From NCBI GenBank assembly GCA_947172415.1, contig OX359200.1, positions 4,590,501 through 4,654,500 on the forward strand: a DNA stretch of 64,000 bases, read 5' to 3'. The position numbers and the translations under genes are program-made. The notes below the pieces were generated by a model, which did not search any database, was not told the origin of the DNA, and was given only the letters and a program-made list of their open reading frames with translations. Every line of letters starts with the position of its first letter. The stretch's first letter is position 1. This stretch comes from Chondrosia reniformis. Taxonomy: Eukaryota > Porifera > Demospongiae > Chondrillida > Chondrillidae. Positions 1-64,000 of this stretch are shown in pieces.

Positions 1-2062
1 TAGGATGGTATTTTCTTGCGTTGTCTACCATCGTTTAAGTATAAATGAATGGCTGATCATTAATAATCTATCTAATAATATGCTATATGTCTAGTCTGTG
101 ATAAATTAAGGGAACTAAATCTTGGGAGAGCTTTGGATGAACATATAGGAGTTTTCTCTTTCTTCATTGCTCCACTGGGCCAGATAGCTGTTTCTGGGAG
201 GGCTACGTAGGTCGAAATAAAATTTATGTTTTGGGGGAAATGAATTTTATTAGTATAATCAGACTTGTAGATTATATACAGGCAAAACAGACTCATGCAC
301 TTGTATTACAAGACACATGTAGGATACATTTCATAGGTCTATATACCCTTAGGTGTCCGACGCAATTGTGAGGCCAAAAGGACCTCTTCTCGTTCAAAAC
401 GACGGTGCTAGGGGGTATTTCTCAACGTAGAAGCATTAAAAGTGAGTATCATCAGCCGTTTAGCTTACAATGGTTGAGATACTGCTTTTCTTGCCCGAGT
501 GAAACGTCAAAAACACGATTCGTTACATTTGACTCCTGTAACTTGTTCGAAGACGTGACAGCTTTCGTTACTGCGATCATCATGTAGGATCTTTCCGTTC
601 TTCCGTAATAACGCTGATGCTAGCGCAAAACAAAGCCTTTGCACGAAACTAAGCGAGCGCAAAAGTTGTTGTGATATGCGTGGGCGGAGATTACCCGCCA
701 CCTTAAAGTATTAACTAGAAGTTGGGTAACACATCACAGTCCTTATTAAACATAGTATACTTTTTGAAAATTAGGGGAATTTATATGATCTGAAGCGAAT
801 CTTATAGCTATCATTTTTCATCACTTGTTTCTCGATTTTACCTTTTACCCCACCCACTGTCTCATGCATGAAGAGCAAAGGATGGAACCGAAGTTCACTT
901 TACCATCCAGAGTCTCCCTTTAGCTACTCAAAAAGATGGTCGAGCCATAGACAGCTGTTTCGTCTTTTCGTCTCATCAGTATGGCATATTATACAATGGA
1001 AGTTTTGAGCTACTTAGTTATACAGCTGGCAGTGCTTACATTTGATTCTAACTACAGGCTGATGGAATGGGAAAGTTTAAAAGCTCATATAGGTTGAAGT
1101 ATTTGTAACCCCACTTATATAAGCCTGGTAACTGCAAATAAAAAGTAAATTAGCAGAGATTATACTATTATAACTAATATATATATATATACTTAAGTAA
1201 GTTCATATAGCCAACTACATACATGCATAAATAAAATGCATGGTATAGGACAGTTAGAAAAATGGAAATTCAGTGTTTATACCAAATGATTATTTTGAAG
1301 GCTTAGTACAGTAATGAAATTCATGACTAGTAGTCTCCATTCAGTCTGAATAAATTTAGGTTCTGTATATGTATACAACAGTAATGACATTCATACAAGA
1401 AACACCTAGGAATTAAAACTGGACTGCCAAATTTCTCTATTGGTGTGATCTTTAGTTTACAATAGACTCCGAAATGGACACACATGTATACTTACATATA
1501 TACAGAGTTAGAAAGATGGGAAACTCAGTGTACCAATTTGGAGGCATAGTATAATAGACATCACATGTGGGAGAAGACAGAACACATGATAAATTAAATG
1601 AAATGCTGGCTGATGTGAACTGTATATAAGATGTATTGAACACTTCCTAAGATAATGAATTTCATTAGCATTCTGTGTCAGTATATACGTACATGTGCAG
1701 ATTTATTTACCCAAGTAAATGGGTGGACTATATGTATATATAGCTGGAGAGGGCTCTGAGGCATACGTATGTACCTAGTTCTATACTTGCCTTTAAAGGT
1801 AATCAACTCGTTTGAAAAGTGCAGAGTGGCATGTTATTGTTGTATCCCTTGGAGAAAGCTTGCAAATAGCCTTAAAGCTGCATGGCTGTCTTAAATTCAA
1901 GACTATTGAAGTCTACATCTAGTCTGTTCATTTGCCCAGAATAATTTAGGCCTGTATATGCATAAAACAATAATAACATTCATATATCTACTACCTACAT
2001 ATATAGGATTTGAACACATCTGACCTTATATGTATGTAGACTCCTGGCTGTATACAATATAT
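1..2062. other. Gene-poor AT-rich DNA, nothing recognised
   Basis: No open frame here resembles a known protein and none continues through plausible splice sites. The stretch at about 360-720 is less AT-rich than its surroundings and could be an old repeat, but I found no second copy in the window. Short runs of tata and catgcatg are the only obvious simple sequence. Confidence 0.5.
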
Positions 2063-2345
2063 TTATGATGTATATAGGTATTATTGCTTTAAGTGTATAT
2101 ACATTTGTTTGGCTCACTACATGCACATACACATGCATCACTTCTATGTTTGGGCACATCATCCATACTTCTACTATCCATCATGCCCCCAAACATATAG
2201 AAGTGTTGTGTATGGTTAAGTTTCTATATGCCACTTCTGCATGGTTAGCCTTACCATATGTACACTGTCATGTTTCAATACTTTTTCCAGATGTACCAAT
2301 CACTGCTATAGGCACTGCCATCCTTACTTCTAACTTCAATTTTTG
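2063..2345. repeat. MITE family A, partial copy
   Basis: The core is an imperfect hairpin: cacttctatgtttgggcaca is followed about 35 bases later by its inverted partner (cccaaacatatagaagtg). It continues into the family's right flank (ttttccagatgtaccaatca, then gccatccttactt). Related copies lie at about 4745-4985, 21565-21890 and 61679-62088, with fragments at 28030 and 57500. No coding capacity; a non-autonomous inverted-repeat element. Confidence 0.6.
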
Positions 2346-2960
2346 AATGTTTTTAGGGGCTGCCACATGGTTTTTGCAAATGGCGGCGTTCAGGAAGCTT
2401 TAGTTAACGAAGCTTTTCCATCGTTATTTATAAAGTTCAAGACACTTAAGCGTCCTCAATCGTTAGTATTACGAATATATATATTAAATCCCAACAATGC
2501 AGCCAAGTAGTTCGAGTTAATTCGGGGGGGCGGCAGCCCCACGAGTTTTTAAACTCGAAATACTTGTTATTTTAACTTGTATAATGCAAACAGGCATAGG
2601 TTTATACATATATATATATATAGTAAAAGCATCATGTATGATTATTGTTTAAATTGTTTCAGTATATATCCAGATGAGGTAGAAGTTGCTATTAAAATTT
2701 TGTGAGCACTGTCATCCCTACTTTAACTATTTTTTCTATTTAACTTGTGTATAATTAATCAGCTGTTTAGTCTCTCTATATATTATATTAATAGATATGG
2801 CTCCACATTGTAAGACTATATATCCATGATAAGTATTCACTATACCTATATGGTGAATTTTGTAATATACATACATGATAATTGTTTTCTGCAACGTTTA
2901 TAGTATATATTAACACAATCACTGAAGTAAGGCTGGGTAAACATTCAAGATTCGATGTTC
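2100..2960. repeat. Segmental duplication, copy 1
   Basis: This stretch matches 4740-5390 nearly block by block. It has the same family A hairpin, the same aaacaggcataggtttatac block, the same tgagcactgtcatcccta block and the same tttctgcaa-gttta-tatattaac block at the right. Copy 1 additionally carries the family C repeat (2380-2585), and its right end joins a PPM1D-like pseudogene where copy 2 joins the exon of a PH-domain gene. Confidence 0.6.
2380..2585. repeat. Repeat family C, uninterrupted copy (empty target site)
   Basis: This repeat matches, in reverse orientation, the DNA on both sides of the 7.46 kb transposon (8614-8776 and 16236-16270). The junction cttTAgttaac at 2398-2407 is the intact target: the transposon sits in another copy exactly at this TA, which is duplicated there. 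The right end is the family's hairpin (caagtagttcgagtt ... aaactcgaaatacttg), also seen near 8614, 35105 and 49083. Confidence 0.75.
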
Positions 2961-3471
2961 TCAATTCTACTCCTTTCATCTGGGTGTTCAGGCTTGTGAT
3001 CACTGGTCAGTTGAATGGCCTTAATTCCTTCTCCATGATCAAACACCTTTGTTTTACAGCAGTGGAGTCACCTACATTGGCTACAAACATGCGATCCTTT
3101 CTAATAATGGCAACTGAGGCTGTGGTCCCTGATGTACTGGGCCTTCCATGCTTGTATCTCTCTCTCCCCACATCTGCTCATGCGTCATTTTGAACCCTTC
3201 AATAATTGCTTCCTTCACAGGTGTCCCATTGTTCATGTTGAAGCCCTCTCTTGACTTAATGTTGTTCCATAATATCTTGTTTGTGTACATTGCAGCTTCC
3301 TTCCCTCCATGCCCGTCTGACAAACACCTGTCTCCTAACTGTTGAATCCATTTCTATACCAATGACATCTTCCATGTGTTTTCTGCTGCCCTTGTTTGCA
3401 TCTGCAAACACTTCAATGGATAATTCTTTTGCTACAGGGATCAAGTCTGTTTGATCAACTGTGGTATCCAT
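2950..3471 (-). pseudogene. PPM1D/PP2C-like phosphatase, broken copy
   Basis: The minus strand encodes, in order, the start of a PP2C domain (ADANKGSRKHMEDV), the metal-binding motif SDGHGGKEAAMYTNKILW, the segment GRPSTSGTTASVAIIRKD, the motif MFVANVGDSTAV and finally TSDHKPEHPDERSRIE. All match the PPM1D (Wip1) type of metal-dependent Ser/Thr phosphatase. The segments lie in different frames: shifts fall near 3305, near 3160 and just after the VGDS motif, and a stop follows the last segment. No intron separates them, so this may be a retrocopy. The catalytic domain is cut off after roughly its first half, at the edge of the local duplication. It cannot make a working phosphatase. Confidence 0.8.
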
Positions 3472-3475
3472 TCTC

Positions 3476-4609
3476 TGAAGTCAGAGCAGGCAGTGAAAAT
3501 GATTTATAATGCCTCCTAGGCTATAAGAGACAGGTTCAATTGTTAATCACCTGTTGGTGTTACCCACTTATGAATTGACTATGAAGAATTATAAGGGGAC
3601 ACATTTCAGACTCTTTATAATTGTATTCATGGTCAGCTCCTGCCACAACACCACCTACTTTGTATACAATCACAATTTATAGGTCATACCAAGACCTCTC
3701 CTTGACAAAGGAACAATGTGGTTGATGTCACTATACTCCCATGGGAATTGCATCCTAATGATATATAGTGTTTTGTAATTCTCTGCCGTCTCTTATTCAA
3801 ATCCATAAGATTTTCTAATAAATAAACTTGCAAAGAACTACATTAATAGTTAAAGCTTATTAGAAAGATTGCATTTGTATGAGGATTCTTTAAAGTTGTA
3901 AGTCAGATTTAGCAGTATAGCATTCACAAAGTATGGTTTCCCAAAGTTTTCTACATATGGCTTCATTTCTAGGAGCACCACCAAATGTCCTTTAATGGCC
4001 AATTTCTTTGGTGCTGGTCCCAAAAGTGAACCATGCACATATGGAACACCATACATGTACAGACCGATACAACTACAATTCCTTACACATATACATGTGC
4101 AAAATCATTTATCTCCTCCCTCAATTTAACATGGTAACATAAATGTAAAATGATTTGTCTCTGAAGCAATTCAGATGATGCATATATGAGAGGGAATTGG
4201 CCTGCTATATTGTACATGCTATTTTCGGTGCACATGGCTTGTATTTTTTCACTAATTGTGCCTCTGAAACCATATAAGCCTACAGATGTAAGCAAACTTC
4301 TGACCCTTTGATTAATCAATTGCATCATTTCTTATTTTTCATGCAATTAATATCACATATTTCTAAACCATAACTGTTTAAACAGAGAAGCCATATAAGT
4401 GTGTATGACAAAAAAACATTTGCTATACCCATTAACTATATATAGTTAGCTATAGCTTAGATTACTGTTCTATATTTGAAGCCCTTCATGTGCACACATG
4501 AATAGGAAAACTACCAAACTTAACATCTAGGCATTGAAAATCTCCATATATAGGACAAGCTTAACATATATAGCTACATGCACATGTACTTTAAACTGAT
4601 AAAGGATAA
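3476..4609. other. No gene recognised
   Basis: Two short minus-strand frames (3850-4056 and 4083-4328, 68 and 81 codons) are open but match no family I know and lack convincing splice partners. They may be remnants of the DNA that accompanied the PPM1D-like copy. Nothing else stands out. Confidence 0.4.
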
Positions 4610-4750
4610 AGATGAAAGGGTGTGATCCTCACACTAAATTGACAGCTTTAATTGACCGTGATATTACAGTGTGACACTCACTGTAAAAATTCACACCATA
4701 GGTGTAAGTGTCATTTGGTGTGAGCCTCACCCCAAATTTTTAACAGTGTA
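4610..4750. repeat. Short CACTG-type repeat related to the big transposon ends
   Basis: A cactgtaaaaattcacacc terminus at about 4678 faces an inverted aaatttttaacagtg at about 4733-4747, and gtgtgag/ctcacac words are repeated between them. The ends resemble the termini of the 8777-16235 transposon (cactgtaaaaa). I infer a small non-autonomous relative; its exact limits are unclear. Confidence 0.45.
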
Positions 4751-5390
4751 CACATGCATCACTTCTATATGTTTGGGCACATCATCCATACTTCTACTAT
4801 CCATCATGCCCCCAAACATATAGAAGTGATGTGTATGGTTAAGTTTCAGTATACCACTTCTGCATGCATGGTTAGCCTTACCATATAATCACTGTCTTGT
4901 TTCGATACTTTTTCCAGATGTGCCAATCACTGCTATAGGCACATGCCATCCCTATTTCTAACTTCATTTTTTGAAAGTTTTTATTTAACTTGTATATATA
5001 CAAACAGGCATAGGTTTATACATAGTAAGAGCACCATGTATGATTATTGTTTAGATTGTTTCAATAACCAGATGAGGTAGAAGTCACTCTTAAGATCTTG
5101 TGAGCACTGTCATCCCTACTTTTAACTTTATTTTTGAAATTTTTCAATTTAACTTGACAATGTGTGTAGTTAATCAGCCGTTTGGTCTCTCTATTTTAAT
5201 AGATATGGCTCCACCTTGTATTATAAGACATATGTATGATCATATATGTATGATAAGTATTCACTATACCTATATACGTATATTATTATATATGATGAAT
5301 TTTGCTTTTTAAACCTAATACATGTACATGATAAAAAATTTCTGCAATGTTTAGTATATATTAACGATGTCACTAACACAAAGCTGGGTA
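4745..5390. repeat. MITE family A copy and segmental duplication, copy 2
   Basis: 4745-4985 is a family A hairpin like 2120-2345. The sequence then follows 2590-2960 closely (cataggtttatacatag, gaggtagaagt, tgagcactgtcatccctact, gtctctctatttta). Here the duplicated DNA runs straight into a PH-domain exon at about 5355, so this copy probably keeps the original arrangement. Confidence 0.6.
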
Positions 5391-6519
5391 GAGAGTCAAG
5401 AACGCTTCAAAGAGTTTCAGCTGCGATCCCAGATGAAGTTTGCTTAACTGTTAGTCACGGTGAAAATAAGGAGCTTAATATCATTTTCAGCAGCCATGAA
5501 GATAGAAAAAAATGGGTAGATGCACTAGTTAGTCCAAAGAATGGTGAGACTAGTATACATATCTTATAAATACAATAATTAAAAGCAAATAATTTTTGGC
5601 TTAATTTGTGTATGCTCAAGTAAACACAGAAGAAGACCAAGATGACCCTAGCAGCACTGTACAGCATTACAATGACCTTAGCAGCACTGATCATGATGAT
5701 AAACAGAAACTACTAGATGTAAGTTGAGCATTTTTATATACTACATTTCAAAAGAAGTTTATAAAGTACATATATACGTATATATATGTACAACAATGAT
5801 TACGAATATGTACTTAGAAAAGTAGTAACACTAAACAATGATCATTATAAAGCAAACGCTACAGAAATGAAGGGGATATTGAACCAGATATTTATAAATG
5901 ACTTAATAATATACATGACTTCTATTATATTTCTGTAGATTCTCAAATACACCTACTTCAACAGCTGTTTCTATAACCTGAGACCAGAATAATTAGCATG
6001 CGTTTGTTAACTCTGGTCCCAGAAAGCAGCTGCTGAAGTAGGGATACATATGTCTAAATGTAGAAGTGATTGTGTATGGTTTTATATGTACGTATATATA
6101 TACAAGTCACTTAAATTTCAATTATACTATATTAATGCAATGAAATGTATAAGGAAAGTAATGCATATAATTAATTACCAAAATAATATGATTACAAGCT
6201 TAAGTTGGCCTAGGATTGTATTTATAAGCTGCTGCATCATACAAGATATAATTTGACCAAAGTATATTGTTGACAAAAGTTTAGTGTACATCTCTAAAAT
6301 CAATTTATGATGTTTTAAAACTTTAATTATTGAAAAAATAAATTATTCATACGTACATACTAAGTTTGATATAATATTTTATGTATAACCACTCGGAAAC
6401 CAACTGCAGACAAGATAGAATTTGATACTAAGTATGTAATTGTATTTTGCCAGAAACCTGAGGAAAAGACTCATTTTGAACCAAGACAAGGCAGTGTTGC
6501 TCAGCATAAACAATCTGAG
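5355..6519 (+). pseudogene. PH-domain gene fragment (three exons)
   Basis: Exon 5355-5543 encodes the second half of a pleckstrin-homology fold. It contains the strand ELNIIFSSHEDRKKW and continues into the C-terminal helix WVDALVS, the family's hallmark tryptophan helix. It is followed in phase by 5621-5718, an acidic Asp/Ser-rich linker, and by 6454-6519 (KPEEKTHFEPRQGS). All three have ag/gt borders. No exon for the first half of the PH domain or for a downstream domain is visible, so this is either a small part of a gene with distant exons or a remnant. The parent family cannot be named. Confidence 0.5.
5945..6045. repeat. Imperfect hairpin
   Basis: ctacttcaacagctg at about 5951 is mirrored by cagctgctgaagtag at about 6029, with gagaccaga/tctggtccc inside. 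It lies in an intron of the PH-domain fragment and is probably a small fold-back element. Confidence 0.5.
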
Positions 6520-6894
6520 GTATGATTATAAAATTAACTGAAATTGAAACAGAGGTACCGGTTGAGATCATGCATATGTGTAATACTTTCCACTGCAAAA
6601 ATATCATGCACATATGGGCCAGACCTAAATTTAGGGTCCCTACTTAAATATTATATTAACTATACTTTTATTTTTATACGTATATGTATATATAGTGTCT
6701 TTAAAATTTAGTAATAAGTATCAAGGCAACCTAAAAGTTCAACACCTAAATTTAACTTAAATTTGAACTAAAGAATAAATCTATCTCTGATATAAACATG
6801 ACTTAAATTGTATTAATGATATCATAAATACCATAAATTGTCCATACTTAAAGATGTCTTGAAGTTAAATAAACTACATGTATACATGTTGTCG

Positions 6895-7190
6895 TTCATC
6901 TATAAGTAGGAATGGATGAAATACATGGCCGCCCTATTCAATGTATTATCAATTACAACATAACAACGATAGGATTTTCGGTTGCATTCCAGAAATATGC
7001 CATATTCTTTTTTTTTTCAAATTCATTTAGCTGGAGCTAACATGCTAACTTGCGCAGGTACATACAGGTACCAAATCGTCATTAATGTTTCCGAACAAGG
7101 GAAATTGGCTATCTTAGGTTTCAACACGCTCTATCCGAAGCTTAAAGGTGCTAAATATGGGCCCTCTTTGGATGCCATTTTTTAATTAAG
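6895..7190. repeat. Repeat family B copy
   Basis: It begins with a taggaatgg-type end plus catggccgccctattcaatg and ends with caacacgctctatccgaag. The same blocks occur at 21920-22330 (acgcttcggatagagcgcgttg to agggcggccatg), and partly at 8290-8530, 54030-54310 and 61140-61400. No protein is encoded; a non-autonomous element family with conserved ends. Confidence 0.55.
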
Positions 7191-7497
7191 TATCATATTC
7201 TCTCTATATACGTAAATAAGTCACTCTATTTAAAAATTGGTGGTACTGCTGGCCCCCACAATCAAATTGCTTAACCACTTTGTAGGGCTCATATACAGTC
7301 GTAGTCTTAATGATTATGGACACTTCAATATTTTAAATTCAGTTGATAAATTTGGGCCTTTTTCGGATGACATATTTTAATTTAGAGCTCTCAACTATAT
7401 TGTCTACTCTCTTTTTAATTGCTATTTATTTCAATTTTAACTTGAAGGCCACAATTTTTAAAAAAAGGGTTAGGTTCTCTAATACCAGCGTTAAAAG

Positions 7498-7552
7498 GAC
7501 AAAAAAGAAACAAGTTTGTCTTAAAAAGACAAAAAAGAAACAAGTTTGTCTT
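7498..7552. repeat. Two direct repeats at the Penelope-like element end
   Basis: Two copies of a roughly 30 bp unit containing aaaaaagaaacaagtttgtc stand directly beside the hammerhead-like motif. Each carries gacaaa and tttgtc, so it can also fold. Short tandem units at one end are common in Penelope-like elements. Confidence 0.6.
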
Positions 7553-7555
7553 GCC

Positions 7556-7589
7556 GACGTTTCGGTCAGGGTACTCTGACCTTCTTCAG
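7556..7589 (-). ncRNA. Hammerhead-ribozyme-like motif of a Penelope-like element
   Basis: On the minus strand the order is CTGAAGA, a perfect six-pair stem (GGTCAG / CTGACC with a six-base loop), then GAAAC. This fits the hammerhead core CUGANGA - stem II - GAAA. It sits about 50 bp beyond the stop of the GIY-YIG reading frame on the same strand, where Penelope-like elements are known to carry such motifs. Stems I and III are not obvious, so activity is uncertain. Confidence 0.6.
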
Positions 7590-7639
7590 GGCGAAAATGA
7601 AGCTAGTGAGTATTTGTCACTATATAGCCTTGCATCCCA

Positions 7640-8287
7640 TCAAGTGCTGTCACTGGGATTGTCAGTTGGCGCCACAGATCTTTGGTTGGATGCACAGCTT
7701 GTGTTCTTCAATGCGGCCATCCAGCATCTAGGCAGCTCCAGACCTCCTTCCCTGTTGAGGGATGGGTGATTCAGTCCAATGTGGATGGCCTCCTTTATTA
7801 GCAGCTCCTTGGCGGTCCTGGCCCGGTCAACCACGGAGACTTCCTCCCACTTGATTGGATGGTGGTTCTTCCATGCGTGCTCCGCCAGTGCTGACTTCTC
7901 CAGTGCTCCCTTCTGACATGCATCTCTGTGCTCCTTCACTCTGGTCTCCAGTCTTCTCACTGTCTCTCCGATGTAAACCTCGCCACAGCTGCAGGGGATA
8001 CGGTACACCACCTTGGCCTGCTTCTCCATCAGCAAGGGGTCCTTCACTTTGGTCAGCATGGAGCGGAGAGAGTGTCCAGACCTGAAGATGACCTTCACGC
8101 CAAACTTCATGCAGACACGTCTGATATCTTCACTGACCCCTTCTGTGTAGGGGAGCATCACCAGTGGGGGTCTGTGCTCTTCTTCCAGTGGTGGTGTCTC
8201 GGTTGCCTCCATGTCCCGTCTGGGGGGTTTGGAAGATGAGCGGATGAAGGCACCAGGGTATCCATCCACAATTTTTACTTTTCGCAA
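7640..8287 (-). pseudogene. Penelope-like element, 3' part with GIY-YIG endonuclease
   Basis: A 215-codon frame ends in a GIY-YIG nuclease domain: VVYRIPCSCGEVYIGET at about residues 92-108, then RRLETRVKEHRDAC, and ALAEHAWKNHH followed by a conserved Glu region (LLIKEAIHIG). The Cys-rich insert between the VVY and YIG halves is typical of animal Penelope-like elements, whose ORF is reverse transcriptase followed by this endonuclease, which nicks the target. The reverse transcriptase is missing, so this is a 5'-truncated copy. The first residues may come from flanking DNA. GC content is higher than in the surroundings, consistent with a recent insertion into a family B repeat. Confidence 0.85.
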
Positions 8288-8289
8288 TT

Positions 8290-8530
8290 AACATGCTTCA
8301 TATAGAGAGCAATTGGACTAAGGGCTATCTATATATTCCTAGTTTGGAAACATTTACGATGATTTATATCTTGTATGTGTCCGACGAAGTTCGCATATTA
8401 GCGCTATACAGGCAGGCAGGACTATGTACCTGGGCTGACGGCCTGGTAGCCTTAAGTGGCGATGGTTTATATGTGTCCAGGTATAGCCCTGTGCCCCTTA
8501 ACCACTTTTGGTTTGCTTTTTATACATTCA
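8290..8530. repeat. Repeat family B, second half beside the Penelope fragment
   Basis: The words tttggaaacatttacgatga and gttcgcatattagcgcta match 22040-22090 (ttcggaaacattcatgacga, gttcgcatgttagcgcta). Together with 6895-7480 it suggests that the Penelope-like fragment landed inside a family B copy. Confidence 0.5.
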
Positions 8531-8548
8531 TTGTATGTATGGGCACTC

Positions 8549-8613
<65 letters not shown>
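8549..8613. repeat. (ATA)n microsatellite
   Basis: About 21 units of a perfect trinucleotide repeat, directly beside the hairpin end of the family C copy. A similar array stands at 17037-17102. Confidence 0.95.
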
Positions 8614-8614
<1 letters not shown>

Positions 8615-8776
8615 GTATTTCGAGTTTAAAAACTTGTGGGGCTGCCGCCCCCCGAATTAATTCGAACTACTTGGCCGCATCGTTGGGATTTAATATATAT
8701 ATTCATAATACTAACGATTGAGGACGCTTAAGTGTCCTGAACTTTATAAATAACGATGGAAAAGCTTCGTTAACTA
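8614..8776. repeat. Repeat family C, left half of an interrupted copy
   Basis: This half runs from the cgagtttaaaaact hairpin to gcttcgttaacTA and is the inverse of 2401-2580. The missing part (TAaagcttcctgaacgccgcc) resumes at 16236, after the 7.46 kb transposon. Confidence 0.75.
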
Positions 8777-8925
8777 CACTGTAAAAACACTGTGGTGAAC
8801 ATCACTACCAATTGTAGTGATGTTCACCACCTCCTGTGTTCACTACATGGTGGTGACACAAGAAATTAGTGAAGTTTACTAGCTATACCATATTGGTATA
8901 GTTGGTGGAGTTCACTGACAAGCAA
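8777..8925. repeat. Left terminal and subterminal repeats of the transposon
   Basis: After the cactgtaaaaa tip, the word gtggtgaacatcacta and its inverse tagtgatgttcaccac follow each other, then tgttcactac, ggtggtgaca, agtgaagttta and ggagttcact. Such clusters of short inverted and direct words are transposase binding sites in CACTA elements; that role is inferred here. Confidence 0.7.
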
Positions 8926-10185
8926 GACAAGAATTTCTGTAGCCAAGGACGACCAAAGACTACAATTACAATAGATGTTGATGAGATGGGTTCATGGGAA
9001 CGCACCACCCCGTTGGGTGGTCCCTTGGTCGCAAATTCTAGCGAATGGAATTCATGGATCTTTAAGCAGAATGTCGAAGCCTATTTCTGGGTTTATAATA
9101 TTTTCCTGTGACAACACGCCAAATTCTTTTCATGAGCTAATACTGCTTACAGCGATTTGCTTTGCTTTTGCGCACTCCAGAGTCCTTCTTTACCGAAAGT
9201 AAACGCCATTTTTCGTGATTGCGCAACGACCTCGTGTTGGGCTTCGTCTGAGGTCTTACAGTTGGCACTGCGTAAGGACCTTTAACTGCTGCTGAAAGAT
9301 GTTTAAAGTTAAATACCTTAATCAGGAACAGTTCGTAGTCCCCTGTGGTTAATTTTGTTAAAGTTTACAGCGACCTCAGGATGGTTGGGTACTTCTGTTA
9401 CCTAGTATTTGATCCATACATCAAAGTTTGTTTTGTGGGACTAAAGCAGTTAATGTCATCGATTTGTCTACGTTATAGCATGTCTATAGTTATAGTGATT
9501 CTGTCTGTGGTTGTTGAGGGTTAATCGGTTGTTCCTGTGGTTAGAACGTTGTGTTTTGAGGTTATAGATTCGACTCTGACAAGTTATAAGTTTTTCTGTA
9601 GCTTTGTATGTGTTCAGGATTGGACCCTACATGTGTTTTTATGAAGGTTAATTGACCAAGTTGTATGTTCTCGGTTCAAGGAGTTGTAGTATCAATAGCA
9701 TTTGCAACTTCCTTCACACATACACGTGCACACACATGCAGTTATGGCTTTAGTGTTGTATGTTTGAGTTTCAGGTACGCTGCACTGATGAAGACCCAAT
9801 AAGGCCGAAACAGTGTGGTACATGCATATTTTTCCTTGCATGTATCACACTGTCTGCAGCTCCTGTTTGCACATTGTATATATCACTTACAATGTTGTAT
9901 AGCAAAATAGGAAATAGGTGACTATAACACAAATGTGGGCTGCCATTTTTAAATAGTTAAATGGGAAGTTGTTGGAAAATATATGTGCAACTCATGAAAA
10001 TTGCAAGTGTGGCATTAGTGTGGATCTTATTCAGGCTTATCTCGACAATTGGATGTTCTGCTTCATATATACCCGGGCATTACAGGGCTAGATCCAGGGG
10101 GCAGCATGCATATTTATGGTGCCAATATGTATAATAATATAATACATTTTGTCTTGTATATATAATTATTGCATCAAGTGTAAAA
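8926..10185. other. Left non-coding arm of the transposon
   Basis: No coding exon was found between the subterminal repeats and the transposase stop codon. Short frames at 8902-9202 match nothing. The only recognisable structure is a hammerhead-like core at 9785-9814. The arm is much longer than needed for transposition and may hold older insertions. Confidence 0.5.
9785..9814 (+). ncRNA. Degenerate hammerhead-ribozyme-like motif
   Basis: CTGATGA, then a weak stem (GACC / GGCC with a six-base loop), then GAAAC. The core letters fit CUGANGA...GAAA, but the stem has one A-C mismatch. The following cagtgtggtac is repeated inverted about 35 bases downstream (gtatcacactg). Probably a remnant of a Penelope-like element or related ribozyme-bearing repeat inside the DNA transposon. 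Confidence 0.4.
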
Positions 10186-13100
10186 TTAAAATACATGATA
10201 TTTGAGGGTTACAAAGATTCTGTTACCGAAGGGCTTTCTACATAAAAGGGGGTGGTAATCACGGAGCTGTTCATAACGGTACACAAGAGTCTGATTGTCG
10301 TGGAAAGCCTCATAAGCATGAAAATGATGGTTAAAAGAGATTGTGATCAGGGGAGAAATAATGAATAAACATTCTAGGTGGGGGGTAATAATAAATTCTG
10401 TGATTGTCCCAAAAATAGGTGTGTCATCTTCAATATTGTAAATGATAACTTGCCCCCTTGTGTAAGTAGTGCCGTTGATTACACTGGATCGTACCCTGCA
10501 TGTTGAAAATAGTATAGTTAATGCTACTGAACTGTAGTGATCATGCCAAGAGATGACTGTGGAAAGTTGCTGTCAACACTTGTTTATATATGCAGTGGTC
10601 TGGGCCATAATTGTAAGTGACTCACCTATGGACAGTCGAGTCATCATCTAGCTCCGGTGCAGCCCTCAGGACTACTTCCTTGTAGTCCAGTTGTTGAACT
10701 TCCACTTGATTTCCTATAGAATTAAACAGTAAGACTGAGTCAACTTACATTTGTACATCATGGAAGGAAAATGGGTGACTATAGCTAGGAGATGCAGAGC
10801 TTGGCAACTATAAACCTTCCTCTGACCCCCTTTCAAGAAGTACATTCACGTAATAGCTGCCATAACAAAACAATTACCTGTAGGATAAGTTGGGCTGCTT
10901 CGTAGGTATGTTGTTGCATCTGCCATGTTGTAGCACATGTACAGTTGGTGATGCTCAGCAAGGGTTTTTGGGATGTTCTTGAAATTTCCAAGCACACGCG
11001 CCAAGTGCTTAAAATAGCTATGCTTGGCTTCATATCGCATGCACCACATGCGGGAAAGAGGGCCACACCTGCAAAATAGCAACAGCAACTAAATTAAAGA
11101 ACATATGACATACAGATACAGTACAATGTCATGCCATTAGCACCATACATACCGTTTCATCCATGATGACAGATGTACCATATAATGCATCTTGGGGATC
11201 AGGCGCCTCTCAGGATACAGGTCTCGGAACTCTGTCAAGAAGTCCTCCACCAGCATTGCAACATAATCAGCTTTGTCCGCAGTAGTAACAGGGGCAAAGA
11301 CATAGTCCATGATGCTTAGTAGCATCAAGAAGTTTTCCCAGAATAAATCCCCTTCAGGGATATTGTGTCCGATCAGAAGGGGCAAGAAGCGTCCCAAACA
11401 CCACATCTGGGATGCTAAATGTAAGCATACATACGTGGATACATTTGGAGTCATCTTGTACATTATTACATTAATTATGTTATTACATGGATTAACTATT
11501 TAAAGTTTGTACGGGAAACATACCTGATTGCTTTAGGTGACCATCCACTTGTACAGATGTTGATGCAAGTGCTGTTGGTTTGTTCTTGACCTCTGAAGGT
11601 CCATACTTGAAGGAGGCTATACGAGTGTTCAGAAGTTCCAAGGAAAGCATCTTCTCTTCACGGATAAAGTGGATAAGTAAGTGGCGCATGCAGAGCTCGA
11701 GCGATCCCTCCAGAATATCGTGCATGATATCTGGGACGAGGCCATCTGTCACATGAAAGTAACGGCACGAGTTCAATACGGAATTGCACACAATGCCATA
11801 TGTAGTTGCAATGTGATCCTGAAGTGGTCCTCCTAGTCCATTGCAGTGGGTATCATACAAATCTTGTGTACGTAGCTGGAAAGCATTTTCGGTAAACTGC
11901 ACAAAGAATACATGAGCAAAGTCACACTAATGTGCAGCTATTTACAAATGATTTCAATAATGTATAATACCTTTGTTTGCATGTCTTCGTCCACTGCCAT
12001 GCAGTACTGACATTTCTGAAATGCTGAAGCTAGGGCCTTGAAACCTCCAATACTCCATGAAGCGAGGTTGTCTGCTGATACAACAGTCAATGTGCCCCGA
12101 AAAGCCATTGGCATGCCATCAAACTGGAACTGAACCCCATCCTCCTTCATGAAAAACAACTTTATTAAAGCAGTGAGTGCCATATCATGTACAGAATACA
12201 GTACTACCAAGCACACCACACCACTATTCAAAGCTACTGCTAACTTTAACTTCGAATGGTAAATCAATATATATAATTACATTCATGAGCATGATTGACC
12301 TTTTCAAGTTCTTGTATGGCTTCAACAATTGGTTGTAAAATCCTCTCAATGCCATACTTAACAATGAATGCATGCTTAACAGCACAGAGGAGTTGAATGC
12401 TCTTCAATGAAGACCTGAGTTTTGGGTGAAGGTTGCCAAGGACATAGTATACCAATCCTGAAGGAAAAAGTTGAACATGCAGATATGCATGGTGAGAAGA
12501 CGTGATTATATAACTATATACAGTGAATGCAGCAGGTAAACCCACCTTTTACAAGCTAACATAAAGTACATAACTAGGTGGTTAGTCTTGTCAGGTATAC
12601 ATATATTGTAGGTAGCCATTTTGGTCAGGAAAAACAAAAAAAAAAGTCGTTATTGCCCAGGTAACTCAAAGTAGGTTAGTGTAAATTAATGAGTGCGACA
12701 AGAATAATGGTAGAGCTTCGTTTTTCTTACCTAACTTGTGTTTCTTTGCCTTGCTGCCAATAGGGTTGCACACCTCGGCCTCATCATAATAGAGTTGTAT
12801 CTGAAGAGCACAGGGGTTGTCTCGGAAGAGGTCAGAGCAGAGGAAGAGTCTGCCATCACAATAATCTCCTAGCCTGTTGCCTGGTAGACTGTGAGAGTTC
12901 ATCACCTATATTGTAGGACCAAACAGTACATGAAATTTAAGAATCATGCAAATTACAATAAATGAATAATACCTTTTTTATGTATACAAACTTTATAAAT
13001 AGTGCAGATTGTAATTTTATGTTATTTTGTACTTTATAGTTACATAGTTATATTTATCTATAATATAATACATCTATATAACCATACCTGCTCTCGAACA

Positions 13101-14121
13101 ATGTCTGTTTGCAATAAGCACTGAAGCGATTCGAGAAGTGGAACCTCATAGCAGCAATCTGACTTTTCAATTAGCTTTCCATTCTCCTCTTCATAGTGGC
13201 GTCCAAGAACACGTTCTTCAGGCTCCTATACAAAACATATTTATGAAGCAGCTGCTACACATACACACAGCTAGTACAGTCAATATAATATGGTAACGAG
13301 CTATAAACTAAAATTAAATAATAAATATAAACTTCTACTATATTTGTATACATTCACCTAGTATATATACACAGATGCATGCATGTGATAATTGGAAATA
13401 AGCAAGCATGCACCACAATACTGTATACATTATTATATAGCTGTTGGAAATATGCAGAACTCGCCAGGAGGTGAAAGTTTTCCTTAAAGTACTTGTGCTG
13501 CATGTACTGTGTTCCAAGACCATCAAAGGGTGATGAGTCATGAAAGCATTCAAGCACTTCATCCAGGTTCCCATCATGCAAATGTTTCTGCATCTTATCC
13601 TGCATCCGAAAATTATATAATACAGATAAAATACACACACAAACACACACCAGCCAATATTGAAGCTAACCTTCATTGTCTCCATGGCATCTTTCCAGAG
13701 CCCCTGTATATCCTGTACCATGCCGTTGAGAGCTGTCTGTGTTACATTTCTCTCTTCTCGAGTTTTCAGAAGAAACAAAGCTACTGATCTCTTTGGGTCA
13801 TAGTCTTCACCTGTCCTCATTGTTCCCCCCTCTTCTACTGTCGCAACGTCGTGTGCATCTGCACTCTCTGTATCCCCATTTTGGCTCCTAATGCCAGTGA
13901 TACGGTCTTCGGCTTGGGTAGACTCAGGTCCAAGCACTTCTCTGCATGTGCTTTCGGTACACGTGGGAACGAAATGACTCGTAGTTCTTGTATACTTCTG
14001 GGCAAGAGTCAATTCCACATGGTATTGACAGTCCAGGGTCAAAGCGATGGTTACCCATGTGTCGAAGGACTGCAGAAAAGCTCTGACCAGCGAACGAATT
14101 GCAAATATTACAGACAAACAT
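10186..14121 (-). CDS. C2H2 zinc-finger plus CACTA-like transposase (about 818 aa)
   Basis: Exons (5' to 3'): 14121-13671, 13599-13465, 13225-13088, 12905-12731, 12457-12300, 12144-11971, 11897-11524, 11414-11153, 11068-10878, 10713-10626, 10495-10186. Exons from the second onward keep one phase to a TAA stop. The N-terminus has two C2H2 fingers (CNICNSFAGQSFSAVLRH, CGIDSCPEVYKNYESFRSH). The body has NPIGSKAKKHKLG, FQKCQYCMA, LVPDIMHDILEGSLELCMRH, MHYMVHLSSWMKR, MRYEAKHSYFKHLA and NFKNIPKTLAEHHQ. This layout (D-x-MH, then H-x-VHL, then a GP-x-x-R-W segment) resembles TNP2-type CACTA transposases and a multicopy family in fish and cnidarians. It presumably cuts and pastes this element. A one-base frameshift separates the fingers from the body near 13950, and the second intron would need a GC donor, so this copy may be disabled. 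Confidence 0.7.
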
Positions 14122-14222
14122 AACTGGGCTAGCTATGAGCCAACAGCAGAATACGTAAGCGCGCCAGTTGCGCGCGTCAGGCGTTGTTATAGGAACGGAC
14201 GGTAAAACTGCAGAGAGAAGCC
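14122..14222. promoter_or_regulatory. Shared divergent promoter region of the transposon genes
   Basis: The two start codons point away from each other across only about 100 bp, so both genes must be driven from this stretch or from within each other's first exon. It contains ttgcgcgcgtcaggcg, a GC-rich island in AT-rich DNA. No TATA box is clear. Confidence 0.45.
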
Positions 14223-15876
14223 ATGGAATTTGCAAAGAAGTCGGTAGATGAGCTAGGAGAGTGGCTCTTGGCAGAGAAGTTTTCGGAGAACACTGTTAGT
14301 GTCTTCAAAAGTACGTAGCTAAACTAGTAAGTCTGCATTTGGTACGTAGCTAGCTCAATACAAACAACAAGAGTATAAGTGGCATAATAATTGAATTTTA
14401 CAGTATTAAGTCGCCGTAATATGAATATGTAACTTTCTAAACTTACTAAAGCAAGTGTCACAGCATCGCACGCCGCCTATAATAAGTTAAAATGACTAAA
14501 TAATCCTTTATTTAATATCAATTTTCTCGTTCTTGTGCATGGCGCCGCATATACCGTATAAATAAATGGAAACCTATTCAAACTAATAATTTTCGTCAAT
14601 GAATAAAGCGTTTCTACATTGAGGACATCTCTCGGCGAATAGCATCCCCTCCAGTGCGTACAGGCGAGTTTATTTCGTCAAAAACGTCACTTTGAGGTAA
14701 ACACTCAAACATTTGTTTATAGATAAACAAATGGTCATACAATATTGTTTATAATAAACACATTGACCTTACCTATGCATCTCTGCCCTACAGATGGCTT
14801 GAAAAAGTATCATTCAAAGAAAAACTTAAGATAAACTTCCCGTTTCTTTGAGACGGCCATTTTTAATTACTACTTCTACTGTGTAATATTGATTCTTTGC
14901 AGAAAATGAGGTAGATGGAGAAGGATTTCTTCTGCTCACAGAGGGACAGATACAGTCCATGGTCAAAGCAATTGGAGCTCAGAACAAACTCATATCCCGC
15001 GTCAAGTATCTAGTTGCCTCAAGTCGTGACGTAAGTATATATTATATAGCTGTAATTATAATACCGAAACATTAGAAATATTGCTTTACCACATTGCTTA
15101 GGACTTACTGAATGATCTGCCCGAAAAGCTTCCTGATGGTGAGCTCTAAAATATACTGAACCATGTACATGCATGCATGCAATCATTGGTAATTCTATAA
15201 GTGCATGCATGAATGCACATACACATACAACCTATTGTTTTGACTTTGTTCTCTCTCCTATACAACAGATGGCCAGAGCGTACTTGCCTTCTGCTGCCTA
15301 TACTACCTTCTGCCGGACACAAGGGCAAAACCCGACCAAACACGGGTGATCACTATAATCGAGGTAAGCATCGTGTTTACCTGCATACCCATTATCTTCA
15401 CAAAAAATTACCAAGTAATAGCACGATTACAACATTATACAGAATGATGTGTTCAGATCAGATTAACTAGCACAATCTATATACATCTTTAATTTATATA
15501 GTATATGCACTTGTGTTCTCACTTGTGTGACATGGTGTATTATACATGTATATTTGCCATAATTTGGTTCTCTTCATAGGATGGTGATAGTGTGAAGGAG
15601 GCGGTTACAAAGGTGCCCACTGCCCAACCATGCATTATCGTACGGGGATCTTTGGATGCAATCAAGGAAGCAGTTCTGATAGTGGAGAAACAAGTCATTG
15701 CAACCATATCAGCGAAGGAAGTACCCCTGGTTCTGCTGAGTGCGTTTTACGCGTACAATATGCATTACACAGAAGGTTGTACAAATTTGTACACCTTCTT
15801 TGAAATCATTTTTTTCAAGCATAAAAAGCCAGCAAAGAAGACCAGACTCACTGCTCTTCTTGCCAGTCTTGCATAA
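14223..15876 (+). CDS. SAM-domain accessory protein of the transposon (214 aa)
   Basis: Five exons: 14223-14310, 14903-15030, 15102-15138, 15269-15363, 15580-15876; they join in phase with a total divisible by three. Residues 1-70 form a sterile alpha motif (VDELGEWLLAEKFSENTV, then FLLLTEGQIQSMV and the last helix ISRVKYLVASS), a protein-protein interaction fold. The C-terminal half (QPCIIVRGSLDAIKEAV, VLLSAFYAYNMHYTEGCTN, PAKKTRLTALLASL) resembles the tail of multicopy SAM-bearing proteins in fish and invertebrate genomes whose function I do not know. It starts head-to-head with the transposase inside the same terminal repeats, so a helper role (oligomer formation or DNA-end bridging) is inferred. 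All exons are open and it looks intact. Confidence 0.75.
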
Positions 15877-16084
15877 ACACATCCTTTTTTGAGACGTTAT
15901 GTACATAATCATGTACACTGTTTTATTCATCATTTTTTCAGTAGCAGCATGCATGCCTTATTATATACCTTTAAACCATCAATTTTTTGCCTTATTTTCA
16001 ATATTGTATGAATTACAAACTATTATATGTTGTACTATTATTATATCAGTATTATGTATAATAATTATTATAATAACAGCTGAG
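15877..16084. other. Right non-coding arm of the transposon
   Basis: Very AT-rich sequence between the SAM gene stop and the subterminal repeats. An aataaa-type polyadenylation signal is not obvious. Nothing else was seen. Confidence 0.5.
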
Positions 16085-16235
16085 AAAGTGATTCACACCT
16101 ATGTAGTGAACTTCACTAATACAAAAGTAGTGAAGCTAATAGTTGGTGATCATCACCACCCAAACTGTAGTGAGCCCTGTGGCAAGGTTTTCACTACTTT
16201 TTGTTAGTGATCTTCACCACTTAGTTTTTACAGTG
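16085..16235. repeat. Right terminal and subterminal repeats of the transposon
   Basis: tagtgaacttcacta, agtagtgaagct, ttggtgatcatcaccacc, ttttcactac and gttagtgatcttcaccac precede the tip tttttacagtg. The words match those at the left end in inverse order. Confidence 0.75.
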
Positions 16236-16720
16236 TAAAGCTTCCTGAACGCCGCCATTTGCAAAAACGATGTATTGACGTATAAATTAAGTGTTACAAT
16301 ACGTAGTAGCGTATGAACCCGTATTATATATATAGATATCTAGATATATATATATATATTAATCAGTATTTTAAACAGTACAAGACTTTAGTCACACTGT
16401 TGCAGGCTTTGAAATTCTCAACTACTGCATAGAGAGTAGTAGTTGATACAGATCATCCAATTGCAAGGTAGAACACATGACCTACCAATTACCTTTTCAC
16501 ACCTTAGTATAGACTAAAGATGATGCATCTGCATGCCATATATCAACAAAGGTTCCAGTCTTAAAGGGGTCTCAGCTAATAACCACAGCAGATTTGATTT
16601 GCCTGGTGAGGGAGCTAAGAATACCGACGGTTGGTTGCATCCATTCGCATAATCAACAGGGTTAGAGACCATTTTGTAACTTGTACACAAGGGACATAAT
16701 ATGACATACGTATATAAAGG
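16236..16720. repeat. Remainder of family C copy, then repeat family D
   Basis: 16236-16270 completes the interrupted family C copy. From about 16380, acaagactttagtcacactg, accttttcacaccttagtat, gatgatgcatctgcatgcca and agcagatttgatttgcct match 18120-18440 and, inverted, 43190-43360. No coding. Confidence 0.6.
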
Positions 16721-16723
16721 CCT

Positions 16724-16945
16724 TGCTTAATGCCCCTCCAGTCTCCTCCCTTGGTCTGCGAATGTCCAACGAAACTATTCGCATAGCTGTGGGCCTACGG
16801 GTGGGAGCTGCCATCTGTCATCCTCACAGCTGTGGGTTTTGTGGCAGGGAGGTCGACCAGCTTGGCCATCATGGTTTATCATGCAGATACAGTCAAGGCC
16901 GCCTTGCTCGACACAATGCGTTGAACAGCGTCATCCAGACTGGGA
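16724..16945 (+). pseudogene. Non-LTR retrotransposon C-terminal fragment
   Basis: About 70 codons read APPVSSLGLRMSNETIRIAV and then a cysteine/histidine motif (CGFCGREVDQLGHHGLSC) followed by RYSQGRLARHNALNSVI. This is the characteristic end of the ORF2 protein of a widespread animal LINE type. Only the tail is present, inserted at the edge of a family D repeat. Confidence 0.7.
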
Positions 16946-17031
16946 ATGCCATCTCACTACTATATAGTGTTGGGCTCCCTTGGGCTCACCCCTTGACTTG
17001 GACTTTCTGTATTTTTGATTTCTGATGTTAG

Positions 17032-17036
<5 letters not shown>

Positions 17037-17088
<52 letters not shown>

Positions 17089-17102
17089 TAATAATAATAA
17101 TA
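17037..17102. repeat. (AAT)n microsatellite
   Basis: Nearly perfect trinucleotide array with one interruption (aacaat), perhaps grown from the 3' tail of the LINE fragment just before it. Confidence 0.9.
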
Positions 17103-18000
17103 GTAATTGCCGAGCCAGAAGGCGAGGCAAGTAATCTGGATGCGAGTCTCACCGTGCGTCTGTATATACAGTGCAAGTTACAATATATACTAAGGTAATC
17201 TAAATAAATAAATAAATAAATAATGTAATTAAATAATTCATATGACTTCAAGAAAGGATCTAGAAACAAAATGAGCATATCATCATAAAGTATAGGGTAT
17301 AAAACTCGTTTTAAATTAAGGGATTTCTTATTTAGGCCTCCATTTGTTAGAAAACGGAGGACAAAGTCTGCATATAAAAGGACATAGGACTATAGAAAGC
17401 CTATGGAAAATTTATATTCAAACCATGTGTTATATTAATAAAAATTTTCAATTTGTCAGATAACTGTGAAACCAACATATATCGTGGTATATGTGCATAG
17501 GAAACGTCTGGCGAAGTTTTGCCTAATTAAATGAGCAAAATAATCAAGATAATAATGAAGAATTCAAGGTTACGATTGCACAATCTGATGATGTTTTATG
17601 ATGGTTCTCTAGTGCGTCACGAACACCTCTCGTATGTCGCTCCGTAAACATTTAGTGAATCTTGTGACGTTGCGAAAACGTCACCGCCTCGTTGCTAAAG
17701 AAGATCATCCTTTCAAGAACGGCTATGACAAGTCGGTGCTCTCCTACTAGAAGGAGCTACCGAATAAGCGAGTTGTAGCAAAGGTTAGATAAAGCGTATT
17801 TGTATACATTCCCATTAAGTTTGAGGCAGAATTGTCCCTATATTGATGCAAAAGAAATTCGTTTAGTCGACCGTATTAAAACTTTGGGAATTTAAGCTCT
17901 GTCTTCTCTTCGTATGTTTTTTGTTCATATTTTTACTTGCAATTGTCCATGTGTAGGAATAAGGAGTGTTATATATTATGCATGTTTAAATACAATCAAG
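17103..18000. other. No gene recognised
   Basis: Contains a short (aaat)n run at about 17203-17224 and no frame with recognisable protein similarity. Confidence 0.4.
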
Positions 18001-18512
18001 TACTATACAGTGCAAGTTACACATTTATACACGGATGCAAGTGACTCCCAAGATAATCACACTGAGGTATATAATATAATGCGGATGCAAATGACTCCCA
18101 AAATAATCACAATCAGGTATATTAAACGCTACAAGACTTTAGCCACACTGAAATTCTCAACTGCTGCATACAGAATAATAGTCTACATATCATATAAGGT
18201 TAAACACATGGCCTTCCAATTACCTTTTCACACCTTAGTATAGACTGAAGATGATGCATCTGCATGCCATTATCAGCAAAAATTCCAGTCTCATGCAGGG
18301 GGTCTCAGCCAATAATCACCGCAGATTTGACTTGCCTTGAGTGTGAGCTAGGAGTACCGTTGGTTGCTTGCATGCATTCACATAAACAACAGGGTTAGAG
18401 ACAATTTGGTAACTTGCACACAGGGACATAAAGGCTGGGGCCTTTAATTTATTTCATATACAATGTCCCTTGCATCCGTGTATAAATGTGTAACTTGCAC
18501 TGTGTATAGTAT
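18001..18512. mobile_element. Family D element with inverted ends
   Basis: gtgcaagttacacatttata plus cacggatgcaag at 18009-18040 is repeated inverted at 18466-18502, giving ends of nearly 40 bp with one small gap. The interior matches 16380-16720 and 43190-43360. No protein; a MITE. Confidence 0.65.
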
Positions 18513-19313
18513 TGTATATATATCTATATCCGTAGCATTTACATCGCGACACCTCAGTTGCGCAAGAGGCACGCGGACTCGCGGAGGACTGATTAAGTGT
18601 AACTTCATTGCTTGCAGTGCTCGTCAAAGCCGAAACATCAAATGTGCTGGGTGATTTCTCCATCTGTTTCATGGTCTACTGCAGTAAAGTCCAAAAATTC
18701 ATCATATTACCGCTTTCTACCACCAGTAGCCATTCCAAATCTGCCTGCGGGTAGCTAGCTAGCTAGCTACGTAGCTACTAAAAACCAAGAACCGCTTGAT
18801 AGAACTGGGATACTCGCAGCACTTCGGAACAACTTACTCCGCTTTGTTCACACTAGAGACAGATCACACCTGGTTAGCCACTTGCGCATGCGTATAACTA
18901 GCCAGACGGATTAGCGAAGGAATGTGTAAATAGTTTACGTGTAATTGCCACGAGTGCACAAGGAGCTTATTGCCCCAGTGGCTACACATCGGCTCAGATC
19001 GTTGAGATATCGTTTCACGCTGGGAAGGCTTCCTCGCTGGACCTGTGTTTGTGCGTTGGCCATTTTCTGCCCACGTCCCGGTACGAAAAATCCCTCGTTA
19101 CACGGGCACAAAACGTTCAGCAGCTGTACAGGGGGCGTAGCTGTAGTCATCCTGCTTTGTGCGCTTACTCTGTCTGGAATAGCATTACATATATATGTGT
19201 GCTCTGATCACTCTTCAGGGCTACATATACACTTCAGACTGTCAGACCTCACAGCGAAGCTTCTTCTGCACCTCAGTGTATGCCCTAGTAATAATAATAA
19301 TAATATATAGGTA
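18513..19313. other. No gene recognised
   Basis: Two overlapping antisense frames at 18935-19310 are open for 70-120 codons but resemble nothing known and have no splice context. A repeated gctagctagct run lies at about 18755. Confidence 0.35.
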
Positions 19314-19825
19314 CAGTGGAATCTCGCTTAACGACCACCTTATTATTAAGACCACCTCAAAATTGCAACACATTTTTTTGGTCCCGAGTAATTCTTGTAT
19401 CTCGCGCTGTACTCTAGGTGTTCAGAAAAGCGACCACCTCGGAATTCACTTTTACAGCCACTATTTTCGGACCAATATTATTAAAATAACTGGCAAATAA
19501 CCTCGGTATAATGACCAGGTGTGAAAACAAAGTTCAAGTTCCGGTCGTCACCAATGCTATATCTCATAGAAAACGTTTGTGCAAGCTTTACCTTAGTAAA
19601 AGTACTTTCTATATAAATCCCTTTTACTGGTTCAATGCTCAACGTTAAGGAAAAAAAGCTTATTTTTAAGGTAGGAAACGAAAGCCAGGCCAGCCGAGCA
19701 TCCGCCATTTTGTTGACAGATATTTCCTACGTGTACACTACGTAATAATTTCAGAATTAGGACCACCTCAAAATTAAGACCAAAAATGTGGTCCCACAGG
19801 TGGTCGCATTTGTGAGGTTCCACTG
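19314..19825. mobile_element. Pogo/Tigger-like MITE
   Basis: Ends cagtggaatctcgc and gtgaggttccactg are inverted copies, flanked by TA on each side. Internal words such as aacgaccacctta and aattaagaccaaaaatgtgg repeat in opposite orientation. 19510-19725 matches, inverted, 48838-49020. No transposase. Confidence 0.75.
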
Positions 19826-20102
19826 TATAATATTTTTCCTAATATGAAGCCATACAATGGAATTGGCAAATAAAAACAATATAAGGGGCTGCCCCTAAAA
19901 AGGCTCCACTCTAATAAGCTCTCTGGAAAATGTGAACAAACTATTGGTAACTATACAGGAAATATAAACCATTAATGAACATCTAAACCTTTTTTAGACA
20001 TTTAGGAATACAACCAAATAAATACAATGGCTTAATTTTTTCTTTGATAATCCAGATCAAGTATATAAACGACAGACTAAGGCAGATGTCACAATTCACT
20101 AA

Positions 20103-20971
20103 ATGAACCATTTGCAGTTTTTGGTGGGTGTGTCTGATAAAACTAATGGCAACTACCATTTATATGTCATTCAGAGACATGCATTTTCAGAAAATTTAAA
20201 ACAAGATAAAGAAGTAATTTTAAAAAGGGTAATTCAAGACAGCTGCCTTGCAACTGTGAAATTCCTGAATAAAATAACACATTTTTTGTTTAAAGCTTAT
20301 ATCTAATCTTATAGTGAATTAAAACTGCTTAGATTATTAGAATACAACGTTTCTGATGTATACAGAATTTATGGTACTGGCTTATAACTATGTATAATTT
20401 ATATACATCCATCTTAGGCCCAATTTATACTGACCTATACTGACTACAGCTATCTTAGGCCCAATTTATACTGACCTATATACTGACTACAGCTATAATA
20501 ATGCATGCATGTTAATTGAGTTTGTCATTCTATACTTCTCTCTGTATTTTTTAGTTTAACAAGAAGCTTGCTGTTTGCTTAATGAAGTGTGCCTGTGAAC
20601 AGCTAGACAATGGAAAAATTCCTGCTTTCTTTTATCAAGGATCTTTGAACTTTGTTGTTCATGGTTACAGAAATATTTCTATTGATATTGAAGGCCTTAA
20701 TAGCTCATGGTGGAAACAGGTTGTGAAGGAAGATAACCTTTTGAAGGCTCCTGCGGATTATCAATTTACTGTCGTTATAAAAGCTGATCCCCAAGATGTT
20801 ACAATGATTTGTCTTCCAGATATCGGAGAGCTAGGAGGTGCAGCCAATCAAGAGTACAATATTCCAAAAGAAAGTATTAAACTAGTATGTGCTTTTACTG
20901 CTGAGGATGTCTTTCGTAAACTAGATGGCTATACAAAGCTGGATGGTAATACAGTGACTGGCTTTATTTAA
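20103..20971 (+). CDS. Unrecognised two-exon protein (about 180 aa)
   Basis: Exon 20103-20228 (from an ATG; alternatively entered by splicing at 20118) and exon 20555-20971 have ag/gt borders and join in phase. The first encodes FLVGVSDKTNGNYHLYVIQR; the second is basic then acidic: KKLAVCLMKCACEQLDNGK, a Trp-rich turn (SSWWKQVV) and a globular tail ending TKLDGNTVTGFI. There is no signal peptide or membrane helix. I do not recognise the family. The long open second exon with ordinary codon use suggests a real gene or a late-exon remnant of one; further 5' exons may exist. Its neighbours are all repeats. Confidence 0.45.
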
Positions 20972-21564
20972 CTTGTAAAGTTTAACATGGTGCTGACCAT
21001 TTTGAATATGTAAAAAACACTGCTTTTTGTTATTTTTGATTCTAGGCTTGCATGTGTAGCTTATATTACTTTCCAATATTCACATTCCTGAACTTCATAA
21101 TGTTTGATAAAGGACAGAAGGGCATCCATTCAATATGTGGGCTGTCGTTGCTTTAGGCCAAGAGCATATATATATATACGTGGCATCATTTGTTTGTATT
21201 CGCCACCTGCAAAGGTTAAGTGGAGTCGGACCCTGCTTTAGGTATGAAGCTTAGCTATACCCTGCAGATAGTCCTGTTTGGATTCTTTTCCAAACATTGC
21301 AGTCAGCTTTCATGCAATGATTGAACAGATAGTGTTTCCAGATGGGGTGTCCCAGTGAGAAGTACCTGTATATACTTTAATCTTGGATAGCCTTTTTAGT
21401 AGCTTTATAATAGTGTTTTTGAGTCACTTTTGTAGGTGGGGCATACATTGACAGATACATTATATTTGCCCTGAAGAAAACAGACCCAGCCAGTAACTAG
21501 AATATTATAATAATAATCCGAGAGATTTGCAAATATAAAGTTGAATAAAAACATTCAAAAATGA
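20972..21564. other. No gene recognised
   Basis: Presumed 3' flank of the preceding gene. No frame or repeat could be assigned. Confidence 0.35.
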
Positions 21565-21890
21565 AGTTAAAAGTAGGGATGGCACTAAAACCGTGACTGG
21601 CATATCTAGAAAAAGTTACGAAACAAGAAAGTGATCGTATGGTAAGGCTAACATTGCAAGTGGCATACTGAAACTTAACTATATATACACATCACTTCTA
21701 TGTTTGGGTGCATCATCATGAATATATATATATATAGGGATCGATGCGCCAAAAATAGAAGTGATGTGTGTATACGTAGTTAAGTTTCAGTATGCCACTT
21801 CTGCAATGTTAAGTTAGCCTTACCATATGATCACTTTCTTGTTTCGTTACTTTTTCTAGATGTGCCAATCACTGTTATATGCCATCCCTA
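21565..21890. repeat. MITE family A, full-length palindromic copy
   Basis: Left arm agtagggatggca ... aacttaact ... cacttctatgtttgg is mirrored by atagaagtgatgtgt ... gttaagtttcagtatgcc ... tgccatccct. Arms are about 150 bp and imperfect. It stands directly next to a family B copy. Confidence 0.7.
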
Positions 21891-21919
21891 ATGTTTTTGT
21901 ATACAGAGAATTTGAAACT

Positions 21920-22330
21920 TAATTAAAAAATAGCGTTCGAAGATCTAGAGGCCCTAAATTTGGCACCTTCAAAAGTAACACGCTTCGGATAGAGCGCGTT
22001 GAAGTCTAGGGTAGCCTATTTCCTAGTTCGGAAACATTCATGACGATTTAATACTTGTGTGTACCTGCGTAAGTTCGCATGTTAGCGCTAGCTCATTGGA
22101 AAAATGAAAAAATTAATGAGGAATTGCAGAATTTGGCCTATTTCGGTTTAGCCACTTTGTTAAGGTGTAGAGAATCGAAACATGTTTTGGCGTTTAGAAA
22201 AGCATGCAAAAACGACTGCAAACACTCGAATGCAACCAAAAATCCTATCGCTGTTGATTTATGAGGTGTTAATTGATAATACATTGGATAGGGCGGCCAT
22301 GTTTTTTTTTTCCGGCCATCCCTACTTAGA
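21920..22330. repeat. Repeat family B copy
   Basis: Blocks acgcttcggatagagcgcgt, ttcggaaacattcatgacga, gttcgcatgttagcgcta and gggcggccatg match the other family B copies. It ends at ggccatccctactta, the same terminal word family A uses, so the two families may share mobilising machinery. Confidence 0.55.
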
Positions 22331-22924
22331 GAGCTAATGGTGAGCCTGTACATGTATTGTCCATTCTATTAATAATATTGTTATAAGCTTTGGAATTTAC
22401 TGAAGTGAGGCATATATACAAGGCTGGCTGAGTAGATTATATTCTGGCAGAAAGTCCGAGTCAATGGGCTCATTTATATACTCTGTTGTCCACAACAATG
22501 ATTAATTTACAATGATATGCAATGCAGGTGACCATGACTAATTGATCATGATTCACACATACTGACTTTTCTTGGGGTGAATATACCCCACCATTAACCA
22601 TGCAACCCGTTGCCAAGGTAATGGGGTATATTATATAAAAACATTAACGTTATAACGTTATAAAAAGCAGGATTGATTATGGCGTACATAGTGTATGTAT
22701 ACACTATCATGGTCCAGGGTTGACCAGCAGACTATACTTCCAGTTATATTTATAATTAATAGTCCATATTATGAATACACTTGACAGTTAGACATGTATA
22801 CATTATATAAAATACAAACTTATAAAAGCTACTGTATATATGAACAAAGCAAATGCTATATATATGCAATGTAGAAGTACATACGTATATATGTAACTCT
22901 GGGATCTACATGTTGTATATAATC
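22331..22924. other. No gene recognised (3' flank of the TRP gene)
   Basis: AT-rich DNA with a small perfect hairpin at about 22687-22707 (catagtgtatg / catacactatg). No coding signal. Confidence 0.4.
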
Positions 22925-25900
22925 CTAAGATGGATCCTGCATGTTTTCAGTGTTTATGGGTGTTCCTGGATCTTCTTTAATAATACCAATTCTATGATCC
23001 TCTTTCTGCCAACAAGCAGGAGAACTAAGTGGTGTGTGAGAGATTGAATTATGTTTCCCAACCTCATCCTTCACACTTGAAAGCTCTCCCTTTAAAAAAT
23101 CTTTTAGTTCTCTTGCCAGCTCTGATTTCAGTTTTTCCGAAAGGTCTTCCTTAAACTCTCTTTGTTTTTTTGAATCAAAGGACCTACAGACGCATACAAT
23201 TTTAATGTTAATACTACCGTAATAAGGATTGTCACTTGAAATATATACTTAAACAACCCTTCCATATTCAATCCCAATTGTACAACTATCGGTTTATCAG
23301 GCAATACGTTACTTTGGCACGCTTAGCCTTGTAAACGTGACCTTGCAGAAGTGTAATTGAAGTGTATAAATACTTTTTAATAAATGCGTTCGAAAGGAGA
23401 TGTGCAAAGTTCGCATTATTAATTAGTTTCCAGAATTACATGCTCTTCGGATATCATCATCAGTGGCACAATATAAAAAATAGGGAGGTGCAATATTCAC
23501 GTAAATACATTATGCTATTAACAGGCAACAAGGGATGGAAGTGACAATAAACATTTACGATAATTTACTTATATCTTACTCTTTAGCTAGTTTCTTTTCG
23601 TGTGATTCTTTCAATGCTTCAATTCTTTCTTTATCTATTATATAGAAAGATATGTTTCATGAGTATTGGATACATATCTGCGTGTTTGCTTTAACTTACT
23701 AATTATAAGATACTGTCTGTAAGGGAATTTCTTTTGAGTATCTTGTTTATACCTTTTGAGATGTCTGGCTAAAGCTTGATAGTATTTGGTGTTAACTTCC
23801 TCTGTAGTATCCTCATATGTCTTGCTAATTTGGGCAATCAGTACATTTATCAGGACAACAATCACAAAGAACAGGAAGGAAAGGTAAACTATCATTGGAA
23901 GCCACCTAAATATCAATTGAAAAGTCAATAAATCACCTCAAGTATGCTAGCTAAACTTTATGGAAAGTATCTTTCTAGCAAGAATACTTACGAGAATCCA
24001 ATGTAATTTCCTGTGCTATCAGTTGCAAAATAGTCATCCAATAATCCTCCACCCTCAACTACTGTTCGTATCCCAAGGAAGACACTATGCCACGGATAGC
24101 TATATATAAAAGAAAATATAATGATATACGTATATGTAAATACATACATATGCTCTTATGGTCTTATTCCCAAACCACTTCTGGCTACTATTTTAATGCA
24201 TCTGAAAATGCATGGTCTGGTGCACTGCCAGAACACTAGAGCAATCAAATTATAGGAAAGTCACGTATGTGAAATAGAAAATAAACATTTCTTTACTTTT
24301 CTACCAATAACTTAATGTTGTACTTTTTCTCTTATGTGGAAGGATGGACATCCTGAAACAACAGTGGTAACAAAGAAAGCAGTCTTCCGCTGTTAACATC
24401 TTGTCGTGATTAATGGACTTAATTTAGGCCCTCGTAGTCATGCAACATGTAATGATATCAATACTTAAGATTCCCAAAACCAGATTTTCAAGTAAAATCA
24501 CCAGACCATCTACAGGCACTTTAAAATGGTGGCGGGAAGTGGGATGGGAGCGAGTATACTGTATACTTTAAGACGTGCTAACTATCACTTACAGTGTATC
24601 TAGAGGATGTAATCTTTGATCTGGCCTAACATTTCCATTATCCTCAATCACTATTCCGGACCTCAGTGCAAGGTAAAATGAGCCCACAAAGACATAAAGG
24701 ACCAGAACAAAGAACACCAAAAACCTAGATATGTCTTTCTTCAAAATTTCCACCAAGCCAAATAGGTAAACTCCAGTAAACCTATAAACACAAATTAACA
24801 TTTATATATCAGTAAATAATTAAGTAAATAATGGAAAGCTAAAGTATAATTTATATATAAATATGGTGTTCAAGACACAGTAACTTCATTACTTATATAT
24901 TTGTAAAAATCAATATAATACAAAACTACATTAGTACTCTTAAGGATTAACTTAAAAATACATGATTACATAGAATTTGAATAATAAAATGCACAGAGAC
25001 TGCATGGACTAAATATCTAATATATACAATTTTTGGTAGTGGCAGCATTTACATTATTCTCAAATTATATATTCACAAAACATTGCTATATACAACATAT
25101 GTATACATAGTACATTTGCATTGACAAATCGTATGTATATACTGATTTGTTTTCTTTCTTACCAATATATACGTTTATAGTCACCTAAGCAAATCTTATA
25201 CGTTTCTACTATTTATTAGTGATATATATGTATATAGAAACCTAGTCTGCATAAGGATTAAGGTATATAGCCTAAAATACAAAACACTAACTTACTTGTA
25301 AACTGCCATAAACTCAAAAATCAACATTGCATTGAAGAAATAGGTCAAGCAAGCAAACACCCATTGCTGTGTTGATGCATAAACACACACAATATTTATA
25401 GTAACATTAACGTTGTTTGATGAAGGTCTGCTACAGTAGTCAATGCCAGTTGATGCACACCAGGTTGTAGCAGCCCTCAAAGGAACCACAAACAATACTG
25501 GGATTAATATAGCAGGTATCTGCAGCCAATTGAGATGATCCTTAAAGTACTGCTTTGTCCTAAAACAGACATATACGTACATAGTTTTATGAAATTATCT
25601 GTACTCAAAAAATAATATCCGATTATAAATTTTACTTTTCATAACGTATATCTCCAAGCACATCTAACAGTTTCCAGACAAAGTACAGCAATGAGAGTAT
25701 CTCGAATGCAAGTCTAGCCCAATCCCAGTTGTCTACATAGCACCCTGGATTAAAATGGTCTGGTATGGCAGCTATGAGGAGAGCCAAAGTCAATATTACC
25801 ATTCTAATAAGATAGAATAAAAACAGCTTCCTACAGTGAAAAAAAGAGACCTTGTGGTTACAATGGATATGAGATAGATATGAAAGTTTGCATTCCTTGC

Positions 25901-28900
25901 ACTATATATAGTGCTGTAATTTGAAATTGATACGATACACCTCATAAAAAGATATAAATTGTACAACATTACTTGGCAAAAATAATAATAAAATAGACGG
26001 ATGGCCAAATATAGAGTGAAACTGGATTAATACATACTGTACCTAGGATGATATGAAATATACACTTCAATTTACTGATACAAGTATATATAGTTTAAGT
26101 TAAAAAATGTGGGTTATATACAGTGAAATCTCTATCCAAAGGACATGATGGGACATCCTGGTTTGTATGAAGAGTTCCTTTAGGAAACTGTTCAATTAAA
26201 GTACCTATTATTTACATTATTGGAATAAATAATTAATAGAGAGCATTATCAGCTTGAAAACAATACTACAAATTAGAGTAGTAGTCTCTAACTCAGTTAT
26301 ATCATATATAGGTATACAAGGTTTCACTGTATATCTATACGTATATATATAATCATAGTAATATGGAGTATGTAATGTACAACCCATGGAAGGTTCTATA
26401 TGCGTAGAAGGTTTAGATAAGCATTGAATTAGGGGGATATATTTAAATCACATTACCACAGAAAGGAGCTGGGGGCATTATGTACCATATACAACGTGAT
26501 CATGAATTGCTGATTAATAGTTGATACAGGATTTAAAGTAACCCTTATGCATTCATTTTCTTAATTTAGGCAATTTCTTTAGTCCCTGAAGCAAATTTAA
26601 CGACTTACATTGCCTTTTTAGTCATTTCAATACTGCATGGGCTGCTTGAATTCAATGGCAATAGGGTATAAATCAGTTATATATAGCCCATTGCCTCATA
26701 CTTCTATCTGAAGTATATATGATTACTTGCAATTGGCCTTGGCCTTGTATATATAATATTTCGGCTATAGTCCTTGCCACTTGGTTATTACTATATATTA
26801 TGATTTGCTATACTAAATGGTTGTATTCCTTACGAATGATGGCCAAATGCAAAATTCCACTTGTAATCCAGCAGAGTTTGCACAGCAGGATGAGAAGCAA
26901 CTGTCTACAATTATACAATTAAACAGACTATATATTATATATATACGACAATTTGGTTCATACAATATAATTGCTATACATTGTTTAAATTAATTTATTA
27001 TAGCAGGAGAAAGGAATCAAAGCACTTATTTTGTTCTAAATTATAGCTCCGTTTATTACATTACAAATAAATAATTTATTATTTTCATATTTATTAGTTT
27101 TTTTCTTTTGTAAAATGTGGACTTAACTATATATATACTTCTAATAACCCTATGTAAAAAAACTGAAACCCCTTTCATATAACCACTGTCTCTCAAACTG
27201 TCTCCTTTTTCCTGTGGTCTAGATTATGATCTGTAAGCTATGTACGTAGCTCAAGTGTGATATACGTATATATATGATCTACATATATGTATGCACATAT
27301 GGTCTCATGATAAGTTTACCAGTTCTGAAAGTACATTTTGATGTACATGTGTTAATGTATATACAAGTACTGTTTTATCTTAGCTTCCTACAGTGTTTCT
27401 GAATGATTCAATTAAAAGATAAAAAGTGCTGTAACCATTCAATAAACATAAACAATTTTCTTAGGTTATTGCTTATATATAGGATATTATAATTTGCACT
27501 ATGCACAGTATTTATATACAGCTTACTTTATGTAGTGAGGCCAGATGATAAAGTGAAATTCTCTCACTAGTCTCATGATCATCTTCTAACCTACTTTGCC
27601 TGTCAAATGGCTTTGTGCAAGCACGCAAGAAGTTGAGTGGAATCTTCAGAATGCAAACTAGTAGTACGAGGAGACTGTAGCAAAACCCATGGCCATCCTT
27701 ATCAACTTCCTGATTGTTTCCTATTTTATGAAAGTCATAGCGGGGGCTTTCAGTGTCAAGGGCTTCACAGTTGACCACTGTATTTCCAACAACAAATTTG
27801 CCCAGTGCAGCCTCAGTCAAGTCCTTTATTCATTACAATTACAATATTATAAAAATACTAATATTACACATAAAAAAGTAAATTAAATACCTTTTGCTCG
27901 TCTGAAAGAAACTTTTCAAGGCGGAGGCCACTAGTACTGCCAGTTACTATAGCAACAAAGCTATATAAAAGGTAATTTAAAATTCTGGATACACATTCTG
28001 AAAATATAATGTTTAAAAATAATGAAAAATGAACTTAGAAGTAGGGATGACAGTACCTTCAATATGACTAGCATATCTGGAAAGCAGCAGCTACAGGCCA
28101 ACGTTTGTTGTTTTTCACTTAACAAAAATTAAGCTAGACTGTTTCAACTTTCTAAGATTGCCATTTACAAATTTAACACTTATTTTCAGCAGAAAATGGG
28201 AGCTAATTAAAATGACCCTTTCGATTCTTACATAATACAAGTACTTAAAAAATCATGCAATAATCATTTACTTGCCTTACCGTAACATAGGCATTTTGTC
28301 AATTTTTGTCTTAACAGCATTACAATCATTTGACTTCTTCTCCAGATAATATTCCAGCTCTTTAATGTCCTGATCAACTCCATCACGTGTTTGAGTGGAA
28401 CCAGAAAAGGCATTCAAAGCTTTTTGTAGCTGTTTATCCAATTCTGCATATGAATAAAAATTTTCAGACAATGTTAACTGTACACATAAAGCAATATACG
28501 TAAATGATGTCTTAATTTATGAAGAAAGTGTATACAAATAATGCAGTATGATTCTGAAAAAAAGAGAATGACTGATGGTTTGGTGTGTTTGGTCAATGAT
28601 GATGTACCATCAGTGCTTCTTAAGGTAACTTTCATAGCCACCTCCTCCATTGTATAAACTGAGGTTTCCCAAACTGATTTCCATAAACTATCTGAAGCAT
28701 TGTCAAAGTTTGCAAGGAAGACATCTAGTGCAGTATGACCAGACTCATCAGTTAACTCATGGTCTAAGCCCTTCTCCAGAAGTAAACTTGCTAAGTCAGT
28801 CTTGTGTATTGCTGTAGCAATATGAAGTGCGGTCCTACCTCTAGCATCCTGAACATTTTTTAATTCTGGACCTAAGTTTAAAGAGGAAGATGTAAAGATT

Positions 28901-31900
28901 CACTCTATTTCAGTAGAAAATATTGTGAAAGACACTTACGGTGATCACAAATATATTTTATTGTCTCTTTTCTGTCACAATATGTTGCATTATGTAAAAT
29001 AGTCCATCCTTGCTAAAAATAACAAATAATGTAATATGATAAATTGACACATGTAAAGTCTGATTTAACTTTTTGTCTAAAATATCAATCATAGCGTACT
29101 ACCACCACCCTCCTGTAGAAACTTTAACTTCTATATTATATCTTTTGCTTTTTGGATTAGAAACTTGGTTGCAACAGTATCTTCTACATCAATGAGTACA
29201 GTATTTTGCAATTTGCATTAACTGAACACATATTTGGATTGAATTGATGTTCAATAGAAAACCTTTGCATCGAACATTGAACCAATGAAGAATTCAAAAG
29301 CCCAAAAAGCAGTAATTCAATCCGAAAATGCAATTAATGTGAAAAACTATAATGTCCTTCAAGTCTAGCATACAGGAACAATAAATAACATTTGTCAAGT
29401 CTTTCTGTGAAATCTGTCTGCCACTTGGCTTATATAAGTATACGTTTAAGTTATGTATATTTTCAGTATATATACGTACAGTACAAGTTACAATAAATAC
29501 CTTAGTATATGTTTTGTTCCACTCGGCTTTATTTAGGTTTAGTCCATATTGTAAGAGTAAGTCTACCTTTTTTAGAAACTCCATTGAGACTCCTGCTAAG
29601 TGTAAGGCAGTAACATTGCTCTACATGTATAAGTACATATACACATATAAGATAGAAAAAAGGTTTAGGCAAGCCTTATAAGATATAACTTACAAACCTT
29701 GTTTCTAACATTAGGATCAGCACCTTTAAGGAGAAGCAACCGCATATCTTCTATCCCTCCATACCTTGCAGTCAAATGCAAGGCAGTTTCCTCCAGGTCC
29801 TGTAACATGCATACAAATGTAGAAAGGAATACCTAACAATAATCCTTTAGGTATCAAATGGCATGCTTAAGAACACATAGTCAAAAATTGCACTAGAGAG
29901 CTGTTCTGAGAATGACAAACCTCATCATAAACTAGTGATACATCAGCTCCATGCTCCAAAAGGATAACCATTGCTTCATGGTTAGTGTGACCATCAGCAC
30001 AGCATGTCATTAGAGGGGTCTTTCCATTCATGTAGTCTTGTTTATCAATAAAAGTACCCCTTTGCAGTAATTGCTTCATTAACCAGATACAATCACTGTC
30101 TCCTTTCATTGCAACAACTTTGTGGAGTAATGACGAATCTGCATCACACTCCTCTTGAGCTTTAAGTGGATCAGCCCCTCTGCTCATCAGCTCCGCAGTC
30201 ATGCACATCACCTTGATGACAATGTAATGAAGGTTTCAATAGCAAATAAATGGCATATAGTAAATAAAATTACCTACCAAATAAGGACAGGATATGTCAT
30301 AAGGGCATTTTGCTATTCCAAACAAAATAGCAAGTGCTTTGTGCTTTTCCCCACCAATAAAACTTTCCTTGAGAAATGCATCAACCATCTTTACCACTGC
30401 ATAAGCTTGCTGATCACTTATCTCAGCTGAAAGACCCTTAAAATGATCATAACCACATACAGCTTTAACCATTTCAGCCTATAAAGGAGAGGTTAGTTGA
30501 GTATTATTGAAAATCACGGCAGCTCAACAAAATTACAGGTTATATATGTTTTTAAAGAGTTGCATTTTATCCTTACTGGGTCTTCCTCATTCGTTTGAGT
30601 ACCCTTAGATTTGGTAAACGTTTCCAGCTTTTCTAACCACTGCTTCATGCTGTCAAAGTTCTTATATTCTAGCAGAACTTTATATTTTTTGAAACATTGG
30701 GACTTTTGTGATTTTGCAGGTTTTGTGCTGACTTTAGTCTAAAATAGAGAAACAAAGAAAATGTCAGAGAAAGGTATTCATATATATGATACCGTATATA
30801 TTTGATTACACATTCTACATAGTTCACCTTGTCCTTAAGAAGCTTAATTATATTGTCATTTTGCTTTTCTTGACTTCTGGCTACATCCAAAGCTGTCCTA
30901 CCAAACTAAAATTGAATATCAATTCTGTGATAGTAAAGTTTTGCATATAATTACTTGAGATGCATGTACCTTATCACAAGTATTTGCATCAATTCCTTGA
31001 TCAAGGAGCATTTCAACCATGGAATCACTTGTGTAAGGGCTTGCAGCTGCCACATGTAAAAGAGTCTGTCCATCCTACAGTTGTAATTAACAAAACAAGA
31101 GGAAGACATACACTTCAATGAAAACTAAATTGTGAAAAATACTTTTATGTATGTACGTACATACGTACATTGTCAGTTGTTTTGTCCAATGGCACATAAC
31201 CTTCTGAGACAAAAAATTCCACGACATAGTCTAATCCATTCTTTAATGCCAAGAATATTGGAATTCTACCCAGCTATAGAGGAAACCTTTGTATATATAT
31301 ACATGAATGTAATCATATTTCTATTTCCTAAAAATTTCAAAAGACTCATGATCCATAAATAAATTAAAACTATAGCAATTACTGTATTTGGGTTACTTAA
31401 ATGTATACAGTCACTTGTAACATGTTACCATACATTGTATTTACTGTGTGTTACTGAATAATATTTATATGAACCTTATCTTTTTGACAAATTGGCTCTT
31501 CCAAAAGCATCTGTGGGCCATCATTTTTAGAGTGGCTAATCAGAAAACTGTCAATTACATTTATCCATTCAAGTAGATATTCAGAGGAATCTATAATCTT
31601 GTAACCATGCATTAACAGGTCATGATGAGGAGTCTGTCCATCCTACAAATAAAGGAAAATATTATAGAATAGAGAAAACCAATGCACTATTGTAGTATAA
31701 CAGAATATACAGTGACTGCTCAATAGACTGGATCAGTCACAGTCACTGGTGCACCCACCTAATAATCCTAGATCCGCCCCTGTATTATGCCATTTGTATA
31801 TAATTACGTACTTTGACGGTTTTGTAATATTATTATTTCACTAATGAGGACCCAGGATTGGGCTCAAAAGTTTAACATTTGTCTATAATGGAATAAGGAT

Positions 31901-34900
31901 TTCCTCTAACTGCGTCAAACTTATCTTTGTAAAGGTTCATCTTTCAACTTTGGGAGCATCTAGAGACGCAGTTTTTAGATTCTTCTTTCTGCCAAATGTT
32001 TCGACCCTGGGGGTCAGTCACTGAAGAAGACCCCCAGGGTCGAAACGTTTGGCAGAAAGAAGAATCGAAAAAACTGTGCCTCTAGACGCTCCCCAAGTCG
32101 AAAGATGAACCTTTACAAAGATAACATTTGTTTAGCGATTTTGGCTAGTGGAGTTTCTTTATTGATCAAAAGAATGCAAGAACCTAGCCACACAGAAACA
32201 TTCCACTTGTGTGTAATTATACATGTATAAAAAGTGAAACTAAATGTAATTTTCAATTACTTATATACAGTGCTTGGTGGTAAAAGATGGCTAAGAGGAA
32301 TTATACATAAGTCGATGATTTATTTTTTGTACGCCTAAATGACATTTTAAAATTATTTGACCACTTGAGAAAAACTTTAACCACTACGCATCCATCTGCA
32401 AACAGCTCTACACTAAAAATCTCTTCTGTGATATCTTAACCTACAAGATTTTAATATGGTCGCCTAAACAAATTTCTTTTGCAGCAATATAGGAGCAATT
32501 CTGCCTTATACTTAATGGGTACATATACAAATACACTTTATCTAACCTTCCCTCCAACTTGCTTATTTGGTAGCTCCTTCTTAATTAGTTAGTTAAATTG
32601 TTACAGATTGCCAAATGGGAAAAAGACTACAGGTGAATGGTATAATTGGTGGTGGTGTATTTGCATTGGTAGAACAGTTTTTTCCAATGTCCTCTTTCCT
32701 GTTCTTTCTGGCAGACACTTGTAGTTCTAGGGGAATAGGTACAGGACAGAGCCTGTGGCAGCTGCAGACTGTAGGAGGTTCAGTGCTTATATTGTGGCAG
32801 TCTGTTCACGCTTATTCTGAGTACATGGCCCAGCCAATTGCAACCCCACCTCCTCGCCTTGACTCTCCAGGATTTACATCCATAGAGGAGTGTGGAGGCA
32901 ACCCTAGACTTTAGGACTCTAAGTTGGAGGGGGAGTCTTCGACTAGTCCAGATACGGCCCAGTTGCAATTGGTTAACTGCACCCTGCGCTAAGCCAATCC
33001 TTTGCTCCACCTCTTCCTCTGTGCCACCATGACTCATAAGTAGTCCTCCCACATAAACAAAGAAGCCTACATTCTCCTAGCAGGATTGGTTGCTCTGATG
33101 CTCTCTCTTGGTTGCTTGGACAACCTTGTCTGTGATCTGTCCTTTCTCGAGCATTCTAGCTCTGTCTCGTGGTCACCTGTACACCATCTGCCTTGGTGCA
33201 CTGCTAGGGAGTGCTTGTTGGGGTATGGCTTGCCGCATCATTCACATACGTGTGGGTGCTTCAAGGTAGCCTCTACCTCTGCTTCCTTGGTAAATGTCAC
33301 TTGCATTTTCCTTGCTATTCGTAGGACTTTGGTCTTGACCACATTCATGGACATGCATATGGCTACCTTCTGCAACTTGTCTCGTAGGATGTTGAGCAGC
33401 TCCTCTGCCTCCTCTCGGTTATTGTTGAGCGTGGCGATGTCATGTGATGTGCCTTTCTTGTGCAGACATACGATCTCTCTGCATAACCAGTCTTTTGGTA
33501 GGGGAGTTGTTGGTGGATGCATCAATGGAAAGCTGACAGGTTTACTCAATTGCTTTGGGTGATGACTTTATCAATTCAATTTTCACCCTGTCACAGCCTG
33601 GTGCCTTGTGTCACCTGAGACTGCTGATGGCTTCTACAACCTCTTCCTTCTCAATCTCACCACTGAATTCATTGCTCGCACTTGTTGCTTCTTGCTGAGA
33701 TATAGTCTCTGCTATCAGCCCTGCAGCTGGCTCTCTGTGGCCCATCTACTGCTGCAAATTTCTTTGTGCAGAAGTCACACCATCTTGCCAATCTCTGCTG
33801 CTCAGATCTCAGGTCTCCTCCGTTACCATCAAGGGGTAAAATTCGCAAAAGCCTTCTTCTTCATCCCACCACACAGTAGTCGGGCAATGTAGTGGACCTG
33901 CCAGGTATCACCAACTCTTTCAGCGTGTTCCATGGGTGGGCTGAGTCGTTCTATGTGATCTCGATAGTCCTTGCGTAGTGGGTGACTGATGATTCGTGTC
34001 TGTTCCCGGTGCACTCCTCTTGTGTTTACTTCCCTCTGTCTCAGTTACCAGCAACCAGCTGCACTCTCCTCTCTATCAGTTGTACCATTTCTGTGGACCG
34101 GTATGCCCTGCGTTTGTCACACTTAGAGGGCTGAAGATGTTCTTTAGCTGCTTTCAGTACACTATCTCTTAACTACTTCCACCTTTGTCCGGTGTCTCTC
34201 AGAGAGTCAGTGCCCAAGACTGCCTCAGTGAGCTGCAGTAAGCCTCCCTAGCAGTTGGGTTGCTGTCCAGTAGACTTGTGTCATATGCTTGTGGTGGTTT
34301 GGTTGCCTTTAATTTCACATGTAGGCATGCCATCAGGGCTCTATGGTCTGTCTTAGTTGGCCCACCCCATTGCTTGAGTGAGGTACCCCACCTCAACTTT
34401 ACGGCACTCACCCATCTGCCTGAGATGAAGATGTGGCCAATCTGCCCAGGGTAATAGTCTGGGTTGCGACTGATCTATGTGTTCACAACCCAGTGTGTCT
34501 TCAGCGGGGCTGGAAGTGTGTGAATGCCACAATCAGGCCAGTAGCCCCTAGAGAGTCCCTCATGAAGCTACTGTTCTTGTTGTCTCTGGGGTGAATCGAC
34601 CAGTAGCCGACTGGTTGTACTACATGAGCCACTTTGTGCAGTTGTCCCCCAGGCCAGGCGGCTGTTGAAACCCCAAGCACTATGACATGTTTGGACACCA
34701 CACTCACAGTCATCCACAGCCATTCTAGGTGGTGATCGCTAAATCTCCATTCAAACGAGGTCTGCTTCACCACCTATTCCAGCGCCAAGTGGGGGTTTGC
34801 CATGAAGGTGACTTGCAACACCACTTCTGCCATCGTGGCATGCCACCATTTTGAAGTGGGAAACAAAAAAGTTCCTTCTTGTACATAGAAGAGTGTCAAC

Positions 34901-37900
34901 TTGTCATAGCCGTTGAAAAAAAGGATGATCTTCTGTTGCAATTCTGCAGTGACATTTTTGCAACGTGACGTGTTTTATTAAATGTGTATGCAGATTATTT
35001 TGCAATATAAAGCATGTGCAAAAAGGTCTTCTGCGAGATATTGCCTTAAAATTGATGGCATTCAAGCGACCGGAATCGGTGAACTGGACATCTAAGAACC
35101 AGCAAGTAGTTCGAGTTTGGATCAGGCGCCCCACAAGTATTTTAAACTCGAAATAGTTGTTTTGAATGTCAGACTATTTGCTGATCCTCAGCAAAGCCTA
35201 TATTAACTGCACATTAAACATACCTCATCAATCCAGTCTGCAGGTTTGTATATGGGAAGACCAGCTTTGTCCAACTCATCGTCTAGCTGCTGTAAAAATG
35301 GGAGGCCTTTACCCCAGTAAGCTGCCTCGTGTAATGGAGTCCTTCCAAACTAAAGTTAAAATTTAATATTATGATGTTAACTATTTGATTAAAAATGATA
35401 TATGCAAAGTCAGCATATGTCTCACTTTATCTCGTTTTGAAATGTTGGCCTTCAATTTTCCAGAGAACAGATCTTGTGCAAAGTAAGTTTCTTGACTGCC
35501 ATTGCTTTCTTCTTTATCACTAATTCCTGCTGTTTCTTGTCCAAAATAATCAGCTGCTGCAAATGCCAAATGCAAAGGAGTCCTTCCAACCTAAAGACAT
35601 TACATCAAATTTAATATGTATTTTTAGAAGGACTTAGAGCATGCAGAAGACAATAAGACAAAGACTCCCAGGGTTACTGAAAGGTGGACTTCCCAGAAAC
35701 AGCTGACTGATCCAGTTGAATTAACAATTAGTATATGTGGCTAAATGCCAACCATGTTTTACAAAAAAATGCATTTTAGATTATATTACATTGCAATTGA
35801 ATGCTTATGATTTTCACAGTTGCATTACTGTTGTGAAGCCTAAAACTCACATGATTGGCTTTGTCAATATTCAATCCACTAGCCAGGTCATCACTCATTA
35901 GAAATTTGAAAACTTTCTTTTTTCCATACATGACAGAGTAATGAAGTGGAGTATTACCAGCTGCATCACCTTCATTCAAGGATGGATGTGGAACTTGGGA
36001 GGTAGACAACAAGTTTTTTACTATTTCAACATTATCTTGTAAAACAGCCCAATGTAGGGGTGATTTGCCATCCTGTAATGAGATAATTAAGCTCTGTAGG
36101 TTATTCTCAAACATTTTTGTTAGTTATAAAGAAGCAACCTAGTATGTTATTGGTAAAGAATTGTGGTAAAATAGGAAAACAGAAAACTATATACGTTTAC
36201 CTGATCTACTAAGAGGTGATAATCTTTTTGTGTCCAATCAATTGCAAGTAACTTAGTGACTGCTTCATTGTTGTTATAGATTACTGCCTGTTGTAACAGT
36301 GTTCTTCCATCCTGTATTACATAATTACACACTCAACAATTATCTCCCAATGAATAATTTTAGCGCACAATTAAGAAATTAAAGTATGTATATCACTAGC
36401 ATGTGTTAAAGTAATTGCAAACGTACTTCTCAACAGCTTTTTCATTCAAAACTAGTATTTTATACACAATACAAGCAAACAATTAAGAATCTACTGTACA
36501 TACTTTTCTCTTCAAGTTGACCTGAAGCCCATTAGAAGCCTTTTCTAAGAGCATGTTAAAAGCCTCAATTCCTCGTTGTCCATTTCTTATGGCTAAGAAC
36601 AAAGGACTCTCTCCTAGTACATCATCAACTTTGCTAACATCAGCTCTACCGAGAAGTAACCTCTCCACCAGTTTGGTGTCCTGTCTGACAGTTGCCCAAT
36701 GAAGAGCATACTTTCCATCAGCGCCAGGTTCAGCATTTGGATCAGCACCTCTCTTCAAAAGAGCATCAGCCATAAACCATACCTAAATTAAACATCAAAA
36801 CAGTTAAACTGATTCAGTTTTACATTACACCATGTTACAGGCAAGTTGGTGTTGAGATGGATCAAAAGGATGACAGGGATAAGATAGCAACAATTCTAGG
36901 AATGGCAGTAAAGGAGGAAGGAGTGGGAAGAATTCTGGAGGGGATGTGGGACAAGAGATTCCTAGATTTATAGATATCATTTACATGATCATAATTTGTT
37001 GTTTTGTTACTCTGCCAAGCATTTTATTTTTTTATTTTTTTTATTTTTTTCTTTAGAATCTGTTTTGTTAATTCTGTATAGTGCTTCATGGGGTTTACTA
37101 AGTACTTTCACTTAATACATACAAGAAAATGGTTCCCTAGGCCTTGCATGATATAGAATGATATAGAAGTGTATATATGGGTGATTAATACGTAATATGT
37201 ACTTATTATAGCTTTGCATGTACATTTTAAAGGTAATTTGTAAGTAAAAAGAAGACTATTTCAAAATGTGATAAGGCTAATTTATAGGATGGAACATTTC
37301 AATGTTGGGAGAGCATCTTTGCTTACTGCATTGTGGTTGTATGCTGTATTCACTACGTGAGCAAGTGTCTTGTTTTTGTCTCCAGCAAATATTTTTAATT
37401 CCAGCAGACTATTAACCAGGACATGTACAGTAACTTCCGACTTTTCTTTTTCACCCTCTTGAATCTGCCTGAACTGCTTGTTCTTTCTCTGTAGTTTGAT
37501 GCGCTCGAGGTGTATTTTCCTTATACCTTCCTGCAAAGCAAATAAACAATGTACGTATATTATTCTACACAAATAGTTTATAAGTCTTAAAGAAGCTAAG
37601 GAACTATGGTATAGTTAATTATATACGTATGGCTATATGCCTAACCATAAGTATAGGCATACCTTTATGTGTTTCAAACTCTTTAGCTCCTCTAGCCACG
37701 CCTCTTCAGTTTGCTTGTAATCAAGCAGCAAGACAACTTTCTCATTTAGTTCTTCCCATTTGCTCAAAGACAGATCTTTCTTCGGGTCATGATCAACGGC
37801 TCCAGGCTTATCTTCCGGTGCTGTATTATAATCCGTATCCTCACCTTTCACCTCGGAGTCTGTAGTTCCTTGTAAATTAAGACCATCATCAGACAGCAAT

Positions 37901-38001
37901 TCACTTCGAGATGATACATCGTGATAGGCATCCTTAATCGATTCACTCAGAACTTCTTTTAGCTCATGCTCTGTACTAGCAGTAGTCCCCATGCCTTCCA
38001 A
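22925..38001 (-). CDS. Ankyrin-repeat TRP-type cation channel (about 1,638 aa, TRPA-like)
   Basis: 28 exons, 5' to 3': 38001-37663, 37530-37327, 36782-36504, 36311-36201, 36072-35851, 35590-35426, 35349-35224, 31642-31475, 31273-31169, 31074-30970, 30905-30828, 30738-30577, 30478-30278, 30211-29921, 29799-29698, 29620-29501, 29012-28940, 28871-28608, 28443-28281, 27960-27891, 27823-27527, 25826-25636, 25559-25296, 24781-24593, 24099-23992, 23905-23700, 23634-23580, 23183-22925. The total is 4,917 nt in one phase to a TAG. An acidic N-terminus is followed by about 15 ankyrin repeats (DGKSPLHWAV, DGQTLLHVAA, ARGRTALHIA), many one per phase-0 exon. Residues 1160-1500 hold six or seven membrane helices, a pore segment (PWHSVFLGIRTVVEGG) and a final helix with INVLIAQISKTYED. 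The tail is charged coiled coil. It should be a plasma-membrane cation channel; ligand unknown. The start is the first in-frame ATG; another lies three codons on. Confidence 0.88.
26121..26329. mobile_element. Short TA-flanked MITE in a TRP intron
   Basis: Ends cagtgaaatctc and aaggtttcactg are near-inverted, with ta outside each. 209 bp, no coding; the same end type as the pogo-like elements at 19314 and 43361. Confidence 0.6.
28030..28090. repeat. MITE family A end fragment
   Basis: gaagtagggatgacagtacc followed by ctagcatatctgga matches the left end of family A. It lies in a TRP intron. Confidence 0.5.
31921..32123. repeat. Long inverted repeat carrying hammerhead-like cores
   Basis: Left arm 31921-32013 (ttatctttgtaaaggttcat ... 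tttcgaccctggggg) is repeated inverted at 32030-32123 with few mismatches. The centre and the inner arm ends form a hammerhead-like core. It lies in the largest TRP intron. Confidence 0.8.
32021..32050 (+). ncRNA. Hammerhead-ribozyme-like core
   Basis: CTGAAGA, A, then a perfect five-pair stem (GACCC / GGGTC, loop CCA), then GAAAC. This agrees with CUGANGA - stem II - GAAA. The other arm carries the same stem and GAAAC on the opposite strand but lacks a good CTGANGA. Ends of this type occur in Penelope-like elements. Confidence 0.6.
32780..34790 (-). pseudogene. Decayed non-LTR (LINE) retrotransposon
   Basis: Minus-strand blocks appear in the correct order but in different frames. First are endonuclease remnants at 34773-34200 (HPRDNKNSSFMRD, then TKTDHRALMACLHVK). 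Next comes linker at 34014-33829, then reverse transcriptase at 33550-33238 (KGTSHDIATLNNNREEAEEL, SMNVVKTKVLRIARK). The last is the C-terminal region at 33052-32780 (MGGLLMSHGGTEEEVEQRIG, VASTLLYGCKSW). Many stops and shifts; dead. It lies antisense to nothing else and parallel to the TRP gene, which it lengthens by several kb. GC content is clearly above its surroundings. Clade not resolved. Confidence 0.75.
34900..35160. repeat. Family C-type end in a TRP intron
   Basis: The hairpin caagtagttcgagtttgg ... tattttaaactcgaaatag at 35104-35156 matches 49083-49155 and 2508-2575. The preceding ggaatcggtgaactggacat resembles ggaatcggttaagcggacat at 49037. A truncated repeat. Confidence 0.6.
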
Positions 38002-38209
38002 ACTACACCTTATACAGTAGTTAAGACCCCAATATATACCACAGACGATGCTGCACCGAAATATATACGGTAGAGTGTAGGCGGTGAGACTGACTGATCA
38101 GGCGCTACAAATACAAAAGTGCAATACAAATACACAGACACTGATCCTGTACATATATTTTAGACTACCTACATAACATTGTTCCAGAACAGATCTAGAG
38201 GTCGTAAGC

Positions 38210-38389
38210 TAATCAATATTCATGCAACCGGGCAAGGTTTTACAAGAAAATACTGGGCCACAGACAGTAGTGTCGAATTTCGTTTGATTTTGCATATTTG
38301 ATTTCGACTAGCAGGAATATGACTGACGTGGCTGTCTGGGGCCCAGTATTTTCTTGTAAAACCTTGCCCGGTTGCATGAATATTGATTA
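38210..38389. repeat. 58-bp-arm inverted repeat upstream of the TRP gene
   Basis: taatcaatattcatgcaacc through gggccacagacag is repeated inverted at the right with a single mismatch, around a spacer of about 64 bp. It stands about 210 bp upstream of the TRP start codon. Near identity of the arms implies recent formation or gene conversion. Confidence 0.85.
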
Positions 38390-40370
38390 ACGCAACACAT
38401 CTTCTATAGCGTGCATTGTCGATCGAAGAATGTAAGTGCTTATTCAGCAAACTGTTCGTACATACCTATGTCAATTTTTTGATCACATAACTGTGAGCTG
38501 GTCTGTAAAATCATACAATCATACAATCATAGATCTTACACCAAGGCGTAAAGATTTACCGTACAACTTTCATTATTAATTGGTTTCTATGAATATAATT
38601 TGCATATGCATAGAGTGGAGACAATAAGTTTGCTTTTTATATTTAAGCTCTCTCTTCGTGTAGCTAAATAAAAATATTTAGGCTCATATCCAGTCACCGT
38701 GCATGCATAGTTTAAATGCACAGGAATAATCTTTTTGCTCTACACTTATTTTAAGAATCCAGGAAACCAGCTATATAGATCGGCAACTTGAGTTGATATG
38801 CATGAACGATTCCTTCTTGCTGAATGATCTATCATATAAAGGCCAGGAAAGGGAAAATTGATGTGAGGCTAAGACAGTCTATTATTGCGTAATATCTATA
38901 CTAACGATATTCATAATCATAAATCGTGTCTCTGTCTCCCCACCAGATAAATTGTATTCATAGACATGAACATCTGCTGTTTGTGCTATAGCTCCCTCAG
39001 GGTAGATGAATGATTAACCTCTATGAATAAATTATCCTGAGAGTCCTCTCAGGAGGTGATGTATGGCATATGACCAGTGAAGGTAAAGAAGCTAATTATA
39101 AGATGAACATTGCACAGGTTTTCAAGACAAAACTTGGAGTGAAGTATTTAGATGAGCAAGTTTTAGTAAGTAAGTTTTAATCTATTAGAAGTAATGGTAG
39201 ACTTTTAACAGCACTTCTCCACCTACACCTTTATTTGTCTCATGCAGATCTAATGCAATACTGTAGTTTGGTTATAGACTACTCCATGCATAAAATGTAT
39301 ACTCCGGCCTGCTAACAGTTAAGAATCTTTAAGGAGTCTCAGTTAACAACTACAGCAGATTTGATGTACCTTAGAGAGAGAGTTATGACCATAAAGTTAT
39401 GTACATGTGCATACATACGTACATGCACTACAGTTACTGGATTTAGACCATAATTTTGTATAACTTGCACACTAGAACTGAAGCCATACATGTACACTAC
39501 CCATTCAGCTGTGAATATGTGCCTAAACATAGAGTATAAGTAAACAATATTTATTATCATAATTTGTCTCTGGATTAAATCACATCAAAATTTTAAGATT
39601 GGTGCTTGACCTCAATATCTGTAGGCTAAAAATATTCATAGTAGGTTAGCCAGACCAAAGGGTTTAAACTTTCGGTTCCTATTAAGATGAAAATCATTTA
39701 TTTGAATGTGTAATAATTTATAGGCTCTAGACTGCCAAAGTAAACAATTGTAATTCCTCTCCTGTTGCTTATTTGTGTGTGTGCCATATATAAAAGTGTG
39801 GTATTTAAATTTATCAGCTAGTGTGCCTAGGGGAAACTCAACAGCAATGGCAGAAATATTGAATCATTCTCTACGTGTGGTCAGTAATGTAATAACATAC
39901 CCTTACCTATATACATGTCTCCTTGCACAAACAATCCTGTGCACATGGTTGGTATATTTCATGTGTATAGCTTCTTATGGTTGAAAGTTGAACCCAAACA
40001 GATAAGAATATCTTCCTCAAATTCCTTTAATGATTCAATGTCCCAGTTTACAATATGCATATACGTACGGTAGGGCCGGAAAAAATCTTTACATTCCTGG
40101 GCAAACTTTGCTGCGAGCTTCGAAAAACTGCACAAGCGCTTTGAAAAACTTCACAACTTCTCAAAGCTCGTAACTTCAAACTTCGTATATCAAGATTTTT
40201 TCTGGCCATACCATATGTACGTATGTATGTACGTATATGTATATGTATGTGTATCTTTAAGTAGCCTCCTGCCACATTCTTATATGTATTTTGATTGAAA
40301 GTCTGTTATTTTCATGTTTAGCAGCTAATTATATAAAGTGGTTCATTTTTACTTCCCATTTGCCTTGTAG
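38390..40370. other. Mostly non-coding; one family D trace
   Basis: About 39330-39480 has family D words (ggagtctcagttaacaact, acagcagatttgatgta, ataacttgcacac). A possible small exon at 39120-39170 (VFKTKLGVKYLDEQ) is open but unassigned. Nothing else was recognised. Confidence 0.4.
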
Positions 40371-41396
40371 GTACTGATCTTGATAGGAAGAGCATTCAAC
40401 ACTTTCCCACTTTCTGCTCTTGTTAATCGCTTTAGAAGTGTAAAGATAAGTTTTGAAACTCAGTTTATCATGTGGTTCAGTGGTGAGTTTGTGTGTGACT
40501 TGTAGTCATCCATCTAGCTACGTACGTACATCATCAATTTGTATTTGAGAGGGTCACTCATGAATGCCCCCAGTGTCCAAACCATTTAACAGCAAAAACT
40601 GCATCGTTGGACAGTTTAACTGTTCAGAAGACGTACCATCTGAAGGATAATTATCTACTTCCTTTTTACATGCATTGCATGTACATATGTACTCTCATAG
40701 ATACATTTGTACATGCATACAAATATGCCCTGAAGTCCAAATTTCTATAATTTTTATTTGAGTATAACGAATTTACAGTACGTATTGTGCATGAGATATG
40801 GTTCACACACTAATAATGTACAGTTCAGTGTTGATATTCCATAGGTAACTGTGCATAAATAATCCTATCTGCACCATATGTTTTGCAATTTTATGCAAAT
40901 TATTAGTTCAAGGATCAAGGGTAAATTGATACATATAGTACCAATTAATGGAGAATTATTTTTCTACCAACAAACATTACATATAAAGGAAATAATCTTA
41001 AAATTGACTTATAATTTATCTGCAGTGACACAATATTTGCCTCAATATCTTTGAGCAAAGTTTAGTTCAAACTTGGGTTGGGTAGCTATATTTTAGTACA
41101 TTTACAGAAGAACATACATCTGTACATGCATGTGTCTGAGTGTACGTATGTAGTTTGCAAACAGTTAATCTATACACATACTTCATTTATGTATATGACT
41201 TTGTTTTCAGGAACTAAAGGATGCAAGGGCAGATATTGATAAAGTGACCGGGCCCATCTTTGACCGCCTATCAGACCACGATACTGACAGTGGTATGCTG
41301 CCTACTATACCTGAAGAGGATTCCTCAGAATCCACAATAGTACTAATGCATCCAGAAAACTCTGATATTTCTATGAGATCATCTGGAAATTCTTAG
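40371..41396 (+). pseudogene. Na+/H+ exchanger (NHE8-like) exon remnants
   Basis: Exon 40371-40482 encodes VLILIGRAFNTFPLSALVNR, then KISFETQFIMWFSG. This is the membrane segment just before the conserved GLRGA motif of cation/proton exchangers, closest to the NHE8 type. A plausible last exon, 41211-41396, encodes an acidic tail starting ELKDARADIDKVTGP and ending with a TAG. The two do not join in phase. The exon carrying GLRGA and the next helices is absent from 40483-41210, and no upstream transporter exons were found. The simplest reading is a partial or decayed copy. Confidence 0.55.
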
Positions 41397-41708
41397 ATAA
41401 GATACTTGACAATTAGACATATGATTGAAACTATATATTTTCTTTGTTTTGATTGTTATTTTATTGCACTGTGTAATCCAGTTATTTTAAGGAGACATTG
41501 ATTTTATTTGATGTTATGTGGGTATTATGTCAAATCTATCCATACTTATTATATATATATATTAACACAGTATTACTTGCAGCTGCAGGAGACATACCTA
41601 TAGTCTTAAAAAGCATGTAAAACGAGAATTATCGGCTAACATCTAAACGTTTCCATCACACTTCCGGCCGCCATGGGTCCGGAAGAAGAATGGGAACGAG
41701 ATTAAAAC

Positions 41709-42553
41709 ATGGAGAATAAAGGAAAATTACAGTTTATACAGAAATTACTTGAAGAGGTTACACCGAAGGCTAGCCCAGTAGGAGATGAAATGGGTTCAGA
41801 TTATAATCAGCTAATCAGAGCATTTCGCGTCATTGCCAGGGAACGAACTGATATAATCGTTCAACACATCGGCAACAGAATCAGTGCGGCATTGAAATCT
41901 CACCTCAGAGATCAACCAGCAGGAGATCCCTTCAGAGTGTGCAGTGTGGGATGCGGAGATGGTGAACGAGACTGCAGTATTTTGAAGGAAGCCTTGAAGA
42001 CAGTCTCCAATACAGTAGCTCTTCAATTTGTGGGTATTGATATTGATGAAACATCTTGCAGAAATGCTGAGCTAGCCTTCAAGGAGTTGCCGTCAGTCGA
42101 GACAACTATACTTAACAAAGATATTCTCCAAGTTGACACTGACACTCTCCCTAAATTTGACCTGGTCTACATGATTCATGCCCATTATTACATTAAGGAT
42201 TACATTAAGGATTTTAAGTCTTTGGTTGAGTTATTGAAGCATTTGGTACCGGAAGTCTTCTGATAGTCTCTACTAGTCAATCACCAATAAGTCCTCTGAT
42301 TAAAATGTTTTTTAAAAAGGAACATGATTTTCCTCTTCGTCCTACAGAAGAGCTCCTCAGAGAATTGGATGAGATGGGAGTAAAGTATCAAGTTGAACTA
42401 CACATGAAAGGTGTTTTTAATTTCAATCGCTGTTTCACGGAAGGATTTTCCTCCAATTTTTCCAAGGATGTCCTAAATTTCATAACTCATACACGCCGAT
42501 TTACATATCCAGAAGAAGTAACCAAGGCAGTTATTGAATACATTCAAGTATAG
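41709..42553 (+). CDS. Histamine N-methyltransferase-like protein, single frameshift
   Basis: Intronless. The first frame (184 codons) has the SAM-binding motif VCSVGCGDGERDCSIL at about residue 79, the acidic strand end FVGIDIDE and DLVYMIHAHYYIKDY. The second frame continues the same fold: SLLIVSTSQS, then FFKKEHDFPLRPTEELLREL and FTEGFSSNF, ending VIEYIQV. This is the HNMT layout of small class I methyltransferases that use S-adenosylmethionine. The join is a one-base shift near 42252, within accggaagtcttctgat. It may be a real inactivation or an assembly error, since everything else is intact. A tandem duplication (YIKDYIKD) sits about 20 codons before it. Substrate unknown; histamine should not be assumed. 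Confidence 0.75.
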
Positions 42554-43110
42554 TGTGCAGACAGAGCCCAGATAAAGGCTACGTGTGTGATTTCTGTGAC
42601 ACAGCAATAACTCTCTAATACTGTCTTTATGTATTAGTCTCATGGGTTTATTATGTAAAACTTGTTATATAACGTATAGTAGTTATTAGCAACAGTGCAT
42701 GCATGCCTAATTGTTTTCACTGTGCATGCCATACAAAACTGAAATCAGCCTGCCTTGACCAACCAGTTATAGGTTTTTTATTAAGTTATGCATGTTAATA
42801 GTCCCTCGGATTCACTACTGTGGCCTGTTTATGGTAGATTTGGATGGGGTACTGATTATGCACCTGTTAATGTATATGTATTGCTCCATGCACCCACCCC
42901 ATGCGGGCACAATAGGGGGTAAGGTGGGGATTTGACTAACTGGTTTATCAAACCTCCATGTGTGGGGATGATCTGCTGTGTCAATTCCCCACTTGCTGCC
43001 CCCATGAACCATATCAAGTTAACTATTGCCATGGCAACTAGCTATAGAGTGTTGGTGCTTAGTTTACCTAGTTTCTCCTCACATAATCAACTTTTGGTTA
43101 AAGACCATTT
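42554..43110. other. No gene recognised
   Basis: 3' flank of the methyltransferase gene; no repeat or protein match seen. Confidence 0.35.
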
Positions 43111-44262
43111 GGTAACTTGCACACAAGGATGAAAGGCCAAGGCCTTTATATATGTCATATAATGTCCCTTGTGTGCAAGTTACCAAAATTCTCGAACCAT
43201 GATGGTTATGTGAATGCATGCAATCAACCGTCGGTATTCCTAGCTCCTTCTCAAGGCAAATCAAACCTGCTGTGGTTAAATTATTAGCTGAGACCCCTTT
43301 AAGACTGGAACCTTTGTTGATATATATGGCATCCAGATGCAACATCTTCAATTCGGTCTACAGTGGAACCTCCGAATAACAAACATTGTAGGGACAATTT
43401 CTTTTTCCTTTATTTAGGAGGTTTTCTTTAAAGGGAGGTTTTGCGCATTTCTTGTTTTTACACAGAAATAATTACTCAGACTTCATATTTACATGCACAC
43501 ATGTAACTACAGTCCTTAATTTATGATCATCTATAGTTACTGTAGTCTGTCTGGCACAAACTGAATGCAACATTGCAACTCTATCAATAAGGTTGCTGGT
43601 AGTAGTTGCTTCAATAAAGTGTGAATGGCTCTCCAAAAAGTATTTGATGTCCTGCAGGGATTCTTTCGAATCCAGTGATAGTTAAGCAGCTGCCATCTAC
43701 GGACATGCAGGAGGAGCATCTCGAAGAAGATACTTTTCAAGATAATTTTAGTTCTGTATAAGCGCGTGCTCATTTACAAAACTTTAAAGGACATTTAAGG
43801 AAGACAGTTCTTTGTTTGTCCTTATAGAAGCTTTCCTTTCTCTGTCGATTCTGTTCATATCTATCTTCTTCGAGATGCTCCTCCTGTCCGTAGATGGCAG
43901 CTGCTTACCTAATAATATCACTGGATTACTCGCAATTCGTATTCTTTTGACACACTTTAACTCCCGATATACGGTATTCGAATTGTGAATCCCTTTTCCG
44001 TTAAATAGAGATCGAATTTACACTTTGGCAAGGGAGGTAAGTTCGTTATTACGGAACTGAGAGGTTTCCGCTATACGGAGGGTTCTTATGTACTAGTTTA
44101 ATAGGAAGTTCAGTCGGTGCTTTACTTCCGGGCCGTTGTAGCGGAGGTTTTCGCTATTGGGAAGGTCCGTTAACGGAGGTTCCACTGTATACTATGGTGT
44201 GAAAAGGTAATTGGTAGGCTATGTGTTCTACCTGTATAAACTACTACTCTCTATGTGGCCAT
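43111..44262. repeat. Family D copy, inverted and interrupted
   Basis: It starts with a tight hairpin (ggtaacttgcacacaagg ... ccttgtgtgcaagttacc, 43111-43185). It continues as the inverse of 16390-16680 (gaatgcatgcaatcaaccg, agctgagacccctttaagac) and is split at ggtcta by the element at 43361-44187. After that it resumes with ctatggtgtgaaaaggtaat. Confidence 0.7.
43361..44187. mobile_element. Pogo/Tigger-like MITE nested in family D
   Basis: Ends cagtggaacctccg and cggaggttccactg are exact inverted copies over 14 bp, with TA on both sides. The uninterrupted family D copies read gtctatac at this point, so the TA duplication is confirmed. Internal inverted blocks (agatgctcctcctg / caggaggagcatct) give further fold-back. 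827 bp, no transposase. Confidence 0.8.
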
Positions 44263-44389
44263 GTGCTGCTTGCGATATTGGGGATCTGGAAAAATTAATA
44301 TAGCACGCTAAACTCTTGCTTACTCTGGAAAGACAGACTTGAGGAGACAGCAGCAGTCAAGAAGTTTGAAGAATTAGTGGAAGTAGTTA

Positions 44390-46980
44390 ATATCTGAAGG
44401 ATCAAGTGAAGGCTCTAACGGAGCAAGTGTTTGCTTTGGCCTTAGGATGTGCCAGAATACGGCCAGAAACTGGCCACTTGTGTTACCTTTGCCATCAATT
44501 GGGACATCTACAGAGAAACTACCCACAGCTAAATGATGTTATGCCTGTGGAAGAACTGGACATATAGCAAGGAACTGTACATTGGGAAACGGGAGAGGGA
44601 CGTCCCACATGGATCATCCCGGGAAACAGTGGGGGGCCTCAACTGTAACCAATGTTATTGCAGCCACCTCACAGATGAGTGCTGCGATGGTCGCAGGATC
44701 CTCTATGACTCACATCCTAGAGAATGTGGCTCCAAGCTACCAGAATTACCGACAGCCCAAGCCAAGGGGACTACTGCTGGTGTCTGCAACAGAGCAGCTG
44801 ATATCCATATTAGGATGCATCACACTACCAATAAAAGTTAGAGAAATATAGAATATCACTCACTTTATTGCTCCATGTAATCTTACGTATTGACTTCCTG
44901 AAGAAGCACTCTATAATATAGTGCTAGACTTCTCATCAAACCCAGTGGGCATACCACCATGGGTTATCCTATGGAAGAGGGACCAGATGCAAAGAGGGTA
45001 TATAAGTAAAGTCAGTTGTGGAGTCAGCATGGAAAACAAAAGCCAAAACATGTAGTAGATACTTCCTCTGTTATGACTGAGGAAATCATCAAATTAACCT
45101 AAGGTAGAGAATTAGCATGCAGGTTCACACTATGCTGGAAGAGGCTAGGGTATTGAGGAGACTTCCAGTCCCTGGATGGCCCCTTCAGTATACGTATGTA
45201 CACAAAAAGACAGGGGATATCAGGATATGTGTGGATTACAGGGAACTAAATAAAAGAACAACAAAGGATGCATACCCCTACCACTTCCAGATGAGGTACA
45301 AGACCATTGGTAGGCTCCACAGTGTTTTACTGTACACTCAACGTACAAAGTGGTTACTGACAATACTCCCAGATGATTAGCAGAAACCAGCCATCTCTCC
45401 AGGACCTGGCCTGGGTCTTTTTCATGCCCCTTTTGGTTTAGCTGGTGTACTGAGTCATTCCAGAGACTCTTAGGCAGTGCCCACTAACGTAAGTGACCTC
45501 CACAGTTTTGTTGGTCTCGCATTATAGATGTTATAGTCCCCAGTTTGTATATAGATGTGGTTGCTCCCTTGCATCAGTTAACCAAGAAGGGTGCATCATT
45601 TATTTGGAGTGCATAGTGTCAAACAGCCTTTGAAAAATTAAAAGACAAGCTAACTCAGGCACCAGTCCTGGCCTACCCAAACTTTCGACCAACCGCAGCT
45701 CCCTTTCAACTGCAGTCAGATGCCAGTGCAAGAGCTTGGTGCAGTCCTGGAGCAGTCTAGCAAGGTCATTGCCTATACATCAGTAGGACCTTTACAACTT
45801 CAGAAAGGAATTACAGCATCATACAACGGAGTGCCTTGCCACTGTACATCCATGTATTGAAACATGTACAGTTCCTACATTATCTGTTGGGCTATCGTTT
45901 TTTCTACAGACAGATTATGTTCCCTTGCTGTGGCTTTCAGCCCAAAAAATGGAGGGTCTTCTAGCCAGATGGTCATTGGCCATTCAAGAATATGACAACA
46001 CAATTCTATACTGTATGCAAAGGTATAGAGAATCAAATGCTAATTCTTTTTCAAGGCAGTATTGCATGCATTGGAGAAACCATGTAGCTCAGAGCGCAGC
46101 CATTTTCAATCAGATGGACAATATCCATCAACAACAGCATGGGGGTCTAGTGATTCACCAATTGCACAAGACCATATCACAAGACACTAGTAGACCAGGT
46201 GGGAACTGTGGCAGAAGGATCCTTTCTCACGCTATCAACAGATATGGTCTCAACTCAATGTGTAGGATGATATTGTATGTATGCACCGGGTCCAATGGCA
46301 AACTCCATAGTTGTCCCCATGCATCATTCCCAAGTCCATTCAAACAGACATCATTCACATGGTGGAACACTTCAACTGTTTATTGTTACAGATGTTATGT
46401 GCCTAGCTACGTATGTAAAGGAACAGGCAGACTGGGAACAGCATCTTCCACTTGTTCTCTTTGCATGTCAGACATCAGTACATGCCTTCAAAAACAGCAA
46501 TTTTTCTCACCTGCAGCTGATAACCCCGAGTCGTACCATCAAATTAGCTCACCTGTATGATTTTGTGGAAACTCACCACACAGAAACCAGCCACTGCCAC
46601 AAGGAGTATTATGATCAGCATTCTAATCTCCGGAAGTTAAACATGGGAGATTTTGTCTGGCTGTCTACCCATACAGCTGGCAAGTTGGATCCAAGGTGGG
46701 AGGAGGATGGATTATTCAAAAGTACAAGGACCGCTAACTTATAGTGAAGGGACAGAGAAGCAAAGTAATTCATATCAATCGACTTAAGGCCTGTACACAA
46801 CCTGCAAACCTTGTAAGAAACATGCACTTAGCTCTCCTCTATTACAGATAGGACTGAGTGAGAAACTGCTACCTTTTGAACATACAGTTACTGATCCAGA
46901 CACGCTATCTTCAACGCTTGAGGAGGCCTCCAGCTTGTCATCAAGTGTAGCTCAAGGACGAGCTTACTCCAGGAGGGGCA
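44390..46980 (+). pseudogene. Decayed Ty3/gypsy LTR retrotransposon
   Basis: In order on the plus strand: a gag zinc-knuckle remnant (CYLCHQLGHLQRN, about 44480), reverse transcriptase (GDIRICVDYRELNKRTTKDA, 45213-45272), an RNase H end (QKMEGLLARWSLAIQEYD, 45941-45994) and integrase C-terminal regions (DWEQHLPLVLFACQTSVHAF about 46429, then a KLNMGDFVWL segment). The frames are broken by many stops and shifts and no LTR pair could be made out. It is inactive. The reading order and the RT and RNase H motifs place it in the gypsy group. Confidence 0.75.
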
Positions 46981-47550
46981 AGTGTAATAGCTGTAACTAA
47001 CTGTGACCTTTTTGTGTTGTTGATAACTTTAATTCTAGGGTTAGCAGAAATGACCTGGCATGTCACACACATTTTTTCTATACTTAAGGTGCCATGCATT
47101 TGTAGGGTATTTCATTCTTACTGCATATTGCTTATCAGGATAGTCTAGATCTGCTTTGAAGAGATGAATAAGTCTTTTGGTTCCTCAGTGAACAAATCAT
47201 ACACATATGTATATATGCACACATAAATACACATATGCGTATATAGCTGTACATTACACACTACACATGCACATAATACACTACACAAACATATATATAC
47301 AATGTAGTATTGCTGCATGCGCAGTTACTGAGTTATAATTATACTTATAGCTACAAAGGAAGGTATATAAGTATTCTAGAACAATCAATTAATCAACAAA
47401 CAATCCCACACATGCACCTCTTCATCTGGTTTGTTGGCTTAGTCTGTCACCAGAGGATTCACAAGCTTCAGAATTAACCTTCTCCACTTCAACAAGAGAG
47501 ATAACACTTGTAATATTCTCTCACTTAACAAGTATACTCATCTAACTTAC
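46981..47550. other. No gene recognised
   Basis: Includes an acacat/atatgt-rich stretch at 47190-47300. No protein match. Confidence 0.4.
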
Positions 47551-47697
47551 TTCTTCCACTGAGGGTACCAATACATTCTTCTCCAGTAACACTTCCACTA
47601 TCTTCAAAGTAATGCTCTTCCTTCCTCTAAAGTCAAACATCTCGAGTACGTATACGAAGGACTCCAACTGAAGCAGGGTCAGTGTCTCCTTGTACAC
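47551..47697 (-). pseudogene. Orphan VPS35-like exon
   Basis: A 49-codon open segment with clean ag and gtaagt borders reads VYKETLTLLQLESFVYVLEM, then FDFRGRKSITLKIVEVLLE. This recalls the middle of VPS35, the retromer scaffold, where a conserved helix precedes a phenylalanine-aspartate-tyrosine and RK pair. No neighbouring exon could be found on either side, so it is probably a transposed or leftover exon. The family call is tentative. Confidence 0.35.
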
Positions 47698-48101
47698 CTC
47701 TTACAGTCTTCATCACGTAAGGCTCCTTACCAGCTGTAGCTGTACTGAAGATGCTACACATGGCAGAGCATGGGGAAGGAATGACAAATGATATTAGCTG
47801 AATTTTTTTTAATTAATCCAAATTTTTATTCAATATTCAGTTTTGCTAATAAGCAGGACAATTGCAACTTTAGCTAAAGTACACAGCAAATGATATCCTG
47901 TTGCTATTAAGTACAGAATAATCTGTTGCTCCACAATTGAACAATTCCAGAAAGATAAACTCTAAGCTGTAACTACTGAAATTACAAAACAGCATGTGAA
48001 TATTTATGGTGTTTATTTTTGGGGCGCCACAGGCGCCCCTATATTGTTCTCAGAAATTATGTTAACGTATGGCTTCCTGTTCGTAACCTTGTATATATAT
48101 A
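47698..48101. other. No gene recognised
   Basis: A small hairpin (ggggcgccacaggcgcccc, 48020-48038) resembles the one at 49110-49127 in the family C end. Otherwise nothing. Confidence 0.4.
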
Positions 48102-48818
48102 CAGTGCTCCACGTCTAAAGAGTGTATTTTGCTGGTTTGCCTAAAATAGCTCTAGGTAGTTAAGGGTGATGGGATTAGCTAATTTTTATAATTTAATGGA
48201 TCAAGTAGATGTTAATGAATGCTATGTGGGTGGATGGGCGTGGTTTGTGACACGCCCACTTAGTTGCAGCCCATTTTCCAAAAAACAGTTTTTAGATACT
48301 AACTAACGAATAGATATTAGTTAAGAGCTCTTACTTCAGTATGATATTACTCCCAATATTCGTGAGACTTGGTGTAAAGAAAACTTGAATTCAACGTTCC
48401 ATTTGAGAAAACGAGTCAAAAAGGTTAATTTAAGGTACCTTTAGTTTTTAGATACGTTCCACTGCAATTTTTGTAGTTAAGAGCTGTAGACAGGTCAAAA
48501 GCTAGTGTAAGAGTTGTGCTATCGATAGACTTTAAGCTAGCAGCAAGCCATGAACGTATGCTACGTACGAGCAATTATCGCGAATTGTGTAATTTATAGT
48601 CACATGATCGAATGTGACCAATTATGTCATTTAGTAAAAATGGCGATTTTCCCTATGCGTTTGTATTAACAGCGGAAATTTACCTAGGCATTCTGGACAA
48701 GGGAAAAGGTATAATCCTCTTCGAGAACACTTGTTAAGGTAAGGAAATATGTTAATAAAATAACTGATAACGTTTTGTCGTTTTTATACGAAAAATGTAC
48801 TCTTTAGATGTGGCACTG
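48102..48818. mobile_element. TA-flanked MITE with 20-bp ends
   Basis: cagtgctccacgtctaaaga at the left and the near-inverse tctttagatgtggcactg at the right, each bordered by ta. 717 bp without a transposase frame. It fits the Tc1/mariner-pogo size and target preference. Confidence 0.7.
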
Positions 48819-49160
48819 TATATATATATATATCTGTCACCAAAATGGCGGACGTTCGGCTGGCTTTCGTTTTCTAGCTTAAAACTAGCTTTCTCTTCCT
48901 TAGCGTCGAACATTAAACAAACGAAAAGGATTTAGAAACCATATTTACGAATACTATGTAACGTAAAGCTTGCGTGAAAGCGTTTTCTAGGAGATATAGC
49001 CTTGAAAAATTAACGGCATAGAACAAGAGTCGAGCGGAATCGGTTAAGCGGACATCTAACTAGAACCGGACATCTAATTTGTACCAGCCAAGTAGTTCGA
49101 GTTTGCTTAGGGGCGCCTGGCGCCCCACGAGTTTTTTAAACTCGAAATACTTGTTCTGAA
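48819..49160. repeat. Composite repeat: pogo-like interior joined to family C end
   Basis: 48838-49020 (aaaatggcggacgttcggct ... gcgttttctaggagatatag) matches the inverse of 19510-19725 inside the pogo-like element. 49037-49155 then gives the family C end with the hairpin agtagttcgagtttgc ... ttttaaactcgaaatact. Confidence 0.6.
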
Positions 49161-49541
49161 TTATTTTGCTTATTAAGGACTAGTTGACTAGTTTACTTAC
49201 AGACTAAAAGTCTGTGACCTACCAGTCATGTTTACACAGGTGTAATATACCATCCCAGTACTACATGAATACTATTAGAATATTTAATTAGAAAAGATTC
49301 TCTTTAATCATTGAATGGTTAAAATTCAATAGTCTTTGCATCTTATATACTGCAACACTTTTTCAGATAATTATCTACTACATTAATTAATTGATTGATT
49401 CATGATCCAGGCGTAACGAAGAGAAAGCAAGGTAATGTAAAGCGTTGTACTGCTAACTTGGGTTTTCCCTTTTGTGCTAATTTTAGCTCACTTTTCATGT
49501 GATACGTCCTTGGGAGGTATTACCAAGTTTTTATTTCTTAG

Positions 49542-49886
49542 CAGTGGCGGATCTAGGGTGGTGCCTGGGGTGCCCAGGCACCACCCTTAGCCCAGACAAG
49601 CTTCTATTTTTTTCTTAAGAATTACCATTATTACTAGCACAAAAACGATGTTAACTAACATTAGAAACTAACGATATTAACTACCCAGTTTTAGACTTCT
49701 ACATAGTCTACGTACCTAGTATGAAGCTTCATACGATGTACTTAGACTATGCAGTATAGTCTAAAACGTTCTATTACTCCCTTCCTTCTTGCTGAACGCC
49801 ATCTTTCTTTGACGTCTTGCGCAATCTAATTGCTTCCTGTGCCTGACCGGTGCACCACCCAAAGTAAGTTTCTGGATCCGCCACTG
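49542..49886. mobile_element. MITE with cagtggcggatc ends
   Basis: cagtggcggatctagg and the inverse ctggatccgccactg bound 345 bp; cttag stands immediately outside both ends as a 5 bp direct repeat. The end sequence resembles hAT-type MITEs, although hAT duplications are normally 8 bp. A second inverted pair (gtagactatg-type words) lies inside. Confidence 0.7.
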
Positions 49887-50058
49887 CTTAGAACATTCCC
49901 GTCACTATGTGTACGTGATAAGGTAAGAGATCGAACCTCTCTCGCTCCAGATCTGGGCAACAGCCAATCAAATCATTGAATAGCTGAATAGCCTTAACAC
50001 TGTGACTCCTAGCTTCTAGCATGTGTTATGGTTTGTATATCCGCTCTTGTTAGATATA

Positions 50059-53000
50059 ATGGCGAAACAAACTGCTGTTACCCTTTCTGATAGCAAGGAA
50101 AGTGATTTCGGTGTGCATGAAGTGAAGGTACAGACAGAGAGTAATGATTTATTTCAGCATATACCTGACCAAGAGTCTACAACACAAGACCAATCATGTA
50201 GTAAGTTGTCTAGTCAGCTACAAGGAACACTTTGAAAGAACAAACTATTCCATAAGTGTATAAATCAAAAGTCACTCCTATCTAACTTACTTCTTATATA
50301 ACACAATCAGCCACATTTACAATAGGAAAGATGTGCTCTATATCCCTCACATGCTCCTTCTGCACACATACTAACTAACTATATTTCTTATGGTCTTACT
50401 GTCATACAAGATCATGCTAACTTTAATTCTAATTGACCCTATTTAGTTTTGAAAGTGAAGCAAAATGGCTCTAGCAAAGAGCCAATCCATTGCACAATTC
50501 CTGCTGGATGTGCTACTCCAAATGCCAACTGGATCACGTGCATTGGACCTACTGCTGACACAGCAGATGTTGGATTTCAGTATATTTTAGCATTTGAACT
50601 CAATAAGGAAAATCACAGCTTGCATACTGTATTAGATGACAAACGAAGCAAGAACGTGCTTGGATACATTTTAGTCAACTACCAGGATAGTGTAGACCTG
50701 CCAGATGAGTTCTGGGACTGTGACTTTCCTCAAAACCGCTCATTTTGTATTCTAAAGAAGAAAGATGGCACTAAGCTTCTATCTCTTCTCTCTGAAATGG
50801 ATAACCCAGGTGATCTGCAAGTCAGTGTTGCCCTGGAAACCAGTGTGGATGTCCCACCTTTAAATGATATGGACAAGCCACCAGTTGAGGATGACCGTAT
50901 GTACTTGTGCACAGTTTAGTCAATTATGAATTTTCCTCTTTTAACAAACCATTGACAAGAAACTTTATCTTTCATTTAATTAGAAGCAGTTGGAAGGAAA
51001 GGTTATTCATTAAGCAAACAGTTAAAGAGCTATTTTTCTGATCCCAAGGTAGAGATTAACAAAACTCTATTTATTCAAGTTGCCTCACATCTGAATAAAT
51101 TTGAGGCAAATGTAAGTTGGTTTTCAATTAATATACAATTCAAAATCTATAACATTTCCTATTCTCTGCTCAAAGGACTTAAACCTATATCATTCCTTAT
51201 TCTCTGATTAAAGGACTCAAGAATTGATCTAGAAAAAGGTTTAAAATATCTAGTAAGGGAACGGGTGAACCAGCCAAATTTTAAAAATGAGGCATTACTC
51301 CATCTGATCATTGTATACAGGATAATAAAGTAAGTTTAACTGCTCCTCTGTTCACTGGAATAATTGGTTATGGTTCTATTTAATGTATATACGTACATTT
51401 CATAGAAATGAGGCTATTTATGAAAAAAGTAAAGTTAAAACATATGTGAAAACCTTTATCAGTAAGTTTGAAAAACTCAGTGGAGATGCTGCCTTTCCTG
51501 ATGTAATAAAACAATTCTTAAAAAGGTAGGTCAAGTACTGTTACCTATTAGGAGGTCCAATAGCTGATTTATTTTTCCTCTCACTTTGGTGTAGTGGTGA
51601 CTTTGATATTGTCGGAGCTGATCAGAAATCAACTGCTGCATTTTGTGAACTCTCCAAAGCAACTTTAGAATTGTGTAGAATGTCTAAGGATGATAATCAA
51701 CAGATTATTGGAAGGAGACTTATATGGGGTAAGGGGATTTCCCACTGTTTGGTTTACCATTTTAGGCTCATTTCATAAGATGCCTACATCCTTTGCTCTA
51801 TGTATTACTTGTATATAGTATTCATCCACTTGTTGTTTGAAATGGAAGGTACAGATCCCGAGAGCCTTACTGGTTTGTGGAAAAAGATCATTAATGCCAA
51901 AGAGGTCTGTTTGACTGTTAATAATAGATATTTCTGTAAACTCATTTCTCTTCTATAGTATTTTGGAGAAGGGGAATATGGACCAGATGACTTGCAAGAT
52001 ATTCAAAGTACAATTCAATTTGGATACTCCTTTGATATTCCTGAAAAGTTACAATTCTCTGGTGACAACCTTGCTCACTTGTTAATTACTTTCGGAAAGA
52101 TTTATCATTTTCAAAATCTCAGGTTTGTATTGTTAATTGAGGAACACATGTAATAGCTATGCATGTATTTTGTGTTTATTTTGTAGGCTAATTCTGAGCA
52201 CATTCAAGGGGACACTTTTCCAATCACATAAAAATTTAAATGAATTTTTAATGTTGTATTATTCATCTGTACATGAGTACTTCAAACCTAGAAAGGAAGA
52301 GTTATCTTATCTGAGTATAGATGGAGATTTGGGTACTGTTCTGAAGGAGGTACAATATAATCATATTCATTGTACATATGATTGTGTATATGTATAAACA
52401 ATTAAGCTATGCACGTATGTACATAATATACCTACATTGGAGTTGTACTTATAAATTATTGCCTATTTATATATGTATGTAGGGTGTGGAGTTTATTGAA
52501 ACAACTGCTAATTGTAACATAGATCCTGCCCCAAAGCCAGAACTAGTTGTTCAACCTCTTTTACTCTTTTGGAAGTCACTGCTCCTCCTTGTGATAGAGA
52601 AGAACCCAAAACAAACTGCTAAAGCATTCAGTCAACTGTCTAGTGCTCTCAAAGCTCCTAGAGGTTCATTGAAATCACAAATTAGAAATAAATTGAAGGA
52701 GAAGGTAATGATTATTTGTATCACTCCAAATAAAGTGTTACACTTTAATTGAATCTTATTTAAAATGCTTGATAGTTAGCAATGTTAGAACCATTATCAG
52801 GGATAGTTGTGTCCATTTGGTGATAAATATGCTAGTAATGAAGGCATAGTGCAATACAGTATGAATGTCTGTCCTATTTTACAGTTTCTTGAGTTGCTAA
52901 GGAAACAATTGGACAGTTTTACAATTGATCAGTTTCTAGAGTATTACAAGCGTATCCCAAACATACCTCCTGAGGTTAGTGATGTTACAGTATATTGATT

Positions 53001-56000
53001 ATATGTAGTGAAGTTGATTATGTGTGTTGATGTATGCAGTTGGTTGAAGAGTATTTGAAAGGTGTTAAAGCTAGCAGACACCCGTGGATGAGGATTGGGT
53101 CTTCTCCAGCTTTTGCTGATCTTTTAGCAGAATTCTTTAAAAAGTAAACTATATTCAGTTCAAATTTATACGTGTACATAAATAAATGATGTTTGATGTA
53201 ACTAACATAAAATTGAAGATATTCTCTGCAATTTTGTATGTAATCTTGTCTTTATAGCTGGCCAAAGTCTGATAGTTGCTACCACAAGTGTTTCATTAAA
53301 GTGGTTAAAACCTTTTGTGAGAGCTGTAACCCAGAACATGTGGTTGTGTCAGATCTTCTCAAAATGAGAGATCAACATCTCCTCTCAACTGAGTTTGTCA
53401 GAGAACAGGAAACTGGTCAAATTATGGAACTTCAGGAAGATTTCAAACAGTTTCTCAGGAATTTAATTAATGAGAATAGATTGAAGGATTCAGTTACTAA
53501 GGATTTTTTATCATTCTTTGTAAGTACGAAAGCATAACGAATTATTACTTGGAAATTATTTTTATGTTTATTTTGTAGAATTCCAAGAAAGGGACAGTGA
53601 TCCTAGGCCTATCTCCTATTCAAACTGTAGTTCTTTCGGTCTGTGCTGAGGTTAGTCATTTAAAGTCCAAGTGTGTTCAATGAGAATTTGATTCCTAAAT
53701 TTTTTAACTTGGGCTCCTATCTCAAAAGTGTTAAACACCTATCTTGTATGTGTGGTTGTGCATCATTACATAGTCAGTGTGTGCATATGTAACACTTTAA
53801 TCAGAGTTGGAACATACAGATATACTCTTAGAAACATTATTACCATCAACATCCCACTATCCTATCCATGGTCACACTGGCCATCCCTACTACTTGTATT
53901 TCCCCAATTTTCCTGTTAATACTTGTTTGAATGTGTTTTGAAAGTCAAAAATTATGTTGCAAGTCAAAGATAAAAGAACCAAAACTTCTTCTACGTATAA
54001 TGGGAAGACCACAATTAACTTGCTTCTTGTAGAGTGCTTTCAAACTTAGGGTAGCCTATTCCTTAGTTCGGAAAAATTAATGATGATTTAGAACTTGTAC
54101 TCAGTCAGCATAGGTTTGCATGTTAGAAGAAGAAAAATGAATTTTGAAATTGTGCCAATCTGGTTAACCACTTTGCTAGTGTTGTAGAACATTGAAGCAC
54201 GTTTTGACATTTAGAACAGCGTACATAAACGATAGTAAATAGTTGAAAATCAAATCGTTTTTAATTTTGATATGGGGTGGCCATGTTTTTTGAGCCAACT
54301 CATATCAGAGAGTAATTATTTATACATTATATTTATAAATGGTGGCATTTGGAAAGTTTAAGTTTACTATTTTTTCTATAATATTAAAGGGTCCAGAATT
54401 GTTAAGATTATATACAACTATATATAAACCCAACAATGTCAATTGAGCCCCACCTGTTTTAACTTGATTAACTTAAACAATTAACAAAATCAATCAATTA
54501 ATTAAATACATAAATATTATGTAAATGTTCCTCCATTATACAGTTTTGCTATATTGGTCGTGTCGCTGAGCTCACTGCCAAAGCTCAGCCTTCAGGTGCA
54601 AGGTGTGTTGGGTTTGTCATTAAGAAACTTGAACAGTATTACCAGGACCAAGCTCTTTGGAATGGTCCAGTTCCCATTCCCCTCAACTGGTACTGGGAGA
54701 TCCTAGATCGTACCTGTAAATTGGTCAATCCACACCAGCCTGACCTGTCATGGTGTACTGATACAGTTCCTATCATTCAGCTATTGTCAGTGTACAGCAC
54801 CTTTGTTAAGTGTTTTACTGTAAAAGGCTCTCTAGAGGGATTGCCAGATTGTGTTGAGAAAAGTGGCAATCCTCACATGAAGAACTACTTTGAGTGGATC
54901 ACAAATCTACAGAACTTTGTCAAGGAATGGCAAACCAAGATCTTAGATGATGATTGTACACATCAGGAAATACTCAGTTATGCTGCTCAACAGATTCCAC
55001 TTGATAACATGTCAAAACACCTTCAAATGGAATCTCTTCCTTTAACTCGAGAGGCTGTTATAGCTAAGAAGGACCAAATGGTTAAATGTAAAGAAGTGAA
55101 CAAGGAAATGTTGATTTTCGAGTACCGAGATGGCAGAAAGTATGAAGTTTAACCATCTCTTATCTCTTAGTACCCTTATTCTTTGCTTTGTATGTACTTG
55201 TTTCTGTAGGTGTTCATTGATGGCTGTCTTTAAAAGGTATAAATATTCCATTCCTCTGTCACTCCTCCATCTCCTTCAAGAATCTGTAATAGACTGTAAT
55301 AAAAAGTTATTTGCCGGTCACGTTTATCCACCTAAGGGTGAGACAGATGGAGATATCTTCAAACCAGATCTTAAGATGAAGTCATTACTTACACTAAATT
55401 CAGTGTTGGGAGATTTTCTGACCCCTCTTACACAATATTTGGAGTTTATTGTCCACTTTATCATGAATGAGAGTCAGTTGATTGATTGTTATCTCAGAGA
55501 GAAGATTGAAGCACACACTCCATCCCTCCCTCAGCCATCTCACTCTCAGTCATCAAGCCAGTCAAATTTATTAGGCTTTATGCACAATGAAGATTTCTTT
55601 ACAGAAGCAGAAGATATTCCTGAATATGATTCTTCGGGTGTACCCTCAGAGGTGAGTAGAACACCATAAACAAATGATACAATAACTCAATGTTATCCTC
55701 TTTACACTATGAAGGTCTACTGTGCAGCTCTGAGAGACACTGAAGACTTCTTCAGGAGCATTTTAGAAGGCAATGCCACATATGGTAGTCTTTGTGCTTT
55801 GGGAGTGTTTCAGGAGAAGGCGGGTGCATTGGACATCAACCATGAACTGAGCATCCTCAGAACATTCCACTTTGAAGGAGTCAACTACAGTGATGGCATT
55901 GGAAATGTCAAGGCTATCATGCAATTGATCCAGTTTGCAGATTACATTGATAACATTCATAAAGTCTGTGAACAGTATCAGCTGGAAGGATGTTCTAATG

Positions 56001-59000
56001 ACACAAGAATGCAGGAATTGCTTATAATTCATGGTATACTGATCTCTGAAAAGACCAAAGATGAACTCACTGCAACCAAGTCTCAAGACTATTTGAATAA
56101 GATTTATCAGATTCTGGGTCTCACTGATCAGCGACTCCCATCTCTGAAGCTCTTTGCATTGATCTGTGATAGTGCTGAATTCTACAAATTCTTGAAGGAG
56201 AAGAAATATAGAGGAGCAGAAGGGATGCAGGTCTTCCAACAGCAGCACACTCTCATCACTCAGCACCTCCAGCATGAAGAGTACAACGAGCAGGTCCTGA
56301 CACACCTCATGGTGGCTTTCCGCTATATTTTTCCATTTTTAGACACTAAACAGAACCTGCAGCAACTTATGGAGCAAGTCTATCATGTGACAGCTCTGCA
56401 AATTGAAAATGGGTATGCTGCAGACTTCATTCAGTTAAACACTGTCAACAAGAATGTTCATCTTGTCCAACTGTGGTTTTCTAAAGCAGAAGTGAGTGTC
56501 TATTTGTTTGTAATAAATAGAGTTTTTAATGACATCATCTTTCTTTAGGGGGATGCCCTGGAAAATGTTGGAGAGGATTTGAAAAGTCTCCTAGATACAG
56601 GCTACTTTGAGTTTAGGATAGTCTTTGATAATCAGGTAGTCTCCACTGCATCCAAGTCGTTTCCTTACGCTCACAAGGAGAGGCAACGTGACATGCTTGT
56701 CCTCTGCTACACACCTGCGTCACAAAGTGGAGGGGATGGAGCTGTAGGAGAGGCTAAGGTTGTTACTTGGCAACAAGAGCAGATAGAAGATTTTACAAGG
56801 AAACTTGGATTTCTTGAAGAAGGACAAAACAATAAAGATCATTCAAAGTTTCAAAGATTGTCTACAGTGAGTACTGTAGATATCCTTCAGGCAATAGGAG
56901 ACTTATATACGTACGTATGTACTTTAGTGCTTTCCTTACAATATATACACAGCCTAGTTTTCTATTAAAAGTAATTAATACTGTATATAGATACTACCTA
57001 CGTATGATCTTGTAGATTGCTCATTCACTGTTTGCTATTCAAAGAGAGTTGAGGAATCTTGGCTCAGGAGAAGTTATAATCCCAAAATTCAAGTGTAACT
57101 GTGAATTACACGAAGCAGAGAATAAGGTTTGTCTTACTCTGACTCAAACTGGCAAGTCTTCTATTCCACAATTGTGTGACTGTAGCTTAAAGGTATGGAG
57201 CAGAGGTTGAAGGACTGGCAGATGGATCTCTCACAGCTCCAGGAAGACTGTGACAAACTGCTCCTCTTTAGAATGCCAAAGATATTGAGACTTCAAAGAA
57301 TTCTAATGTTGGATAAGACTGACATTAAATTGAAAGAAATCCTTCAAGAAGTAAACTTCCTCTTCAGTTCCCTCTCCTCTACAAGGGACGAGATTACCAC
57401 AGCTCTGAATGTTAGCAGCACTACTTGGCTACATGTACCTATATGTTTGTACGTATGTAGATATGTATGTATAATATACAAATAATTTTTTTTACAAAAA
57501 TGATGTTAGAAGTGGGAATGGCAGTGTTCACCAGTAAATGTAGTACGTACATCTGTAAAAAGTAACTAAAACAAGACAGTGACTATGTGATAAGGCTAAT
57601 CATACAGAAGTTGCATATACTGTTACTGAAATTTAAGAAACTTAACCTGTGTTTGGGTGCACCGAACTGAAGTGTTGTCAAATGCTATTAATGTACGTAT
57701 GTACTACTGGTAATCAATGACTTATTGAGCATCAGCAACATAATATTTAAGAGATTTGGACATTTCAACCCGGAAGTCTTAATCAGCAATGTGAGATACA
57801 GAAACCAGTTTAAATAGCTATTCATTTTTTCACTTTGATGTACACAACACACATTATCTCATGTCACACCTTCCCCAATTTAAACTGGTTTTTGTATCTC
57901 CTTAACATTGCTGATGAAGACTTCTGGGTCAAAACGTCCAAATCTTATTAAAATATATTTTGCTGATGCTCAATAAATCATTGATTACCATAATGATCGC
58001 AACAAATACTCCCTATTACATATATAACTATACTGTATGAATGTATTAATTCCTAATATGTAGGACTACCTATCAAACACAGTACAAATTGGAGCTTCCA
58101 GTACATTTAAGGGCAAAGCCAAAATGCCAGTAGCTGACGTTGGGAAAATGTTGGAGTTTCTCTTTAAAAATGCTAAAGTAGCTGATTGTGCTTATCCCTC
58201 TCGTGCCATCAATGATACACTGAGTCAGATGTCATCCCCTTCTCCACTACTTAGTCACTCTAAGTCATGGAAGGTAATAAGGGTTTGAGTTCAAGAAAAG
58301 GGTTAAGCTAATGTGAAGGTTTTGCTCAGATGTCTAATTTATAATTTCCTTCCCTTGCAGTATTCCTGTACTCTACACATTGCCACATCCTTCACCTCAA
58401 AGGACCTGATTAGATTGATCTTGGAAATCTACAAGGGAATACCAGGCCCCTATGAACTGTATCACTGTAGACCTGACACTACTTCAGATGAACTGTCCCT
58501 CTTCTACAGGAGAGCCATGAAGTTTCCGTAAGTTGATCAGTCTACTTTATAATATTACTTCTTATCTTTCTAATTTATCTGATCTGATTATCTGATTGCT
58601 CTTTAGACATCTCCAGTTTACTATACTTGAAATGAATCTGTTAGCAGCCAAGTTACAAGAAGTCAGTTCTACCAACTAGTGATAGTGAATCAGTCCTCAG
58701 TATTTAATTGAGCTCTAGTCTTCTTTCTGTAGGAACTGCTACAGCTTCACTTGGTATTGGAGAAGAAGAATAACAGCTCTAGACTTCACTACATAGCCAC
58801 AGGTCCAACTGTGCTACAAGACATGCCATGGGTACTGGTGAAGGAACACAGAAGTAATCAGTTAAAGTACAGTTGGGAGGTAGCTAAATCCGAGTGTGAG
58901 AAATTACTCAATCCTAGCGGTGAAACGTTTACCATTGCTGAACTGGTCTATGGGAAAGCTGGTTAGTACTTAAGTACTTGTAATAATGTATGTAAATAAT

Positions 59001-62000
59001 ATATAGGTAGTATGTACTGATGAGTGTACACTTCACTGTAATACTTTGCTCCCCTTCAGGTGATGGGAAGACTCATTATATATGGAAGCAACTTAATGCT
59101 CACAAGCAGTCTCTGACAGTTGTCATTAATGATTCATTCTCACCCTATAACACGATAGTTCAGTTGAGGCAGCTGCCTTTGGAGAGAAACAATGTAATCT
59201 ACTTCAGTTTTACCATGCTACCTCCAAGTGTGAGTGATTCTGTTGCAATGCATGTACTGTTACGTACAAGACTTAAGTACTGTTTACGTATATCCCTAAA
59301 GGAGGAGTTTACTGAATTGGATGAAAATCTGTACAGAGATGTAATGAAGAGAGTAGAAAGGTTCTTTTTTGATCTCATCTTCCTTGGCTATGTTGAAGAC
59401 AGTGATAGTGGAGTTTCTTTTAAGCTCCCGGGAGACCTCCAGTGGTCACTGTTCTTTGAGGTGATAAGAATAATTGTTCTTTTCACCTGCTCCATCTTTT
59501 AGTATTTTCTTGTATCAGCTTTTCCTCTTCTTGTCTCCATCATTTCCTGCATTATCAGTTTGTATAATCTTTTGTAATTGTTACTTCCTGTATTTATGTA
59601 CTTTCTCTACCATCATCATCTTTGAACTCTGGATATTACCCCTGTCCTTCTGCTCATTAGCCAATTGAGCTCCTCAGGGCAAGATGACCATTTTATCTAT
59701 ATGAAACAACCGGAAAATCTCCTGCCTCTTTTATTTCCTGTCTCTTCTGCATAGGTTCCTACTCGTGAGGATCTTGGTCCTGAAGAATCACTTCAAGAGT
59801 TTACTAAGGAACTTCCTGTAGTGGAACTGATTGGAAAATTGAAGCTTATAGATTCAGATTGGTGGGTTGATAAATATATTGTGTAACCAGTGGTTCTAGG
59901 ATGCTATATTCTGCAGCATTCATTGTACTGTCATATCTCATACAGCTCCTGTACTTAATCACTATTCCTTTCCCTTACATGTATTTGTATAGTCCCTATG
60001 ATGTGGACAAGGATGTGCAGTTAGTCTGTAAATATCTTCAAGCTTATCATAGAAGAGATGATCCTGATGGAATTAACAGAATTTTCAAACCACCGGAAGG
60101 TAGACACATGATAAGATGTAAATAGTCATGACAAGTGTCTACATTTAAGTAGAGATATACAATAAATGTAATACTCAAGTACAATGGAACCTTCCTAATC
60201 CCCTACTAGGCCTAATTAGTAATATGTTTTTGACCTGTTGCTATATATGTGCCTGTGAGACCTAATTTACCTGAATTTGACAGATGATTAGAAGGATGTA
60301 CATAACAGTAATATAGTGAAAATGTTTGGACTAAATTGAAGTGACCACTTTAAGCAAATGACTGTCCCTGTATGTGCCCTCACTTCATCATTACAGTGAA
60401 CCAAGATAAAATTGCATTTGGTCACAAGGAGGATCTTCCTGAAGATGAGTGCCAACGTCTCCTCAACATTTACATGCCAAAACATGTTAAAATAAACAAG
60501 ATGTACCAGAAACTGTTTGTTGGGTGAGTTTTACAGTGTAATATTAGCCATCTGCATGTCCTGTACTGCATAGTTACAGTACACATGCGTGGATTTACAT
60601 GCAAGACCAATTAATTATCTTTATGCACTTACACACACATATACGTATGTATGTATGCATATACCTTGTGAAAAGTGATAATTAGTGTATAAAGTGCATA
60701 CTTGTGTATACTTGCAGTATTTTAACAATATGTATTTTGTGCTTGCAGCATTGTACGTATTGTATAATCAAGAGCAATTTATTGCTTAAAATGTAGTTAC
60801 ATGAAAAGAAGATGCAAATTTCTGGAGAATTTTCCTGCCTTTAACTTTAATGAAGGTTAGTAGGTATCGCATATATCCAATTTGTGTACAAAGTTTGCAT
60901 ACGTACGTAAGTACATGTAATGAGTGTACTATATACATATGTATAGGTTGTGTTAAGTATACAACTAAAGATAAGAGCAGAAATACCATTGACACTTCTA
61001 AACTTGGTTCTACTGTCATGGAGACAATGTTAAGGGAAGTGTCAGACTTCTGCCAGCCATCCCGTATGAAGGACTGGACTACTACTACTAAACAGCAGGT
61101 AACATGTCATCACTCTTATCAGAGAGTACGGTAGTACTCTCTAAGTAGGGATGGCCCGAAAAAAATGGCTGCCGTATTTAATGTATTACAGGTTAACACC
61201 TTATAAGTAGGCAGCGAATGCGTTTTTAGCTCTTTTAAACTCGTAATGTATCTTTTTTGCACGATTTCAATTGAGGGAAGCTGTTTTCAAGAGCGCATAA
61301 AGGCTCCAAGTTTGTAAAACGGTTTCAGGCCTACTTCCGGTTTTCCTCATTTTCTTATTATTATTCTTCCTTTTATTTCACGCTAGTGCATAAACGCGCT
61401 TTGTAGATAAATACATCTTAGGGGCATATCGTCTAAATGTTTTAGCAACTAGGGAATAGGCACTTTCTGTTTTCAAACGATTTGTGCAAAAACGGCTTTC
61501 TGTGGCGCATAAGAAAATTGGAACCTTTTTGTCACTATTTTCTAATATTTTCTAATTAGGAGTTCTTGGTCATCTCCTGATTGCCTTTGACTACGACGTT
61601 ATATTTCGAGTTATTGCCAAAAAAATTACAAAACTAATTTTAATAAGTACGTATATAACATTACAAAAAAGAAGGAATACAAGTAAATAAAAATATTTCA
61701 AAAATGAAATGAGAAGTAGGGATGGCAGTCCCTGCAACAGTACCTATCACATCTAGAAAAAGCAATGAAACAAGACAATGATCATATAATAAGACTAACA
61801 ATACAGAAATGGAATATATACTGCCTCAAATTTCTGTGACTTAACAATACACATCATTTCCATGTTTTGGCGCACTATCCCTACTTCAGCCGTCATGGTG
61901 CGCCCAAACATGGAAGTGATGTGTATTGTTAAGTCACAGAAATTTGAGGCAGTATATATTCCATTTCTGTATTGTTAGCCTTATTATATGATTGTTTCAT

Positions 62001-64000
62001 TGCTTTTTCTAGATGTGATAGGTACTGTTGCAGGGACTGCCATCCCTACTTCTCATTTCATTTTTTAAATGTTTTTATTTACTTGTATATATAACTTTTA
62101 TTGCCAAGACTCTGAGACTATAATGTATACAATGTCTGCAACACGTATGTATATATCTTTGCCAATAGCTTGTGTATGAAGTGAAAGATGGAGGAGGTAG
62201 TTTTCATCTCATCGCTTTCAACTCTGAAAGCATGAAGGAAACAGACAAAGAGAAGTACAGAATAATGGGAGCTGAAATACCTTCATCACAGTTAGTGTTG
62301 ATTGATTGTAGGTCACATGATGGTCATGTGATGTGTTGACCTTTGTACCCAGTGCCCTAAGAAGAAGAAACTATCTTGACAAGTACTTGTCAAGTGCTTT
62401 GAATGTTCCACTGGAAAATAACAGACTTTCTGCTATTGATGAGAAGAAGTATGTCTTAACATTGGACTACACTTTAAAGGTGAGAAAAGTTTTTCCTTTT
62501 TCTTTGTCTGTTAAATTTTGGTATCCTTTGCTGCATGCTGTGTTTATTAGATGTTGGAGATCCATGAACGTTTCCAGTGTGGTATTCCCGTTGTTATTGA
62601 AGGTGAAACTGGAGTTGGAAAGACTGCTTTACTGGAAATGTTGTCAGTCTTGTGGAACCAATCTCTCCTCTCTGAACAGAGGCTCCTAGTGGACAGAGTA
62701 CTGACACTACTACAGCGAGTCTGCAGTCGTAAGTTGTCCAATATGAACATTAGTATCTTTAGAAGTTCTAGTCTGTGACAATATGTATTTAAACTTTATG
62801 TGGCCCAGCAGAGAAGAAGAGAAGTAGAAACCTCTTGTATCTTCCCCAAAAATTCTCACTAGGTTTAGTTTAGTTTCCTATAGGCCTTTTACTCTAAAGC
62901 AGATGTAGCATGTAAGAAAATGGTGTGTTGATTAATCGTGTATAGAATATTCATATTCCTAGAATTTTTTCTTATCCATATACATGTATATTTTATATAT
63001 CATTTGCTAGATTTGAAGCAAGCTGAAGATAATGAAATGGCCTCTTTTCTGAATGTGGTTCAGTGTATCAATGAAAAACAACCAGTTGGGTATGACCATC
63101 TCAAACAAGTGTGTAACTGTAGAGCTGAAATTGAGGATCCAGAACAAGTGAAGCAACAGCTTTCAAAGAAGGGACCAATGAAGAAGATATTGTTGTTGGA
63201 TTTCCTTTCAGACTATGCATTTAAAGCCATTTCTCAACCAGTTATTAGTTTGTTAGATTTTGGCACTGTCTGGTCAGAAATACAGAGTTGGAAATCTGAA
63301 GGATCTGAGGAAGAGTTCCCCGAGTATCCCTTTGAGGAGCTAGTGGAGAGGTTTGGACAAGAAAAGAAGAATCAGGTATAGCATCCAAACTACCCATTGA
63401 TTCTGTTTAGTACAAATCTGTTGTTTCCCCCCAGTTCACTCCTGGATTATTGTTTTATCTTTTGAGAGCTAAACCTTTGAAGACATTCTACAAGCTCAAC
63501 GTTCATGCAGGTATGTACTGATGATGGCTGGCACACACCTCACGTGTAGAGTAGTCATTGAATTGAGATGATTGGCTGATTGTATTATTAATTCCATCTT
63601 GTCCCAGCTCTCACTCCAAAGGACATATACGAGTTCTTTGAGCCAATCTTCAGTCAAGCTAGATGTTTTGAGGAAAAATGGCATCTCACCAGAATCACAC
63701 CGAAAGTCACTGTATGTTGATTCTCCTGTTTATAGAGATTTGCAAACATGATTATACAATACTTTAATGAACTGTTAGGTATTCTTGGATGAAATCAACA
63801 CCTGTTCCTGTCTGGGACTGTTAAAGGAAGTCCTAATTGACAGAACATTCTATGGAGAGGTATGGAACTGGCCTTCACATGCCATATATATCCTAGAATT
63901 TACAGATTGTTCAATAACATCATCACGGTAAAATATTTACCTTTTTATTAGAAAATTCCAGAAAACATTTTCATAGTGTCGGCTTGTAATCCTCATCGAG
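50059..64000 (+). CDS. RNF213: RNF213-like giant AAA+ ATPase/E3 ligase, N-terminal part, runs off the window
   Basis: 38 exons: 50059-50200, 50447-50896, 50984-51111, 51214-51329, 51406-51525, 51595-51728, 51819-51904, 51959-52122, 52187-52349, 52483-52704, 52885-52974, 53040-53143, 53258-53519, 53579-53650, 54544-55139, 55210-55651, 55715-56491, 56549-56866, 57016-57126, 57186-57410, 58064-58273, 58361-58527, 58607-58661, 58733-58961, 59060-59460, 59755-59861, 59993-60099, 60397-60523, 60797-60855, 60947-61098, 62169-62290, 62353-62479, 62551-62728, 63011-63375, 63435-63510, 63608-63711, 63779-63859, 63952-64000. Every junction is in phase (about 2,480 codons). The long N-terminal arm is helical. 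The AAA+ core begins with MLEIHERFQCGIPVVIEGET and GVGKT (Walker A, exon 33), then VFLDEINTCSCLGLL (Walker B, exon 37) and FIVSACNPHR (exon 38), the RNF213 signature. Known members ubiquitinate bacterial lipopolysaccharide and proteins and coat lipid droplets. Another ATG lies 12 codons upstream. The RING region lies beyond the window. Confidence 0.9.
54030..54310. repeat. Family B copy in an RNF213 intron
   Basis: agggtagcctattccttagt, ttcggaaaaattaatgatga and ggggtggccatgttttttga match 22010-22310. It lies in the 893 bp intron between exons 14 and 15, which is much longer than the neighbouring 50-100 bp introns. Confidence 0.6.
57500..57680. repeat. Family A left arm in an RNF213 intron
   Basis: gttagaagtgggaatggcag, aacaagacagtgactatgtg and tgtgtttgggtgca match the left arm of the copies at 21565 and 61679. 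The right arm is missing and the next element begins about 30 bp on. Confidence 0.6.
57709..57992. repeat. Inverted repeat with paired hammerhead-like remnants
   Basis: ggtaatcaatgacttattga and gcatcagcaa at the left are mirrored by tgctgatgctcaataaatca and ttgattacca at the right. Inner arms agtcttaatcagcaatgtga and aacattgctgatgaagactt also mirror. On the plus strand 57911-57938 reads CTGATGA, A, GAC...GGTC, AAAAC; the required GAAA has lost its G. The minus-strand partner keeps GAAAT but has CTGATTA. Two decayed ribozyme-bearing ends in head-to-head arrangement within an RNF213 intron. Confidence 0.65.
61140..61560. repeat. Family B-like repeat in an RNF213 intron
   Basis: tagggatggcccg and aaaatggctgccgtatttaa, then attacaggttaacacct, resemble the inverse of the right end of 21920-22330 (gtgttaattgataatacat ... 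ggccatccctactta). Interior diverged. Confidence 0.45.
61679..62088. mobile_element. MITE family A, near-perfect 410 bp palindrome
   Basis: The left arm from atacaagtaaataaaaat through gaagtagggatggcagtcc to catcatttccatgtttt is repeated inverted with very few differences, ending at gggactgccatccctactt and ttatttacttgtat. The spacer is about 25-40 bp. This is the youngest-looking copy of the family. It sits in the 1,070 bp intron between exons 30 and 31 of the RNF213-like gene. Confidence 0.8.

What the first reader, a model, noticed from the sequence alone, without database searches (positions are those of the whole stretch)
8777..16235. Intact-looking two-gene CACTG transposon with its empty site in the same window
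Seen: inverted CACTGTAAAAA ends, matching subterminal words, TA on both flanks and a second copy of the interrupted repeat (2380-2585) with one TA at the exact junction. Inside are only two genes, head-to-head: a C2H2 plus CACTA-like transposase and a SAM-domain protein. Known: plant CACTA elements also use two proteins, one of them binding subterminal repeats. Inference: the SAM protein is the functional counterpart of that second protein, which would make this a distinct animal two-component transposition system.
Basis: partly seen in the sequence, partly recalled or inferred. Interest (0 to 1): 0.88.

Follow-up and report, generated by a model that had tools for sequence, protein, structure and literature searches.

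The report
Sponge transposon with conserved partner gene
A jumping gene of an animal, probably a sponge, carries two genes, a cutting enzyme and a partner protein; the same pair recurs in many diverged copies of the genome, so the partner looks like a working part of the machine, although what it does is not yet shown.

Summary
Window 8777-16235 is a 7,459-bp DNA transposon with CACTG...CAGTG inverted ends, a TA duplication and an empty site with one TA at 2401-2402. One strand encodes an open 12-exon, 784-aa transposase with C2H2-like fingers and the CACTA-clade (CMC) catalytic motifs; the other a 5-exon, 214-aa SAM protein.

The pairing is not accidental. In this genome 19 of 27 transposase clusters have a relative of the SAM protein within 8 kb (0.23 expected by random placement), all 19 on the 5' side; but 33 of 52 partner clusters have no such neighbour. 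What is conserved is the partner's C-terminal part, not SAM as such. A diverged lineage whose left end is CACTGTAAAAA has SAM + middle + C-terminal parts, SAM exons of 88 and 128 nt as in the window. Other lineages carry another N-terminus. The window's protein lacks the middle part that a sibling copy keeps.

Most likely: an animal CACTA-clade element with an accessory transposition protein. Equivalence to plant TNPA is inference. Six literature searches listed no description; Repbase is not searchable here.

The parts
8777..8811 (+). left terminal inverted repeat (CACTGTAAAAAC...)
   Evidence: arm 8775-8811 includes the TA
16201..16235 (-). right terminal inverted repeat (...GTTTTTACAGTG)
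8775..8776 (.). TA target-site duplication, left
16236..16237 (.). TA target-site duplication, right
2380..2585 (-). second copy of the interrupted repeat = empty site, single TA at 2401-2402
8777..8976 (.). left subterminal region dense in GTGGTGA/TAGTGA-type words, including a 17-bp perfect hairpin 8792-8830
16036..16235 (.). right subterminal region dense in the same words
10186..14121 (-). transposase gene, 12 exons, 784 aa; D249, D344, C364/C367, H578/H582, E602; two N-terminal C2H2-like fingers (by eye; homologues' profile matches zinc fingers)
14223..15876 (+). partner gene, 5 exons, 214 aa: SAM domain + conserved C-terminal part
14223..14310 (+). partner exon 1 (88 nt, phase 1), first half of SAM
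14903..15030 (+). partner exon 2 (128 nt), second half of SAM
15102..15138 (+). partner exon 3; DNA similarity to the C2 sibling copy (L046) begins at 15100
15269..15363 (+). partner exon 4, in the conserved C-terminal part
15580..15876 (+). partner exon 5, conserved C-terminal domain; modelled as three strands and helices, mean pLDDT 69

Best explanation
This is a cut-and-paste DNA transposon of the CACTA/EnSpm-Mirage-Chapaev clade with a conserved second gene. Shown by sequence: boundaries, 2-bp duplication, empty site, complete DDE and zinc-ligand motifs, and repeated linkage of the partner gene to the transposase. Inferred: the transposase cuts at CACTG...CAGTG and joins the element to 2-bp targets, mostly TA; the partner is an accessory protein of transposition that self-associates through its N-terminus (SAM here) and helps to bring the subterminal repeats and transposase together, or to regulate them, as TNPA does for Spm. 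The window's copy lacks the partner's middle part, so its partner may be a reduced or regulatory form. My weights: two-gene element with a conserved partner about 0.9; partner acts in transposition about 0.65; it binds the subterminal repeats itself about 0.35.
For: Boundaries and empty site. Motifs in 28 aligned proteins (27 of the 29 homologues found, plus the window's): D249 in 25 (3 gaps), D344 28, C364 27, C367 28, H578 and H582 28, E602 26. Of those 27 homologues 9 match Pfam Transposase_21 and 5 DUF4218 at E <= 0.01. Partner beside 19 of 27 transposase clusters, always 5': 11 head-to-head, 8 tandem. Open partner models of 490, 495, 488 and 464 aa at L054, L051+L052, L053 and L067; those of L054, L051 and L067 are only 24-30% identical to one another, L053 is closer to L051 (62-78% per exon match). 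Elements with both ends seen: L051+L052 13,802 bp TA, L053 7,788 bp TT, L055+L056 10,685 bp TA, the last with only N-terminal transposase exons found. C7 and C14 copies are 100% identical over 1,150 bp starting at CACTGTAAAAA, with no match in the 651 bp before it. Exons 4-5 against the L046 copy: dN/dS 0.44 (10 synonymous, 15 nonsynonymous changes).
Against: 33 of 52 partner clusters have no transposase within 8 kb, and 8 of 27 transposase clusters have no partner at E <= 1e-3. Later searches added one transposase cluster (C11:2698929-2701220) whose only partner-like hit within 8 kb lies downstream (C11:2707436), and two more partner places without a counted transposase (C1:4714460, C8:4146876). 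The random-placement figure ignores that transposons cluster, so it is too favourable. The C-terminal and N-terminal models match no solved fold at E <= 0.001, so no DNA-binding fold is shown. The window's partner lacks the middle part. No expression or activity data. The window's transposase itself gives only a sub-threshold DUF4218 match (E 0.51). A short copy with CACTG at one end and CAGTG at the other, L049, shows no matching flanks by eye. A dN/dS of 0.44 from 25 changes is weak.
Confidence: 0.7

Rival explanations
1. The partner is a host-derived passenger or a self-standing gene family picked up by transposons; it travels with them but plays no part in transposition.
For: 33 of 52 partner clusters stand apart from a detected transposase; N-termini differ among lineages.
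Against: Linkage in about ten diverged lineages by my grouping, always on the transposase's 5' side there. Three unpaired clusters that I looked at are truncated elements: C4:4246874 keeps transposase N-terminal exons, C8:2282686 the right end, C1:3082k the left end; most others were not examined. Only 57 of 201 transposase candidates were scored, so unpaired counts are upper bounds.
Confidence: 0.17
2. The partner counters host silencing or acts in expression control rather than in the transpososome.
For: SAM domains are common in chromatin proteins (recalled); the best PDB sequence match of the window's SAM protein is L3MBTL3 (E 0.00098).
Against: The SAM match is general; the subterminal repeat arrays are what plant CACTA second proteins act on (PMC2613891 passages).
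Confidence: 0.25
3. The SAM gene is an accidental capture private to this copy.
For: A search with the SAM exons alone found no close second copy in the genome.
Against: The diverged C7/C14/C2/C8 lineage has a Pfam-recognised SAM (23.0 bits, cut-off 22.6) with the same exon lengths 88 and 128 nt and the same phase after exon 1; direct sequence identity is weak (31% over 42 residues, E 0.04).
Confidence: 0.06

Closest known systems
Plant CACTA elements (Spm/En, Tam1, Tgmt*) with TNPD/TNP2 and TNPA/TNP1
   Same: CAC-starting ends, subterminal repeat arrays, TNP2-related DDE transposase, second element-encoded protein (PMC2613891 passages)
   Different: 2-bp rather than 3-bp duplication; partner is a separate gene, head-to-head or tandem, not a splice product of one unit; sequence relation to TNPA was not tested; transposase carries C2H2-like fingers
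Animal CACTA relatives such as SmTRC1 (PMC1636069)
   Same: 2-bp duplications (7 of 14 copies there); Transposase_21 homology
   Different: SmTRC1's extra products come from alternative splicing of one locus; no partner gene of this kind appears in the parts read
ProtoRAG / RAG-like transposons (PMC7204232)
   Same: Two-gene animal elements of the wider clade, CAC ends
   Different: 5-bp duplications, convergent genes, RAG2-like partner; here 2 bp, divergent or tandem, and no Pfam match but SAM above threshold in the partner (passages)
Plavaka and ESTA (PMC12730594)
   Same: CMCT clade with C(2)C and H(3-4)H motifs; ESTA has TA duplications
   Different: Plavaka ends are TGT..ACA or CATCA..TGATG, hosts in the passages seen are fungi; no Plavaka model was listed among Pfam matches (that Pfam holds one is recalled)

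Membership tests
CACTA/EnSpm-Mirage-Chapaev clade (CMC/CMCT) | D, D, E with C(2)C and H(3-4)H between second D and E | tested here: met
   motif definition from PMC12730594 passages
CACTA/EnSpm-Mirage-Chapaev clade (CMC/CMCT) | 5'-CA..TG-3' ends and 2-5 bp duplications | tested here: met
   CACTG ends; 2 bp in 4 of 4 gene-bearing elements with both ends seen: TA, TA, TA, TT. A short derivative, L049, shows no matching flanks by eye
EnSpm/CACTA proper | sequence similarity of the transposase to tnp2 (PF02992) | tested here: inconclusive
   window protein no PF02992 match at E <= 1; 9 of 27 relatives match at E <= 0.01, best 9.4e-6 but 25.4 bits against a cut-off of 28.6
EnSpm/CACTA proper | subterminal repeats bound by an element-encoded protein | not testable with these tools
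   repeats seen; binding needs an experiment
ProtoRAG / RAG-like transposons | 5-bp duplication, convergent RAG1-like and RAG2-like genes | tested here: not met
   2 bp, head-to-head or tandem, partner without above-threshold Pfam match other than SAM
Plavaka | TGT..ACA or CATCA..TGATG ends | tested here: not met
   CACTG ends
SAM domain | Pfam gathering score | tested here: met
   window SAM_1 23.1 against 23 (whole protein), 26.6 (SAM exons alone); C7 SAM_3 23.0 against 22.6

The most novel reading that the evidence does not exclude
An animal two-component CACTA-clade system whose second protein, built of an exchangeable N-terminal module (SAM or another) and conserved middle and C-terminal parts, the C-terminal one with no solved fold match, assembles the transposon ends: an independent, non-homologous answer to the job that TNPA does in plants and RAG2-like does in ProtoRAG.
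Probability: 0.4. Interest if true: 0.78.

Novelty: new variant of a known kind. Interest (0 to 1): 0.63.

Why it matters
RAG1 came from Transib, a relative of this clade (PMC12730594 passages), and members repeatedly acquired a second protein. A conserved but apparently unrelated partner in an animal lineage would show how such two-part machines arise, and gives a concrete pair to test. Three copies, on C7, C14 and C2, share an identical 160-bp left end, and C7 and C14 are identical over 1,150 bp; this suggests recent movement, so laboratory assays are realistic. It also puts a family of otherwise unannotated partner proteins on a transposon instead of on the host's gene list.

Tried and rejected
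Rejected: that the SAM exons are a private capture. After I thought so (the SAM-only search found no second close copy); the C7 lineage overturned it. Rejected for lack of support: that the N-terminus of the L051/L053/L054 partners is a PB1 domain. It looked so from recalled motifs, but the profile's only chain was a designed immunogen at E 0.16, the model has mean pLDDT 50 and no fold match at E <= 0.001. The C-terminal model (pLDDT 69) also matched nothing at E <= 0.001, and its profile no PDB chain at E <= 5. Middle-part and transposase profiles found no relative in viral contigs, nor did P0031. The genome-contig scan gave one 3.2-kb contig, L066, with no partner hit at E <= 1. The partner profile search returned 11 short proteins (118-183 aa) and scored only the 7,997 best candidates, so absence elsewhere is not shown. 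Within about 1.5 kb of the transposase in L015, L019, L020, L021 and L036 no partner was seen; L042, overlapping L021, gave one hit at E 0.67. The right end of the C7/C14 lineage was not reached, so its duplication is untested; left flanks are TG and TA. Literature searches on SAM or SAMD3 with CACTA/EnSpm/DNA transposons and on sponges (listings of 20, 25, 20, 3, 20 and 10 papers seen) showed nothing describing this pair; Repbase Reports and most subscription journals are not held.

How one search was made: the 102 transposase matches were grouped by hand into 27 clusters (C5:4496k and C5:4500k may be one). Partner rows typed: 18 of 18, 51 of 58, 65 of 94; the 36 rows left out lie in or within about 200 bp of clusters already listed. 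Clustering gap 4 kb and window 8 kb were my choices. One search came later and is not in the count.
Full report
What is in the window. The element spans 8777-16235. Its ends are inverted over 37 nt at 86%, it is flanked by TA on both sides, and the repeat into which it jumped has an uninterrupted second copy at 2380-2585 with a single TA. With the element removed and one TA kept, flanks and empty site agree at 187 of 196 columns, 2 of them gaps. Short GTGGTGA/TAGTGA-type words crowd the outer 200 bp of each end (15 against 9 in the 7,059 bp between; words chosen after looking).

Two genes. The - strand gene has 12 exons and 784 codons without a stop. Aligned with 27 of the 29 homologues found (P0019 and P0029 were left out), it has D249, D344, C364-C367, H578-H582 and E602, conserved in 25, 28, 27, 28, 28, 28 and 26 of 28 sequences; this is the motif set given for the CACTA/EnSpm-Mirage-Chapaev-Transib clade (PMC12730594, passages seen). 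Of 27, 9 match Pfam Transposase_21 and 5 DUF4218 at E <= 0.01. The + strand gene has 5 exons and 214 codons, a SAM domain at the Pfam threshold and an unannotated C-terminal part.

The genome. The window lies in a 117.4-Mb genome of 15 contigs; that it is a sponge is my inference from the best hits. A transposase search gave 102 exon matches that I grouped into 27 clusters (only 57 of 201 candidates scored). Partner searches with the window, L054 and L051 proteins gave 55 clusters, 52 at E <= 1e-3. Of the 27 transposase clusters 19 have a partner at E <= 1e-3 within 8 kb, against 0.23 expected from random placement; two more have weaker ones (E 0.002 and 0.006), six have none. All 21 lie on the transposase's 5' side; of the 19, 11 are head-to-head and 8 tandem, one tandem case (C2:5785917) being a fragment. 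The expectation ignores that transposons cluster. Copies of one family are counted apart: C7, C14 and C2:2208k are near-identical and C8:2110k close; C11:14k and C2:26k are near-duplicates. By my grouping about ten diverged lineages remain; their partners mostly share no more than about 60% identity with the queries. Conversely 19 of 52 partner clusters have a transposase nearby and 33 do not; three of these that I looked at are truncated elements, most others were not examined. A second transposase query added C11:2698929-2701220, whose only partner-like hit within 8 kb (C11:2707436) is downstream, and four distant single-exon relatives at 22-27% identity that I did not count. The C7 partner query, run after the count, added partner places without a counted transposase at C1:4714460 and C8:4146876.

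Anatomy of the partner. Spliced models at L054, L051+L052 and L053 are 490, 495 and 488 aa with seven exons; they have a distinct N-terminal exon, a middle region and a C-terminal region. The window's protein aligns with them only from about residue 77 on (exons 3-5): 35% to L054 over 140 columns, and 27% to L051 over 115 columns from residue 84 (L053 was not in that comparison). At L067 (C7) the partner has ten exons and 464 aa; its first two exons are 88 and 128 nt, the first in the same phase as the window's, and give a Pfam SAM_3 match of 23.0 bits against 22.6. Sequence identity over this SAM is weak (31% over 42 residues, E 0.04), so the exon structure carries much of the argument. SAM exons of this lineage are present at C7, C14, C2 and C8, and partly at C11:4349114. 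A SAM-only query with the window's exons also gave two weak matches, C3:9020357 (E 0.006) and C6:3211706 (E 0.16), away from the clusters. A sibling of the window's element on C2 (L046) is 93% identical over 808 bp from 15100 on but upstream has middle-part exons and no SAM match at E <= 0.01 in the stretch held; similarity begins within two bases of exon 3. So the window's partner appears internally shortened. Between the two copies exons 4-5 show dN/dS 0.44 from 25 changes.

More element boundaries. L051+L052 (13,802 bp), L053 (7,788 bp) and L055+L056 (10,685 bp) have CACTGTTAAAAC...TTTTCA[AC]AGTG ends with 2-bp duplications TA, TT and TA; in L055+L056 only N-terminal transposase exons were found. 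The C7 and C14 tandem-type copies are 100% identical over 1,150 bp starting exactly at CACTGTAAAAA, with no match in the 651 bp before it; that end occurs at seven places, three at 100%. Their right end was not reached. The C8:2282686 sibling of the window's element shares its last 274 bp at 100%. A short copy, L049, shows no matching flanks by eye.

How it may work. Shown: boundaries, target duplication, motifs, linkage. Inferred: DDE cut-and-paste at the CACTG ends; partner acting with the transposase. In plants both TNPD and TNPA are required for Spm transposition and TNPA binds the subterminal repeats (PMC2613891, passages). The element here has both a repeat array and a second protein, and SAM domains commonly self-associate (recalled), so an end-assembly or regulatory role is the most economical reading. 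No fold match supports DNA binding. The lack of the middle part in the window copy makes it possible that this particular partner is a regulator or a decayed form.

Compared with known systems. RAG-like elements pair convergent genes and leave 5-bp duplications (PMC7204232, passages); SmTRC1 leaves 2 bp but makes extra proteins by splicing (PMC1636069, passages and section 8); Plavaka has other ends. I therefore place the element in the CMC clade, leave the exact superfamily open, and rate the two-gene form a new variant of a known kind.

Noticed in passing
window 14355-14868: Intron 1 of the SAM gene holds dispersed repeat sequence with matches elsewhere in the genome.
   Followed up: partly
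L048 about 6911-7607: The C8 sibling's right end is interrupted by an insert starting CAGTAAAACCTC and ending GAGGTTTCACTG next to TA, resembling a pogo/Tigger-type element (name recalled).
   Followed up: no
window 49085-49155 and 35125-35161; L053 6852-7025; L055 8718-9295: Parts of the repeat into which the element jumped recur, also between the first two exons of partner genes.
   Followed up: partly
G000 C7:787066-788931 (L015): A transposase relative at 37% identity runs in one open frame of 621 aa without the introns of the other copies.
   Followed up: no
G000 C12:5128277, C1:4885708, C1:7350571, C14:2501915: Distant single-exon relatives at 22-27% identity, possibly further CACTA-like families.
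   Followed up: no
G000 C7:1030090-1033860 and C14:1125500-1127055: A stretch of about 360 bp at the transposase's 3' end recurs nearby at about 80% identity.
   Followed up: no
L066: A contig filed under a Cycloclasticus symbiont of a sponge encodes a transposase fragment, so it is probably host DNA.
   Followed up: no
window 13464-13226: One transposase intron uses a GC-AG splice pair.
   Followed up: no
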